Program-made: the position numbers and the translations under genes | Notes under the pieces: generated by a model | What the model saw: only the letters and a program-made list of their open reading frames with translations | Told to the model about the DNA's origin: nothing | Databases searched by the model: none | Shown: positions 1 to 45,402 of the stretch, one piece after another | Layout of the letters: every line of letters starts with the position of its first letter | Numbering within the stretch: position 1 is the stretch's first letter | Virus record (IMG/VR): IMGVR_UViG_3300021356_000037 | Coordinates: 1-45,402 of that record | Origin: a virus | DNA length: 45,402 nt | Strand: one strand, 5' to 3'

Positions 1-1
1 T

Positions 2-913
2 ACTGGTACTACTTTCGTCACGAGCTGGTATACCCATGGACTCGCTTCTTCCTATCTTGAGGGTGCAAATTTTCTTACGGCAGCAGTTTCGACTCCTGCT
101 GACGCTATGGGTCATTCTCTTCTTCTTCTATGGGGTCCTGAGTCTCAGGGCGACTTCCAGCGTTGGCTCCAACTTGGGGGACTCTGGAATTTTGTGGCGC
201 TCCACGGAGCCTTTGCTCTCATAGGTTTCATGCTGCGTCAGTTTGAACTTGCACGTCTCATCGGAATCCGTCCCTACAATGCGATTGCTTTTTCAGGTCC
301 TATTGCCGTATTTGTTAGTGTATTTCTCATCTACCCTCTCGGACAGTCGAGTTGGTTCTTTGCGCCGTCCTTTGGCGTGTCGGCAATCTTCAGATTCCTT
401 CTTTTTCTACAAGGATTTCACAACTGGACACTCAACCCCTTCCATATGATGGGTGTTGCAGGTATCCTGGGTGGTGCATTGTTAAGTGCTATTCATGGTG
501 TTACAGTAGAAAACACATTGTATCAAGATGGTGAACAAGCAAACACATTCAAGGCTTTCGATTCAACTCAAGAAGAGGAAACCTATTCAATGGTTACAGC
601 AAACCGTTACTGGTCTCAGATCTTTGGTATTGCATTTAGCAATAAGAGGTGGTTGCATTTCTTTATGCTCTTTGTTCCTGTTATGGGTCTTTGGACAAGT
701 TCCATCGGTATTATTGGTCTTGCTCTCAATCTTCGTGCTTATGACTTTGTTTCCCAAGAACTTAGGGCAGCAGAAGATCCAGAGTTTGAAACCTTCTACA
801 CCAAGAACATTCTCTTGAATGAAGGTCTCCGTAACTGGATGGCAACTGTTGACCAACCACACGAGAACTTTGTCTTCCCTGAGGAAGTTCTTCCACGCGG
901 TAACGCACTGTGA
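2..913 (+). CDS. psbD: Photosystem II D2 protein, 5' end outside window
   Basis: The reading frame is open from base 2 and encodes about the last 303 of roughly 352 residues of D2, the PSII reaction-centre subunit that binds P680 chlorophyll, the non-haem iron and QA. Visible landmarks are [17 protein letters not shown] at the start, the [15 protein letters not shown] stretch, [20 protein letters not shown] and the C-terminus ending [12 protein letters not shown]. It is intact as far as seen; the missing N-terminus is only the window edge. Phage psbD is known to keep PSII running during infection. The stop codon overlaps the GTG start of the next gene, so the two are probably co-transcribed. 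Confidence 0.97.
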
Positions 914-1122
914 ACCACTATCTGGTATTTGTATGGGGCGTGTGCTTCTCCCTCATTGCGGGAGGAGCCTTTGCCCTGATGTGGTCTAACATTCGTGACA
1001 TCAATAAGATGATGGATAAACCACCTAAACCACGTCATCCAGAGGCACCAGCCCCTGGCGATGAGGTTATGTACGTTGATCTATCCAGAGAAAAACTGGA
1101 AAGAATGTACGACGGGGACTAG
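910..1122 (+). CDS. Small single-pass membrane protein
   Basis: A 70-residue protein starting with GTG at 910 that overlaps the psbD stop (GTGA). Residues about 4-26 form one hydrophobic segment ([20 protein letters not shown]), followed by a charged, proline-rich tail. No known enzymatic motif is seen. The overlap with psbD suggests translational coupling and possibly a role at the thylakoid or inner membrane during infection, but that is inference. The gene ends inside the stem of an intrinsic terminator, so it closes the psbD transcript. Confidence 0.75.
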
Positions 1123-1137
1123 CACTCCCCTTTTTTT
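1114..1137 (+). terminator. Intrinsic terminator after psbD unit
   Basis: GGGGA (1114-1118) pairs with TCCCC (1126-1130) around a 7-nt loop and is followed by seven T. It overlaps the end and stop codon of the 70-residue membrane protein gene. Confidence 0.75.
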
Positions 1138-1138
1138 A

Positions 1139-1147
1139 TGCTATAAT
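1139..1147 (+). promoter_or_regulatory. Extended -10 promoter right after terminator
   Basis: TGC-TATAAT at 1139-1147 is a perfect extended -10 element (TGnTATAAT). There is no good -35 at 16-18 nt, which fits an extended -10 promoter. It begins two bases after the terminator T-tract and lies 20 bases upstream of the ATG at 1168, so a start near 1154 would leave a very short leader around the AAAGGAG ribosome site. Confidence 0.6.
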
Positions 1148-1167
1148 ACATCGAAAGGAGAATCCTT

Positions 1168-1533
1168 ATGCACGGATCACTAGACCCAGACGAACGCATT
1201 ATGACCAACCCAACAATCATTGAACAACTTAATACCATCGTAGAGAAACTGGGATGGGAAGAAGGAGATGAGATCTCTGTAGAAATTGGCGGCACTGCTG
1301 TCTCTGGTATCGATGTTGGTGAGGTCTATAATAAGAAGTGGCAGTCACCTATTGGCACTCGCAAGTACAACAAAGACGCCTTCATTATTATCAAGAACCA
1401 GGATCGTAGAGACTTGAGTAAGTCTGAACCTAATCCTGATCTCAAAGGACATCATAACAAGACTGAGAAGGAACTTGCTGCTGAACTTAAGAAGTCGGAT
1501 GATGCAAAAATGTATGACACTTACAGCAAATGA
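1168..1533 (+). CDS. Hypothetical phage protein, 121 aa
   Basis: I do not recognise a function. The start is well supported: AAAGGAG at 1154-1160 lies seven bases before ATG 1168, and a TATAAT box lies just upstream. The protein is soluble and charged, with a C-terminal lysine/glutamate-rich stretch (KTEKELAAELKKSDDAK). It is first in a run of small genes that continues into the glutaredoxin, so it probably belongs to an early operon. Its TGA overlaps the next ATG (ATGA). Confidence 0.7.
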   Translation: MHGSLDPDERIMTNPTIIEQLNTIVEKLGWEEGDEISVEIGGTAVSGIDVGEVYNKKWQSPIGTRKYNKDAFIIIKNQDRRDLSKSEPNPDLKGHHNKTEKELAAELKKSDDAKMYDTYSK

Positions 1534-1814
1534 TTGGACTTTACTCTGTATATAATCCTAGGGGTGAAAAGATTGCTGACTGCGGACAGGAAAGAGATGC
1601 AGTCAATCTAATCTCTGGTAGGAACCGTCGATGGGACGGACACTATTATCAATTCACTCCTTTCCCTGGCGACATTGTTGATGTTGGTAAGACATATGAG
1701 TTGCCAACTGGAGATATTGTTGTTAATATGGACGGAGGAGTCGGAGGATCTTGGCATACGATTGAGACTCAACAAAAGTTGGAACCTTCTGACCTAAAAA
1801 CATTTGACCCCTAA
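1530..1814 (+). CDS. Hypothetical phage protein, 94 aa
   Basis: Begins with ATG overlapping the TGA of the upstream gene, a typical translational coupling. The sequence looks like a small globular beta-rich domain (GLYSVYNPRGEKIADCGQ; HYYQFTPFPGDIVDVGKTY). No catalytic motif or homologue is recognised. Its stop TAA is embedded in a CCTAAATA late-promoter-like box that lies in front of the glutaredoxin. Confidence 0.65.
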   Translation: MIGLYSVYNPRGEKIADCGQERDAVNLISGRNRRWDGHYYQFTPFPGDIVDVGKTYELPTGDIVVNMDGGVGGSWHTIETQQKLEPSDLKTFDP

Positions 1815-1817
1815 ATA
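1810..1817 (+). promoter_or_regulatory. Candidate T4-type late promoter
   Basis: CCTAAATA resembles the T4-type late promoter box (TATAAATA) and sits 12 bases before the glutaredoxin ATG, overlapping the stop codon of the upstream gene. Without expression data this is a motif call only. Confidence 0.35.
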
Positions 1818-1828
1818 AATTTCAAACT

Positions 1829-2062
1829 ATGTACGTCATTTACTCAAGAGATGGCTGCCCTTATTGCAGCAAAGTAGAGCAGGTTATGCAACTTGCAGAA
1901 CTTCAACACGTTGTCTATAAACTTGGAAGAGATTTTGACAGACCAGAATTTTATGATAAGTTTGGTCAGGGCACTACCTTTCCAAGAGTATTGAAAGATG
2001 ATGTACTCATTGGCGGATGCACCGAAACAGTAAAGTATCTTAGGGAACAGAAACTAGTCTAA
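1829..2062 (+). CDS. Glutaredoxin (CPYC)
   Basis: A 77-residue glutaredoxin, the usual length for phage NrdC-type proteins. It carries the classic redox motif CPYC at residues 11-14 (SRDGCPYCSKV), a TFPRV cis-proline segment near residue 50 and the GG glutathione-binding turn (LIGGCTETVKYL). It reduces disulfides or serves as hydrogen donor for ribonucleotide reductase in the cytoplasm, so it likely supports dNTP synthesis in the infected cell. The TAA stop shares its last A with the next ATG. Confidence 0.93.
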   Translation: MYVIYSRDGCPYCSKVEQVMQLAELQHVVYKLGRDFDRPEFYDKFGQGTTFPRVLKDDVLIGGCTETVKYLREQKLV

Positions 2063-2418
2063 TGGAACAAAACCTCATCGACATATACGATTTGATTGAA
2101 CATGCAATTGATAATGCCTTTGAGGGACGACTTAACTTAAAGTTTTACGACTACTTGAAAGATACAAAGATCAAAAAACATCAGGTTGACGAGTTCCTAA
2201 ACAGTTCAACTTTATCAGAACTCGATTCACTGATTGTAGATCTAGAAGCATATCTAGAAGGTGGTTCTGATGATATGCATAAGCAATTGCGTGAGGGTTA
2301 TGGTCACATCCCTAAACCACAAGCAAGAAAGATTAAAGTTTACTTGAGTGGCATCATCGAAGATGCTAGGAGATATAGTGATGACCGAAGACCAGGACGC
2401 AAAAAGCGCACTAAATAA
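2062..2418 (+). CDS. Hypothetical phage protein, 118 aa
   Basis: Starts one base overlapping the glutaredoxin stop. The translation is mostly helical (IYDLIEHAIDNAFEGRLNLKFYDYL) with a strongly basic tail (RRYSDDRRPGRKKRTK) that could contact nucleic acid; no family is recognised. The 3' end overlaps the next gene by about 38 bases in a different frame. Confidence 0.65.
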   Translation: MEQNLIDIYDLIEHAIDNAFEGRLNLKFYDYLKDTKIKKHQVDEFLNSSTLSELDSLIVDLEAYLEGGSDDMHKQLREGYGHIPKPQARKIKVYLSGIIEDARRYSDDRRPGRKKRTK

Positions 2419-2587
2419 GTCAGAACCCCAAAACATAAATCGGGGTGTTGAATTACTACTAAGGAATAGGAGGAGGATCCCAGAGAAGCCCAAAACTTTC
2501 CAAGTGAAGTTTGGTAAGATGGTATCTCTCTTCCGAAGAGAGATTGTATTTCATCTGAACTTTTACTTGGACATTAGAAAAAAATAG
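2381..2587 (+). CDS. Hypothetical basic protein, 68 aa
   Basis: ATG 2381 is preferred over an upstream non-ATG start because AGGAG at 2368-2372 lies eight bases before it. The protein has an N-terminal acidic segment, then NRGVELLLRNRRRIPEKPKTF and a phenylalanine/arginine-rich end (SLFRREIVFHLNFYLDIRKK). The layout looks like small proteins common in T4-like cyanophages, from memory and not checked. The function is unknown. Confidence 0.6.
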   Translation: MTEDQDAKSALNKSEPQNINRGVELLLRNRRRIPEKPKTFQVKFGKMVSLFRREIVFHLNFYLDIRKK

Positions 2588-2601
2588 TCTGGAGTAGAAA
2601 G

Positions 2602-2823
2602 ATGTTAGCAGTAACTCTCACGTTTGGAACGCTGTTTTCCATAATGATGTTTTTTGTAGGAGGTGTGGTAGGATGGCTTGCAAAAGAGCATCAATTCCAA
2701 ACACAACCTGTCTTTACACACCCAGAGATGTTCGATGAAAATGGGAACATCCTTCCCGATGAAATTTTAGCAGTACGATTTGAAAACGATTATGACTACG
2801 ACGAAGAAGAAGACAACGACTAA
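2602..2823 (+). CDS. Small membrane protein, 73 aa
   Basis: Residues about 2-27 form a hydrophobic segment with a glycine-rich end (FFVGGVVGWLA), so one transmembrane helix or signal anchor is likely. The remainder is acidic, ending DYDYDEEEDND. It overlaps the next gene by about 30 bases in another frame. No function is recognised. Confidence 0.65.
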   Translation: MLAVTLTFGTLFSIMMFFVGGVVGWLAKEHQFQTQPVFTHPEMFDENGNILPDEILAVRFENDYDYDEEEDND

Positions 2824-3370
2824 ACCGAGAGCAACAACCAAGATCCCTGATCTCCCACCCAATCCATTTGTTTATGAGGTCTTGGAACTTGCATCGAAGC
2901 AACGTTCTGCCGCTAAGAAGGTGGAGGTACTTAAGAAGTTTGAGCATGATTCGCTGAAGAGTATCTTCATCTTTAACTTCGACGAGACAGTTATTAGTCT
3001 ACTCCCTGAGGGTGAAGTACCCTACGGTGATGCAGAAGACCAATCAGTCTTTTCTGGGACACTCTCAGAGAACATTGCAGCAGAGGCCAGGGGTGGTGAA
3101 TCCGCCACAGGTCAAGACATGGATGGTAGAGGCAAGACTTCTCTCCGCCGTGAGTGGCAGAACCTTTATCACTTTGTTAAAGGTGGCAATGATTCTCTCA
3201 ATAATATCCGTAGAGAGATGATGTTCATCAATCTTCTTCGTGGTCTTCATCCATTGGAAGCAGAAGTCCTTATCCTTATCAAGGACGGAGCATTGGAAAC
3301 AAAATATAAAATCACACATCAAAATGTAAAGGATGCATATCCTGATATTATTTGGGGAGGTCGTTCATGA
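2792..3370 (+). CDS. Conserved-type hypothetical protein, 192 aa
   Basis: ATG 2792 is taken as the start; it lies inside the preceding gene. The N-terminus is basic and threonine-rich (MTTTKKKTTTKPRATTK). The remainder is a helical domain with PNPFVYEVLELASKQRSAAKK and LRGLHPLEAEVLILIKDG, closing with HQNVKDAYPDIIWGG. This pattern recalls a protein family widespread in T4-like cyanophages, but no function is known to me. It is coupled to the next gene by an ATGA overlap. Confidence 0.75.
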   Translation: MTTTKKKTTTKPRATTKIPDLPPNPFVYEVLELASKQRSAAKKVEVLKKFEHDSLKSIFIFNFDETVISLLPEGEVPYGDAEDQSVFSGTLSENIAAEARGGESATGQDMDGRGKTSLRREWQNLYHFVKGGNDSLNNIRREMMFINLLRGLHPLEAEVLILIKDGALETKYKITHQNVKDAYPDIIWGGRS

Positions 3371-3708
3371 CAGCAGCTGTACAAGAACAAGAAACGCAAA
3401 TGGCAGAATTTGGCGCAGACAAACCGCAGATTAATCCCTCAGACTACTGTTGTCAGATTCTGCAAGAGAAAACAACTCTTGAGGCAGCAAACGACAAGTC
3501 ACTACCAAATGATGCTAGACTGATCTATTATATTGTAGATGGAGTTCAGTATATTGACTTGACCCGATGCAAGAAGACGGTTCAACTTTTTGATATGTAC
3601 TATGACAAGTATGGAAAAGGTGCAGTACAGAAGATTGAATTTGGATTCGGAACAGTCAACCCCAAACTGTGGGGATACAAAAAACCTGATGACAAGAAAA
3701 AGAAATGA
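3367..3708 (+). CDS. Hypothetical phage protein, 113 aa
   Basis: ATG 3367 overlaps the stop of the previous gene. The protein has a cysteine pair (DYCCQIL) near residue 31, a central domain (DARLIYYIVDGVQYIDLTRC) and a lysine-rich end (KKPDDKKKK). No known family is recognised. Its stop overlaps the next ATG (ATGA), placing it in the same run of coupled small genes. Confidence 0.65.
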   Translation: MTAAVQEQETQMAEFGADKPQINPSDYCCQILQEKTTLEAANDKSLPNDARLIYYIVDGVQYIDLTRCKKTVQLFDMYYDKYGKGAVQKIEFGFGTVNPKLWGYKKPDDKKKK

Positions 3709-3926
3709 GTGAAGGATTTAAAGGTTTCGCTGATGATCCAAACAAGGATGGTAACATCCGATTCAATATCAATACAGACGAGATCGATAACATTATCAAA
3801 AAATATAAAGGTCTGAAGAAGTATCAAAAGTCTTCTATGTATCAGATCGAAAAACTGTCAGGAAATAAAACCACCATCGACAAACTAGTTGATGAATATG
3901 GTATGGATTCTGAAGTATTTGAGTGA
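3705..3926 (+). CDS. Hypothetical phage protein, 73 aa
   Basis: Begins in an ATGA overlap. It is a charged, lysine-rich small protein (DNIIKKYKGLKKYQKSSMYQIEKL) predicted to be largely helical. No function is recognised. It is the last gene before a strong sigma70-like promoter, so it probably ends one early transcription unit. Confidence 0.55.
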   Translation: MSEGFKGFADDPNKDGNIRFNINTDEIDNIIKKYKGLKKYQKSSMYQIEKLSGNKTTIDKLVDEYGMDSEVFE

Positions 3927-3931
3927 GTGTG

Positions 3932-3960
3932 TTGACAGATATATTAAATAGTAGTATGAT
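3932..3960 (+). promoter_or_regulatory. Sigma70-like promoter
   Basis: TTGACA (3932-3937), a 17-nt spacer and TATGAT (3955-3960) form a near-consensus promoter 21 bases upstream of the ATG at 3982. It likely drives the redox and small-gene cluster that follows. Confidence 0.8.
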
Positions 3961-3981
3961 CTCATCATATAATTTCTAATC

Positions 3982-4176
3982 ATGTATAAACCCTATTCAC
4001 CAGAGTGGCACAGATATAGATATCTGAAAGAAGCCATTGACAAATACTTAGATGATTACGTCGATAATGATGTTATCCGTGATGATATTCTAAGTATTCT
4101 TGGTGATAGATCTGAAGCAGCATATGCTGAATTCAATAAGACTTCAGAATTAGAATCAAAACTTCGCAAGAACTAA
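3982..4176 (+). CDS. Hypothetical phage protein, 64 aa
   Basis: First gene after the TTGACA-N17-TATGAT promoter. The protein is acidic and helical (SPEWHRYRYLKEAIDKYLDD; YAEFNKTSELESKLRK). I recall similar short proteins in T4-like cyanophages, without a known role. The short leader (about 15 bases after the expected start site) carries no clear Shine-Dalgarno sequence. Confidence 0.65.
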   Translation: MYKPYSPEWHRYRYLKEAIDKYLDDYVDNDVIRDDILSILGDRSEAAYAEFNKTSELESKLRKN

Positions 4177-4179
4177 AAC

Positions 4180-4494
4180 ATGCTATCTACCCAATATAGA
4201 CTCCGTTTAGAGTCCATTTGTCGGTGCATCGCAAATAAAGAAGAGGTCCCACTAGAGGACATGATCTGGGCAGAGAAACTTGCTAAAGCACATACGCTTG
4301 CAAGAGACTGGTTACAGAAAGCAAGACGCCAAGCCTCACAAGATATTCAAGAGGGTAGTGTTGAAGATTTTATGAATAGGATGGGGTTAGGAGACCCCGA
4401 CCCATCCAATTATAAAACGGGGTTTGATAGTGCAGATGAGATAAGAGATTGGTTTCAAAGAGATAAACCTGATGATTGGAGGCAACGTGACTAA
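4180..4494 (+). CDS. Hypothetical phage protein ending DDWRQRD, 104 aa
   Basis: Helical protein with LESICRCIANKEEVPLEDM and IWAEKLAKAHTLARDWL. Its C-terminal DDWRQRD is encoded by bases that also supply GGAGG and the GTG start for the thioredoxin-like gene downstream. The same arrangement recurs at the end of the 41-residue ORF at 4773. The function is unknown. Confidence 0.65.
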   Translation: MLSTQYRLRLESICRCIANKEEVPLEDMIWAEKLAKAHTLARDWLQKARRQASQDIQEGSVEDFMNRMGLGDPDPSNYKTGFDSADEIRDWFQRDKPDDWRQRD

Positions 4495-4780
4495 ATTTTT
4501 AATGTTTACAAAAGAATCTTGCGGACCATGTGGTCTGGTCAAGAGATATATTACTGCTCTTAAGGATCCCCGTGATAGTATTATTGAAGAGATTTATCTT
4601 GAAGATGTAAGTGATGAACCCATCTCTGAAGAGAACATTGAACTCGCAAGGAAGTATGGTGTGACTGCTACACCTGTCCTTGTTATTGCTGATGAGGAAG
4701 GGGAACTCTTAGAGACCTATATTGGTGGTGTACCCATCACACAAAACATTCGTAAGTTGTGGACGAAGTATAATGTTTGA
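4487..4780 (+). CDS. Thioredoxin-like protein (CGPC)
   Basis: A 97-residue thioredoxin-fold protein with the canonical active site ESCGPCGLVKRY near residue 10-15 and a cis-proline segment GVTATPVLVIADEEG near residue 60. GTG 4487 is chosen as start because GGAGG (4478-4482) lies four bases upstream; an in-frame ATG at 4472 would leave that ribosome site unused. It probably reduces disulfides in the infected cell, possibly feeding ribonucleotide reductase. It sits between two short genes that share the same C-terminal motif, with another thioredoxin-fold gene following. Confidence 0.85.
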   Translation: MTKFLMFTKESCGPCGLVKRYITALKDPRDSIIEEIYLEDVSDEPISEENIELARKYGVTATPVLVIADEEGELLETYIGGVPITQNIRKLWTKYNV

Positions 4781-4898
4781 AAAGATTACACCAGAGACTT
4801 ACGAAAAAATGAATGAGGAGTTTGAGGAGGAAGGACTTGCATTCCGAATCATTGTTCCTACCCAAGAAGAAATCGACGATTGGAGGAAACGTGATTGA
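4773..4898 (+). CDS. Short acidic ORF ending DDWRKRD, 41 aa
   Basis: ATG 4773 overlaps the end of the thioredoxin-like gene, and the frame ends at TGA 4896-4898. The peptide begins MFEKITPETYEKMNEEFEEE and ends IDDWRKRD, nearly identical to the C-terminus of the 104-residue protein upstream. The bases encoding that end hold GGAGG plus the GTG start of the following gene. It may be translated mainly to couple the next gene, or may be a real small protein; the matching C-termini favour a real gene. Confidence 0.6.
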   Translation: MFEKITPETYEKMNEEFEEEGLAFRIIVPTQEEIDDWRKRD

Positions 4899-5136
4899 CA
4901 ACACATGCGTAGTTTACACAAACGGATCTCAAGAATGTGAAAGAGTATGTGCTCTACTTGAGCATTTGGGCGGTGAATACCATGAGTATAAACTCAACAC
5001 ACATTTCACACAGAGAGCGTTTGAGGCAGAGTTTGGGGAGGGTGCTGAGTATCCTCAGGTTGCAATCGGTGCCAAGCACATTGGTAGTTTGAAAGAGGCC
5101 CTTCACTACATGGACGAAAAAGGTATGTTTTTGTAA
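4891..5136 (+). CDS. Degenerate glutaredoxin-like protein (SQEC)
   Basis: With GTG 4891 as start (GGAGG at 4882-4886, four bases upstream) this is an 81-residue glutaredoxin-like protein. The strand-loop-helix start VVYTNGSQECERVCALLEHLG aligns with the CPYC region of glutaredoxins, but the first cysteine is serine, leaving SQEC. The YPQVAIGAKHIGSL segment matches the cis-proline and GG turn. Lacking the nucleophilic cysteine it may bind rather than reduce, or use the cysteine at the fourth position. It is the third thioredoxin-fold gene in 3.3 kb. Confidence 0.7.
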   Translation: MIDNTCVVYTNGSQECERVCALLEHLGGEYHEYKLNTHFTQRAFEAEFGEGAEYPQVAIGAKHIGSLKEALHYMDEKGMFL

Positions 5137-5161
5137 ATTGTAACACAAGTTACAAAGAAAC

Positions 5162-5190
5162 TTGACTATATAATTTAACGGGTTTATAAT
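5162..5190 (+). promoter_or_regulatory. Sigma70-like promoter
   Basis: TTGACT (5162-5167), 17 nt, TATAAT (5185-5190). The expected start near 5197 places the RNA 5' end right at ACGTTCATCC, the first half-site of the aptamer-like element. Confidence 0.8.
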
Positions 5191-5197
5191 AACCCAT

Positions 5198-5430
5198 ACG
5201 TTCATCCAACATGGTAACTCTACTGTTGGCACTAACCTTAGCCCATCACGATCCGTCACCCTATGGGTGGCATATGTCTTGTGAAAGGTTCCTACAAAAA
5301 AGCGTTGAGATTCATTTAGATGGAAACCTAGACTTTAAGTCTAAGCGAAATCTAATGTTGTATTTCAAATCTAAAGTAGACGGAAAGTGTGACACTGTGT
5401 TATCATAGGACGCAAGTAAGTCGCGGAACG
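5198..5430 (+). promoter_or_regulatory. Split glutamine-aptamer-like element A enclosing an ORF
   Basis: The 5' half-site ACGTTCATCC (5198-5207) and the 3' half-site GGACGCAAGTAAG...GGAACG (5408-5430) match from memory the two conserved sides of the glnA / Downstream-peptide glutamine aptamers (CGUUCAYC and GGACGSAAGUAGG...GGAACG). CGTTC can pair with GAACG (P1). ATGGTAAC at the ORF start pairs with GTTATCAT at its end (one G-T wobble), and TCC with GGA, making an extended P2 whose loop is the ORF. A P2 loop of about 180 nt is not typical, so function as an aptamer is inference. Confidence 0.45.
5211..5408 (+). CDS. Small protein with signal-like N-terminus, 65 aa
   Basis: The ORF begins MVTLLLALTLAHHDPSPYGW: a short hydrophobic start that may be a signal peptide or anchor, then a soluble part with two cysteines (SCERFL, GKCDTVL). 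Its first and last bases are complementary and form the extended stem of aptamer-like element A. There is no Shine-Dalgarno sequence in the roughly 14-base leader. I recall similar short proteins in cyanophages without a known role. Confidence 0.65.
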   Translation: MVTLLLALTLAHHDPSPYGWHMSCERFLQKSVEIHLDGNLDFKSKRNLMLYFKSKVDGKCDTVLS

Positions 5431-5433
5431 GAG

Positions 5434-5613
5434 CGTTCATCCCATGGTAGATCTATTATTGTATTCTGGTATCTACTGCACCGATGCTGCTGACATGATC
5501 AGTCGCATTGATGCTAACCAACATATCAATGATGAAGTCAAGGTTGAACTTATTGAAGTAATTCAAGAAGCAACACCTGAATGTCCATGGGACGCAAACG
5601 ACTGAAGGAACGG
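5434..5613 (+). promoter_or_regulatory. Split glutamine-aptamer-like element B enclosing an ORF
   Basis: The second copy of the half-site pair: CGTTCATCCCATGG (5434-5447) and CCATGGGACGCAAAC...GAAGGAACGG (from 5585 to 5613). CCCATGG and CCATGGG are perfectly complementary (7 bp) and CGTTC pairs with GAACG. The start ATG of the enclosed ORF is inside the stem, and its GGAG ribosome site lies between element A's GAACG and this CGTTC, in a GAACG-GAG-CGTTC hairpin. Pairing could therefore mask translation start. Confidence 0.45.
5444..5605 (+). CDS. Small ORF ending CPWDAND, 53 aa
   Basis: ATG 5444 to TGA 5605. The peptide starts MVDLLLYSGIYCTDAADM and ends TPECPWDAND. The GGAG at 5430-5433 is ten bases before the ATG. 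The last codons coincide with the conserved 3' half-site of element B (CCATGGGACGCAAAC), so the RNA element constrains the C-terminus. No function is recognised. Confidence 0.65.
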   Translation: MVDLLLYSGIYCTDAADMISRIDANQHINDEVKVELIEVIQEATPECPWDAND

Positions 5614-5637
5614 GAAAACGGATCCTGCGTAAGCAGA

Positions 5638-5659
5638 GAAGGTTAACTTTCCATTTTTT
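5638..5659 (+). terminator. Candidate intrinsic terminator / expression platform
   Basis: GAAGG-TTAA-CTTTC (5638-5651) followed by CA and six T. It sits between aptamer-like element B and the AGGAG ribosome site of the next short ORF, where a riboswitch expression platform would be expected. A CTGC-GTAA-GCAG tetraloop hairpin lies just upstream (5625-5636). The stem is short, so termination strength is uncertain. Confidence 0.45.
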
Positions 5660-5673
5660 CAGGAGTAAGACAA

Positions 5674-5838
5674 ATGAACACCTTAACACTCATCAAGAAG
5701 CAAATCGACAAAGCAGCAGCGCTGCATGACGCACAAATCAACATCACCAAATATCGTGGTGTAGATTGCCAAGTGCATCAGGCAACTGAGGAAACTCATG
5801 GCACCTACTGCTATCGTGGACGCACCTATGTAAAGTGA
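5674..5838 (+). CDS. Small YRG-motif protein, DUF4278-like, 54 aa
   Basis: ATG 5674 with AGGAG at 5661-5665, nine bases upstream, so the start is firm. The peptide contains two YRG motifs (KYRGVDCQ and CYRGRTYVK), the pattern of cyanobacterial DUF4278 proteins; function unknown. Being a short ORF immediately after a glutamine-aptamer-like element and a terminator-like hairpin, it fits the known pattern of Downstream-peptide RNAs. Confidence 0.6.
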   Translation: MNTLTLIKKQIDKAAALHDAQINITKYRGVDCQVHQATEETHGTYCYRGRTYVK

Positions 5839-5839
5839 T

Positions 5840-5935
5840 ATGGAAGCACTACAAATAACTGGGATCGTATCCCTTTCATCTGTAGCATTTCTATCATTAC
5901 TTTACGGTGAGTTAACCCTCTTACAAAAGAGTTAG
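5840..5935 (+). CDS. Possible 31-aa hydrophobic peptide
   Basis: ATG 5840, one base after the previous stop, to TAG 5935. The peptide MEALQITGIVSLSSVAFLSL... is essentially one transmembrane helix. Such very short hydrophobic ORFs are hard to prove; its position in a tight array of short genes and the spacing to the next ribosome site are the only support. Confidence 0.35.
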   Translation: MEALQITGIVSLSSVAFLSLLYGELTLLQKS

Positions 5936-5944
5936 GGGGGTAAA

Positions 5945-6103
5945 ATGCTGAAGATCAGACTTGAATATGATCTTCCAGTATTTGATCCAGATAAACATGA
6001 TCCTGATAAAACATTTGCGTTTTTGACGTATCGTGGTGTAACTTATGCCAAATGGGTTTCTCTTAGATCCAGAGGCACACAAAACTGGAGAACAAATAAC
6101 TGA
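5945..6103 (+). CDS. Small YRG-motif protein, 52 aa
   Basis: ATG 5945 follows AGGGGGG four bases upstream. The sequence holds FLTYRGVTYAKWVSLRSRG, again the YRGVxY signature seen at 5674, so the two may be distant duplicates. The stop codon is the first base triplet of a strong terminator stem. No known function. Confidence 0.6.
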   Translation: MLKIRLEYDLPVFDPDKHDPDKTFAFLTYRGVTYAKWVSLRSRGTQNWRTNN

Positions 6104-6129
6104 GGACCCTTGACGGGTCCTCTTTTTTT
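6102..6129 (+). terminator. Strong intrinsic terminator
   Basis: GAGGACCC (6102-6109) pairs perfectly with GGGTCCTC (6115-6122), loop TTGAC, then seven T. The stem starts inside the stop codon of the preceding gene. Confidence 0.9.
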
Positions 6130-6138
6130 GTCTATAAT
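6110..6138 (+). promoter_or_regulatory. Promoter with -35 in the terminator loop
   Basis: TTGACG (6110-6115), whose first five bases are the terminator loop, is followed by exactly 17 nt and TATAAT (6133-6138). The T-tract of the terminator is the promoter spacer. It drives the 63-residue gene at 6160 and probably thyX. Confidence 0.75.
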
Positions 6139-6159
6139 TAAAGGAAGTATATTTTTCCT

Positions 6160-6351
6160 ATGGATAGAGAGAAACTAAAACTGATTGTGAGGAACATGAA
6201 GTCTCTTGTCGATGTACTAGAGTCTGAAGTATACTCTGATGTAGAAGCATACACAGATAAAAGGGAAAACTTTGACGACCCTGCTTCTTACTACGCACCC
6301 ATTTCAGATTACGACGAAATTTTTAATGACGATGACGGATACCCTGACTAA
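6160..6351 (+). CDS. Hypothetical acidic protein, 63 aa
   Basis: First gene behind the terminator-embedded promoter, with AAAGGAAG about 12 bases upstream of ATG. The protein has an N-terminal helix (MDREKLKLIVRNMKSLVDVL) and a very acidic tail (DYDEIFNDDDGYPD). It recalls a short protein found upstream of thyX in cyanophages, from memory. Its 3' end overlaps the thyX start. Confidence 0.6.
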   Translation: MDREKLKLIVRNMKSLVDVLESEVYSDVEAYTDKRENFDDPASYYAPISDYDEIFNDDDGYPD

Positions 6352-6976
6352 ACTTATTAGCGTTACTCCCGACGCAGAAAAGCACATGGCATATTGTGCC
6401 CGTGTGTCAAACCCTAACAACCAAGAGAACGAAAAGTTCTCTGGTCTCTTGAAGTATTGTGTAAAGCACCAGCACTGGTCTATCTTCGAGCAGGCATATA
6501 TGACTCTGGAGATTAATACCACACGCGGCATTGCGGCCCAAGTGCTTCGGCATCGTAGTTTTACATATCAAGAATTTTCACAACGCTATGCTGATTCTAC
6601 CCTACTCGCGGAGACGATCCCTCTACCTGAACTTCGGCGTCAAGACACCAAGAATCGTCAGAATTCTATTGATGATATTGACCCGTTTGTCCGTCAAGAG
6701 TTCCAGATCAAAATTCAAAAGCACTTTGATGAAGGAATGAAACTCTATCAAGAGATGCTTGATGCTGAAATCGCAAAGGAGTGTGCTCGGTTTGTGCTGC
6801 CCTTGGCCTGCCCCACCAGGATCTACATGACAGGTTCTGTGAGGTCTTGGATTCATTACATTGATTTGCGCTCTGCAAACGGCACACAGAAGGAGCATAT
6901 GGACATTGCACTGGGTGCTAAGGAGATCTTTATCGAACAGTTCCCTGCAGTTGCTGAAGCAATGGAGTGGACTTGA
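6332..6976 (+). CDS. thyX: Flavin-dependent thymidylate synthase
   Basis: ThyX converts dUMP to dTMP using FAD, NADPH and methylene-tetrahydrofolate. The signature RHRX7S is visible as RHRSFTYQEFS (about residues 73-83), followed by QRYAD; the helix RFVLPLACPTRIYMTGSVRSW and the substrate region LRSANGTQKEH are typical. ATG 6332 (MTDTLTKLISVTPDAEKHM) is chosen because family members start just before KLIS; ATG 6326 is equally possible and there is no clear ribosome site. Cyanophages commonly carry ThyX to supply thymidine for genome replication. Confidence 0.95.
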   Translation: MTDTLTKLISVTPDAEKHMAYCARVSNPNNQENEKFSGLLKYCVKHQHWSIFEQAYMTLEINTTRGIAAQVLRHRSFTYQEFSQRYADSTLLAETIPLPELRRQDTKNRQNSIDDIDPFVRQEFQIKIQKHFDEGMKLYQEMLDAEIAKECARFVLPLACPTRIYMTGSVRSWIHYIDLRSANGTQKEHMDIALGAKEIFIEQFPAVAEAMEWT

Positions 6977-7002
6977 CACTCCGTAATAAATAAAAACATA
7001 CT
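6973..7002 (+). promoter_or_regulatory. Possible promoter before phoH unit
   Basis: TTGACA (6973-6978) with an 18-nt spacer to CATACT (6997-7002), which matches only four of six -10 bases. The spacer also contains AATAAATA (6985-6992), a late-promoter-like box. GGAGTG (6964-6969) and CACTCC (6977-6982) form a 6-bp hairpin around the thyX stop. This could be a mixed early/late start. Confidence 0.35.
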
Positions 7003-7014
7003 TGAATTTATTTT

Positions 7015-7263
7015 ATGGCAACATATCCTGTTATTAATAAGACAACTGGTGAGCAGAAAGAAGTAAAACTTAGTGTTCATGAATGGGATCAGTGGAAGAT
7101 TGACAATCCTGAATGGGATAGAGACTGGAGCGATCCATCCACCGCACCTGCTTGCGGTGAGATTGGAGAGGTCTACGACAAATTAAAGAAGTCTCATCCA
7201 GGTTGGAATGATGTACTTCGTAAAGCATCCAAAGCCCCAGGCTCCACCGTTCGCCCCGTCTAA
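7015..7263 (+). CDS. Hypothetical protein before phoH, 82 aa
   Basis: The protein begins ATYPVINKTTGEQKEVKLS, with an aromatic-rich middle (HEWDQWKIDNPEWDRDW) and an end HPGWNDVLRKASKAPGSTVRP. The layout recalls FmdB-like phage proteins that have lost their zinc cysteines (only one cysteine remains), but this is tentative. It lies six bases upstream of phoH in the same orientation. Confidence 0.65.
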   Translation: MATYPVINKTTGEQKEVKLSVHEWDQWKIDNPEWDRDWSDPSTAPACGEIGEVYDKLKKSHPGWNDVLRKASKAPGSTVRPV

Positions 7264-7269
7264 TCACAC

Positions 7270-8022
7270 ATGCCAAGAAGAAAAAAGTCTGACCAACCCA
7301 TTGGTGTAGGATTGACTGCTAAACAAATGAAGAGAAAGAAACCGATCAATTCGGATCTTCTCAGAGATATTGAACCCCTTACAAACAATCAAGAATTATT
7401 GTTTGAAGGTTTTGGTAAAGGTCAGAACATTGTTGCATATGGCGCAGCAGGTACAGGTAAAACTTTTATCACTCTGTATAATGCATTAGTTGATGTACTC
7501 GATCAAAACACTCCATACGAAAAGATTTACATCGTTCGTTCTCTGGTAGCAACCAGAGAGATCGGTTTCCTTCCTGGAGACCACGAAGATAAGTCTTCAC
7601 TTTACCAGATTCCATATAAGAATATGGTAAAGTATATGTTCCAGATGCCTAGTGATGCTGACTTTGAGATGCTCTATGCAAATCTCAAAACTCAGGATAC
7701 AATTAGTTTCTGGAGCACATCATTCATCCGTGGAACAACTCTTGATAAGGCAATCATCATCGTTGATGAATTCCAAAACTTGAACTTCCACGAACTTGAT
7801 TCAATCATCACCCGTGTTGGTGAAGATTCTAAGATCATGTTCTGTGGTGATGCAACTCAAACAGACTTAGTTAAAACTAATGAGAGGAATGGCATCATTG
7901 ACTTTATGTCCATTCTTCGTTCAATGCCTTCAATGGATATCATTGAGTTTGGTGTTGATGACATTGTTAGATCTGGTCTTTGTAAAGAATATCTACTTGC
8001 TAAAATGGATCTTGGTTTATGA
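7270..8022 (+). CDS. phoH: PhoH-like P-loop ATPase
   Basis: A 250-residue PhoH family protein. Walker A is GAAGTGKT (residues 58-65), Walker B is AIIIVDEFQN (near residue 165) and the sensor segment is IMFCGDATQTDL. PhoH proteins are cytoplasmic ATPases with RNA helicase or RNase-related roles; the phage version is common in marine phages, and its link to phosphate stress in this phage is unproven. The stop overlaps the ATG of the exonuclease (ATGA), so the two are coupled. Confidence 0.95.
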   Translation: MPRRKKSDQPIGVGLTAKQMKRKKPINSDLLRDIEPLTNNQELLFEGFGKGQNIVAYGAAGTGKTFITLYNALVDVLDQNTPYEKIYIVRSLVATREIGFLPGDHEDKSSLYQIPYKNMVKYMFQMPSDADFEMLYANLKTQDTISFWSTSFIRGTTLDKAIIIVDEFQNLNFHELDSIITRVGEDSKIMFCGDATQTDLVKTNERNGIIDFMSILRSMPSMDIIEFGVDDIVRSGLCKEYLLAKMDLGL

Positions 8023-8702
8023 ATTTTGTCCATCATAATTATCTCGGTGACGTTGAACTAACAAAAAAAGAAACAAATGGCATCCGTCTCTACAACCTTC
8101 CTAGTGGGGACTGGGTGCCTTCTATTACGTCTGTAACTTCTTTCTATAATCGACAGATCTTTGCCGACTGGCGTAAGAGAGTTGGTATTGAAGAAGCAAA
8201 TCGTATCACTAAGAAGGCCACGTCGCGGGGAACAGACTTCCACGCGGCAACTGAACTCTACATGCTGAATAAAGAGATCAATTGGGATGAGTTCAAACCT
8301 CTGACCAAGATCATGTTTGCTCACGCAAGACCATATCTAGACAAGATAAATAATATACACGCTATTGAAAGGACTCTGTATTCAGAGTATCTTGGCCTTG
8401 CTGGTAGAGTTGACTGCATTGGTGAGTACGAAGGAGAACTGGCAGTCATTGACTTTAAGACATCTGAAAAGATCAAACCAGAGAAGTGGTTGGAAAACTA
8501 TTTCGTTCAAGAGATGTTTTACGCCTCTGCTTACTATGAGATGACTGGCATCTCTGTCAAAAAACTTATCACCATTATGGTTACACCAGCTGGTGAGGTC
8601 GAAGTATTTGACAAACGTAACAAAGGGGACTATATTAAGCTACTAGTAAGGTATATTAAAGAATTTGTACATCACAATACTGGGACAAAAGATGGAGAAT
8701 GA
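8019..8702 (+). CDS. PD-(D/E)XK exonuclease
   Basis: A 227-residue nuclease of the RecB/Cas4/MGME1-like PD-(D/E)XK group. Visible active-site pieces are H75 in RGTDFHAATELYM, D132 in AGRVDCIGEYEG, the VIDFKTSEK core (D145, K147), and the QxxxY motif Q164-Y168 (FVQEMFYASAY). It probably degrades or processes DNA, for example host DNA turnover or recombination, alongside the replication genes next to it. Its end overlaps the gp33 start. Confidence 0.85.
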   Translation: MNFVHHNYLGDVELTKKETNGIRLYNLPSGDWVPSITSVTSFYNRQIFADWRKRVGIEEANRITKKATSRGTDFHAATELYMLNKEINWDEFKPLTKIMFAHARPYLDKINNIHAIERTLYSEYLGLAGRVDCIGEYEGELAVIDFKTSEKIKPEKWLENYFVQEMFYASAYYEMTGISVKKLITIMVTPAGEVEVFDKRNKGDYIKLLVRYIKEFVHHNTGTKDGE

Positions 8703-8949
8703 TCTGGAAAAGGTCCTAGAGAAAAAGTTTTACTGCCCGTCTAGGTTTACACAAGAAATCGAGAACGTTGTTCTAGACAATCCTGAGATGTCGTATATCG
8801 ATGCGGTAGTGTTCTTCTGTGAGAAGAATAATATTGACGTGGAGTCTGTATCTAAACTGATCTCTAAACCTTTGAAGGAGAAGATTAAGGGTGAGGCAAT
8901 GGAGTTGAACTTCCTTAAGAGAACTACCCGGGCAAAATTGCCCCTTTGA
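8692..8949 (+). CDS. 33: gp33-like late transcription accessory protein
   Basis: An 85-residue protein starting MENDLEKVLEKKFYCPSRF; ATG 8692 overlaps the exonuclease stop. T4 gp33 bridges RNA polymerase and the sliding clamp to activate late promoters. The call rests on the compact helical sequence (SYIDAVVFFCEKNNIDVESV; ISKPLKEKIKGEAMELNFLK) and on position just before gp59, as in T4 (59-33 neighbours). Late-promoter boxes elsewhere in the window fit its role. A GGGCA/TGCCC hairpin (8930-8943) lies in its 3' end. Confidence 0.75.
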   Translation: MENDLEKVLEKKFYCPSRFTQEIENVVLDNPEMSYIDAVVFFCEKNNIDVESVSKLISKPLKEKIKGEAMELNFLKRTTRAKLPL

Positions 8950-9007
8950 TTCCATTTTTGGGGGAAAAAAATCCCGGCAAAAATTTGACTCTATTACTTT
9001 TTTGATG

Positions 9008-9607
9008 ATGCCATTTGATGCCTATAAGCAATACCTCTCTTTGAAGAATCACTTTACCAAAGAGAAGTATGATTACCACAAGTATTGTGGAAAGAGTCGT
9101 GCGACCGTACAATCTTTCTATAAAAGAAAAGACCGCTTCTGGTTTGAGAAACTTGCAAGAAACAAGTCAGACCAAGAGGTGGTTGAATTTTTTGTATCGA
9201 ACTTTATCACCTGCACTGATCCAAGTAAGCTTTGGATAGGAGAAATGATACGCGAAGGTGAAGGTCGATATACTGATTGGAAAAAGAGAACCCAGTCCCT
9301 CTCTTATCTTTTCAAGGAAGAAGTAGAATGTCTGTTCGCAGACAATAACTTTGATTGTATGTTCGCAAAGGATGGAACACGCCATCCAGAAATCCTCAAG
9401 ACATATCTTAGAGGTGAAGTATCTATTGAGACCATGGTCATTCTTGACAAGATACTTGGGTATCGGATAGACTTCGACCGTCATCTATCTGACCCAGTGT
9501 GGGAAACCGTAAGTTTACGAATTAAAAAGTATTCTTCGTTCCTACATATAGATGTATTTCGTTATAAAAAAATTCTAAAAGAGATCGTTCTAGGAGGAGT
9601 AAAGTGA
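9008..9607 (+). CDS. 59: gp59-like helicase loader
   Basis: About 199 residues starting MPFDAYKQYLSLKNHFTKEK, the typical gp59 N-terminus. In T4 gp59 loads the gp41 helicase onto gp32-coated forks. The basic, aromatic helical sequence (YHKYCGKSRATVQSFYKRKD) is consistent. Three consecutive candidate starts exist (TTG 9002, ATG 9005, ATG 9008); no clear ribosome site separates them. It overlaps the next gene by GTGA and lies near gp32, its known partner. Confidence 0.88.
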   Translation: MPFDAYKQYLSLKNHFTKEKYDYHKYCGKSRATVQSFYKRKDRFWFEKLARNKSDQEVVEFFVSNFITCTDPSKLWIGEMIREGEGRYTDWKKRTQSLSYLFKEEVECLFADNNFDCMFAKDGTRHPEILKTYLRGEVSIETMVILDKILGYRIDFDRHLSDPVWETVSLRIKKYSSFLHIDVFRYKKILKEIVLGGVK

Positions 9608-9948
9608 GTTTCTTTGATTCTGAATTTGTTCGTTCTGAGATGGTTGAAATTTCAGAATTACAAGAAGACATCTATGGTAACGTTTTTAAGTTTCCATCGA
9701 TGAGTAAAGACGATAAAATCAAGCATGTTGAGATGCTGGAGAAGTTGTTATCTAAACAACAGACCCTGTATACTCGACTGAGTTTATCTGATGACCCAGA
9801 AGCGATCGAAATGAAGCGACGTATTACAGACTCGGCTGTCCAAATGGGTATGCCTAAGGATGTTGATATGAGTGTTATCTTTAGTAATATGGCAACACTC
9901 TTAGATACGATGCGTCAGCAGATTGACAAGACAGGTTCCGACCTGTAG
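9604..9948 (+). CDS. DUF1825-like protein, 114 aa
   Basis: GTG 9604 overlaps the gp59 stop, with AGGAGG just upstream (9591-9597). The sequence begins SFFDSEFVRSEMVEISELQ and has KIKHVEMLEKLLSKQQTLYT and LSLSDDPEA, resembling the cyanobacterial DUF1825 family, whose function is unknown. It is wedged between gp59 and gp32, so a role in replication or in host takeover is possible, but nothing proves it. Its 3' end holds the promoter of gp32. Confidence 0.75.
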   Translation: MSFFDSEFVRSEMVEISELQEDIYGNVFKFPSMSKDDKIKHVEMLEKLLSKQQTLYTRLSLSDDPEAIEMKRRITDSAVQMGMPKDVDMSVIFSNMATLLDTMRQQIDKTGSDL

Positions 9949-9951
9949 AAT
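9923..9951 (+). promoter_or_regulatory. Sigma70-like promoter of gp32
   Basis: TTGACA (9923-9928), 17 nt, TAGAAT (9946-9951). A perfect ACAGGT-TCCG-ACCTGT hairpin (9931-9946) fills the spacer and overlaps the upstream stop codon. The expected start near 9958 gives a 38-base leader. Confidence 0.7.
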
Positions 9952-9969
9952 AACGAAGTCCACAAAGGC

Positions 9970-10011
9970 CAAATCCAACAAATCTAACAAATCCTATGTC
10001 TTTCGCAAATC
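9970..10011 (+). repeat. CAAATC 9-nt repeats in gp32 leader
   Basis: CAAATC occurs at 9970, 9979 and 9988, exactly nine bases apart, and again at 10006 in the same register inside the first codons. The region is A/C-rich, has no Shine-Dalgarno sequence and looks unstructured, so it is a candidate translational operator bound by gp32 itself. Confidence 0.6.
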
Positions 10012-10934
10012 TTAAAAAGCAATCTTCTCTTGGTTCTCTGACCGCTAAACTGGTTAAAGAAGTAGAGAAGCAGAATAATACTGGTGGCGGTGGTGATGAC
10101 CGCCTGTGGAAACCAGAGATGGATAAGACTGGTAATGGTTACGCTGTAATCCGCTTCCTGCCTGCTCCTGATGGTGAAGACCTCCCTTGGGTCAAACTGT
10201 ACTCCCACGCCTTCCAGGGACCTGGTGGATGGTATATTGAGAACTCCCTGACTACCACTGGTGGTAAGGATCCTGTCTCTGAGTACAATCGTGAACTCTG
10301 GAACAGCGGTATCGATGCAGACAAAGATACTGTCCGCAAGCAGAAGCGTAAACTGTCCTTCTATGCCAACATCTATGTTGTGCAGGACAAAGCAAATCCT
10401 CAGAACGAAGGTAAAGTCTTCCTCTACAAGTTTGGTAAGAAGATCTTTGACAAGATCATGGAAGCAATGCAACCTGAGTATGAAGATGAGACTGCAATCA
10501 ATCCCTTTGACTTCTGGCAGGGTGCAAACTTCAAACTGAAGTTGAAGAAGGTTGCAGGTTACTGGAACTATGATTCCTCAGAGTTCGCAGCACCTTCCCC
10601 TCTCCTTGATGATGACGATGCCCTTGAGGCACTGTGGAAGAAGCAGTATTCACTGCAGGCACTGGTTGCTGCCGATCAGTTCAAGTCCTATGAGGATCTT
10701 GAGAAGCGTCTGAAGATGGTTCTGGGTCAGAAGCAAGCACCTGCTCGTCGCTTTGATGAAGAGACTGCTGACGAGGACAACGATCGTGGTTCTTATACTC
10801 CCGATTTCAACTCCCGTGATATCAAACCCGTCCCTCCCAATCTGAAGGAAGAACTCAACAATCTGAGTCCTACCAAGACTGATGAGGATGAAGACGATGC
10901 TCTCTCTTACTTCCAGAAACTGGCAGAAGAGTGA
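9996..10934 (+). CDS. 32: gp32-like single-stranded DNA-binding protein
   Basis: A 312-residue ssDNA-binding protein. The N-terminus FANLKKQSSLGSL has the LAST-like basic/serine motif used for cooperativity, the core aligns with T4 gp32 around LYSHAFQGPGGWYIE, and the C-terminus is highly acidic (DEDEDDALSYFQKLAEE) for partner binding. There is no cysteine in the whole protein, so the zinc ligands of T4 (C77, C87, C90) are absent, although the histidine (H71) remains. It coats replication intermediates and pairs with gp59 nearby. Strong codon bias and its own promoter suggest high expression. Confidence 0.95.
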   Translation: MSFANLKKQSSLGSLTAKLVKEVEKQNNTGGGGDDRLWKPEMDKTGNGYAVIRFLPAPDGEDLPWVKLYSHAFQGPGGWYIENSLTTTGGKDPVSEYNRELWNSGIDADKDTVRKQKRKLSFYANIYVVQDKANPQNEGKVFLYKFGKKIFDKIMEAMQPEYEDETAINPFDFWQGANFKLKLKKVAGYWNYDSSEFAAPSPLLDDDDALEALWKKQYSLQALVAADQFKSYEDLEKRLKMVLGQKQAPARRFDEETADEDNDRGSYTPDFNSRDIKPVPPNLKEELNNLSPTKTDEDEDDALSYFQKLAEE

Positions 10935-11597
10935 TTAATCAGTTAGTCTAATATTACTAGATGATTTCAAGGTTCCGCTGATATAGTCAGAGGAACCTTT
11001 TTTGTATTTCATCTCTTTGTCAATATCATCTAGAATGACTGGAAGATATCTTGCTTTGATTAAAGATATATTTCTCTTGTCTTCTTCTATTCTTGTTTCA
11101 TAGGTTAAGTTGGTGACTGGCGTAGATATATCACCAGTGGTTACAAAAGATGCTTGACCCTCTTCATAGTAAGTATATGATGCACCTTGATTTACGGTGA
11201 GACCTTCTTCTAAGAGGACGATACCTTTTTGGTTCTTGACTTCTATTGACTCATAGTGATGCACTTCATTCAATTTTTCATATGATCCATACTTATCAAG
11301 TACAAAGGAATCAAATGTGAGTTGTGGCATAGGCCATTCAGTTTGAATATTGATAATATTGTTTGATACTAAGACCAACCAGTCAAGTTCTGAGTCTCCG
11401 TAAATTTGATTCGCAACATTATCTGGACGATCATCGCCCTTTATTTGATATTTTTCAAAGAGAGTAGTGTTTTGGAAAATATCTTTTCTTAACTTAATTC
11501 TTCTGAAAAGATTTTTCATCTTGACTTGACTTCCAATTCTTGCATTGGAAGATCTATCAGCGTAATTAAAATCTGGAACGTAACTGAAATAACCCAT
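10935..11597 (-). CDS. 53: gp53-like baseplate wedge protein
   Basis: A 220-residue protein starting MGYFSYVPDFNYADRS. T4 gp53 is a wedge subunit that joins wedges into the baseplate. The shared region is visible: RRIKLRKDIFQNTTLFEKYQ then IKGDDRPDNVANQIYGDSEL with DWLVLVSNN, matching the pattern IKG-RPE-ANAIYG-YWVLL of T4. Its 3' end abuts the gp32 stop with no gap and encloses the gp32 terminator. It is the last gene of the leftward operon and follows gp48 by one base. Confidence 0.85.
   Translation of the reverse strand: MGYFSYVPDFNYADRSSNARIGSQVKMKNLFRRIKLRKDIFQNTTLFEKYQIKGDDRPDNVANQIYGDSELDWLVLVSNNIINIQTEWPMPQLTFDSFVLDKYGSYEKLNEVHHYESIEVKNQKGIVLLEEGLTVNQGASYTYYEEGQASFVTTGDISTPVTNLTYETRIEEDKRNISLIKARYLPVILDDIDKEMKYKKGSSDYISGTLKSSSNIRLTD
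10969..11003 (+). terminator. Intrinsic terminator for gp32, inside gp53
   Basis: AAGGTTCC (10969-10976) pairs with GGAACCTT (10992-10999), with CTGA/TCAG as inner stem, followed by T to 11003. It works in the plus direction (no T-run on the minus side) and lies wholly inside the 3' coding part of the convergent gp53 gene. Confidence 0.85.
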
Positions 11598-11598
11598 T

Positions 11599-12933
11599 TT
11601 AGAAACCTACGTCTGCGTAACCGTCGCCATAATCATCATCAAATACTGGTTCAAGTTCGGAGAATGCCATCTGAACTGTATATTGTGTAGGAGAACCATC
11701 TGTATATGTTGCATAGTTTCCTGCAGGTGCATACTGAACTGATAAACCTGTCAGAGCACACTCTTTAAATTTGTTTAGGAATGGATTCAATCGTTGAGAT
11801 CCTCCTTTATAATATCCAAGGAAGAATGTGTGTGGTGATTTTATGAATAAGAAACCATCTGATTTCTTAGGACTCATTCCTTGCTTCAATGTTCTAATAA
11901 TTTGCAATACACTCTGAGATTCCGATGCACTTCTTGGAGTAAAATTAAAAGTAAAAGTAAACTTTCTAAGTTCTGCACCAGAGAACAGCAGTTCTAAGTT
12001 ATTATTTAACACTGCACCTTCTATTCTTCCTAACGCATTTACTCCTGTGATTGATTTTGTTACTGCACCTTTTACTGCTGTTTTGACACCCTCTGCCTGT
12101 TGTTTAACTCCTGCTGCTACATTACCTGCAGCATCTCCAAGTGCTCCTTCAAGAGCACCTTGTACAAGTTCGGCACCAGCAACTTGTAGTGGATCTAATT
12201 TATCATCACCCCATCCAACATTGTTCTGATCACTGATTCCACCAGGAATAGGCAAGTAGATGCTAGATAAGATGCTTCTACCTCCTTGAGAGTTGGATCT
12301 AGGGGTGATTCCAATACTACCCTCAGAAGGCGTTACACCTCTAGGTTTATATTCAACCATCTGCAACTTTAAAAAGTCTTGGGTGTTAGTATCAATATCT
12401 TCTGGATATCTTATGACTTGTGCGTAATCTGTTCTTTGTTGAACGTTTGACAATCCACTTCCTGGTTCTTTTGTCGCAGTTGGTGATTGTTGAGTTCCTG
12501 CTGTATCAGGACTATTAGCATTGTTTCCAGATCCACCACCTACAACGTCAACGTTCTTTTTACCAACTTCAGTTAATCCACCTGCCGCAGCTTGCTCTTC
12601 ATTTGCAAGTGCTGCTTCTCCTGCTTGTTTCGTCTGTTGTCTAATGGAACTTCTAAGTTGCGAATCAGGATTCTGTAGGGCTTTCTTTTCTCCTTCTGTC
12701 GCTGTAGATAAAGTTGTGTCGTTGGTTATTTTACCGTTCTTATCTGCGGTAACCTCACTAATCTTTACGGCATTATTTCCTTTCGAATCAGTTCTATATG
12801 TCTCTCTCTTAACGCTACCATCCGCCAGAGTAGTAACGTCAGTCTTATAATATTTTTCGGTAGTCTTGGTTGACGCTCTACCTTGCTTTTCGGTTACTTT
12901 GACTTTTGATTGACTACTAGTTGCCGACGCCAT
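11599..12933 (-). CDS. 48: gp48-like baseplate tail-tube cap
   Basis: A 444-residue protein. The C-terminal half carries the gp48/gp54-type tube-cap fold: LELLFSGAELRKFTFTFNF, PRSASESQSVLQIIRTLKQ, GFLFIKSPHTFFLGY and CALTGLSVQYAPAGNYATY. The N-terminal 150 residues are low-complexity (threonine, serine, alanine and glutamine), unlike T4 gp48 (364 aa), and may be an added flexible arm. In T4 it caps the hub and starts tube polymerisation. It lies between gp53 and a hypothetical gene in the leftward operon. Confidence 0.8.
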   Translation of the reverse strand: MASATSSQSKVKVTEKQGRASTKTTEKYYKTDVTTLADGSVKRETYRTDSKGNNAVKISEVTADKNGKITNDTTLSTATEGEKKALQNPDSQLRSSIRQQTKQAGEAALANEEQAAAGGLTEVGKKNVDVVGGGSGNNANSPDTAGTQQSPTATKEPGSGLSNVQQRTDYAQVIRYPEDIDTNTQDFLKLQMVEYKPRGVTPSEGSIGITPRSNSQGGRSILSSIYLPIPGGISDQNNVGWGDDKLDPLQVAGAELVQGALEGALGDAAGNVAAGVKQQAEGVKTAVKGAVTKSITGVNALGRIEGAVLNNNLELLFSGAELRKFTFTFNFTPRSASESQSVLQIIRTLKQGMSPKKSDGFLFIKSPHTFFLGYYKGGSQRLNPFLNKFKECALTGLSVQYAPAGNYATYTDGSPTQYTVQMAFSELEPVFDDDYGDGYADVGF

Positions 12934-12948
12934 TAGATAGGTTTATTT

Positions 12949-13296
12949 TTAGTTATTTAGTAGGTATTTGGCATAAGGTAGAGACCTTACAGACTTTATC
13001 TCCATAGTAGGGATTTGATGAAATGAATTCGCACCAACTTCACCCCATCCATAATTTCTATATTCGCCCCAGTGATAGTTGATACCTCTAAACCCCCAAC
13101 TAAAGAGTTCTGTCACTGCAACTAAAGGGTATTGGTCGTATTGTATGTTGGGTGTTGTAGGACTATAGACGAATGTATAGTATCCACCAACTTCAGGAAC
13201 TAACACACTTTCAAAGGTATCTCTAATCAAGTCCATTATTTCATCGGGTGTTTCATTCCCGACAAGCATATCTTTGATCTCGAATCCCCTATCCAT
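12949..13296 (-). CDS. Hypothetical structural-type protein, 115 aa
   Basis: The protein begins MDRGFEIKDMLVGNETPDEI and has a tryptophan/tyrosine-rich middle (LFSWGFRGINYHWGEYRNYG). It is between gp4 and gp48 in the leftward operon, so it may help tail or head completion. No function is recognised. Its stop codon region contains a leftward ACTAAATA late-like box. Its ATG overlaps the gp4 stop by one base. Confidence 0.65.
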   Translation of the reverse strand: MDRGFEIKDMLVGNETPDEIMDLIRDTFESVLVPEVGGYYTFVYSPTTPNIQYDQYPLVAVTELFSWGFRGINYHWGEYRNYGWGEVGANSFHQIPTMEIKSVRSLPYAKYLLNN

Positions 13297-13739
13297 TACT
13301 TGATACCTAGTTCGTCTTCTGTTATGATTTTGAATTCGATCATTCTATCAGCACAAAATTCTTCAGCAGCTTTCCACTTTGCTTGGTTCTTTGCATACTC
13401 AGTTACTTCATAGATGTATGATTTTGTCTGTCTTTTGGGTGTTTTTGGTGGACGTGTCTGCTTCTTTGGTTTGACTTCAATCACATAAGTTTTAATCTTT
13501 CCAGAGTTCTCTCTCAACTTGACGATGAAGTCTGGGAAATACTTATGAACTCTATTGTCAATTGGTGACACATAAGGGATAGAGAACTCTTCAGAACCCC
13601 AAGAGATTACATTCTCATTCAAGTCGCACCACCGACACATTTTACGTTCCCAACTACTACGACATATGATATTGTTGGAATCGCCTTTATACTTCTTGGG
13701 AAAAGATGGATAGTATCTACTTTTATAAGTTTCTCCCAT
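13296..13739 (-). CDS. 4: gp4-like head completion nuclease
   Basis: A 147-residue protein similar to T4 gp4 (150 aa), needed to complete heads before tail joining. The landmarks are NNIICRSSWERKMCRWCDLN with E31, the YFPDFIV strand with D70, and YVIEVKPKK with E88 and K90: the PD-(D/E)XK nuclease pattern. Further T4-like matches are SEEFSIPYVSPIDNRVHKYF and the AKNQAKWKAAEEFCADR helix. It is the first gene of the leftward late operon, about 30 bases downstream of a perfect late promoter. Confidence 0.92.
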   Translation of the reverse strand: MGETYKSRYYPSFPKKYKGDSNNIICRSSWERKMCRWCDLNENVISWGSEEFSIPYVSPIDNRVHKYFPDFIVKLRENSGKIKTYVIEVKPKKQTRPPKTPKRQTKSYIYEVTEYAKNQAKWKAAEEFCADRMIEFKIITEDELGIK

Positions 13740-13770
13740 TATCTCTACTACATAATATATAAGGTAAATC

Positions 13771-13778
13771 TATTTATA
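13771..13778 (-). promoter_or_regulatory. T4-type late promoter, leftward
   Basis: The minus strand reads TATAAATA, the exact T4 late-promoter box, 32 bases upstream of the gp4 ATG. It lies in the 40-base divergent gap between gp4 and the tail tube-like gene. Confidence 0.75.
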
Positions 13779-13779
13779 G

Positions 13780-14436
13780 ATGGCATCGACCAACGCACCG
13801 ACTCCAAGGAGAAGGAGTTTATCTGATATCAAGTCAAACTTGATGAAACCTGCATTGACATCACACTTTGATGTCTTTGTCAGAGAACCCGCTGGGGAGT
13901 GGAGTAGTTTCAAAGCAGCTAATCAACTTTCTGGATTTGATCAGGAATTACTTCATCTATCTTGCTCTCAAGCATCTCTACCTGGGTCATCTTTTATGAC
14001 TCACGAAGTCACTAGTGACTATACTGGTGTGACTGAGAAACATGCATACAGAAGAGCATATGATGGCAAGATTGATCTAACTTTTTATGTGATGATATCT
14101 CCAAGCAACACAAATTCTCAGAGTGCAACTCCAAATGGATATCTTCCCATAAGATTTTTTGAAACGTGGATGAAGTATATTTCTAATGAGGAAGATCAAG
14201 ATCTCGATGCAGAGAACTATGCATATCGAATGAGATATCCAAAAGATTACTACGGTGGTCTATCTGTGTTAAAATATGAGAGAGATTACGATCCAGACTC
14301 ATATTTGACTTACAATTTCATTTCGGCATATCCGATTTCAATCAATGCAATGCCAGTTTCATATGAGGCAAGTGATCTTTTGAAATGTACTGTTTCTATG
14401 TCATATTCAAGGTATTATGTTACTAGAAACAGATAA
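13780..14436 (+). CDS. Tail tube-like protein (gp54/gp19 family)
   Basis: A 218-residue protein with a tail-tube type fold: KHAYRRAYDGKIDLTFYV, FFETWMKYISNEED, YRMRYPKDYYGG and a beta-strand ending ISAYPISINAMPVSYEASD followed by LKCTVSMSYSRYYV. The position beside gp4/gp48/gp53 and before gp26 makes a tube initiator (gp54-like) more likely than the main tube gp19, but both share this fold. gp54 of T4 is longer (320 aa). It starts 40 bases from the divergent gp4. Confidence 0.65.
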   Translation: MASTNAPTPRRRSLSDIKSNLMKPALTSHFDVFVREPAGEWSSFKAANQLSGFDQELLHLSCSQASLPGSSFMTHEVTSDYTGVTEKHAYRRAYDGKIDLTFYVMISPSNTNSQSATPNGYLPIRFFETWMKYISNEEDQDLDAENYAYRMRYPKDYYGGLSVLKYERDYDPDSYLTYNFISAYPISINAMPVSYEASDLLKCTVSMSYSRYYVTRNR

Positions 14437-14455
14437 TATTAATTTAATTTTCGTC

Positions 14456-14463
14456 TCTAAATA
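14456..14463 (+). promoter_or_regulatory. Candidate late promoter of gp26
   Basis: TCTAAATA, a one-base variant of the T4 late box TATAAATA, 29 bases before the gp26 ATG and in the intergenic gap. Confidence 0.45.
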
Positions 14464-14492
14464 ATCATACTGAAATAAATTTATAGGATATT

Positions 14493-15212
14493 ATGCCTTT
14501 ACCGAAGATTTCTACACCAACTTATGAACTTGAGTTGCCTTCATCTGGACAATCTATTCAATATAGACCTTTCCTTGTAAAGGAGGAAAAGGTTCTTGTA
14601 ATTGCATTGGAGAGTGAAGATACAAAACAGATCACTACGGCGATCAAAACTGTTATTAAGAATTGCATTAAAACGAGAGGAATCAAAGTAGAGAGTTTAC
14701 CTACCTTTGATATTGAATATCTCTTCTTGAATATTCGTGGTAAGTCTGTTGGAGAAGAGATTGAAGTTAATCTTATTTGTCCTGATGACAATGAAACTTC
14801 ATCAACTGTGACTGTGAACTTGGATGATATTCAGGTAGTTAAAAATGATGATCACACAAATCAAATCAAGATTGATAATGAAATTATGATGGAAATGAGA
14901 TATCCATCTCTTGATGAGTTTATCAAAAACAATTTTGATATTGCAGGAACCAGTGATATGGATCAGTCATTTGAACTGATCGCATCATGTATTGATAAGA
15001 TCTATACTGCTGATGAAGTGTGGTCTGTTGCTGATTGCACTAAGAAAGAAATTCGTGAATTCATTGAGTCGATGAACTCCTCTCAGTTTAAAGGTATTGA
15101 ATCCTTCTTCTCAACAATGCCAAAACTGAGTCATACAGTTGAGGTGTATAATCCAAATACTAAAGTGAAGAGTGAAGTCGTTCTTGAGGGTCTGGCAAGT
15201 TTTTTCGGCTAG
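14493..15212 (+). CDS. 26: gp26-like baseplate hub / tail chaperone
   Basis: A 239-residue protein starting PLPKISTPTYELELPSSGQ and SIQYRPFLVKEEKVLVIALE, the signature of T4 gp26. In T4 it is needed for hub assembly. The final codons before TAG read AGT TTT TTC GGC: T TTT TTC is a canonical -1 slippery heptamer, and the -1 frame continues into the next small ORF. A shifted product would be about 300 residues. The neighbouring tape-measure-sized genes fit a tail assembly chaperone role. Confidence 0.85.
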   Translation: MPLPKISTPTYELELPSSGQSIQYRPFLVKEEKVLVIALESEDTKQITTAIKTVIKNCIKTRGIKVESLPTFDIEYLFLNIRGKSVGEEIEVNLICPDDNETSSTVTVNLDDIQVVKNDDHTNQIKIDNEIMMEMRYPSLDEFIKNNFDIAGTSDMDQSFELIASCIDKIYTADEVWSVADCTKKEIREFIESMNSSQFKGIESFFSTMPKLSHTVEVYNPNTKVKSEVVLEGLASFFG

Positions 15213-15230
15213 GCATGGTCCACATGGACC
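15200..15230 (+). promoter_or_regulatory. Candidate programmed -1 frameshift signal
   Basis: Slippery T TTT TTC at 15200-15206 in the correct phase (zero-frame TTT TTC), six nucleotides before the zero-frame TAG. A GGTCC-ACAT-GGACC stem-loop (15217-15230) starts ten bases downstream; CTAGG/CCTAG could extend an alternative pairing. The -1 frame is open through the small ORF to 15394. Confidence 0.7.
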
Positions 15231-15394
15231 TAGAGGCATATTATCGATTAAATTTTGCCTTGATGCAGTACCATAAATACTCATTAACCGAGATAGAAAA
15301 CTTGATTCCATGGGAACGTGACATTTACGTTGCGTTTTTACAGCAACATTTGGAAGAAGAAAAGTTAAAAGCACAGCAAGCGAATGGCATCTAG
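15215..15394 (+). CDS. Small -1-frame ORF after gp26 (T-like chaperone part)
   Basis: A 59-residue frame: MVHMDLEAYYRLNFALMQYH, then YSLTEIENLIPWERDIYVAF and a charged end with EEEKLKAQQANGI. The L-T-E-I-E-x-L-x-P-W-E-R-D-I-Y pattern is typical of the second part of tail assembly chaperones in long-tailed phages. It lies in the -1 frame of gp26, three bases after its stop, and overlaps the tape-measure start by 11 bases. It may be made as a gp26 fusion by frameshifting, from its own ATG, or both. T4 has gp51 at this place, but that protein is far longer. Confidence 0.7.
   Translation: MVHMDLEAYYRLNFALMQYHKYSLTEIENLIPWERDIYVAFLQQHLEEEKLKAQQANGI
15272..15279 (+). promoter_or_regulatory. Candidate late promoter inside small ORF
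   Basis: CATAAATA, a one-base variant of the T4 late box, 105 bases upstream of the tape-measure gene. It is within coding sequence, so chance is possible. Confidence 0.3.
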
Positions 15395-17834
15395 TCTTGA
15401 CAAGCTCCTAAAATCTATACGCGACGAGGCAAAGAAAGAATCTGCTCTCGTCGCAAGTGGTGGTGCGAAAAAGAGTCAAGATATTAGTGAAGAGATAGAC
15501 GAAAGAATTTTAAGACTTCTTGGTATTGAAGATACCTTTGATATTGATTATGCGACATACAAAACTCTCTTGAAAGAGAGAATGGCTGCTGCCAGAATGT
15601 CGAAGAGTAATATTCCCACAGAAGAAACTGAGTTAATTACTGATGAGTTTAAGAGAGTAAAGACAAACGAAGGTAGATTTAAAGTAAAGAAGAAGAAAAT
15701 AACTGTTTCGGATATTAGAAAAACAAGTCCACTAAAAAGAGTTGGTGCAGGAGCGTCTCAAAAACTACTGGCACCAGCACAAGATTTGAGTCCAATAGAA
15801 GAGATTTCTAACTCTCTTGGAAATATTGTAAGTCTCCTCCAAGAAAGGAATACTTTACTTAAGAAACAATCAGATAAATCTAGAAGACAATCTCAAAACG
15901 AAGAGAGAGCAGCAACTGAGTCTAGATTTGAAAATAGTGGATTAGGAAAAGTTTTAGAAGGGGCAAAGAAAGCTATTGCTCCTGTTCAGAATATCTTAAG
16001 TAAAATTTTTGAGATCTTTACGAAGATCGTTCTTGGCAAATTCATAATGAAGTTCATTGACTGGTTTGCTGATGATGAAAATCAAGGTAAGATTAAAGCG
16101 ATCGGTACATTTTTAAAGGATCATTGGCCCAAACTACTTGCAGCATATCTACTGTTTGGTAATGGTCTTGGTAGATTCGTTGTAAAAATAACTGCGATGT
16201 TGGTAAAGGGTGCTGCTGTACTCACCACTAAAGTTCTTAAACAGTTATTTAAGTTTATAAAGTCAAATCCGAAACTAGCAGTGCTTGCTGGTGCTGCGGG
16301 ATTATTTGCTGCTGGTGCTGCTATTCCTGCGCTGATGCCAGAAACAACGCAAGATGATGCAGATAAACAAGCAGATGCCGCTGCAAAAGAGAAAGGAAAC
16401 GAACAGGCAGCAGCAGATATTAGAAAACAAAATGAAAATAGAGGCATTCTTGGTTCTATTAGTGATTTCTTTACAGGTGCTGGTCAAGAAAGAAAAGAAC
16501 AAGCGCAGAGATTACAGACTGGTAAAGAAAAGAGATATGGATTCTTTGGTGAACTGAGTCAAGGTGGTAAAATTAACGGTCCTAGTGGAACTGATGTAAT
16601 TCCTGCTCGACTGACAAAAGGTGAATTTGTTATGAGTAAGGGTGCTGTTGATACCTTTGGATCTGACTTTATGGAATCTATCAACGCTGCTGGTGGTGGT
16701 AACAACAGACCTAAGACTGTTAGTGGAACACTTTATGCTAGTGGTGGTGGAATGGTTGGACAATCTGATGAACCAAAGTCAAGACCTACGATGAGTAAGT
16801 ATGACATAGAATCTATAGTTGAAAGAGTTGTTGATAGAAAGTTGGGAATACTAGGTAGTGGATCGATGAGCGCACCTCAACCAAGATCTAAAGAAACTGG
16901 ATCTGGTGGTGGATCGATGAGCGCACCTCAACCAAGATCTGGTCAAGGTTCTAGAAGATCTAAAGCAACTGGATATGGTGGAGGATTCCTTAGTCAATTA
17001 AATCGTTCAGTTTCTGGAGCGTTTGATCGATTGGTTGGTAATAATAATCAAGTATCTGCTGTAGCAAAACCAACTCAAGCAACAGCGGTCTCTGCACCCA
17101 CAGCGACTTCTGAGACGGCAGAAAAACGTCATAGTGAACTGATGAAATCTACCAGTCCTGAAAGGATTGCTTCTTATGATGCAAAACATGGCGATGGAGC
17201 ATACGCTAAAAAACTACAACAAAAATTAAATAAAATTTATACATCTGAAAAAGCAAATGTTCCAACAGGTGAAATAAAACCAACAGGAAAGGTTGTTGGT
17301 AGAGAAAATTTACCACTTGCCACTCAAAAAATATTGGCAAAGATGGATGCTGAAAAAGCAACTGCTAAAAAATCTAATATGCAGTATACCAAAGATGGTA
17401 AGAAAATATCTGCAGAACAATTTAATAAAATTAAGAGTGGTAATATAATTCCTGGTGGTGGAAAACCAGGTGGACTTTTTGGTGGTATGTTTGGAGGTAT
17501 GGGAAAACCACCTGGTCCTGCACCAGGTCAAAATGTTATTGATGGAAACATTGGTAAACCCACAAGACAAGAACAAAAAGATATTGATGCTCTTGCTGCT
17601 AAAAAAGAAAAACTCAGACAAAGTGAAGAACTTTTAGCTAAGATGACTGGATCGAAGGTTTCTGTGCCTCAACCACCAACATCTCCTGCTCCTAAGGTTA
17701 TGTCTATTAATACATCGAGTGGTGGAAATAATAGTCAATCATCTTCATCACCATCAAATTCCTTACCTCAATTGTCCGCATCTTCCAGTTCTACAAGCAA
17801 GGGTAGAAACACAAAACTGTTTGGTATTTTCTAA
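15384..17834 (+). CDS. Tape-measure-like tail protein 1
   Basis: An 816-residue protein placed directly after the chaperone pair. Residues about 1-160 are charged and coiled-coil-like (RNTLLKKQSDKSRRQSQNEE near 155), then a hydrophobic region about 210-320 (FTKIVLGKFIMKFIDWFAD; LAVLAGAAGLFAAGAAIPAL). Near residue 395 is GGKINGPSGTDVIPARLTKG EFVMSKGAV, a pattern often seen in phage tape-measure proteins. The C-terminal 300 residues are glycine/proline/serine-rich with a 51-bp direct repeat. It probably sets tail length or forms the hub core, and resembles the N-terminal part of the next gene. Confidence 0.7.
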   Translation: MASSLDKLLKSIRDEAKKESALVASGGAKKSQDISEEIDERILRLLGIEDTFDIDYATYKTLLKERMAAARMSKSNIPTEETELITDEFKRVKTNEGRFKVKKKKITVSDIRKTSPLKRVGAGASQKLLAPAQDLSPIEEISNSLGNIVSLLQERNTLLKKQSDKSRRQSQNEERAATESRFENSGLGKVLEGAKKAIAPVQNILSKIFEIFTKIVLGKFIMKFIDWFADDENQGKIKAIGTFLKDHWPKLLAAYLLFGNGLGRFVVKITAMLVKGAAVLTTKVLKQLFKFIKSNPKLAVLAGAAGLFAAGAAIPALMPETTQDDADKQADAAAKEKGNEQAAADIRKQNENRGILGSISDFFTGAGQERKEQAQRLQTGKEKRYGFFGELSQGGKINGPSGTDVIPARLTKGEFVMSKGAVDTFGSDFMESINAAGGGNNRPKTVSGTLYASGGGMVGQSDEPKSRPTMSKYDIESIVERVVDRKLGILGSGSMSAPQPRSKETGSGGGSMSAPQPRSGQGSRRSKATGYGGGFLSQLNRSVSGAFDRLVGNNNQVSAVAKPTQATAVSAPTATSETAEKRHSELMKSTSPERIASYDAKHGDGAYAKKLQQKLNKIYTSEKANVPTGEIKPTGKVVGRENLPLATQKILAKMDAEKATAKKSNMQYTKDGKKISAEQFNKIKSGNIIPGGGKPGGLFGGMFGGMGKPPGPAPGQNVIDGNIGKPTRQEQKDIDALAAKKEKLRQSEELLAKMTGSKVSVPQPPTSPAPKVMSINTSSGGNNSQSSSSPSNSLPQLSASSSSTSKGRNTKLFGIF
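16860..16940 (+). repeat. 51-bp direct repeat in tape-measure gene
   Basis: A 30-base unit encoding GSMSAPQPRS is identical at 16860-16889 and 16911-16940, 51 bases apart; a third, partial copy of the flanking RSK-TG-GGG coding follows. It lies in the flexible C-terminal region, consistent with in-frame expansion. Confidence 0.85.
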
Positions 17835-17837
17835 GAT

Positions 17838-20474
17838 ATGGAACGAATCAGACTAAATCCAACATCTAAAAAAATATCAGCACAATCCCTCCGCAGTCAA
17901 AGGGGAGTGTTTGTTACTGGAAAGCAACTGATTAGCATCAGATCAAAAACAGTCCGCATCGAAAAGATGCTTGGTAAGGAGAATAGTATCCTTAAAAAGC
18001 AACTAGACAAACAGAGAATACAAACTCAAAATAAAAAGAGAAAGGAAAAAGAAGAAAAGTTTGAGAAGAAACCAGATGCAAAGAAGGAAGCAAAGAACGA
18101 CGGTCTTTCAATGCCACGTATTGGATTCTTTGAAAAGGTCAAGAACTTTATAGGTAAAGTTCTTCTTGGTTTTGCAGCAATTCAGTTGTTACCTATTCTT
18201 CCACAATTAATAGAATTTCTACCTAAACTTGAAGGAATTCTTGATTTTGTTTCTAATCTTGGAATCGGATTTCTTAATGTGCTTGGTGGTGCTCTAGAAG
18301 GTGCATATAAGTTAAGAGAGAAAACCATTGGATTTATCGACCAGATTGGTGGTGAGGGTGCTGTCAATGCTTTCATGAAGTTTGAAAAAGCAATTGAAGC
18401 AACACTTACTGCACTGATCGCTGTTGGTGGTATTATGGCTATCGCTTCTAAAGGTGGTGGTCCTGGTGGTCGTAAAGGTTCAGGAAAACTTGGACGTGAT
18501 CGAAGTGGACGTAAAGTATCCAAGTCAGCACAGAGAGCCTATGCGAAAAAATATGGAAGAGATAAGTTTATTGAGAGATTTGGTACGAAGAACTTAAAAA
18601 ATCTTCCAAAGTCAATGCAACGTAGTGCTGCTACGAAAGTTGCAAGAAAAGCAACCACAGCAGTCCTTGGAAAGTCGGGTGCAAAACTGACTATGAAATT
18701 CGCGAAGAATTTTATTAGTCCTATTGTCAAGAGAATTCCAATCATTGGTGGATTGATTGACTTTGCTCTTAATTACTTTGTATTTAAAGAACCAGTTGGT
18801 AAAGCAGCATTCAAGGCTATTGGTGCTACTGTAGGTGGTGCATTGGGTGCTGCTATAGGATCTGTTGTTCCTTTATTTGGCAACATCGTAGGAGCTGTTG
18901 CTGGTGGTTCAGTTGGTGATTGGTTGGGTGGTTTAATGTATGATACATTCTTCTCTGGTAAAAAACCACTTGATACTTCTAAAGATTTTAAGAGTACCGA
19001 AAGCGGTTCGGCAGGTCAATCGACACCATCTGGTGGTATGGGTACGGGTCAAGTCCAGGGTGCCCCTTTGGGCATGGGACAGAAGCAGGCATTCGCTACT
19101 GTATATGAGTTAGCGAAGAAGCATGGTGCTAAGTTCCCAGAAATCGTTGCTGCTCAAGCAATGCACGAAACTGGATATCTGAGTGAGAATCTTGATAGTG
19201 TCTTCAACTCTACAGGAAGAACTAATGCATTTGGACAGACTGGTGATAGGGGATATGGTACAATTCCAAGAGCAGGATCTGCTGTTGGGTGGACAAAGTA
19301 TCCAAGTTTGGACAAAGCAGTAGAGGATAATATTAAATTATGGCACAGAGTTTCTCAGCATCCAGGAAATTATGAGGCATTTAATACGGCTATAGAAGGT
19401 ATTGCTTCAGTAGCCCCTGTCTATTCTCCTAATGCTGATCCAGCAAATATTAGAAATGGATTTACTGTTGATGCCTACAGTAAAGGTATGGTAAAGATTA
19501 TGAAGAGTATGGGATTTGATCCATACAAATCAAATAAGATGAAAGATCTTAGTAGTGATGCTATGTTGAATCAGGTTACTCCTCTAATGGAACCTGCACA
19601 AAGACCAAAGATAGATGCTGGTGACGGAACTACTTCATCAGGAACAGGTTCTGGTGGAATGTATACTGGTCCTGCTGGCCAGATTGGTGCTGGTGCCGCA
19701 TATCACGTTGATACTAAGTTCCACAAGAGTATTGGCATGGGCGGAATGATATCTGCAATGGATGAACTAGCAAATGCATATGCTGCTAGAGGAAGAGAAA
19801 TTGTGTTCTCTGGTCAGGGATATGCTAGACTTAAAGCATATACCTCTGATCTCGAAAGCGAAGAGAAGAAAGCACTCTTGAATGCTGCAATTGATGCACA
19901 CAGTCACTCCACATTTATGAGAGCAGAAGGATTCTTACCGTTTGATTATTACATTCCAAACATTGGTATCAGAGACCTTTACCACCCATCAACAGAGGGT
20001 GCAGAGATTCTGTTACCAAGTTTTGGTGGTAGTAAAAAGGTCGGTGCTCTTTATGGTGGTTATGGTAGAAGTGCTGACATCTATGATTCCTCTGGCAATC
20101 ATGTTGCGATGACGGGTCACGGTGACTTGAGAAGATCTCACGTTGGAACCATTAATGGTAATGAAACAGTTATATCAATGAAGAATCAGACTCTCTTGTC
20201 ACCTTCTGCGTCGGAGGCACTGGGTCCTGCTCTAACTGCTCAGATTGACTCACAATCTACTCCAGAAGGTATTAGAAGAGTGATGGAAGCTGCTGTTGGT
20301 ATATCCGAACGCACCACATATGAAGACACTGGAGCACAAACTATCATAATCAACAACCAGACAATAAATCAAAACAGTGGTGGTTATGGATCTAAATCTA
20401 TGGGCCCAATGACCATTGGTGCTGCTAGTGGTGGTGGAAGTGATTATGGTGAAATGTTGGCAGCTGGTCAATAA
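17838..20474 (+). CDS. Tape-measure-like protein 2 with glucosaminidase-like domain
   Basis: An 878-residue protein. Residues about 45-150 repeat the layout of the previous protein (NSILKKQLDKQRIQTQNKKR, then FFEKVKNFIGKVLLGFAAIQ). Hydrophobic helices span about 290-375. About 410-565 is a peptidoglycan-hydrolase-like domain of the glucosaminidase type: FPEIVAAQAMHETGYLSENL with the likely catalytic glutamate E444, and TNAFGQTGDRGYG. A further C-terminal region (about 615-770; YHVDTKFHKSIGMGG, HSHSTFMRAEGF, GHGDL) is rich in conserved-looking histidines, but I cannot name it. It may digest the cell wall during DNA injection. Confidence 0.72.
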   Translation: MERIRLNPTSKKISAQSLRSQRGVFVTGKQLISIRSKTVRIEKMLGKENSILKKQLDKQRIQTQNKKRKEKEEKFEKKPDAKKEAKNDGLSMPRIGFFEKVKNFIGKVLLGFAAIQLLPILPQLIEFLPKLEGILDFVSNLGIGFLNVLGGALEGAYKLREKTIGFIDQIGGEGAVNAFMKFEKAIEATLTALIAVGGIMAIASKGGGPGGRKGSGKLGRDRSGRKVSKSAQRAYAKKYGRDKFIERFGTKNLKNLPKSMQRSAATKVARKATTAVLGKSGAKLTMKFAKNFISPIVKRIPIIGGLIDFALNYFVFKEPVGKAAFKAIGATVGGALGAAIGSVVPLFGNIVGAVAGGSVGDWLGGLMYDTFFSGKKPLDTSKDFKSTESGSAGQSTPSGGMGTGQVQGAPLGMGQKQAFATVYELAKKHGAKFPEIVAAQAMHETGYLSENLDSVFNSTGRTNAFGQTGDRGYGTIPRAGSAVGWTKYPSLDKAVEDNIKLWHRVSQHPGNYEAFNTAIEGIASVAPVYSPNADPANIRNGFTVDAYSKGMVKIMKSMGFDPYKSNKMKDLSSDAMLNQVTPLMEPAQRPKIDAGDGTTSSGTGSGGMYTGPAGQIGAGAAYHVDTKFHKSIGMGGMISAMDELANAYAARGREIVFSGQGYARLKAYTSDLESEEKKALLNAAIDAHSHSTFMRAEGFLPFDYYIPNIGIRDLYHPSTEGAEILLPSFGGSKKVGALYGGYGRSADIYDSSGNHVAMTGHGDLRRSHVGTINGNETVISMKNQTLLSPSASEALGPALTAQIDSQSTPEGIRRVMEAAVGISERTTYEDTGAQTIIINNQTINQNSGGYGSKSMGPMTIGAASGGGSDYGEMLAAGQ

Positions 20475-20477
20475 ATA
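20470..20477 (+). promoter_or_regulatory. Candidate late promoter
   Basis: AATAAATA overlapping the stop codon of the upstream gene, 20 bases before the next ATG. Confidence 0.45.
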
Positions 20478-20497
20478 AGGTATAACCAAAAAGTTTT

Positions 20498-21811
20498 ATG
20501 GCAGAGACGAATCTAAATTCAACGAAATCCGAATCAGGTGATATAAAAACTTTTTCGATTGCTTCTAATACAGGAGGTCAATCGATAAGTTTGAAGACTT
20601 CTATTACAGAATTATATTATTATGAAAGTATTTTAGATACCACTGTCAGAGTAAATATCTTATTTACTGATACTGGAAACTCTCTGGATGGAAAGAACAT
20701 TCTCAGAGGACTTCCAATTGTTGGTACCGAGAAATGTGAAATTGCGATTGCAGATAATAGTGACAATGAATTAAGAGTAGAACTTCTTGTCGATGATGTA
20801 TATCCTCTTGTTGAAGAAACAAGTGAAACCATAGTAAAACTTTCATTGACATCGAAAGAATTTGTTGAGAATGAATTGTCTAGAGTGAATATTAGGTTTG
20901 ATGGAAAGTTATCCGATCACATATCCAAAATACTTACTGAGCAGCAATTTGTAGGAACCCAAAAAGATACTGATATTGAGGAAACAACAAATAACTATAA
21001 CTTCATGGGTAACAACAGAAAACCATTTTACATATGTTCTTGGTTAGCTAAAAAAGCAGTTCCTTCTACAGGTGGTCTTGGCAAGACTGCTGGTTATTTT
21101 TTCTATGAAACTAGTCTGGGTTATAAGTTTAAGTCTATTGATACTCTAATGAAACAGAGTCCCAAGAGAAAACTTATTTTTAATGACACACCAGACTCTA
21201 GGGGCGCATCGATGCCAGAGGGATATGATGGAAAAGTTTTACAGATGGAAAGTAGTGGTAATATGAGTTCTCAGAAAAAGTTTGAGGGAGGCGCATATAA
21301 GAATCGACACATTAAATTTAATCCATTCAATTGCGTTTATGAAGTCATCAACCAAACAAGTGAAGAAACAGAAGGTAGTCTTGAGTTGGCAGGTAATGAA
21401 CTCCCAAAACTTAATCCAGAACTTGACGGTAAATTGAATAACTTTACCAAATCAACTTATTCTTTGGCAGATACGGGAACAATTCCATCTGGATCATCTG
21501 AAGAACAGGTTGGTAAAGCTAAAGAGGTAAACTTTGATACTGGAAGTATCGTGAATCAAGCACAAATGAGATACAACCAGTTGTTTACTATCAAGAAATC
21601 TATTACAATACCAGGAGACTTCAGTCTTAATGCAGGTGATACAATCTTTTTAGATGCACCAGAAACCAGTGAGGATAAGTTAAAGCAAAAAACTGACCCC
21701 CAAACTGGTGGACTATATATTATAGCAGATTTATGTCACTACATTAGTCCTGAACGTTGTCTAACTAAACTCAACCTTGTCAGAGATTCTTACGGAAGAA
21801 AGGTAACCTAA
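20498..21811 (+). CDS. gp27-like baseplate hub protein
   Basis: A 437-residue protein. The N-terminal domain (ISLKTSITELYYYESILDTT, VRVNILFTDTGNSLDGKNIL) and the late segment (KKSITIPGDFSLNAGDTIFL, then LYIIADLCHYISPERCLTKL) fit a tube-domain hub protein such as T4 gp27. gp27 forms the trimeric hub connecting spike and tube. The position before the gp5-like gene supports this, although residue identity to T4 is low by eye. Confidence 0.65.
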   Translation: MAETNLNSTKSESGDIKTFSIASNTGGQSISLKTSITELYYYESILDTTVRVNILFTDTGNSLDGKNILRGLPIVGTEKCEIAIADNSDNELRVELLVDDVYPLVEETSETIVKLSLTSKEFVENELSRVNIRFDGKLSDHISKILTEQQFVGTQKDTDIEETTNNYNFMGNNRKPFYICSWLAKKAVPSTGGLGKTAGYFFYETSLGYKFKSIDTLMKQSPKRKLIFNDTPDSRGASMPEGYDGKVLQMESSGNMSSQKKFEGGAYKNRHIKFNPFNCVYEVINQTSEETEGSLELAGNELPKLNPELDGKLNNFTKSTYSLADTGTIPSGSSEEQVGKAKEVNFDTGSIVNQAQMRYNQLFTIKKSITIPGDFSLNAGDTIFLDAPETSEDKLKQKTDPQTGGLYIIADLCHYISPERCLTKLNLVRDSYGRKVT

Positions 21812-21812
21812 A

Positions 21813-22049
21813 ATGGCAGAAAAAAGAACAATCGAACAGCACATTGAAGACGACAAAAAGATCTTAGAGGATCCAACTGTATCGCCACAAATGCGTCGTC
21901 ACACAGCAGATGAACTACATGAACTTGAAGAGTATGTAGAGCATCATAAGAAAGAGATTGAAGCAGGCGATCACCACGATCCAAGTTACTTAGAACTCTT
22001 TTGCGATCAAAATCCATCAGAGCCAGAATGTTTAATTTACGATGATTGA
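21813..22049 (+). CDS. Hypothetical acidic protein in hub cluster, 78 aa
   Basis: Charged helical protein (RTIEQHIEDDKKILEDP; HTADELHELEEYVEHHKKEI) ending CDQNPSEPECLIYDD with two cysteines. It begins one base after the hub gene stop and lies seven bases before the gp5-like gene, so it may be a chaperone or minor hub part. No family is recognised. Confidence 0.7.
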   Translation: MAEKRTIEQHIEDDKKILEDPTVSPQMRRHTADELHELEEYVEHHKKEIEAGDHHDPSYLELFCDQNPSEPECLIYDD

Positions 22050-22055
22050 TAACTA

Positions 22056-23987
22056 ATGGAAAACGGAGGACTTTTCACACCTGGTTTTGCAGGAGCACAG
22101 TTTAATTGGTGGATCGGACAGATCGCCGATGATTCAACTTGGCGTGATAATTCCTCTGCAGGAAAAATTGAAGAATCCAGTCAAGTTCCTGGTTGGGGTA
22201 AACGATATAAAGTAAGAATTATCGGATACCACGATAAGGAAGAAGAAACTGTACCTTCAGATCAACTTCCTTGGGCAAATATAATGTATCCCGTCACTGC
22301 TGGTGGTGGGCAAGCAAGTGCATTCCAATCACCAAACCTGAGACAGGGTAACTTTGTCTTTGGTTTCTTCTTGGATGGACAGGACATGCAAGTTCCTGTC
22401 ATCATGGGTGTTCTGGGCAACAATGCTCAGACTGCACTAAAAACCACAGCAGGCACAACAGATTCAAACTTTGGACCTACTAGTGGTTTCTCAGAATCAA
22501 GTAAGGGATCAACGGATCCAAATAGAAAAGCACCTGATGCTGATCTAGTAGTCAAAAAACCAAAGTCTCAAGCACAGAAGGATGATACCAGTCCTCCCCC
22601 ACCTGGCACTAAACTCAATAAGTATGGGTTAGACCCCAGCAAACCGCTGACTAGTGAGCAGTTAGCAGACTCTAAAGCAGCCAGAGCAGAAGCAGATGCT
22701 AGAGGTTTGACTGAGACTTTGGCAAGAGAAGACTTCGTAATGAAGAAGGTTGCTGAAGGAATTGCTGCCAGAAAAGCAGCAGCGGAAAGTCCTGATTCAC
22801 CTTCACAACCAGGAGCAGTAAAAGAAAACGCAGATAACTTCCACCAACAGGCAATTGCAGACGTAAAGAAGAATAATCAAATGATTCGCAAAGTTCCTCT
22901 TGCGAATCCTTATGATAGTGTGAATTCTTCCATGAAGAATATGCAGATTGTCTTAGAGAATCTGACTAATGACATCACTAGTATATTAGAAACTGCAACG
23001 TCATATGTTGATGCAGCATCTAATGTTTTAGGAGAAATTGATGTTTTAATTGAAAGTGCAACTAAAAAACTTGCAAAGTATATGAAACCCATGATGGATA
23101 AGGTCATGGAGTTTATCACTAAAACAGTGCAGGCCGCAATGGCACCTTTAAGTGATACAGTATTCCCCAATATGAGAAATATAATTGGAGATCTTCAAGA
23201 AAATGTCACTACAATGATCAATTGCCTTTTCGAAAAGGTAGTTGCTGGTCTCGGCGGACAAATGACAGGACTTTTGAAAGATGGGTTGGGTTTGGATGCT
23301 TCAAGCAATCCTGCTGGACTTGGATCCTTTTTAGAAAAACTTGATACAGAAACTCCTACTCCTCCTGATTCATTTCCAAAAGTTCCAATGTGTTATTGTG
23401 AAACTTTAGTTGGAGACTTGTTAGCTTCAAATAAACAAGAGATCACTGATAGTATTGATAATGTTATCACTAATGTTGGGGGATTCCTTGAGGGAATCAC
23501 TGCACAAATGGAAGAAGTATCTGGTGGCATATCTGCATTAGGTGGTGGCATTCCTTCTATGGATGGGATCATGGGTGATATGGGATCTGCATTGAGTTTT
23601 GATAATATCAAGTTAAGTGTGTTTGGTTGTGATCTTGAACCTAAAGCTTCTATTAGCGATTTCTATACCTTTGCTACTGGTTCTTCAGGCGTTGAATCTT
23701 CACAAGCACCAAATTTATCTGAGGTTAGTGAGAAAGCAGCTGCAAATGAAGTTGCGTTAAAACCACAAGAAGAAGTTCCATTTGCATCTCCAGCAAGAGA
23801 TGAGTCTGATGTGGATCTTGCTGCTAGAATCACTGCAGAAGAGAATTCTATTTCCGATGTTCCTGCAGACCAAAATCCAGACCCAGCATCAAACACAGTA
23901 GTAAGAGATGATGTGGGTATTGATCAAGCATTACAAGATTCGCAGAATCAAGTACCAGTTCAAGACGGGGATATTGAACTGCTGTGA
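22056..23987 (+). CDS. 5: gp5-like hub protein with OB-fold, no lysozyme domain
   Basis: A 643-residue protein. Residues about 10-130 are a gp5/VgrG-type OB-fold: FNWWIGQIADDSTWRD, GKRYKVRIIGYHDKEEET, LPWANIMYPVTAGGG and GNFVFGFFLDGQDMQVPVIM. The middle is low-complexity and proline/alanine-rich; residues about 280-540 are amphipathic helices, with a CYC pair near residue 447. No lysozyme active site is seen, unlike T4 gp5. The missing cell-wall activity could come from the glucosaminidase-like protein upstream, and the missing spike from the 207-residue beta-helix protein downstream. Confidence 0.8.
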   Translation: MENGGLFTPGFAGAQFNWWIGQIADDSTWRDNSSAGKIEESSQVPGWGKRYKVRIIGYHDKEEETVPSDQLPWANIMYPVTAGGGQASAFQSPNLRQGNFVFGFFLDGQDMQVPVIMGVLGNNAQTALKTTAGTTDSNFGPTSGFSESSKGSTDPNRKAPDADLVVKKPKSQAQKDDTSPPPPGTKLNKYGLDPSKPLTSEQLADSKAARAEADARGLTETLAREDFVMKKVAEGIAARKAAAESPDSPSQPGAVKENADNFHQQAIADVKKNNQMIRKVPLANPYDSVNSSMKNMQIVLENLTNDITSILETATSYVDAASNVLGEIDVLIESATKKLAKYMKPMMDKVMEFITKTVQAAMAPLSDTVFPNMRNIIGDLQENVTTMINCLFEKVVAGLGGQMTGLLKDGLGLDASSNPAGLGSFLEKLDTETPTPPDSFPKVPMCYCETLVGDLLASNKQEITDSIDNVITNVGGFLEGITAQMEEVSGGISALGGGIPSMDGIMGDMGSALSFDNIKLSVFGCDLEPKASISDFYTFATGSSGVESSQAPNLSEVSEKAAANEVALKPQEEVPFASPARDESDVDLAARITAEENSISDVPADQNPDPASNTVVRDDVGIDQALQDSQNQVPVQDGDIELL

Positions 23988-23993
23988 TAAATA
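23986..23993 (+). promoter_or_regulatory. Candidate late promoter
   Basis: GATAAATA overlapping the gp5-like stop codon, 32 bases upstream of the next ATG. Confidence 0.5.
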
Positions 23994-24025
23994 CTAGAAA
24001 TCAGAAAGTGTATATCTGAATTAGA

Positions 24026-27000
24026 ATGGGAAGTCAGTTATTCGGACCTCTAGATAAGAATACGGGAATCAAGGTTGGATATATTGATCCAAAACTTGGA
24101 TTCGTTGACGGACTTTCAGTGTCTGAAGCAAACGATCATGCAAAGAAAGATCCTGGCACAACGTTTATATTTAAATCGGGAGATAATATTCTTAAGTATT
24201 TGAATATCAATGAGGTTAATGCTCTAACTACAAATGATTTACTTCGTGATGAACCCAGTTGTCCTGGGGTAAATCAAAAAGAAAAAGTAGGACCACCCAA
24301 TATTTCTTTAAAAGGTGGTGGCGGTATTGGAGCTGTTGGAAATCCTATCGTTGGTGAGGATGGATCCATTCTTGCTGTTGATGTTGTCCGCACAGGACAT
24401 GGATATGCATTTCCACCCATAGTAACTGCCCATGACGACTCTCATACTGGAAATGGTGCGGTCTTAAGAGCAATTGTTGGAGAACAAGTAACTGAAGTAC
24501 TCCAATATTATGACAGAGTTGAGGACTTTGAAGATCCTTTGAAACCAGGTCCAACTAAAACTCCTGCGGGAATTTTGTGGGGTCCCAATGGAGAAAATTT
24601 GGGAGTATGGAACCCTGGAAGCGTTATTCCAGTAGATGATGCAGATCAACCTCTTTCTAGGGAAAAACAAAATCAAGATTTCCTAGATGCTCTCCGTTTA
24701 TCTCAACCAGCTGAATTCTTTAACACAAGAAAAAATAAACCATCAAGAATAACTAGCAATGATCCTAGGGTAAATGGTAGTGTATATGAAGTAGAATTTC
24801 CTCAGTGGGGAGATTTTATGAATCTATATGCAATTTCACCAAAATCTCCATCAAATGTAGATGGAAGTGATTATGCTGGAGTTTTGTTTACTTATGAATG
24901 GAACTTAACTTTCCCAACAACTGGCAAGTATACGATCAAGGGTGCTAAAGATAATCAAGGAAAACTTTATATTGATAATGAATACGTTTCAGATCTTAAT
25001 GACTTTAACGATGGCATCAAACCGATCAAGAAATTTTATGAAGCAGGAAAACACATTGTAAGATATGATCTTTTAAATACTCCACAGTATGAGGATGGTC
25101 AAGATCGCACAAGTAGTATTCAAAACGTAGAGATTTTCAATACGATTGATTATCAAAATAAGGCTGATAGAAAATTATGGAGAACTAATACTTTTGGTTC
25201 TGATGGATTCCTTGATCAATATGGCATTTGTCCATTCAATACTACGAAATCTTTGCCCGACAATCCATATGCGGGAACACATACCATTCGTTGGAATAAT
25301 GTCAAGTTTCCTAATGATGGAAATTATGTGATTGAAGTAGCAGCTGATGACAGTGCAAAAGTCTTTATTGGAAATGGTGAAGGTAATATTGATAACGGTG
25401 ATGAAGTTGTTATCGAAAAGAATGGATTCAAACCAAACACTAATAAAGCAACTGGGGTATCAAATTACATTAAATTCTTTAAGGCAGGAACATATAAGAT
25501 TAGAACGGAACTAACCCAAAAAGAGGGTGGTAGATTTAATTTCAATCCAGATGACGATGGTAATCTTAAGTCAGATGTTCAAGTTAGATTTGTAAACGAC
25601 GATAGTGGATATGCGTTGGAAGTAACTGGTAGTGGATCCGCAGAGATTAGTTTTAATCTGAAGACAAATAACACCTCAGCGGGAAATATTTCATCTATCA
25701 TTATTGGTAATGCCAGATTGAATAGAACTAGAACAGATACAGGAACTATTACTGGAACTGGATCATTTGAAGCGGGACAAAAATATCCAATAGATGTTAG
25801 AGGAGCTTCAACAACATCTGGAATAAGACTATCCAATAACAATATAATTGAATTTGGTGGTGACGTACTGAACATCGGTAGAATTGTAAATATCACAAAT
25901 TCATCAGGAAAGGGTTCCAATCCCATGGCATTTGCTATGAAGATTACCTCTAGTTTTGCAGGTGATAGATCTAACATAGCCAAAAGATCTTGGAATCAAA
26001 ATCCAATGGGTCTTGCACTCATTATTGATGCACCGCCACCCACTTTTGATTTTGGTGCTCAGGGTTCGCTTACCTCTCAAGAAAATCGTTGTCCTCCCAA
26101 TCCACTTTGGACAACTAGATCTCCTGGTGCTCAAGAGCAATGGTATCCTGTAAAATTTCCTCAATGGTCAAATTTCATGGACAGGTATGCGTTGTCTCCA
26201 GTCAAACCATCGACAGAACCAAACACTGATGGTGGTGGTGTAGTATATTCAAATACTTGGAATGTTAATGTAGATTTTCCAGGATTTTATGCATTAAAGG
26301 GAACTGTCGATAATGGTGGAAGAATTCTTGTTGATGGGAAAGAAATGATACGTGGAGGTTTGATCAGTAGTCCTCAGACTAATCGAAAAGCAGGTAAACT
26401 TGAGGGATTCCAATCAAATAATCCACCATACACAAAGTTTTACTTGGATGAGGGATTGCATTCAATTACCGTTGAGGTTGAAAATGAAGCAAGGGGTCCA
26501 GTAACTAATATAATGAGGCAGATTTTTAGTACTCAAACTTGGCAGAATGATGCGAAAGCAACTAAAACTCCATCAGTAAAGGTTTCATACAATGGCGGTA
26601 ATGCTTTGCGTAGAGGTTTGGCTATAAGTAAGGATAGATTGAAAGTATACATGAAAGACGGTGCAGATAATGATGTAAATTCTACACTGTCGATTGTATC
26701 TTCTGATAATGGTGCTCGATTTGCTAAGGATGGAAAATCTATTAAGTATGAAAGACCAGGAACAATAAAAGTAAAACTTAAATGGGAAGATAGTACAGAT
26801 ATTGCTGGAGTAGCAGTAAAAAGTATTGATGTTGGTGGCGTAAACCTTAAACAGAAAGGAAACAAAGGAGAAGTAACGGGTTCGTTTAAAGTTCAAGGTG
26901 AAACTGTCATAGGTGGAATTACTAAAAGTGGATCACAAAGAGGTGGTGTGACCTATACTGGTCCAGATCTCTTTAAGTTTAATAATTCCGCATGGAGCGG

Positions 27001-28051
27001 TTTTATGAATAAAAATAACGTATCTCCATATGCACCACCACTAGATGAACACAATCCAAACTTAAATGAAACGAAAACATACACCTGGACGAGTGTAGAC
27101 TTCCCAGATAGTGGTAGTTATCATTTTGAATTGCAGGGAGACAATCTCGCAAAGGTTTTTGTTGATGATAAATTAATTGCTGAGTGGGGTGGATTCGCAG
27201 GAGAACCATATAAAGCAGATGTTAATATAACTAGAGGAAAATATACTGTTAGAGTAGAATCTGAGAACGGTTCAGTTCCCCCAAATTTTATATTCAACCA
27301 AAATTCAAATGGATTTGCACTAGTAATAAGTAGATTGACTAGTGCTAAATCTAGTAGCGCATCCTGGGCATCCAATCCCGTTGGAATTTCTGCAGTATTG
27401 GTTTCTCCACCATGTCCCAGAAAAATTAGAGGAAAGGGACTGGTCACTGATATTATCGTTGAAGAACCTGGTAATGGTTATCAAGGGGCATCATCAGGAG
27501 ACAGAGGATATCCAGTTATTCTTCAACTGAAAGAAGTACTTGTCAAGGATCCTGGTATAAATTATAATTGTGGTGTGGATGAAATTGAAATTATTCCAGA
27601 TAATGGAGCAGTTCTTGATTATGAATGTAGTCCCTTTGGCAGAATAAAAAAAATAAATGTTGTATCTCCTGGAACATTTACTGCAACACCAATTATCAGA
27701 ATGAAATCTGAGACTGGTGTAAACTTTGAAGCAACACCTGTCTTTGAAGTTATCAGAGATCCTATCGGTGTTGAAGAAAGGATCATTCAGGTAACTGATT
27801 TGGTTGGTCTCAAGCAGACTGGTTATTATCAAGGTCGTGCATATTATGGTTCTGTCTTCTACAAAGACGGTATTAAGTATGCTGGTTACTATGAAACTCC
27901 TGGTGAACTGGTTCAAATTTATGATACTCTACAGGAGAGTATTGATGGAGAAATCACAACACCTCCATCTGCAATCCAGAGACAGGGATCTGATGTTAGC
28001 AGCAACAATTCAAGACTTAATCTTCCTGGAACTCCAGAAAATCTTAACTAA
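24026..28051 (+). CDS. Giant structural protein with four lectin-like modules
   Basis: A 1341-residue protein. Four modules recur at about residues 252-365, 386-530, 708-830 and 983-1095. Each opens with a W/F-G-x-F-M-x-x-Y-x-x-x-P segment (QWGDFMNLYAISP, SDGFLDQYGICPF, QWSNFMDRYALSP, AWSGFMNKNNVSP). It continues with a beta core (FPTTGKYTIKGAKDNQGKL, FPDSGSYHFELQGDNLAKV) and a GKxxVRxE-like strand. The pattern resembles PA14/GLEYA-type carbohydrate-binding sandwiches, by eye only. The C-terminus is tyrosine-rich (GYYQGRAYYGSVFY). Located between hub and spike genes, it is probably a baseplate or side-fibre component. Confidence 0.65.
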   Translation: MGSQLFGPLDKNTGIKVGYIDPKLGFVDGLSVSEANDHAKKDPGTTFIFKSGDNILKYLNINEVNALTTNDLLRDEPSCPGVNQKEKVGPPNISLKGGGGIGAVGNPIVGEDGSILAVDVVRTGHGYAFPPIVTAHDDSHTGNGAVLRAIVGEQVTEVLQYYDRVEDFEDPLKPGPTKTPAGILWGPNGENLGVWNPGSVIPVDDADQPLSREKQNQDFLDALRLSQPAEFFNTRKNKPSRITSNDPRVNGSVYEVEFPQWGDFMNLYAISPKSPSNVDGSDYAGVLFTYEWNLTFPTTGKYTIKGAKDNQGKLYIDNEYVSDLNDFNDGIKPIKKFYEAGKHIVRYDLLNTPQYEDGQDRTSSIQNVEIFNTIDYQNKADRKLWRTNTFGSDGFLDQYGICPFNTTKSLPDNPYAGTHTIRWNNVKFPNDGNYVIEVAADDSAKVFIGNGEGNIDNGDEVVIEKNGFKPNTNKATGVSNYIKFFKAGTYKIRTELTQKEGGRFNFNPDDDGNLKSDVQVRFVNDDSGYALEVTGSGSAEISFNLKTNNTSAGNISSIIIGNARLNRTRTDTGTITGTGSFEAGQKYPIDVRGASTTSGIRLSNNNIIEFGGDVLNIGRIVNITNSSGKGSNPMAFAMKITSSFAGDRSNIAKRSWNQNPMGLALIIDAPPPTFDFGAQGSLTSQENRCPPNPLWTTRSPGAQEQWYPVKFPQWSNFMDRYALSPVKPSTEPNTDGGGVVYSNTWNVNVDFPGFYALKGTVDNGGRILVDGKEMIRGGLISSPQTNRKAGKLEGFQSNNPPYTKFYLDEGLHSITVEVENEARGPVTNIMRQIFSTQTWQNDAKATKTPSVKVSYNGGNALRRGLAISKDRLKVYMKDGADNDVNSTLSIVSSDNGARFAKDGKSIKYERPGTIKVKLKWEDSTDIAGVAVKSIDVGGVNLKQKGNKGEVTGSFKVQGETVIGGITKSGSQRGGVTYTGPDLFKFNNSAWSGFMNKNNVSPYAPPLDEHNPNLNETKTYTWTSVDFPDSGSYHFELQGDNLAKVFVDDKLIAEWGGFAGEPYKADVNITRGKYTVRVESENGSVPPNFIFNQNSNGFALVISRLTSAKSSSASWASNPVGISAVLVSPPCPRKIRGKGLVTDIIVEEPGNGYQGASSGDRGYPVILQLKEVLVKDPGINYNCGVDEIEIIPDNGAVLDYECSPFGRIKKINVVSPGTFTATPIIRMKSETGVNFEATPVFEVIRDPIGVEERIIQVTDLVGLKQTGYYQGRAYYGSVFYKDGIKYAGYYETPGELVQIYDTLQESIDGEITTPPSAIQRQGSDVSSNNSRLNLPGTPENLN

Positions 28052-28056
28052 CGAAT

Positions 28057-28680
28057 ATGGCAACACCACAGAATAGACAACTAACAAAAGGTGGGGGTGG
28101 AGAAAATTCTGTAAAGCAGAATTATACTGGTCATCGTCTTGGTACAAATGATGGAGAGATTCGTTTCGGTCAAATTGATAAAGACGGAACTGTAACTTCT
28201 GGATGTTATCTAAATGCTAAAGATGGCAGACACGTCTTTACAATGGATAATGATGGTCCAAGAAAAGGATGGACTACGAATATATCTCCAGGTCATTTCC
28301 AATTGCAGTGTGGAAGCGACTCTACCAAAGAGGAAGATTCGCTAGTTCTTTATGCAGATAACGGTAATATTGTTATCAATGCAGGCAATGGAAATATGAG
28401 GTTCATTGCTAATAATTTTGAGTTTACTGCTCAAGGTGAAGATGGAACGGAAGGAAACTTTAAGGTAGATGCATCTCAAAGTATTCTTCTTGATGCCAAA
28501 AAAATCCAATGCACTGCAAAGAACTTTCTAAAATTGTCATCTCCTGGTAAAATGGAAATATGTGCTAATGAAAATCTAAAATTATACGGCGGAGTTATTC
28601 GCGGTGTCACCAATGCTGTTGCACAACTAGATAGTAAACTTGGTGGACAAAATTTCTGGCAAGATCAGCAACCATCATAG
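28057..28680 (+). CDS. Spike beta-helix protein (gp5 C-terminus-like)
   Basis: A 207-residue protein with regular short beta repeats: SLVLYADNGNIVINAGNGNM, RFIANNFEFTAQGE, KVDASQSILLDAKKIQ, LKLSSPGKMEI and ENLKLYGGVIRG. This repetitive pattern is that of the triple beta-helix of the gp5/VgrG spike. It lies just after the giant structural gene and likely trimerises into the membrane-piercing needle, separate from the OB-fold protein. No PAAR tip is obvious. Confidence 0.65.
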   Translation: MATPQNRQLTKGGGGENSVKQNYTGHRLGTNDGEIRFGQIDKDGTVTSGCYLNAKDGRHVFTMDNDGPRKGWTTNISPGHFQLQCGSDSTKEEDSLVLYADNGNIVINAGNGNMRFIANNFEFTAQGEDGTEGNFKVDASQSILLDAKKIQCTAKNFLKLSSPGKMEICANENLKLYGGVIRGVTNAVAQLDSKLGGQNFWQDQQPS

Positions 28681-28690
28681 GAGTAAGTAA

Positions 28691-29458
28691 ATGTCGTTTT
28701 TATTTGATGATTTGGCTATAGGTGGCCAACAGACTGTCGGGGCAGGAATGCCCATCGTATTAGGTCTTGGTCAATCAAAAATCAGAGGTTCTTCATTTGT
28801 AGAGGGACCACAACTAATCGGTAGTGCTACCACTTGGCCAATTTTGGGCGCAACTCTGATGGTTGCACCATTAGCTAATGAAGATGCTTCAACTCCTTCT
28901 ATTCCAGGAGGACTTTGTGGCGGACTCAATAATCCATACTCTCTTGGAGTCATAGGTTCATCTGCTTTTCTAGGCCCTGTAGATACAAATGATACAGTTC
29001 AAGTCGGTCTGGATTTATATGCTCAAGGCAATGTAATATCTAACTGTGGTGGACATATTCTTGCTGCAAAGAAAGACTTTGACATTCAACACCCGACAAG
29101 AGAGGGATGGAGACTTAGACACGTTGCACCTGAAGCGCCATATGCAGATGTTTATGTGAGAGGTAGGGTAAAGAATAAAAAAGAAATTGAACTACCTAGT
29201 TACTGGAAAGGATTAGTTGATCAAGAATCAATTACAGTTTCTCTGACTCCTATTGGTTCTCATCAGAATGTGATTGTTAAAAGGATTGACGAAGACAAAG
29301 TATATCTTCAAGCAAATGGAGGAATGCCAATTGATTGTTTCTATCATATCTTTGCAGAAAGAAAAGACTGTGAAAGAAATATTGCCGAATATGAAGGAAC
29401 TTCCCCTGAGCATTATCCAGGAGACAATACACAATACCTGCAATCAGGTAAATCATAA
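28691..29458 (+). CDS. Fibre-domain structural protein, paralogue 1
   Basis: A 255-residue protein. The N-terminal half is small-residue-rich (IRGSSFVEGPQLIGSATTW). About residues 130-235 form a domain found at the ends of phage fibres: FDIQHPTREGWRLRHVAPEA, YVRGRVKNKKEIELPSYWKG and TVSLTPIGSHQNVIVK. It ends YEGTSPEHYPGDN. The gene has a clear TAGGAG ribosome site. The next gene repeats this domain, so the pair arose by duplication; both are probably tail or neck fibre parts. Confidence 0.7.
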   Translation: MSFLFDDLAIGGQQTVGAGMPIVLGLGQSKIRGSSFVEGPQLIGSATTWPILGATLMVAPLANEDASTPSIPGGLCGGLNNPYSLGVIGSSAFLGPVDTNDTVQVGLDLYAQGNVISNCGGHILAAKKDFDIQHPTREGWRLRHVAPEAPYADVYVRGRVKNKKEIELPSYWKGLVDQESITVSLTPIGSHQNVIVKRIDEDKVYLQANGGMPIDCFYHIFAERKDCERNIAEYEGTSPEHYPGDNTQYLQSGKS

Positions 29459-29470
29459 GGAGATTGAATT

Positions 29471-30220
29471 ATGTCAGAATTTGTAGAACAGGAAATAACG
29501 CCCCAGAAGGATTGTGCAGATTATCCAACATGGGGCCAACCATCCACCAGTTACTACTATATTTTCAAGGGTAATGCAGATGAATCGCAATATCCACCAG
29601 ACGCATGTGAACCTTGGTATCATCAGACAGCACAGATTGATAGTCTTCAGGTAAATACTTCTATCATTGGCGACGGTGAGATTAATATTACTGGCGAGAT
29701 CACAGCACCTATTTTCAATGGTAGTGCTACATCAGCAAAAGTTATCGGTGGTGCATTTGACATCCCACACTTCAGAGATGAAAAGAAAAGGATTCGTCAC
29801 GTCATTGCAGAGGGTCCAGAGGCAGGAATCTATGTTCGTGGAACTCTGAAGGACTCTAATAAAATTGAACTACCTGAGTATTGGGATGGTATTGTTGATC
29901 CAGAAACCATTACAGTAACTCTTACTCAGATTGGATATTCTCAAGATCTTATCGTTGAAGGTATTGAGTGGGGCAAAGTTATCAAGGTCAAGTCTGGTAC
30001 TGGAGCAAATATTCATTGCTACTATGAAGTATGGGCAGCACGTTACATTAATCCACTGGACCATGATGAAAAACTCCACGTTGTATACGAGGGAGACAGT
30101 CCTGAAGACTATCCAGGCAATAATGAATACTATTTGGTTGGTGGATGGGATTACGACCGACGTGAGACCAAGTGGAGGCGTCCAGATGAGGAACTGGACT
30201 CTGTGAACCTTGACCCATAA
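29471..30220 (+). CDS. Fibre-domain structural protein, paralogue 2
   Basis: A 249-residue protein with the same C-terminal fibre domain: FDIPHFRDEKKRIRHVIAEG, YVRGTLKDSNKIELPEYWDG, TVTLTQIGYSQDLIVEGIE and YEGDSPEDYPGNN. The N-terminus is different (PTWGQPSTSYYYIFKGNAD), with a short beta-repeat (IIGDGEINITGEITAPIFNG). AAGGAG lies before the start. The -35 box of the next promoter is inside its last codons. Confidence 0.7.
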   Translation: MSEFVEQEITPQKDCADYPTWGQPSTSYYYIFKGNADESQYPPDACEPWYHQTAQIDSLQVNTSIIGDGEINITGEITAPIFNGSATSAKVIGGAFDIPHFRDEKKRIRHVIAEGPEAGIYVRGTLKDSNKIELPEYWDGIVDPETITVTLTQIGYSQDLIVEGIEWGKVIKVKSGTGANIHCYYEVWAARYINPLDHDEKLHVVYEGDSPEDYPGNNEYYLVGGWDYDRRETKWRRPDEELDSVNLDP

Positions 30221-30238
30221 CCCTATCTGTCGTATAAT
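30210..30238 (+). promoter_or_regulatory. Sigma70-like promoter of the tRNA island
   Basis: TTGACC (30210-30215), 17 nt, TATAAT (30233-30238). The -35 box is in the last codons of the fibre gene. It probably drives the small ORFs, tRNA-Leu and the amidase. Confidence 0.75.
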
Positions 30239-30261
30239 AAGCAGGTAAACAAACAAACCCC

Positions 30262-30444
30262 ATGCAAGACGAGTACCTGACCCGCTGTGTCGTTGATCCT
30301 GTCAAGCGTAAGTTTTATCTGTATTCAAGTGAAGGTGATGAATGCACCGTGGACTGTGAGACCATGGATCAGTTTATGAACGTGCTTGAATTTGTGCGAG
30401 ACACTACTCCCGATGATGTATTGGCCTATGCCAATCCTCTTTAA
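30262..30444 (+). CDS. Hypothetical protein, 60 aa
   Basis: First gene after the TTGACC-N17-TATAAT promoter. The peptide begins MQDEYLTRCVVDPVKRKFYL and has a short helical C-terminus (DQFMNVLEFVRDTTPDDVL). AGCAGG, 16 bases before ATG, is too far to be a good ribosome site. Similar small proteins occur in cyanophages, from memory. Confidence 0.6.
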   Translation: MQDEYLTRCVVDPVKRKFYLYSSEGDECTVDCETMDQFMNVLEFVRDTTPDDVLAYANPL

Positions 30445-30450
30445 GTTTTT

Positions 30451-30615
30451 ATGAACAATTATTCTGCTGACCTTTACAAAGAAATCCTAGAGTGTTACGA
30501 TTATGAGACCAGAAACCCGACAATCTATGGAAATGTTATTCGCGGCGAAGTGGAATTTGCCCAAAGCAGCGAAGAATGCAGGTCTAACCAACAAGGAGAT
30601 GAAAATCACCTTTAA
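30451..30615 (+). CDS. Possible ORF overlapping the next, 54 aa
   Basis: Frame from ATG 30451: MNNYSADLYKEILECYDYET to a stop at 30615. There is no ribosome site and it overlaps the next ORF for most of its length. The start is plausible in context, but the composition after residue 20 is less protein-like than the alternative frame. Confidence 0.35.
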   Translation: MNNYSADLYKEILECYDYETRNPTIYGNVIRGEVEFAQSSEECRSNQQGDENHL

Positions 30616-30655
30616 CGAATATTGCAGATTTCATCCTTCTACCTGGGAAGGTTGA
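30503..30655 (+). CDS. Small HTH-like ORF, 50 aa
   Basis: Frame from ATG 30503: MRPETRQSMEMLFAAKWNLP, then KAAKNAGLTNKEMKITFNEY and CRFHPSTWEG. The AAKNAGLTNKEMKITF part resembles a helix-turn-helix, and the overall composition looks like a genuine conserved small phage protein. It ends six bases before tRNA-Leu. Confidence 0.55.
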   Translation: MRPETRQSMEMLFAAKWNLPKAAKNAGLTNKEMKITFNEYCRFHPSTWEG

Positions 30656-30661
30656 TTTTTT

Positions 30662-30745
30662 GGGAGTGTGGCGGAATCGGTAGACGCACCAGACTTAAAA
30701 TCTGTTGAAGGCAACTTCGTGGGGGTTCAAGTCCCCCCTCTCCTA
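30662..30745 (+). tRNA. tRNA-Leu (anticodon TAA)
   Basis: A class II tRNA with a long variable arm. The GGGAGTG acceptor pairs with the CTCTCCT side (one T-T mismatch). The anticodon loop CTTAAAA gives TAA, and the T-arm is a perfect GGGGG-TTCAAGT-CCCCC. No CCA is encoded; the host must add it. It reads UUA/UUG, which are common in this AT-rich phage. Confidence 0.92.
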
Positions 30746-30761
30746 CTACATAAAGTAAAAA

Positions 30762-31805
30762 ATGAAACTACTAGAACGAATTGAAGAACTTTCTAAAATA
30801 GGATTAACTGAAACTGGCATCTGTCGTTCTGCGGGTAGTAAAGAAGATCGTGATGGAAAGAATCTTGTAGTTTCTTGGATGTTAGAAGATGGTCTAGAAG
30901 TTAGACGAGACAATTATGGAAATATTATTGGAAGAATGCCTGGTTCTGGTCCACCAATTGTAACAGGATCTCACACAGATACTGTAGCAACTGCTGGTAA
31001 ATATGATGGTGTTCTTGGTGTTCTAGCAGGATTAGAAGCAGCAAGAGAGTTGAAAGGTAAAATTTCTAGTCCATTGGAAGTTGTAATCTTCCATGACGAA
31101 GAAAATACAATGTCTGGTTCTATTGGATATTGCTCCAAAAAACCAAATATCAAAGCATTTCTAGAACTTCACGTAGAGCAAGGTCCAGTACTTGATTTTC
31201 AACAGTTAGATGTTGGTGTTGTTGAGGGTATCGTTGGTCAAAGAAGGTGTTCGGTATCTGTATTTGGTCAAGAGAACCATGCAGGAACCACACCAATGAA
31301 TATGAGAAATGATGCTCTGGTCAAAACAGCAGAGATCATTACTTATATCAATCAAAAAGCACTAGAATGTGATGGATTGGTTGCAACTGTTGGTGTATTG
31401 GATGTATTTCCAAATGCTTTTAGTGTTGTTCCTGGTCAAGTTGATTTCACCTTGCAAGTTCGAGATTTGGATTCTAAAGTTATGGAGGAATTTGTTGAGA
31501 ACGTATGTAAGGAATTTGATCTTAGATATGAAATCGCACACCAATCAGAACCAGCATTATGTGATAATACTATCAAGATGTGCATTTCCGAATCTTGTGA
31601 TGAGTTGAATTTAAAGAGTATATGGATGCCTTCTAGGGCATCACATGATGCTCAGAACTTTACTTTCTGTCCTATGGGTATGATCTTTGTCCCTTCTATT
31701 GGAGGTATTAGTCATTCACCAAAAGAGGACACAACTGATGAAATGTGTTATAATGGAGTCAACGTCCTTATCAATACTATTCTAAAGGTTGATAAAGCGT
31801 CCTAA
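30762..31805 (+). CDS. Hydantoinase/carbamoylase-type amidase (M20 family)
   Basis: A 347-residue zinc amidase of the N-carbamoyl-amino-acid hydrolase / allantoate amidohydrolase family, which release ammonia or CO2 from carbamoyl or ureido compounds. Expected metal ligands are visible: H71 in GSHTDTV, D82 in AGKYDGVLGVLAG, E113/E114 in FHDEEN, H137 in LELHVEQGPVLD and H318 in GGISHSPKED; the lid region has GQENHAGTTPMNMRNDA. It is shorter than the usual ~410 residues, mainly between E114 and H137. It sits between two tRNAs like acquired cargo and may feed nitrogen to the infected cell. The substrate is not predictable from sequence. Confidence 0.9.
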   Translation: MKLLERIEELSKIGLTETGICRSAGSKEDRDGKNLVVSWMLEDGLEVRRDNYGNIIGRMPGSGPPIVTGSHTDTVATAGKYDGVLGVLAGLEAARELKGKISSPLEVVIFHDEENTMSGSIGYCSKKPNIKAFLELHVEQGPVLDFQQLDVGVVEGIVGQRRCSVSVFGQENHAGTTPMNMRNDALVKTAEIITYINQKALECDGLVATVGVLDVFPNAFSVVPGQVDFTLQVRDLDSKVMEEFVENVCKEFDLRYEIAHQSEPALCDNTIKMCISESCDELNLKSIWMPSRASHDAQNFTFCPMGMIFVPSIGGISHSPKEDTTDEMCYNGVNVLINTILKVDKAS

Positions 31806-31808
31806 ATA
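31801..31808 (+). promoter_or_regulatory. Candidate late promoter
   Basis: CCTAAATA overlapping the amidase stop codon, 16 bases before the next ATG. Confidence 0.35.
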
Positions 31809-31824
31809 TTCAAAAAGGTATCAT

Positions 31825-32100
31825 ATGAAATACCGTATCGACACTAAGTATTGTTGGTATAACAATAAGTCAGTTATTGTTCTGATGTATTTCATTCAAG
31901 GGACACCATTTACTTTTGATGATTTACCTCATCAGTCTCTACATTTAACAGAAATTATAGAGGCAGCAAATGAAGAAAGATCTTGGGAACCAGAAGAAAT
32001 CTATAAGGCTTCTTCATATCTAATGGAAGAGGGTTGTCATCCTCTGATGTTTGATGTAGAATTAGAGAATCCAGAGCTCTTACCTGTTGATCAGGAATAA
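31825..32100 (+). CDS. Hypothetical protein, 91 aa
   Basis: ATG 31825 with AAAAAGG six bases upstream; a TTG at 31789 is in frame but would overlap the amidase. The sequence begins KYRIDTKYCWYNNKSVIVLM, then a helical acidic part (IIEAANEERSWEPEEIYKA). No family is recognised. It ends one base before tRNA-Thr. Confidence 0.6.
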   Translation: MKYRIDTKYCWYNNKSVIVLMYFIQGTPFTFDDLPHQSLHLTEIIEAANEERSWEPEEIYKASSYLMEEGCHPLMFDVELENPELLPVDQE

Positions 32101-32101
32101 T

Positions 32102-32173
32102 GCCTCTGTAGCACAGTGGTAGTGCAGTGCTTTTGTAAAGCAAAGGTCATCGGTTCAAATCCGTTCGGAGGCT
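32102..32173 (+). tRNA. tRNA-Thr (anticodon TGT)
   Basis: The acceptor GCCTCTG pairs with CGGAGGC; D-loop AGCACAGTGGTAGTGC, anticodon loop TTTGTAA (anticodon TGT), T-loop TTCAAAT. Discriminator T, no encoded CCA. One T-T mismatch is present in the T-stem. Only one base separates it from the upstream ORF and three from the next ATG. Confidence 0.92.
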
Positions 32174-32176
32174 TAA

Positions 32177-32359
32177 ATGAAAATCAATCTCTGGTATAGT
32201 AAGTCTATGGCCCAATGGCGTTGGACTTTGGTTGAAGAGTGGAGAAATGGAGTAAGTCACAGAGAGCAGCATTCGGGTCAACAACCTATGCTTCGCGATG
32301 CTATGAATGACGTAGCTAATACTGTAGAATATATCTTGGAACAGAAACAAGATAAGTAA
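32177..32359 (+). CDS. Hypothetical protein, 60 aa
   Basis: The ATG lies three bases after the tRNA-Thr 3' end. The protein starts MKINLWYSKSMAQWRWTLVE and ends with a helix RDAMNDVANTVEYILEQ. It looks like a conserved small cyanophage protein, from memory; no function. There is no ribosome site outside the tRNA, so its mRNA would need tRNA processing or leaderless-like initiation. Confidence 0.6.
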   Translation: MKINLWYSKSMAQWRWTLVEEWRNGVSHREQHSGQQPMLRDAMNDVANTVEYILEQKQDK

Positions 32360-32369
32360 TATTACTTAA

Positions 32370-32963
32370 ATGAAGAGCGAATTTTACATAGATAGAGTTG
32401 ATAAGGAAAGTTGCAAAAATCTACTTTACAACTATCATTATCTAAAAGACGAATCTAAGGATTTCAAATCTGGGTATAATTATGGACTTTTCAAGCATAC
32501 TGACTGGGAATGCCCTCTTAGAATTGGCGGGTGCCTTGGTGTTTGCATTTTTACTGGGCTCCCAGTTCCAGAAATAGCAAAAGGTGCCTTTGGTCTGGAA
32601 CGTGATCAACAGGAAGGTTTATTTGAACTTTCTAGATTGTGTATTGACCCAGATGTTCAAAAAGAAGAATATAACATTACCTCTTGGTTCGTCAGTCGTT
32701 GTATAAAGAGGTTTCGGAAAGATGCAAATGTTCGCGCTATTCTTAGTTATGCTGACTCTGCTCACCATAGCGGAATCATTTACCGTGCGTGCAATTTTAA
32801 GTATTATGGGTTGACAGACGCCAAAAAAGACTTTTATTATGCTGATGGAACAAAGCATTCTCGTGGTTCTGTGAAGGGTTCTGATGGGGAATGGCGTGAT
32901 AGAACTCGCAAGCATCGATATTTGATGGTCTTTGATAAGCAAATGAATGTACTATGGGGATAA
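32370..32963 (+). CDS. Mom-like DNA modification / GNAT-fold protein
   Basis: A 197-residue protein resembling phage Mu Mom and related GNAT-fold proteins. The signature region is FELSRLCIDPDVQKEEYNIT, SWFVSRCIKRFRKDANVRAI, LSYADSAHHSGIIYRACNFK and YYGLTDAKKDFYYADGTKHS. Mu Mom modifies adenine to protect phage DNA from restriction. No Mom partner (Com) is seen nearby. Its place in the tRNA-associated accessory region fits a defence-evasion role. The match is by pattern, so another acyl-transferase-like role is possible. Confidence 0.65.
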   Translation: MKSEFYIDRVDKESCKNLLYNYHYLKDESKDFKSGYNYGLFKHTDWECPLRIGGCLGVCIFTGLPVPEIAKGAFGLERDQQEGLFELSRLCIDPDVQKEEYNITSWFVSRCIKRFRKDANVRAILSYADSAHHSGIIYRACNFKYYGLTDAKKDFYYADGTKHSRGSVKGSDGEWRDRTRKHRYLMVFDKQMNVLWG

Positions 32964-32966
32964 ATA
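32959..32966 (+). promoter_or_regulatory. Candidate late promoter of fibre gene
   Basis: GATAAATA overlapping the stop codon of the Mom-like gene, 21 bases before the next ATG. Confidence 0.5.
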
Positions 32967-32987
32967 TCTAAAAAAGAAGTTGTTCAG

Positions 32988-34760
32988 ATGACTCGCGCAA
33001 GAAATTTAGCGAATTTAGCGAATGTAGATACATTTACTGTTGATAGCAGTGATAGAGTTGGCCTAGGGACTAATAATCCATCAACAAAATTACAAATTGT
33101 AGGATCTACAAATTCAGCAGATAGCGCAGGTGGAACTCTTGGCATTAGGCAGAAAGGTGATACATTTAATGATGGTATAACACTTACAAGTTCACATGCA
33201 AATTCTGCAAGATTTTGGAAAGACTCTGATGGAAAACTTCATATTTACAACACTGGAACAGGTAGCAATCAATTTGTTTTAGATAATGCCGGCGAAGTTG
33301 GTATTGGAACTGATACTCCAACAGATAAGTTATCAATAGGATCCACGATTGGTTATCTTAATTCAACTGGTATTGGTGTATATAAACCACATTCAATAGG
33401 GTTAAAAAATGGTGTACTTGTATACACTGATGTTGGATACAATGCTGGTGGTTCTTATCAAACATCAGCATTCAAGGCAGTTGGAGTTAGTGGTCATGCT
33501 CTTGGAATTTCTACTGATGCAGGATCAAATGGTCTTGCTGGAACTCAAAATGCTTTCATAAATTTTGATGGATCTGCGTATTTTGCTGGTAAGTTACTAT
33601 CTGGTGTGGAGACTTTTAGCCCAGGAACGCGAGCCGTTTTTGCAGGTAACAGTTCAGTAGCATCAGGTAATGGTGTCATATTCATTAACAGAGGGACTAA
33701 TAATGCGTTGAATGGTGGCGACGGCATCGGAAATATTGAATTTGGTAATAATGCTGGCAATAGTTTTGCTAGAATTAGTGCAGAGGCTGGAGGAACGTCG
33801 GGAGCTAGTGGAAGTGGTGATTATCCAGGACAACTTAAGTTCTGGACGACGGCAGATGGTGGAAGTGCTCCAACTCAGCGAGCTATAATTACTAAAGATG
33901 GCAATTTTGGTATCAATGCACCATCACCAAATGGTCGTGTTAATATCTTTACCGATACTAATGAACACGCGCTTCGAATAGATCAAAATCATGCATCTGC
34001 ATTAATTCAATTTCTTGAAACTGAGAGCACCTCTTATACAGGTGATGGCATCAAGATGCACTATTTTAGATCTAATACTACTGCCAATAATTTCATAGCC
34101 TGTGACTCTAATCATAGTGGAACTGCTGATCGAGAATTTACTCTAAGGGGTGATGGTAATGCTTATGCAGACGGCACTTGGAACAACAACGGTGCTGACT
34201 ATGCTGAATTCTTTGAATCAACCACAGGCAATGCAATTCCTGTCGGTACAACTGTTGTCTTAGAAAACAATAAAGTTCGTGCAGCAACATCTAGTGATTC
34301 TGTATCATCAATCATAGGTGTTATTCGTCCTAAAGAACCTGGTCAAGCATCAATGACAATCGGTAATACTGCTTGGAACAAATGGTCAGGCAAGTATTTG
34401 ACAGACGATTTTGATCGGTTCATTCTTGATGAACATGTCGTCTATGAATGGACAGAAACAGTTGAAGATGGTGATGATATTTTCCACAGTTACGAGTCCC
34501 ACCAGATCCCCGAAGGTGTAACGATTCCAAGTGATGTTGTTGGTCTTACAACTGATCCTAAGGGTAATCGTTTTGTTCATTATCGTCTCAATCCAGATTT
34601 TGATCCTTCTTTGACTTATGTTCCAAGAGAAGAAAGAAACGAGTGGGTTATCGTTGGTTTGGTTGGACAGGTTAAAATTTTAGATGGTCAACCAATGAAT
34701 GATCGTTGGATTAAAATGCGTGATGTCAGCGATACTGTTGAGGAGTGGTTTATCCGTTAA
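32988..34760 (+). CDS. Tail fibre with G2-type autocleaving C-terminus
   Basis: A 590-residue fibre. The N-terminus has GLGTNNPSTKLQIVGST and GIGTDTPTDKLSIGS repeats typical of fibre shafts. Residues about 402-590 match the Peptidase_G2-type intramolecular chaperone: NNGADYAEFFESTTGNAIPV, SSIIGVIRPKEPGQ, KYLTDDFDRFILDE, LNPDFDPSLTYVPREERNEW and VGLVGQVKILDG. Such domains guide trimer folding and can cut themselves off. It is followed by a strong terminator. Confidence 0.82.
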   Translation: MTRARNLANLANVDTFTVDSSDRVGLGTNNPSTKLQIVGSTNSADSAGGTLGIRQKGDTFNDGITLTSSHANSARFWKDSDGKLHIYNTGTGSNQFVLDNAGEVGIGTDTPTDKLSIGSTIGYLNSTGIGVYKPHSIGLKNGVLVYTDVGYNAGGSYQTSAFKAVGVSGHALGISTDAGSNGLAGTQNAFINFDGSAYFAGKLLSGVETFSPGTRAVFAGNSSVASGNGVIFINRGTNNALNGGDGIGNIEFGNNAGNSFARISAEAGGTSGASGSGDYPGQLKFWTTADGGSAPTQRAIITKDGNFGINAPSPNGRVNIFTDTNEHALRIDQNHASALIQFLETESTSYTGDGIKMHYFRSNTTANNFIACDSNHSGTADREFTLRGDGNAYADGTWNNNGADYAEFFESTTGNAIPVGTTVVLENNKVRAATSSDSVSSIIGVIRPKEPGQASMTIGNTAWNKWSGKYLTDDFDRFILDEHVVYEWTETVEDGDDIFHSYESHQIPEGVTIPSDVVGLTTDPKGNRFVHYRLNPDFDPSLTYVPREERNEWVIVGLVGQVKILDGQPMNDRWIKMRDVSDTVEEWFIR

Positions 34761-34835
34761 TGTCTTGCTAAATCAAGAAACATATGTTATTGTATTAAAG
34801 GCGATACAAAACCAAACCCCTTCCGTGTGACTTCT

Positions 34836-34857
34836 AAAACCTCCTTCGGGGGGTTTT
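34836..34857 (+). terminator. Intrinsic terminator with TTCG tetraloop
   Basis: AAAACCTCC pairs with GGGGGTTTT (one T-G wobble) around a TTCG tetraloop. It ends the fibre unit in the 141-base gap before the giant beta-helix gene; the gap otherwise contains only the late promoter at 34865. Confidence 0.85.
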
Positions 34858-34864
34858 GTTGTAT

Positions 34865-34872
34865 GATAAATA
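34865..34872 (+). promoter_or_regulatory. Candidate late promoter of giant gene
   Basis: GATAAATA just after the terminator and 29 bases before ATG 34902. Confidence 0.55.
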
Positions 34873-34901
34873 AATCATAATAGAACTCCAGTGCGAAGAA
34901 G

Positions 34902-37900
34902 ATGCCACTCAGTCGCTTAGATAATTTCCTAAAAAATGTTCGTGGTAACATCCTTTACGTAAGTCCAAATGATTTGGATGCAACGGATAGTGTTGAAAAC
35001 CAGGGTAATTCATTAGCGAGACCTTTTAAAACCATTCAGAGAGCCCTAATTGAAGCGGCAAGGTTTTCATATCAGTCGGGTCTGAATAATGATAGGTTCG
35101 GACAAACCACAATTTTATTATATCCTGGTGAGCATGTTGTTGACAACAGACCAGGATTTATTCCGGATGGGGAAAATAATTTTAGACTGAGAAATGGCAC
35201 AACTACTGATGATCTGGCACCCTTTGATCTGACGACTAACTTTAACCTTGAGAGTGATAACAATGTTCTCTATAAGCTTAATAGTATTCACGGCGGTGTA
35301 ATTGTTCCCCGTGGTACTTCTATCGTTGGTATGGATCTCCGTAAGACTAAGATCCGTCCTAAGTATGTTCCAAATCCAGAGAATGACAACATTGCACGAT
35401 CTGCTATCTTCCGTGTAACTGGTGTTTGTTACTTCTGGCAGTTTAGTATTTTTGATGGAGATCCAACTGGAAGTGTATATACTGACTATACAACTAACAC
35501 ATTAGTTTCAAACTTCTCACACCACAAACTCACCTGTTTTGAATATGCTGATGGAGTCAATCCTGTAAATATCAGCGATGAGTTCCAGACTTTCTCTTCA
35601 ACATCAACCGATCTTGATATGTATTATCAGAAGATTGGTAGAGTTTATGGTCAAGCATCTGGTAGAGCAATCTCTCCTGACTATCCAAGCACTTTACTTG
35701 ATATCCAACCTAAGATTGATGAATATCGTATTGTTGGACCAACTGAAGGTAATATCGGAATTAGCACAATCACTGCATCAGGAACTACCGTCACAATCGG
35801 TCTTGATGGTGAACTGACTGGACTGGCAACTAATAGCCCAGTTGTAATCGAAAATGTTACTGCAAGTGGATATAATGGCAAATACGTTGTCAGTGAAATC
35901 GTAGATGCACGAACGTTTAGGTATAGAATACAAAATACCCCAACAGACCTCTCTCCAACTGCTGGTAACGCAACAGTATCACTTAGCACAGATACTGTTA
36001 CATCAGCATCACCATACATCTTTAACATCTCTCTGAGATCTGTATTTGGTATGTGTGGTCTTCATGCAGATGGATCTGCAGCAACTGGCTTTAAGTCAAT
36101 GGTTGTTGCGCAGTTCACTGGTATTGGTCTGCAAAAAGATGACAACGCATTTGTAATCTATGACAACACTGATGGCGAGTGGGAAGGTGCATCAGAGGGT
36201 AGAACAAATCTGAGCACTAATTCTAGATCAGTATATAAACCAGCATATAAGAACTTCCATATCAAAGCGTCGAATAACGCTATCATTCAGAACGTTTCTA
36301 TCTTTGCTATTGGTTTTGCTGAGCACTTTGTTTGTGAAAGTGGCGGTGATATGTCCGTCACCAACTCTAACTCCAACTTTGGAGCAAGAGCTCTGATTGC
36401 TGATGGATACAGAGTAGACGCATTTTCACAAGACGATACTGCATATATCTCTCACGTTATTCCACCACAGGAAGTTTCTAACATAGAAAATCCTATTGAA
36501 TTTAATGCTATTGATGTTGCTGCTACAGTTGCAATCACGACGACGAGTTCACAACTGTATCTGAACGGAGAGACTAATGCTGATGTTCCTCCCGAAAACG
36601 TATTTGAAGGATATCGCATTGGTTCTAGAACAAACGACCAACTGAGAGTTAATATCTCTCAATCAGGAATTACTACAGAATACACCTCTAGAATTGTGAT
36701 GCAAGGCACACAGTCTAGTAGAGAGAAGTCATTTGAAGTTGGTAGAGTTGGAACTGCAAATAGCATTTCCTCTAATATCATTACCTTGACAGAAGATCAC
36801 GATTTTCTTAATGGAGAATCTATCAGAATTACTTCTGACAGTGGTCAACTTCCCGATGGACTGAAACCAAATGTTCTCTACTTTGTTATCTCAGATAGTG
36901 CTATTGAACCAAACCAGATCAGAATTGCCGCAACAGAAAGTGATGCCTTAAGTTTTGATTCATCCACTAACCCCAATCAACTTTCATTCAATTCTCTTGG
37001 TGGCAAACTTACTATTGCTAGTAGAGTATCTGACAAGAAATCTGGTGATATTGGTCACCCAATTCAGTATAATACTGATGCAAAGAGATGGTTTATCAAT
37101 GTCTCAACTGCTTCTACCGATAACCAAATTGGTATTGCTGTAAGCGATTATGCAGTAGCAGGCCTTGGTTCTGCAACATCTAGAACATTCTTCAATAGAT
37201 GTAATGATAATAGAAGTCTTGCAGATAGACTGTATCGTATCAGATATGTAATTCCAAAAGGAAATTCAACTCAAGCAAGACCTCCTAGTGAAGGATTTAT
37301 TCTCCAAGAAAGTAATACAGCTACTGGCATTACCACTGCTGAGGTTGAAAAGTATTTTGGCACAGGATCAATTGATGTCAATGATCTGAGAAATCCAAGT
37401 TTCATTGCTGATGCTTTATGGGAGACTGGTGGTACTGCAACAATCAATACTGAACTGCCACATAACTTAGCTGTAGGAAACGAAGTTCAACTTTATAATG
37501 TAAAGAGTTCCGAAAATACCAGTGGAACAGCAGATCTTGGATTTAACAGAACTTTTACTGTTACTGGAATCAGCAGTGCTAAGGCATTTACTGTTGGTAT
37601 TACAACAGATCCTGGCACTTTCCAAAGTGATACTACAACGAGAAATCTTTCTCTGCCTTACTATAAGCGTAAGAGACTGGGATCTGTAAATACCATCTAT
37701 CGTCAGGAAGAGGCGCAAAGTTATGTTCAGAACGAGCAAGATGGTATTTACTATCTTACAATTCTGAATAATTCTAACTCACCAATTGTTGCACCATTTA
37801 CAGAGGAAAATTATTCTCAACCAACCACAAATCTTTATCCACAACTTGATAGAGATAATACAGTATCTGATCCAGAGGCAACACAATCATTTGCAACTTC

Positions 37901-40775
37901 AGATGTTATTGGACAAGTTATCGTTGATGATCCTAAGAAGAGTATCACTAGAGAATCTAACGATCAACTTGCCATAGACATTGGTACTGGTGTTGGAGTC
38001 ACTGACATCGTAACCGGATCAGATGGTAGTTCTGTTATTCTTAAGACAGGTGTTGACCATGGTCTGAACAGAATTGTAACTGTAAGTCTGGTTCAGGGTG
38101 GTGCTGGTTATGGTAACAATTCTGGTTCAGCAGAGCAACATTACAATGCGTCATTGGTTGGAACTGCTAATTCTACCACAGGCGAACACGCAACTGCTAA
38201 GGTATTCATCAGTGCTGCTGGTGCAATCACCGACGTTAAGATCATGGACGGTGGTAGTGCATATGGTATTGGTAATACAATGCACATTGTTGGTATTCCA
38301 ACATTTACTGGATTTGAAGAAGCAGTTGTTCAGGTAGAGAAGATTTATGATAACACTAACGATGTTGTTAAGGTCTCTGGTATTTCCTCTCTGTCTCACG
38401 TTCAGGCAAATCAACTCTACAGAATTGAAACTGTAAATGTTGGTGCATCTAAGACATTTAATGCCGCTCCTGTAACCACTATTACTGGTATTACAACAAC
38501 TGGTATTGGTACTCAAGGTGTTGGTGATAATGGAGCATCGCTCAATATGTCACGAATGCAGTTGACTGGCCCTGCACGATCTGTTGATACTTTCACTTAT
38601 GAAAATACTAGCGGTATCGCAACTGTAACCACTGATCTCAATCACGGTTTCTTGGTTGACAGAAAGGTAAGAGTTGTTGGTGCTGGACAAGATATTTACA
38701 ATGGAGAATTTGTAATTACTAAGGTTGATGGTCTCACTGGACTTGAACTTAATGTTGGTGTTTCTACCAATGCTCCAAGTGCAACTGGTACGATTTACTT
38801 ATATCCAACAGGTAATTCTTCACAGGGCGGTGTTATTAGTGCTGATAAAGAGAACACTGCTGGCAGAATGGTCTCTCAGTATGCAGGTATTACAACAACA
38901 TTATCTTCTGTTATTAATAGTGCAGTATCAGAAAGCATTTCAATTGCAAATCCAGGCAACTTTGATATCAATATTGGCGATTATCTGGAGATTGACAGTG
39001 AAATTGTAAGAGTCAAGTCAACCACTGCTACAAGTAGCCTTGACGGTTCTGCTGTTACTAATCCAATTACAGTCTTCCGTGGTGTTCTTGGAACTAAAGC
39101 AGCGACTCATGTACTTGGATCTGTAATTAGGAAGATTGATGCAGCACCAATAGAATTAAGAAGACATTCCATTATCCGTGCTTCTGCACATACATTTGAA
39201 TATGTTGGATATGGACCTGGTAACTATTCAACTGCACTTCCACAAAAACAAAATAGAAGTATTACTGATGCAGAAGAACTTCTGGCACAGTCCACCAAGA
39301 GAAATGGTGGTATCAACTTCTATACTGGAATGAATGATAGAGGTATTTCTTACTCTGGTAACAAAAAACTCAGTTCTGTTACTGGTCAGGAAGAAGTATT
39401 CGACACTCCAATTCAAACTATAACTGGAGAAGATGTTGGCGAAACTACTGGATATAATCTCCTGCAGGGTCTTGAAGCGACTATCACACGTTCAATTAAA
39501 GTCGAAGGTGGTTCTACCAATGACGCAATTTCAGCATTCGATGGTCCTGTAATTTTCAACCAGAAAGTTACATCACAATCACCAAAAGGTTTTGAAGCAA
39601 ATAACATCTTTATCCAGGGTGACGCTACAGTTTCTAGAAATATTACTGTAGGAATTGCAACACCATCTCTTGCTGGTAACGCAGGTGACATTGTATTCAA
39701 TGCAAATCCATCTAGAGGTGGATATGCTGGATGGGTCTTTACCACCAATAACGAGTGGCAAAGATTTGGTGGAGTCAGTGATACGACTGGAGAAATGTCA
39801 CTGATTGTCGATAGAATTGGAATTGGAACAACTTCTGCTGGAACAAATGCATTCCAGGTTGGCACTGGTTCTTCATTGGTTGCGATTGATAGTGATGGAG
39901 TTGGTATTGGAACTACAGCGAATGGATATGCACTCCATGTTGTAGGTGATGTTAATGTCGATGGTGGTGTTAATATCTCTGGTGTTATAACAGCAGCATC
40001 ATTCTCTGGTTCTGGTGCTGGATTGACTGCTCTGAATGTAGCAGCATCTGGATGGTCTCCAACTGCGGGTGCTGATGGTTACTACAATACCGATTTGTCA
40101 TTCATTGGTATTGGAACATCTGCTCCATCATATAATCTCCACCTCGGAAATCCAAGTGCAGGAACTGTTGATCTTTACGTTGAAAATGACGCATACTTTG
40201 CTGGTGTAACTACAGTAACTACGGTCGCCGTTCTTGGAATCTTAACCGCATCAAATGCAACACTGACTGATGCAAACGTTAGTGCGGGAATTGTAACTGC
40301 AACTAACTTACAGGTCGGTACAGCAATTACAACTTCAAGCAACAATGTTGGTCTTGGAACTGCATCACCAAGAGCAAAACTTGATGTTGAAGGCGAGACA
40401 AGACTGAAGGCATATTCAGAACATGTTGAGGAACTGTCCATCTCCTCTAATGTAGTAACGATTGATCTTTCTTCTGCAAATACGTTCACCTTGGCCCTGA
40501 GTGCTGATGTCAACTCCTTCGAGTTGTCCAATATTCCAGATGATTCTACAGAGTTTACGATTAAGATCACTCAAGATTCTACAGGTAGTCGCGCAGTCGG
40601 TATTGATACCTTCGCAAATGCTTCTACATCTGTGGCAATCCCAGTGTATTGGCCAGGCGGCGGGGTCTTACCGATAGTCACTCAAACGGCAAGTAAGACT
40701 GACATCTATTCATTCAAAACATTTGATGGCGGCACTACTCTTTACGGATTTGTTGGAGGTCAGAACTTCGCATGA
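34902..40775 (+). CDS. Giant beta-helix / fibre structural protein, 1957 aa
   Basis: The largest gene here. The N-terminal region (residues about 17-160) has NILYVSPNDLDATDSVEN, SLARPFKTIQRALIEAARF and TTILLYPGEHVVDNRPG, the entry pattern of right-handed beta-helix tailspikes. Long beta-rich repeats follow. Residues about 1630-1860 have fibre-shaft motifs such as GIGTTSAGTNAFQVGTGSS and GVGIGTTANGYALHVVGDVN. The last 90 residues form a separate tip. I recall similarly large 'VrlC-like' structural proteins in T4-like cyanophages, without a solved role. Its TGA overlaps the next ATG (ATGA). Confidence 0.75.
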   Translation: MPLSRLDNFLKNVRGNILYVSPNDLDATDSVENQGNSLARPFKTIQRALIEAARFSYQSGLNNDRFGQTTILLYPGEHVVDNRPGFIPDGENNFRLRNGTTTDDLAPFDLTTNFNLESDNNVLYKLNSIHGGVIVPRGTSIVGMDLRKTKIRPKYVPNPENDNIARSAIFRVTGVCYFWQFSIFDGDPTGSVYTDYTTNTLVSNFSHHKLTCFEYADGVNPVNISDEFQTFSSTSTDLDMYYQKIGRVYGQASGRAISPDYPSTLLDIQPKIDEYRIVGPTEGNIGISTITASGTTVTIGLDGELTGLATNSPVVIENVTASGYNGKYVVSEIVDARTFRYRIQNTPTDLSPTAGNATVSLSTDTVTSASPYIFNISLRSVFGMCGLHADGSAATGFKSMVVAQFTGIGLQKDDNAFVIYDNTDGEWEGASEGRTNLSTNSRSVYKPAYKNFHIKASNNAIIQNVSIFAIGFAEHFVCESGGDMSVTNSNSNFGARALIADGYRVDAFSQDDTAYISHVIPPQEVSNIENPIEFNAIDVAATVAITTTSSQLYLNGETNADVPPENVFEGYRIGSRTNDQLRVNISQSGITTEYTSRIVMQGTQSSREKSFEVGRVGTANSISSNIITLTEDHDFLNGESIRITSDSGQLPDGLKPNVLYFVISDSAIEPNQIRIAATESDALSFDSSTNPNQLSFNSLGGKLTIASRVSDKKSGDIGHPIQYNTDAKRWFINVSTASTDNQIGIAVSDYAVAGLGSATSRTFFNRCNDNRSLADRLYRIRYVIPKGNSTQARPPSEGFILQESNTATGITTAEVEKYFGTGSIDVNDLRNPSFIADALWETGGTATINTELPHNLAVGNEVQLYNVKSSENTSGTADLGFNRTFTVTGISSAKAFTVGITTDPGTFQSDTTTRNLSLPYYKRKRLGSVNTIYRQEEAQSYVQNEQDGIYYLTILNNSNSPIVAPFTEENYSQPTTNLYPQLDRDNTVSDPEATQSFATSDVIGQVIVDDPKKSITRESNDQLAIDIGTGVGVTDIVTGSDGSSVILKTGVDHGLNRIVTVSLVQGGAGYGNNSGSAEQHYNASLVGTANSTTGEHATAKVFISAAGAITDVKIMDGGSAYGIGNTMHIVGIPTFTGFEEAVVQVEKIYDNTNDVVKVSGISSLSHVQANQLYRIETVNVGASKTFNAAPVTTITGITTTGIGTQGVGDNGASLNMSRMQLTGPARSVDTFTYENTSGIATVTTDLNHGFLVDRKVRVVGAGQDIYNGEFVITKVDGLTGLELNVGVSTNAPSATGTIYLYPTGNSSQGGVISADKENTAGRMVSQYAGITTTLSSVINSAVSESISIANPGNFDINIGDYLEIDSEIVRVKSTTATSSLDGSAVTNPITVFRGVLGTKAATHVLGSVIRKIDAAPIELRRHSIIRASAHTFEYVGYGPGNYSTALPQKQNRSITDAEELLAQSTKRNGGINFYTGMNDRGISYSGNKKLSSVTGQEEVFDTPIQTITGEDVGETTGYNLLQGLEATITRSIKVEGGSTNDAISAFDGPVIFNQKVTSQSPKGFEANNIFIQGDATVSRNITVGIATPSLAGNAGDIVFNANPSRGGYAGWVFTTNNEWQRFGGVSDTTGEMSLIVDRIGIGTTSAGTNAFQVGTGSSLVAIDSDGVGIGTTANGYALHVVGDVNVDGGVNISGVITAASFSGSGAGLTALNVAASGWSPTAGADGYYNTDLSFIGIGTSAPSYNLHLGNPSAGTVDLYVENDAYFAGVTTVTTVAVLGILTASNATLTDANVSAGIVTATNLQVGTAITTSSNNVGLGTASPRAKLDVEGETRLKAYSEHVEELSISSNVVTIDLSSANTFTLALSADVNSFELSNIPDDSTEFTIKITQDSTGSRAVGIDTFANASTSVAIPVYWPGGGVLPIVTQTASKTDIYSFKTFDGGTTLYGFVGGQNFA

Positions 40776-43306
40776 TAAACAAGAATCTTCCCACCAAGTT
40801 ATTCTTAAACGGACCAGAGTTATCATTCCCAACACAACCAGTAGATTCCACAACATCTACTGGTATTGCAACATTCACAGGAATCGCAACAGCATCATTT
40901 CCAACACAATCCCCAGCAAATCCTGGGGTGAGTGATGGAACTATTGATTTTGAATGGTATTATGACGGCAATAAAGTTATATCAGATCAAGGTGGAACAG
41001 GTTCTGGGACCGATGATGGAAAAATTGTAACTGTTGGCACCGCTTCTACATTAACTCTCAGTGGACTAGATGGTGCAGATTCTGGTAAATTAGTTTATGC
41101 TGTTGCCACTTACAATCCAACAGCATATTCTCAACCAACAGGAACGGCGGTTACTGTTGGATCTGCCAGATCAACGGGTGATGCTAATAATGAACCAGTT
41201 CAATCAGATTCTGCTACTATAACCATATTACCAGTTATCAATATTGATTCTCATCCTCAAGATTCAGTTCTTGCAGCAGGTCTTGACCATGATTTTTCAG
41301 TTGGTGCAAGTGTTTTTCCAGAAAACACGGGAACAATTCTTAATTATCAATGGCAATTAGATGGAGTTGATTTAACCGATGGTATCATAGAAACTCAAGT
41401 GACTAAGAGCGTTGGTGATAAAACGATGACAATTATTGATGATGCAACTCAGGTAGTTTCTGCAGTAGATTTTACTCAAGTTAGTGTTTATAGTAATTTT
41501 GCTGTAGGTAAGACATATACACTCATACCTTCTGGAGATATAACAGTAAAATTAACTGCAAAAGGTGCTGGTGGTGGAACATCAGTCGGCAGAACTTCTT
41601 TAGGAGGCAAAGGCGGAAGAGCAACAGGCAATTTTACTTTCCTGAATGATCAAGTATACAGAGTAGTAGTTGGCGCTAAGGGTAAGAGTGGTAGCACTAG
41701 TGGTGGTGGATACCCTGGTGGAGGAAAAGGTGGACTAGGTTTTGGAAAAGGCGGTAATGGTGGTGGATATACAGGAGTTTTTAAGACATCATTTACTCAG
41801 GCAAATGCTATTTTAATTGCTGGTGCAGGTGGTGGTGGAGGAAATGATCCTGCAATCGGTGGAGCTGGTGGTGGAACAAATGGTCAAAATGGAATAAATG
41901 ATGTACCTTCCGTTAGTAACAGGTCTGGAAAAGGAGGAACGCAATCTGCTGGAGGTGCTGGTGGTTTTATAAGCGGTTCAGGAGTAACTGCTGGTGGGGC
42001 TGGATCAGCACTCAAAGGCGGTACTGGTGCAGGCGGCGGAGGTGCTGGATATTATGGTGGTGGCGGTGGTCAAAGATTTAACCAATGTTGTGGTGATGGT
42101 GCAGGTGGAGGGGGGTCATCTTATGCCTCATCTGAAGTTTCGAGTGCTTCTTTGACTACTGGAGCGGGTGCAGCAGCAGGGAGTAATGGAAGTTTGTCAA
42201 TGAAACTTGTTAAAGCACAGGAAGGAGTTGAAACAGTAACAGCTACAACTGTGGTATCTGGAGCAACAACACCCAACTTAACTTTGAATAGTGAAGTAGA
42301 AGGTATTACTGCACCCATTACATGTAAAGTAACTGCTGATGGTGTTAAAGAATCTCCCGTATTCTCTAATGAAGCAAATTATTCTAGTACCGTTGCAACT
42401 GATTTGATTACCTTTGAAGCATATGGAACGACTTCAACTGCAACAATTGTGAGTAAAACTTTAGATTCATCAAACGATATTCTTCTAACTCAAACACAAA
42501 TAACTCAAGGTGGAGGAACAACACAATCTTTTTCATCAAATGAGATTGCATTCTTTGCTCCAACAAAAGATATTAATATAGAGATGGATATACGTGGAGG
42601 CCGAGGATCTTCTTTTGGATCTAAGGCGGGAGGACAAGGTGGATTTTCTAGGATAAGATTCACGATGGAAAGAAATCAAGAATATATTATTAGAGGACTC
42701 GCATCAAGTGATGCTATCTTCTTGTATAGAGGAGCATCTCTATTTGCTGTCGTTGGTGCTGGTGGTAATGCAGGATCTGGTGGAGCTGGTGGTAATGGTG
42801 GTGGTGTAAACTTAGCAGGGAAGACAGGAACTGGAAGTAATGGACTAGGAGGTGCTCAAGTTCCTGCAGGATCATTAATTGATACAGGAGTATGGGGTGG
42901 TAGATCAAATCAATCACCAGTATATTCTGGAGATGCTAAATTCACTGGCATTAATGCGGGAAGAACGGTCAAATGTTCTAAGGGAGTTTATTATTTTGAT
43001 CAAGGTTTCTCATCCTGTCAAAATGTTGGAACTACTAAGTTCAGACTTTCTGACGGTACAGTAGTTACCAATAGTGCAGAGATAACTAGAGGATTTAAAG
43101 CGGGTTATTCTATCAACACTACAGCTGGAAAAGGGAACTCAAACGGGACAGGAAATGGTGGCAATGGTGCAAGAGGTGGTCAGGGATCAACAAATGGTGG
43201 TGGCGGTGGTGGATCAGGATACACTGACGGATCTATTACTATTATATCCACAACTCAAGGCGGTAATACTAGCACTGCGAGTGTTCGTATAAGACTTGAT
43301 GTATAA
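40772..43306 (+). CDS. Adhesin with Ig-like and glycine-rich domains
   Basis: An 844-residue protein coupled to the giant gene by ATGA. Residues about 58-115 are an Ig-like domain (DFEWYYDGNKVI; SGKLVYAVATYNP). A second Ig-like domain seems split: NYQWQLDGVDLTDG (191-204) and PNLTLNSEVEGITAPITCKV (501-520) flank a glycine-rich insert (about 250-480). That insert carries GAGGGGGNDPAIGGAGGG, GGAGYYGGGGG and a CC pair (439-440). A second glycine-rich domain fills about 543-844. Glycine-rich sandwiches of this type are receptor-binding tips in T4-like phages. It is probably the main host-recognition protein. Confidence 0.75.
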   Translation: MINKNLPTKLFLNGPELSFPTQPVDSTTSTGIATFTGIATASFPTQSPANPGVSDGTIDFEWYYDGNKVISDQGGTGSGTDDGKIVTVGTASTLTLSGLDGADSGKLVYAVATYNPTAYSQPTGTAVTVGSARSTGDANNEPVQSDSATITILPVINIDSHPQDSVLAAGLDHDFSVGASVFPENTGTILNYQWQLDGVDLTDGIIETQVTKSVGDKTMTIIDDATQVVSAVDFTQVSVYSNFAVGKTYTLIPSGDITVKLTAKGAGGGTSVGRTSLGGKGGRATGNFTFLNDQVYRVVVGAKGKSGSTSGGGYPGGGKGGLGFGKGGNGGGYTGVFKTSFTQANAILIAGAGGGGGNDPAIGGAGGGTNGQNGINDVPSVSNRSGKGGTQSAGGAGGFISGSGVTAGGAGSALKGGTGAGGGGAGYYGGGGGQRFNQCCGDGAGGGGSSYASSEVSSASLTTGAGAAAGSNGSLSMKLVKAQEGVETVTATTVVSGATTPNLTLNSEVEGITAPITCKVTADGVKESPVFSNEANYSSTVATDLITFEAYGTTSTATIVSKTLDSSNDILLTQTQITQGGGTTQSFSSNEIAFFAPTKDINIEMDIRGGRGSSFGSKAGGQGGFSRIRFTMERNQEYIIRGLASSDAIFLYRGASLFAVVGAGGNAGSGGAGGNGGGVNLAGKTGTGSNGLGGAQVPAGSLIDTGVWGGRSNQSPVYSGDAKFTGINAGRTVKCSKGVYYFDQGFSSCQNVGTTKFRLSDGTVVTNSAEITRGFKAGYSINTTAGKGNSNGTGNGGNGARGGQGSTNGGGGGGSGYTDGSITIISTTQGGNTSTASVRIRLDV

Positions 43307-43309
43307 ATA
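43302..43309 (+). promoter_or_regulatory. T4-type late promoter of collagen-like fibre
   Basis: TATAAATA, the exact late box, overlaps the adhesin stop codon and lies 33 bases before ATG 43342. Confidence 0.7.
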
Positions 43310-43341
43310 ATAAAAAAGTATCTGGGGGAGAGTGAACCCTA

Positions 43342-45207
43342 ATGGCAGTCAATAAGAATTTTGTCGTCAAGAACGGTCTTGAAGTTGGCGATACACTTAT
43401 ATTTGCTACCGTAACCGATGCTAAGGTTGGCATTGGTAGTACACAACCAACCATACTACTAGATGTTGCTGGTGGTATCGGTGCTACACATATCAATGTG
43501 TCTGGTGTTGCTACAATTACAGACTCAATTAGATTGGGTTCTGGTATTGCTGGAACAGTGTTCTCGGCACTTGATAATAACTTGGTTGGTGTTGGTACAT
43601 CTCAACCAGGTTTCCTTTTAGACGTTAGATCTCCTGGCGCTGGAACAACGGCACTGTATGTTCAAGGAGATGGTAAGTTCACTGGAGATCTTAACGTTAA
43701 CATTGGAGTATTTGCTCTTAACTCCAATGTAACTGGATTCTCTACATTTAACGATATAGAAGTAAACAGTGACATTTATGATATTGGTGGCCAAACAGGA
43801 ACCAACCAGCAAGTTCTGGTTTCTAGAGGTGGATCTGGTGCTGGAGTAACTTGGGCAGATCTAACCACTATTCCTGCTGGAGATGCTACATTACTGGACG
43901 GATTAGATAGCACTCAGTTCTTAAGATCTGATGTTGCAGATACTAAGGCAGGAGATACAACTTTCTCCAACAATGCTATATTCTCTTCTAATGTTGATAT
44001 TGCAGGCATCACTACTGTTGCTAGTGATTTTGTTGCCGAAGCTGGTGCTACCATCTCTGGTGGAAATCTGGTAGTTGGTAACTCACTGGATGTTAATGGC
44101 GACGGTCATGATATTGCTGGAACCATTGCACTTGATAATGTAACTGTATCTGGTATCACAACAGTTACTGGTGCTATCGATGGTAATGGTGGTGCTAATA
44201 TCTCTGGTGCAGAAACAGTCCTTTCTTCTGCAACTGTTAGCGACTTAACTAATAATCGCGTTGTTATCGCTGGTTCTTCAGGTGCTCTAGAAGATGATGC
44301 TGATTTCACTTTTGATGGTTCAACTCTTACTGTTAATAACGCCGATGTAGATATTACAGGCACTGGAGGTCTTAGCATTGAAGGTTCTACTGTTATTGAC
44401 AGTAGTGGCGTTTGGCAAGGTTCATCTGCGGGCATTCAAGGTATTCAAGGTATTACTGGGTCTAACGGATCTAACGGAACCCAAGGTATTCAAGGAATTA
44501 CAGGTTCAGGAACCCAAGGTATTCAAGGTATTACTGGGTCTAACGGATCTAACGGAACCCAAGGTATTCAGGGTATTCAGGGTATTACTGGGTCTAACGG
44601 AAGTAGTGGAACCCAAGGTGTTCAAGGTATTCAAGGTGCTGGTGGTTTAACAACTACCGATGCTGATACTCTTGATACTCTTAATAGCACTCAATTCCTT
44701 CGTAGTGATGCGGCAGACCAGAAGACATCTGGCACTCTCCGTTTTGACGATAATGTCATTCTTTCACTTGGCACAGGTGATGATGCAGAATTCTTCTGCG
44801 ATGGTACTGATTTCTACCTTGACCTGAACAGCGAAATCGGTAACTTTATTGTTCGTGATGGTACGACTACCCGATTCACCTTTGATGATGCTGGAGACTT
44901 CACTGCAACAGGTAATGTAACTGCTTATTCTGATATCACTCTCAAGAAGAATATTGAAGTTATTCCTAATGCATTGGACAAAGTATCACAGATTCGTGGC
45001 GTCACTTTTGATCGTATAGATATAGAAGGAGAAAGTCAAACTGGTGTGATTGCACAAGAGATCGAAAAAGTTCTTCCCGAAGCGGTTAGAACAAACGATG
45101 ATGGAGTTAAGTCTGTTGCTTATGGTAACTTGGTAGGATTGCTCGTCGAATCTATCAAGGAACTTAAACAAGAGATCAGTGAGTTAAAATCAAAAGTGGA
45201 GGAGTGA
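43342..45207 (+). CDS. Tail fibre with collagen-like repeats and S74 chaperone
   Basis: A 621-residue fibre. The shaft has beta-repeats (KVGIGSTQPTILLDVAGGIG; LVGVGTSQPGFLLDVRS). Residues about 364-433 are Gly-X-Y collagen-like repeats (GIQGITGSNGSNGTQGIQG). The C-terminus from about residue 530 is a Peptidase_S74 intramolecular chaperone: YSDITLKKNIEVIPNALDKV, GVIAQEIEKVLPEAV, KSVAYGNLVGLLVESI then a coiled coil (KELKQEISELKSKVEE). The serine-lysine pair at the start of this domain is where the family self-cleaves. Host specificity is likely modified by the repeat length. Confidence 0.88.
   Translation: MAVNKNFVVKNGLEVGDTLIFATVTDAKVGIGSTQPTILLDVAGGIGATHINVSGVATITDSIRLGSGIAGTVFSALDNNLVGVGTSQPGFLLDVRSPGAGTTALYVQGDGKFTGDLNVNIGVFALNSNVTGFSTFNDIEVNSDIYDIGGQTGTNQQVLVSRGGSGAGVTWADLTTIPAGDATLLDGLDSTQFLRSDVADTKAGDTTFSNNAIFSSNVDIAGITTVASDFVAEAGATISGGNLVVGNSLDVNGDGHDIAGTIALDNVTVSGITTVTGAIDGNGGANISGAETVLSSATVSDLTNNRVVIAGSSGALEDDADFTFDGSTLTVNNADVDITGTGGLSIEGSTVIDSSGVWQGSSAGIQGIQGITGSNGSNGTQGIQGITGSGTQGIQGITGSNGSNGTQGIQGIQGITGSNGSSGTQGVQGIQGAGGLTTTDADTLDTLNSTQFLRSDAADQKTSGTLRFDDNVILSLGTGDDAEFFCDGTDFYLDLNSEIGNFIVRDGTTTRFTFDDAGDFTATGNVTAYSDITLKKNIEVIPNALDKVSQIRGVTFDRIDIEGESQTGVIAQEIEKVLPEAVRTNDDGVKSVAYGNLVGLLVESIKELKQEISELKSKVEE
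44440..44640 (+). repeat. Tandem DNA repeats coding collagen-like segment
   Basis: Near-identical units coding GIQGITGSNGSNGTQ occur at about 44440 and 44518 (78 bases apart), with a variant about 63 bases later. High base identity, not only protein identity, suggests recent copy-number change by slippage or recombination. Confidence 0.85.
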
Positions 45208-45210
45208 TAA

Positions 45211-45402
45211 ATGGCACCAACACCATCAACTGGCGCAATTAGTGCTCAAGATATTAACGATGAACTAGGGAGATCATCGACACAAACTCTTAACCTGAAT
45301 GATTCTCTTGTTAGAGCTCTTGCTAACAAACTTTCAGGTGCTATTACATTCGATGACTTAAGAGGAAAGGAACTCGTTATAACTTCTTTCAATCCAACTG
45401 AC
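45211..45402 (+). CDS. Structural-type protein, 3' end outside window
   Basis: The frame from ATG 45211 (with GGAGGAG about 8-14 bases upstream) is open to the window end: MAPTPSTGAISAQDINDELG and NLNDSLVRALANKLSGAITF. This start is typical of small phage tail-associated proteins, often annotated as structural. Only 64 residues are visible; the cut is the window edge. Confidence 0.7.
   Translation, partial: MAPTPSTGAISAQDINDELGRSSTQTLNLNDSLVRALANKLSGAITFDDLRGKELVITSFNPTD

Follow-up and report, generated by a model that had tools for sequence, protein, structure and literature searches.

Bacteriophage lambda makes a short tail assembly chaperone, gpG, together with a long form, gpGT, which arises by −1 frameshifting at the slip site G GGA AAG, in a gene cluster ordered tube, chaperone, T and tape measure. 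Neither gpG nor gpGT is present in the virion, and the 2016 review that summarises this system lists T4 as an exception to conserved G-T frameshifting (PMC5009743). T4 assembly requires gp51, a protein described as having no known function and absent from the particle; gp26 is entered among the chaperones of hub assembly (PMC3004832). When 26 T4-like genomes were compared, gp51 was reported to be missing only in Aeh1 and to have about 20% of its normal length in cyanophages (PMC3037559). According to papers citing it, the work of Vladimirov, Gautam & Davidson 2022 (Virology 566:9-15) covers both T4-like phages with short and fused long chaperone genes instead of frameshifting (as cited in PMC10885494) and poly-T slippery sequences in T4-like chaperone genes (as cited in PMC12846349).

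Here, we analyse the end of gene 26 in IMG/VR record IMGVR_UViG_3300021356_000037, positions 1-45402, a whole 45-kb viral record of 45,402 nucleotides that we call the window. The locus would have the lambda gene order if its candidate tape-measure genes are such and, very probably as in lambda G/GT, −1 ribosomal frameshifting yields a 239-aa short and a ~300-aa long chaperone, a reading that we draw from sequence comparison. It differs from lambda in that the slip site is T TTT TTC, the short form is the 239-aa gp26 and a covarying hairpin follows, and no sequence similarity is shown between gp26 and lambda G. A conserved −1 open frame and a poly-T slip motif at the chaperone 3′ end are also found in the Vandenendeviridae/Andersonviridae (phage Adele, PMC12846349), but the motif there is GTTTTT instead of the full T TTT TTC. 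With T4 the locus has the PF12322/phrog_150 family in common, and gp51 would correspond to the long form as one continuous gene; T4, however, uses two divergent genes and no slip site, whereas the cyanophage uses one gene and a frameshift.

Results

Judged by its gene content, the window comes from a T4-like cyanophage, as it carries psbA, PhoH, a gp32-type single-strand binding protein, a gp59-type helicase loader and T4-type baseplate genes. Gene 26 (14493..15212; + strand, like the other features of this tail region) encodes the predicted 239-aa short tail assembly chaperone (TAC-N, lambda gpG-like), with matches to PF12322 (E=1.3e-75; 254 bits against a cut-off of 24.5) and phrog_150 (E=8.3e-81). 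Upstream, in the position of lambda V, lies a gene for a tail tube-like protein (13780..14436; PF23849 E=3e-12; phrog_45 tail tube E=6.5e-26). Two large genes that the earlier note had seen downstream as tape-measure-sized are indeed present. One is an 816-aa ORF (15384..17834) matching phrog_35029 (function unknown; E=1.3e-106), which synteny makes a candidate tape measure or tail protein; the other is an 878-aa ORF (17838..20474) with glucosaminidase-like and glycine-zipper segments and weak tape-measure and tail-lysin matches. PHROG support for a tape-measure role of these large ORFs is weak.

Among the 624 PDB chains aligned with an AlphaFold2 model of gp26 (mean pLDDT 85), the top match was the HK97 tail assembly chaperone 2ob9 (Z 7.9, 84 residues, 4.1 Å), in a range of Z below 8 where a match can reflect a common arrangement and chance matches occur. 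Next came 3fgx (Z 7.8) and YqbN 3klu (Z 7.3), which we take to be phage-type tail proteins as well, and then a value of 5.2; Foldseek gave E 0.63. A sequence search of the PDB with the gp26 and gp51 profiles found no relative, and a fold search with a gp51 model gave nothing above Z 4.9, though the N-terminal part of gp51 is homologous to gp26. The modelled resemblance to the HK97 protein, together with the colinearity of T4 gp51 with the predicted fusion (see below), speaks for the tail-chaperone analogy drawn at the outset.

At the 3′ end of gene 26, the heptamer T TTT TTC (15200..15206) has the X XXY YYZ form in the zero-frame phase of the gene, with TTT (15201-15203) and TTC (15204-15206) as zero-frame codons. 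The distance to the gp26 stop codon TAG (15210..15212), which shifting ribosomes would bypass, is three bases (GGC) and not six, the only factual slip of the earlier note; its reading of the heptamer and phase, of a −1 frame running without a stop into a 59-codon ORF, of a stem-loop ten bases on and of a T-like small ORF agrees with what we see. The −1 frame has no stop from 22 nt ahead of the gp26 stop until its own TAG at 15392-15394. Its post-shift extension of 62 aa (15206..15394; TAC-C, lambda T-like, 'gp51' in cyanophage annotations) matches phrog_634 (E=8.5e-27) and also the C-terminus of phrog_150 (E=1.4e-4), and a Pfam search with the T ORF gave no significant match. The ATG-started part of this frame (15215-15394) has 59 codons and contains LTEIENLIPWERDIY. 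The predicted fusion would have 238 + 62 = 300 aa, with the joint ...ASFF-RLG.... A stem-loop, GGTCC-ACAT-GGACC (15217..15230; arms 15217-15221 and 15226-15230 with ACAT between them), starts exactly 10 nt past the heptamer and is a putative stimulator. The T frame and the start of the 816-aa ORF overlap by 11 nt (15384-15394), which suggests translational coupling to the next gene.

When viral contigs were scanned with gp26 as the query, 80 relatives with 69-79% gp26 identity emerged. The earlier note had staked its reading on the heptamer, its phase and the −1 open frame being kept in relatives; TTTTTTC is found at the same place and in the same phase in 81/81 close sequences (the 80 relatives and the window), all with an open −1 frame encoding the same protein, which in 2 of them runs off the contig end. 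In the 78 unique close junctions the heptamer columns are invariant while flanking wobble positions vary, and the stop codon itself is TAG in 71, TAA in 5 and TGA in 2. Could the heptamer have arisen by chance, or simply encode a conserved Phe-Phe? The gp26 alignment does show these two residues without exception, as a pure protein constraint would have it, but the preceding codon invariably ends in T, and 78/78 junctions use TTT first and TTC second. In the rest of these same genes, 683 Phe codons are TTT and 247 TTC (73%/27%), so that a fixed TTT-TTC after an invariant T is not codon preference. Furthermore, in T4-group phages, where gp51 is separate, gp26 still ends in FF or an FF-like pair but lacks the slippery string (TTCTTC, TTCTTT). 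We therefore give chance or protein constraint an almost negligible probability.

The pattern extends well beyond close relatives. In 134 unique junctions, which come from T4-like phages outside the T4 group proper and include distant-group loci, T TTT TT[C/T/A] in phase with the T domain in −1 was found in 131 (TTTTTTC 109, TTTTTTT 21, TTTTTTA 1), including phages of Pelagibacter, Pseudomonas, Stenotrophomonas, Aeromonas, Cronobacter, Delftia, Vibrio and Pseudoalteromonas. Heptamers were counted over the last 20 gp26 codons and nearly all lie within the last 10; as a control, of 487 other long ORFs of the same loci, 30 carry a canonical heptamer in phase within the final 12 codons. Conservation at the gp26 junction is, across these aligned sequences, far beyond chance. 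In some genomes (L061, L062, C48C1) a −1 stop directly precedes the heptamer, so that it is at the slip site that the −1 frame becomes open. Of the three exceptions, two are Vibrio phages lacking a canonical heptamer (L089 and L090); in the third, L096, the gp26 frame is disrupted upstream. In the two Vibrio phages (1.244.A and D528) T is in −1, the slip string is CTTTTTC or CTTTTCA and stop and start overlap as TAATG, so that either a different slip mechanism or reinitiation operates there. A scan with the Vibrio gp26 gave no further loci.

In several marine contigs (L126, L141, L153, L156, L162 and L164-L169) the stop of gp26 is displaced 21 nt downstream and the gp26 and T frames overlap; the heptamer keeps its position in the protein, with its codon at −30 and not −9. 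The mere abundance of TTTTTTC was rejected as evidence, given that the window holds 10 copies and its dinucleotide shuffles about 18. The string is rarer than expected, 99 of 100 shuffles having at least as many, perhaps because slippery strings are avoided.

The stem-loop of the window is not significant when taken alone (z −1.25 over 60 nt), and it was consequently tested on relatives. Over the 78 unique close junctions, the five stem pairs form in 86% of cells, against 79% when the 3′ letters were dealt anew (maximum of 500: 81.5%) and at most 53% when the pairing was slid, these shuffle controls leaving relatedness among the sequences in place. Forty-five cells are changed on both sides (compensatory), at least four of the five pairs form in 58/78 junctions, and the 27-nt segment has a mean folding energy of −6.5 kcal/mol and a mean z of −2.3 against mononucleotide shuffles. 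The alignment thus argues for a covarying hairpin at a 10-nt spacer in close relatives, probably a putative stimulator of the shift. An extension of the lower stem by 4 more pairs was dropped (49% paired, against 43% shuffled and 47% slid), and a scan for terminators found none at the hairpin.

This hairpin and the composition of the run also bear on transcriptional slippage, by which the T6-T7 run would add one U to some mRNAs and lead to the same fusion. A homopolymer run of 6-7 T is what such a process would use, and the product would be identical; nevertheless, 109/131 runs end at six T with the rarer Phe codon TTC, although slippage of the polymerase would be favoured by a longer run, and a covarying hairpin held at one spacing is the kind of element expected of a ribosomal signal. 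Neither argument settles the matter, and we regard slippage of the polymerase as having very little probability beside slippage of the ribosome.

Is the T domain made as part of a fusion or as a separate protein? Public records annotate the latter (S-SM2, P-SSM2 and Sf-CH5 as two CDS), which would imply termination and reinitiation from an ATG just past the gp26 stop. Such an ATG lies 2 nt past the stop in 47/78 and 11 nt past it in 75/78 close relatives, so that separate translation of T is possible in most cyanophages, and TAATG or TGATG overlaps occur in KVP40, PhiW-14, BUCT608 and 1.244.A. However, annotated starts drift, lying about 2, 11 or 50 nt past the stop. The first ATG of the 59-codon ORF in the window (15215..15217), a possible start, is not conserved; among the 78 close junctions 47 have Met at this codon and 31 have Leu (one of them TTG), which fits an internal residue and not an obligatory start. 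Between the stop and the last shared ATG (common to 75/78), the nonsynonymous/synonymous-like ratio is 0.37 in −1 versus 1.27 and 4.3 in the other frames, and beyond that ATG it is 0.18 in −1 and above 1 in the others; as judged from these substitutions, purifying selection acts on the codons ahead of the ATG in the −1 frame alone. Finally, 38 of the 134 unique junctions, including those of CC2 and LPCS28, have no ATG, GTG or TTG in the first 16 post-slip codons, which makes independent initiation of the whole T domain implausible there. Separate translation also leaves unexplained the invariant heptamer, the selection on −1 codons ahead of the ATG and the existence of T4 gp51 as a fusion, and we hold it to be very unlikely as the general explanation.

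Frameshifting, by comparison, accounts for both the missing gp51 of Aeh1 and the drastically shortened gp51 of cyanophages. The T frame is unannotated in CC2 (L086), LPCS28 (L085) and Aeh1 (L201) because no start codon is nearby. The T profile recognises the first two, which were among the sequences used to build it, so that Aeh1, from outside this training set, is the independent test. Here the T frame lies in −1 after TTTTTTC (profile E=2.4e-16) and the first NTG is at post-slip codon 20.

T4 gp26 and gp51 both belong to PF12322. T4 gp51 matches phrog_150 over residues 13-280 of 282, as well as the small T family phrog_634, and its C-terminal 50 residues are homologous to the T domain. In hhalign comparisons, residues 12-200 of the gp51 family align with the gp26 family as far as its last Phe-Phe, at the slip site (prob 97.3), and those past 200 align with the T domain; one alignment crosses the joint of a virtual fusion (prob 96.6). 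T4 genes 26 and 51 are transcribed divergently. The simplest reading is that two genes in T4 and one gene with a frameshift elsewhere are two ways to the same protein pair. Essential T4 gp51 would then most likely be the long form of the tail chaperone.

Discussion

From the conservation and phase of the heptamer, the open −1 frame and the selection on it, the covarying hairpin, the colinearity with T4 gp51 and the fold resemblance, we infer slippage, its rate and the binding roles of the products as follows. Once gene 26 is translated, most ribosomes would stop at 15212 and release the 239-aa short form. On T TTT TTC, a minority holding tRNA-Phe on both the P-site TTT and the A-site TTC would move back by a single base, an event that the hairpin 10 nt further on probably assists, and would then follow the −1 frame to 15394. 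The resulting long form of ~300 aa would carry a T-like segment in its last 62 residues. By analogy with lambda, the short form may coat the tape measure and the long form may link the tape measure to the tail tube protein; in T4, two divergent genes would supply this pair, 26 the short form and 51 the long one. In cyanophages, the hairpin might in addition present the ATG found in 75/78 junctions, which sits at the edge of loop and stem, for a free T, giving three products (short, long and free T) from one small RNA element; we think this improbable.

The frameshift reading of the junction, with a ~300-residue minor fusion, is supported by conservation, phase and gp51 colinearity. The earlier note knew of no description of such a case for gp26, and on this point it was probably mistaken: the papers that cite Vladimirov et al. 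2022 credit it with T4-like tail chaperones, with their poly-T slippery sites and with the two-gene solution of T4, so that the gp26 case is probably covered already at the family level. As far as these citations convey it, the principle itself seems to have been in print since 2022, and the novelty here is modest. What is gained is the scale of the conservation, the hairpin and the start-codon argument. The analysis also corrects a systematic annotation error, in that the ~200 residues missing from cyanophage 'gp51' are gp26, joined to it by the predicted frameshift. The junction is also present in Aeh1, reported to lack gp51 (PMC3037559), and no start codon lies close to it there. The comparison further points to what the essential T4 gp51 most likely is, a tail chaperone long form.

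Other parts of the window deserve mention. The psbA (photosystem II D1) reading frame at 107-913 is probably cut by the window's left end. A Mom-like DNA modification protein is encoded at 32370-32963 (phrog_1384, E=1.9e-30), adjoining tail fiber genes. Two adjoining genes, at 28691-29458 and 29471-30220, both match PHROGs 17490 and 28536, whose functions are unknown, and, from these shared matches, are apparently a tandem duplication.

Follow-up and report, generated by a model that had tools for sequence, protein, structure and literature searches.

A gene for an amidase, lodged between two tRNA genes of a viral genome, raises the question of what such an enzyme could do in an infected cell and of how the virus came by it. 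The DNA in question is the IMG/VR virus record IMGVR_UViG_3300021356_000037, which was analysed over its entire length of 45,402 bases, hereafter the window. Given the presence of psbA, thyX, phoH and T4-like tail and replication genes, and matches of its sequence to many Synechococcus myophages, the window can be recognized as a fragment of a T4-like cyanophage. A truncation of psbA at its left edge was considered and rejected, as the gene runs off the contig. The amidase ORF starts 15 bases past the end of tRNA-Leu(UAA) and is the first of two genes between the tRNAs; the second encodes a phrog_4134 protein, and it is this gene, not the amidase, that adjoins tRNA-Thr(UGU) (Table 1). The sequence CTAAATA, which we take to be a motif resembling cyanophage late promoters, occurs 23-31 bases upstream of phrog_4134 in the window, S-SM2 and Bellamy (window 31802-31808; L022 about 4399; L023 about 3796), overlapping the amidase stop codon in the window, where its overall frequency is not above chance. 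Directly downstream of tRNA-Thr, at 32370-32963, lies a gene for a Mom-like protein (PF25680, 3.5e-22; Mom-like DNA modification protein phrog_1384). The modification made by Mom is the addition of a carbamoylmethyl group; a tie between the amidase and such a modification was rejected, because of all the viral amidases only that of the window has the Mom-like gene nearby.

Table 1. Features of the amidase locus in window coordinates
Feature	Position	Strand	Basis and remarks
tRNA-Leu(UAA), anticodon taa, intact; left border of variable slot	30662..30746	+	ARAGORN; Rfam tRNA 55 bits
Compact hydantoinase/carbamoylase-family amidase, 347 aa	30762..31805	+	TIGR01879 313 bits; AlphaFold model; structural matches; dN/dS
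H71 codon, metal ligand (E. coli AllC H81)	30972..30974	+	invariant
D82 codon, bridging metal ligand (AllC D92)	31005..31007	+	invariant
E113-E114 codons, general base and metal ligand (AllC E126-E127)	31098..31103	+	invariant
Shortened E114-H137 connection, residues 115-136; bacterial relatives have about 34-41 residues more	31104..31169	+	segment lengths; model confidence about 97 across junction
H137 codon, metal ligand in ELHVEQG motif (AllC H190)	31170..31172	+	invariant
S221 codon, virus-specific; Asn in 88/91 bacterial relatives (= AllC N275)	31422..31424	+	alignment
R234 codon, substrate carboxylate-binding Arg	31461..31463	+	invariant; = Arg291 of RrCbAA
R292-A293-S294 codons, virus-specific SRASHD loop (bacteria SGAGHD)	31635..31643	+	alignment
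H318 codon, metal ligand (AllC H382)	31713..31715	+	invariant
phrog_4134 protein, 91 aa	31825..32100	+	PHROG match; same gene in S-SM2 and Bellamy
tRNA-Thr(UGU), anticodon tgt, intact	32102..32173	+	ARAGORN; Rfam 64 bits

A first-pass annotation of this DNA had described an amidase of the carbamoylase/allantoate amidohydrolase family between tRNA-Leu and tRNA-Thr, about 60 residues shorter than usual and with all its metal-ligand motifs, and the description holds in each of these respects. Both tRNAs are found by ARAGORN and Rfam, and the protein scores 313.3 bits against the TIGR01879 model (313.1 bits in a genome-level search), whose cut-off is 204; it also matches Pfam M20 and has no match among the PHROG families. 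The same TIGR01879 model matches all 11 of the viral members tested. While the top NCBIfam score comes from an "allantoate amidohydrolase" subfamily, every equivalog model scores under its own cut-off, including those for AllC (TIGR03176, 233.5 bits vs 597.75) and for the N-carbamyl-L-glutamate amidohydrolase ErtE (NF058540, the third-best model, 304.2 bits vs 520), such scores being lowered by the deletion in the viral protein. Bacterial relatives mostly have about 400-420 residues, and the viral amidase is 40-65 residues shorter than most of them. One loss lies between E114 and H137, a stretch of 24 residues in the window and 24-26 in the viruses vs 58-65 in bacteria, of which a five-residue part right after the Glu pair is also missing from the Gemmatimonadota relatives. 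A second block is lost from the dimerisation domain, where 30 residues in viruses stand against 35-39 in bacteria. This shortening is common to the whole virus clade; it is real and specific, and does not represent damage.

The residues expected of an active enzyme are complete, and the gene is intact. H71, D82, E113, E114, H137, Q140, H173, R234, H295 and H318, among them both the carboxylate-binding Arg (R234) and the catalytic His (H173) of the dimerisation domain, align with their counterparts in E. coli AllC and are invariant across 91 bacterial and 50 viral alignment rows, the latter including repeat entries of the same contigs. An AlphaFold model of the amidase has a mean pLDDT of 97.2 and a pTM of 0.92, with no weak stretch. 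In VIA-align comparisons it superposes over 347 residues on 5thw (Z 45.3, rmsd 1.7 A), over all 347 on 4wjb (1.6 A) and on AllC 1z2l (Z 41.7, 1.7 A), and over 346 on 3n5f (Z 43.7, 2.2 A) and on yeast beta-alanine synthase (1.6 A). Family members thus score Z 41-45, whereas M20 enzymes outside the carbamoylase family all fall below 30. Comparison of the window gene with nine other viral copies gave dN/dS values of 0.10-0.23, indicative of purifying selection, with dS near saturation for the more distant viral pairs and not estimable for S-B68. The first-pass annotation had allowed that the loss between E114 and H137 might have destroyed the geometry of the active site; because of the invariant residues, the confident full-length fold and the low dN/dS, that objection fails on the predicted model, which keeps the full fold.

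Against this conserved background, all or nearly all viral rows carry a changed residue at three positions that hardly vary among bacteria, namely N to S221, G to R292 and G to S294. The position of AllC N275 is Ser in all viral copies, R292 is found in 50 of the 50 viral rows and in none of the 91 bacterial ones, and S294 in 49 of 50 and 1 of 91, respectively. S221 lies 13 residues ahead of the carboxylate Arg R234, while R292 and S294 fall in the position of the SGAGHD loop; going by the structures of yeast beta-alanine synthase and AllC, we take all three to line the carboxylate pocket. Hence, the virus proteins lack both the pocket Asn and the SGAGHD loop of the AllC type, having S221 and SRASHD instead. 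The viral SRASHD shares its Arg with the SRAYHD of the plant ureidoglycolate amidohydrolase (UAH), with Ser in place of Tyr. Because three near-constant pocket positions are altered, classical substrates may not fit the viral enzymes, and given these changes the specific substrate is not predictable.

To place the viral gene, we considered its distribution along with its phylogeny. Searches with a single-protein query and with an alignment query recovered 19 and 28 viral contigs with the amidase, respectively, in overlapping sets in which some contigs are near-identical. The compact form is thus present in about 28 other viral contigs and in the isolate Synechococcus phage S-B68, the only cyanophage with a match among annotated phage records, and every contig that spans the region has it. 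Matches of 29-36% in Listeria, Enterococcus and Salmonella "phage" records, which are unannotated, are probably to host genes or host DNA. The viral amidase occupies at least three genomic contexts: the slot from tRNA-Leu to the tail fibre, seen in the window and most contigs; a replication cluster beside the denV, gp45 clamp and gp44 clamp-loader genes, which in one contig scanned (L018) also includes an AdoMet decarboxylase gene; and, in S-B68, a site between mazG and a LOG-family gene. In two lineages, the amidase is followed, directly or one gene on, by genes resembling 2OG-Fe(II) oxygenases, which belong to two distinct types (L002 6080-6769, L013 6359-7000).

In trees built with the best 80 bacterial hits of a motif-based scan and leaving out the plant AtUAH, the virus proteins form a single, long-stemmed clade with support of 100/100, for which no bacterium stands out as the donor. 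The sister group of this clade, recovered with moderate support, includes the Gemmatimonadota relatives. The best bacterial relative is 38% identical (tblastn), no cyanobacterial homologues are among the best 80 genome hits, and the gene neighbours of the Gemmatimonadota and Chloroflexota relatives give no hint of a pathway. A recent transfer from a bacterium was therefore rejected: the deep virus-only clade has a long stem and lacks a close bacterial donor, tblastn having found no bacterial sequence closer than 38%. The earlier suggestion of acquisition needs to be modified to this extent: recent capture of a bacterial gene is at odds with the phylogeny, as well as with a shortening that is clade-wide.

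The same annotation had seen the amidase as cargo acquired at a tRNA hot spot, of which only a part can be retained. In S-SM2 and Bellamy the slot is empty of the amidase, tRNA-Leu being followed directly by phrog_4134 and tRNA-Thr, and relative to these phages the amidase of the window is an insertion. In or near the same slot other carriers have genes resembling HNH or NUMOD3-type endonucleases (L005 5622-5963, L008 6203-6514, L009 4229-4717, L057 4391-5002). In L003 and L004 the amidase frame enters tRNA-Leu (L004 2139-2225), so that the last residues of the protein (VAESVDAPDLKSVDR) are read from within the tRNA gene. Since it is empty in two phages, holds endonuclease-like genes in others and has an amidase frame running into tRNA-Leu, the slot beside tRNA-Leu is variable, and homing-type mobility or turnover of it is a reasonable guess. 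On the other side, tRNA-Thr adjoins phrog_4134, other lineages carry the amidase elsewhere, and the pattern of an integrase-type insertion is not seen: both tRNAs are intact, and neither direct repeats of at least 14 bases in 30600-32450 nor an integrase or att-type duplicated tRNA end was found.

A bacterial parallel to the compaction came from an actinobacterial hit (L089) that is short at the same place as the viral amidase. L089-like proteins are encoded by 15 of the 119 genomes of its class, and the nine distinct complete copies examined, eight compact (321-354 aa) and one full-length (L160, 387 aa), belong to the same clade. The compact ones (L089, L146-L158) lack the segment following the Glu pair that is also missing from the viral amidase, along with part of the dimerisation domain. 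Their clade is well supported and separate from the virus clade, and as the full-length L160 falls inside it, the loss is likely to have occurred within bacteria. A common origin of the viral and actinobacterial compact forms is accordingly unsupported, but it is not rejected when the two are held together (p-AU 0.196). Loss of the same segment is most simply explained as having occurred independently in viruses and actinobacteria. L089 is neighboured by genes for urate oxidase, HIUase, OHCU decarboxylase, a DUF3830 protein and an amidohydrolase; among its relatives, urate oxidase and DUF3830 recur in 10 of 11 extended regions, mostly in company with the HIUase and amidohydrolase genes, the eleventh being a short contig. 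The compact actinobacterial protein (L089, L146-L158, L164-L173) is probably the ureide amidohydrolase of a urate-catabolism cluster. As this compact branch adjoins urate oxidase, the viral shortening can be reconciled with a probable role as ureide hydrolase; by analogy, this supports the view that ureides can be broken down by a compact enzyme, and is not evidence for the use of allantoate by the viruses.

In the Rhizobium enzyme RrCbAA, Arg291 forms a salt bridge to the substrate carboxylate, and the carbamoyl group is held at the metals near Glu131, Gln196 and His385 (PMC10952681). All four residues have counterparts in the viral amidase, Arg291 corresponding to R234, and because of these counterparts the best inference is a reaction in which a ureido acid is hydrolysed to NH3, CO2 and an amine. 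By homology the protein would be a hinged homodimer, with two metal ions bound by H71, D82, E114, H137 and H318. E113 would act as the base and, together with the metals, attack the carbamoyl carbon of a ureido (N-carbamoyl) acid, while R234 would grip the substrate carboxylate and H173 and Q140 would help position the carbamoyl group. The expected products would be CO2, NH3 and a free amino (or ureido-amino) acid. We therefore consider it likely that these proteins are catalytically competent dinuclear-metal ureido-acid amidohydrolases of the hydantoinase/carbamoylase (M20-like) family, forming an old, compacted and virus-only branch with this predicted activity.

Judging from its residues, the viral amidase probably acts in the infected cell on a ureido compound, from which it would liberate ammonia, and nitrogen scavenging during infection is a plausible role. 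Nitrogen of a host ureido metabolite, conceivably a product of purine or pyrimidine breakdown or an N-carbamoyl amino acid, would thereby pass into the ammonium pool of the infected cyanobacterium. Since the annotation of S-B68, in the parts examined, lists no further gene for ureide or purine degradation, the virus appears to supply a lone step. More tentatively, and with the balance at present against it, we propose that the virus-only clade hydrolyses a ureido acid used by no characterised member of the family, with this specificity being set by the changes at 221, 292 and 294, and that cyanomyoviruses thereby open a host pool of nitrogen or nucleotide precursors beyond that reached by the known auxiliary metabolic genes.

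Narrower readings of the substrate can be weighed against the same evidence. It is possible, if doubtful, that the protein is specifically a ureide hydrolase of the allantoate or ureidoglycolate amidohydrolase type that draws on the purines broken down during infection. Its GQRR motif is that of E. coli AllC, but a GQRW motif is also seen in other family members, such as 5thw; the top-scoring subfamily is named for allantoate amidohydrolase, but the score against the AllC model itself is far under the cut-off. Similarly, R292 is common to the plant UAH, which however keeps the Asn that is replaced by Ser in every viral copy, and while the compact analogue of actinobacteria is found in clusters for urate catabolism, no purine-degradation genes were seen around the viral copies. 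The exclusively viral R292 and the replacement of the conserved Asn by S221 could also mean that the pocket accommodates a new substrate in the form of a larger or more acidic ureido acid, for instance N-carbamoyl-aspartate or N-carbamoyl-glutamate. The rank of the ErtE model points the same way, but its score remains below the cut-off, and breakdown of N-carbamoyl-aspartate would oppose the pyrimidine synthesis needed by a phage; hence, we regard this as unlikely.

Two further explanations would give the gene little or no part in nitrogen supply. The enzyme might merely clean up metabolites, removing N-carbamoyl amino acids that arise from the decay of cyanate or carbamoyl phosphate; this would suit a lone gene without pathway partners, yet it is a general inference only and we find it improbable. 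That the gene is a degraded or inactive passenger is suggested by its being shorter than its relatives, and is very hard to reconcile with the conservation of all catalytic residues, the low dN/dS and the high-confidence full fold.

The host-derived metabolic genes usually listed for cyanophages belong to photosynthesis and to carbon, phosphate and nucleotide metabolism. If the prediction of a ureido-acid amidohydrolase is true, a conserved virus-specific enzyme would add to these a way of turning organic nitrogen directly into ammonium while infection proceeds in waters poor in nitrogen. The compaction, which the actinobacterial urate clusters apparently show a second time, further suggests that a part of about 40 residues is dispensable in an industrially used enzyme family. 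The enzyme family is already known, as is its one GenBank annotation in S-B68, and to these the virus-only compact clade, with its altered pocket, adds a new form. A literature search, with most subscription papers outside its scope, returned no paper joining cyanophages or auxiliary metabolic genes with these enzyme names, and the cyanomyovirus comparison papers examined make no mention of the S-B68 hydrolase gene.

Among characterised enzymes, E. coli AllC (1z2l, 2imo) shares with the window protein all metal ligands and catalytic residues, the GQRR motif and a full-length superposition, but is 64 residues longer and has Asn and Gly where the virus has Ser and Arg. The L-N-carbamoylase of Geobacillus stearothermophilus (3n5f), the closest solved sequence, differs in its longer connection and dimerisation domain, in having GLI in place of GQR at Q160 and in its SGAAHD pocket loop. 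Arabidopsis (S)-ureidoglycolate amidohydrolase (AtUAH, 4pxb) has the pocket-loop Arg of the window protein, but is longer, keeps the conserved Asn and has Tyr in place of Ser294. The compact actinobacterial proteins show the same losses, but lie in a separate clade with the full-length L160 and are without the R292/S221 signature. The N-carbamoyl-L-amino acid hydrolase of S-B68 (MK016664, QBP06029), whose gene is not beside a tRNA, unlike that of the window, is 55% identical to the window protein and has both the same compact architecture and the pocket signature SRAxHDAQN.
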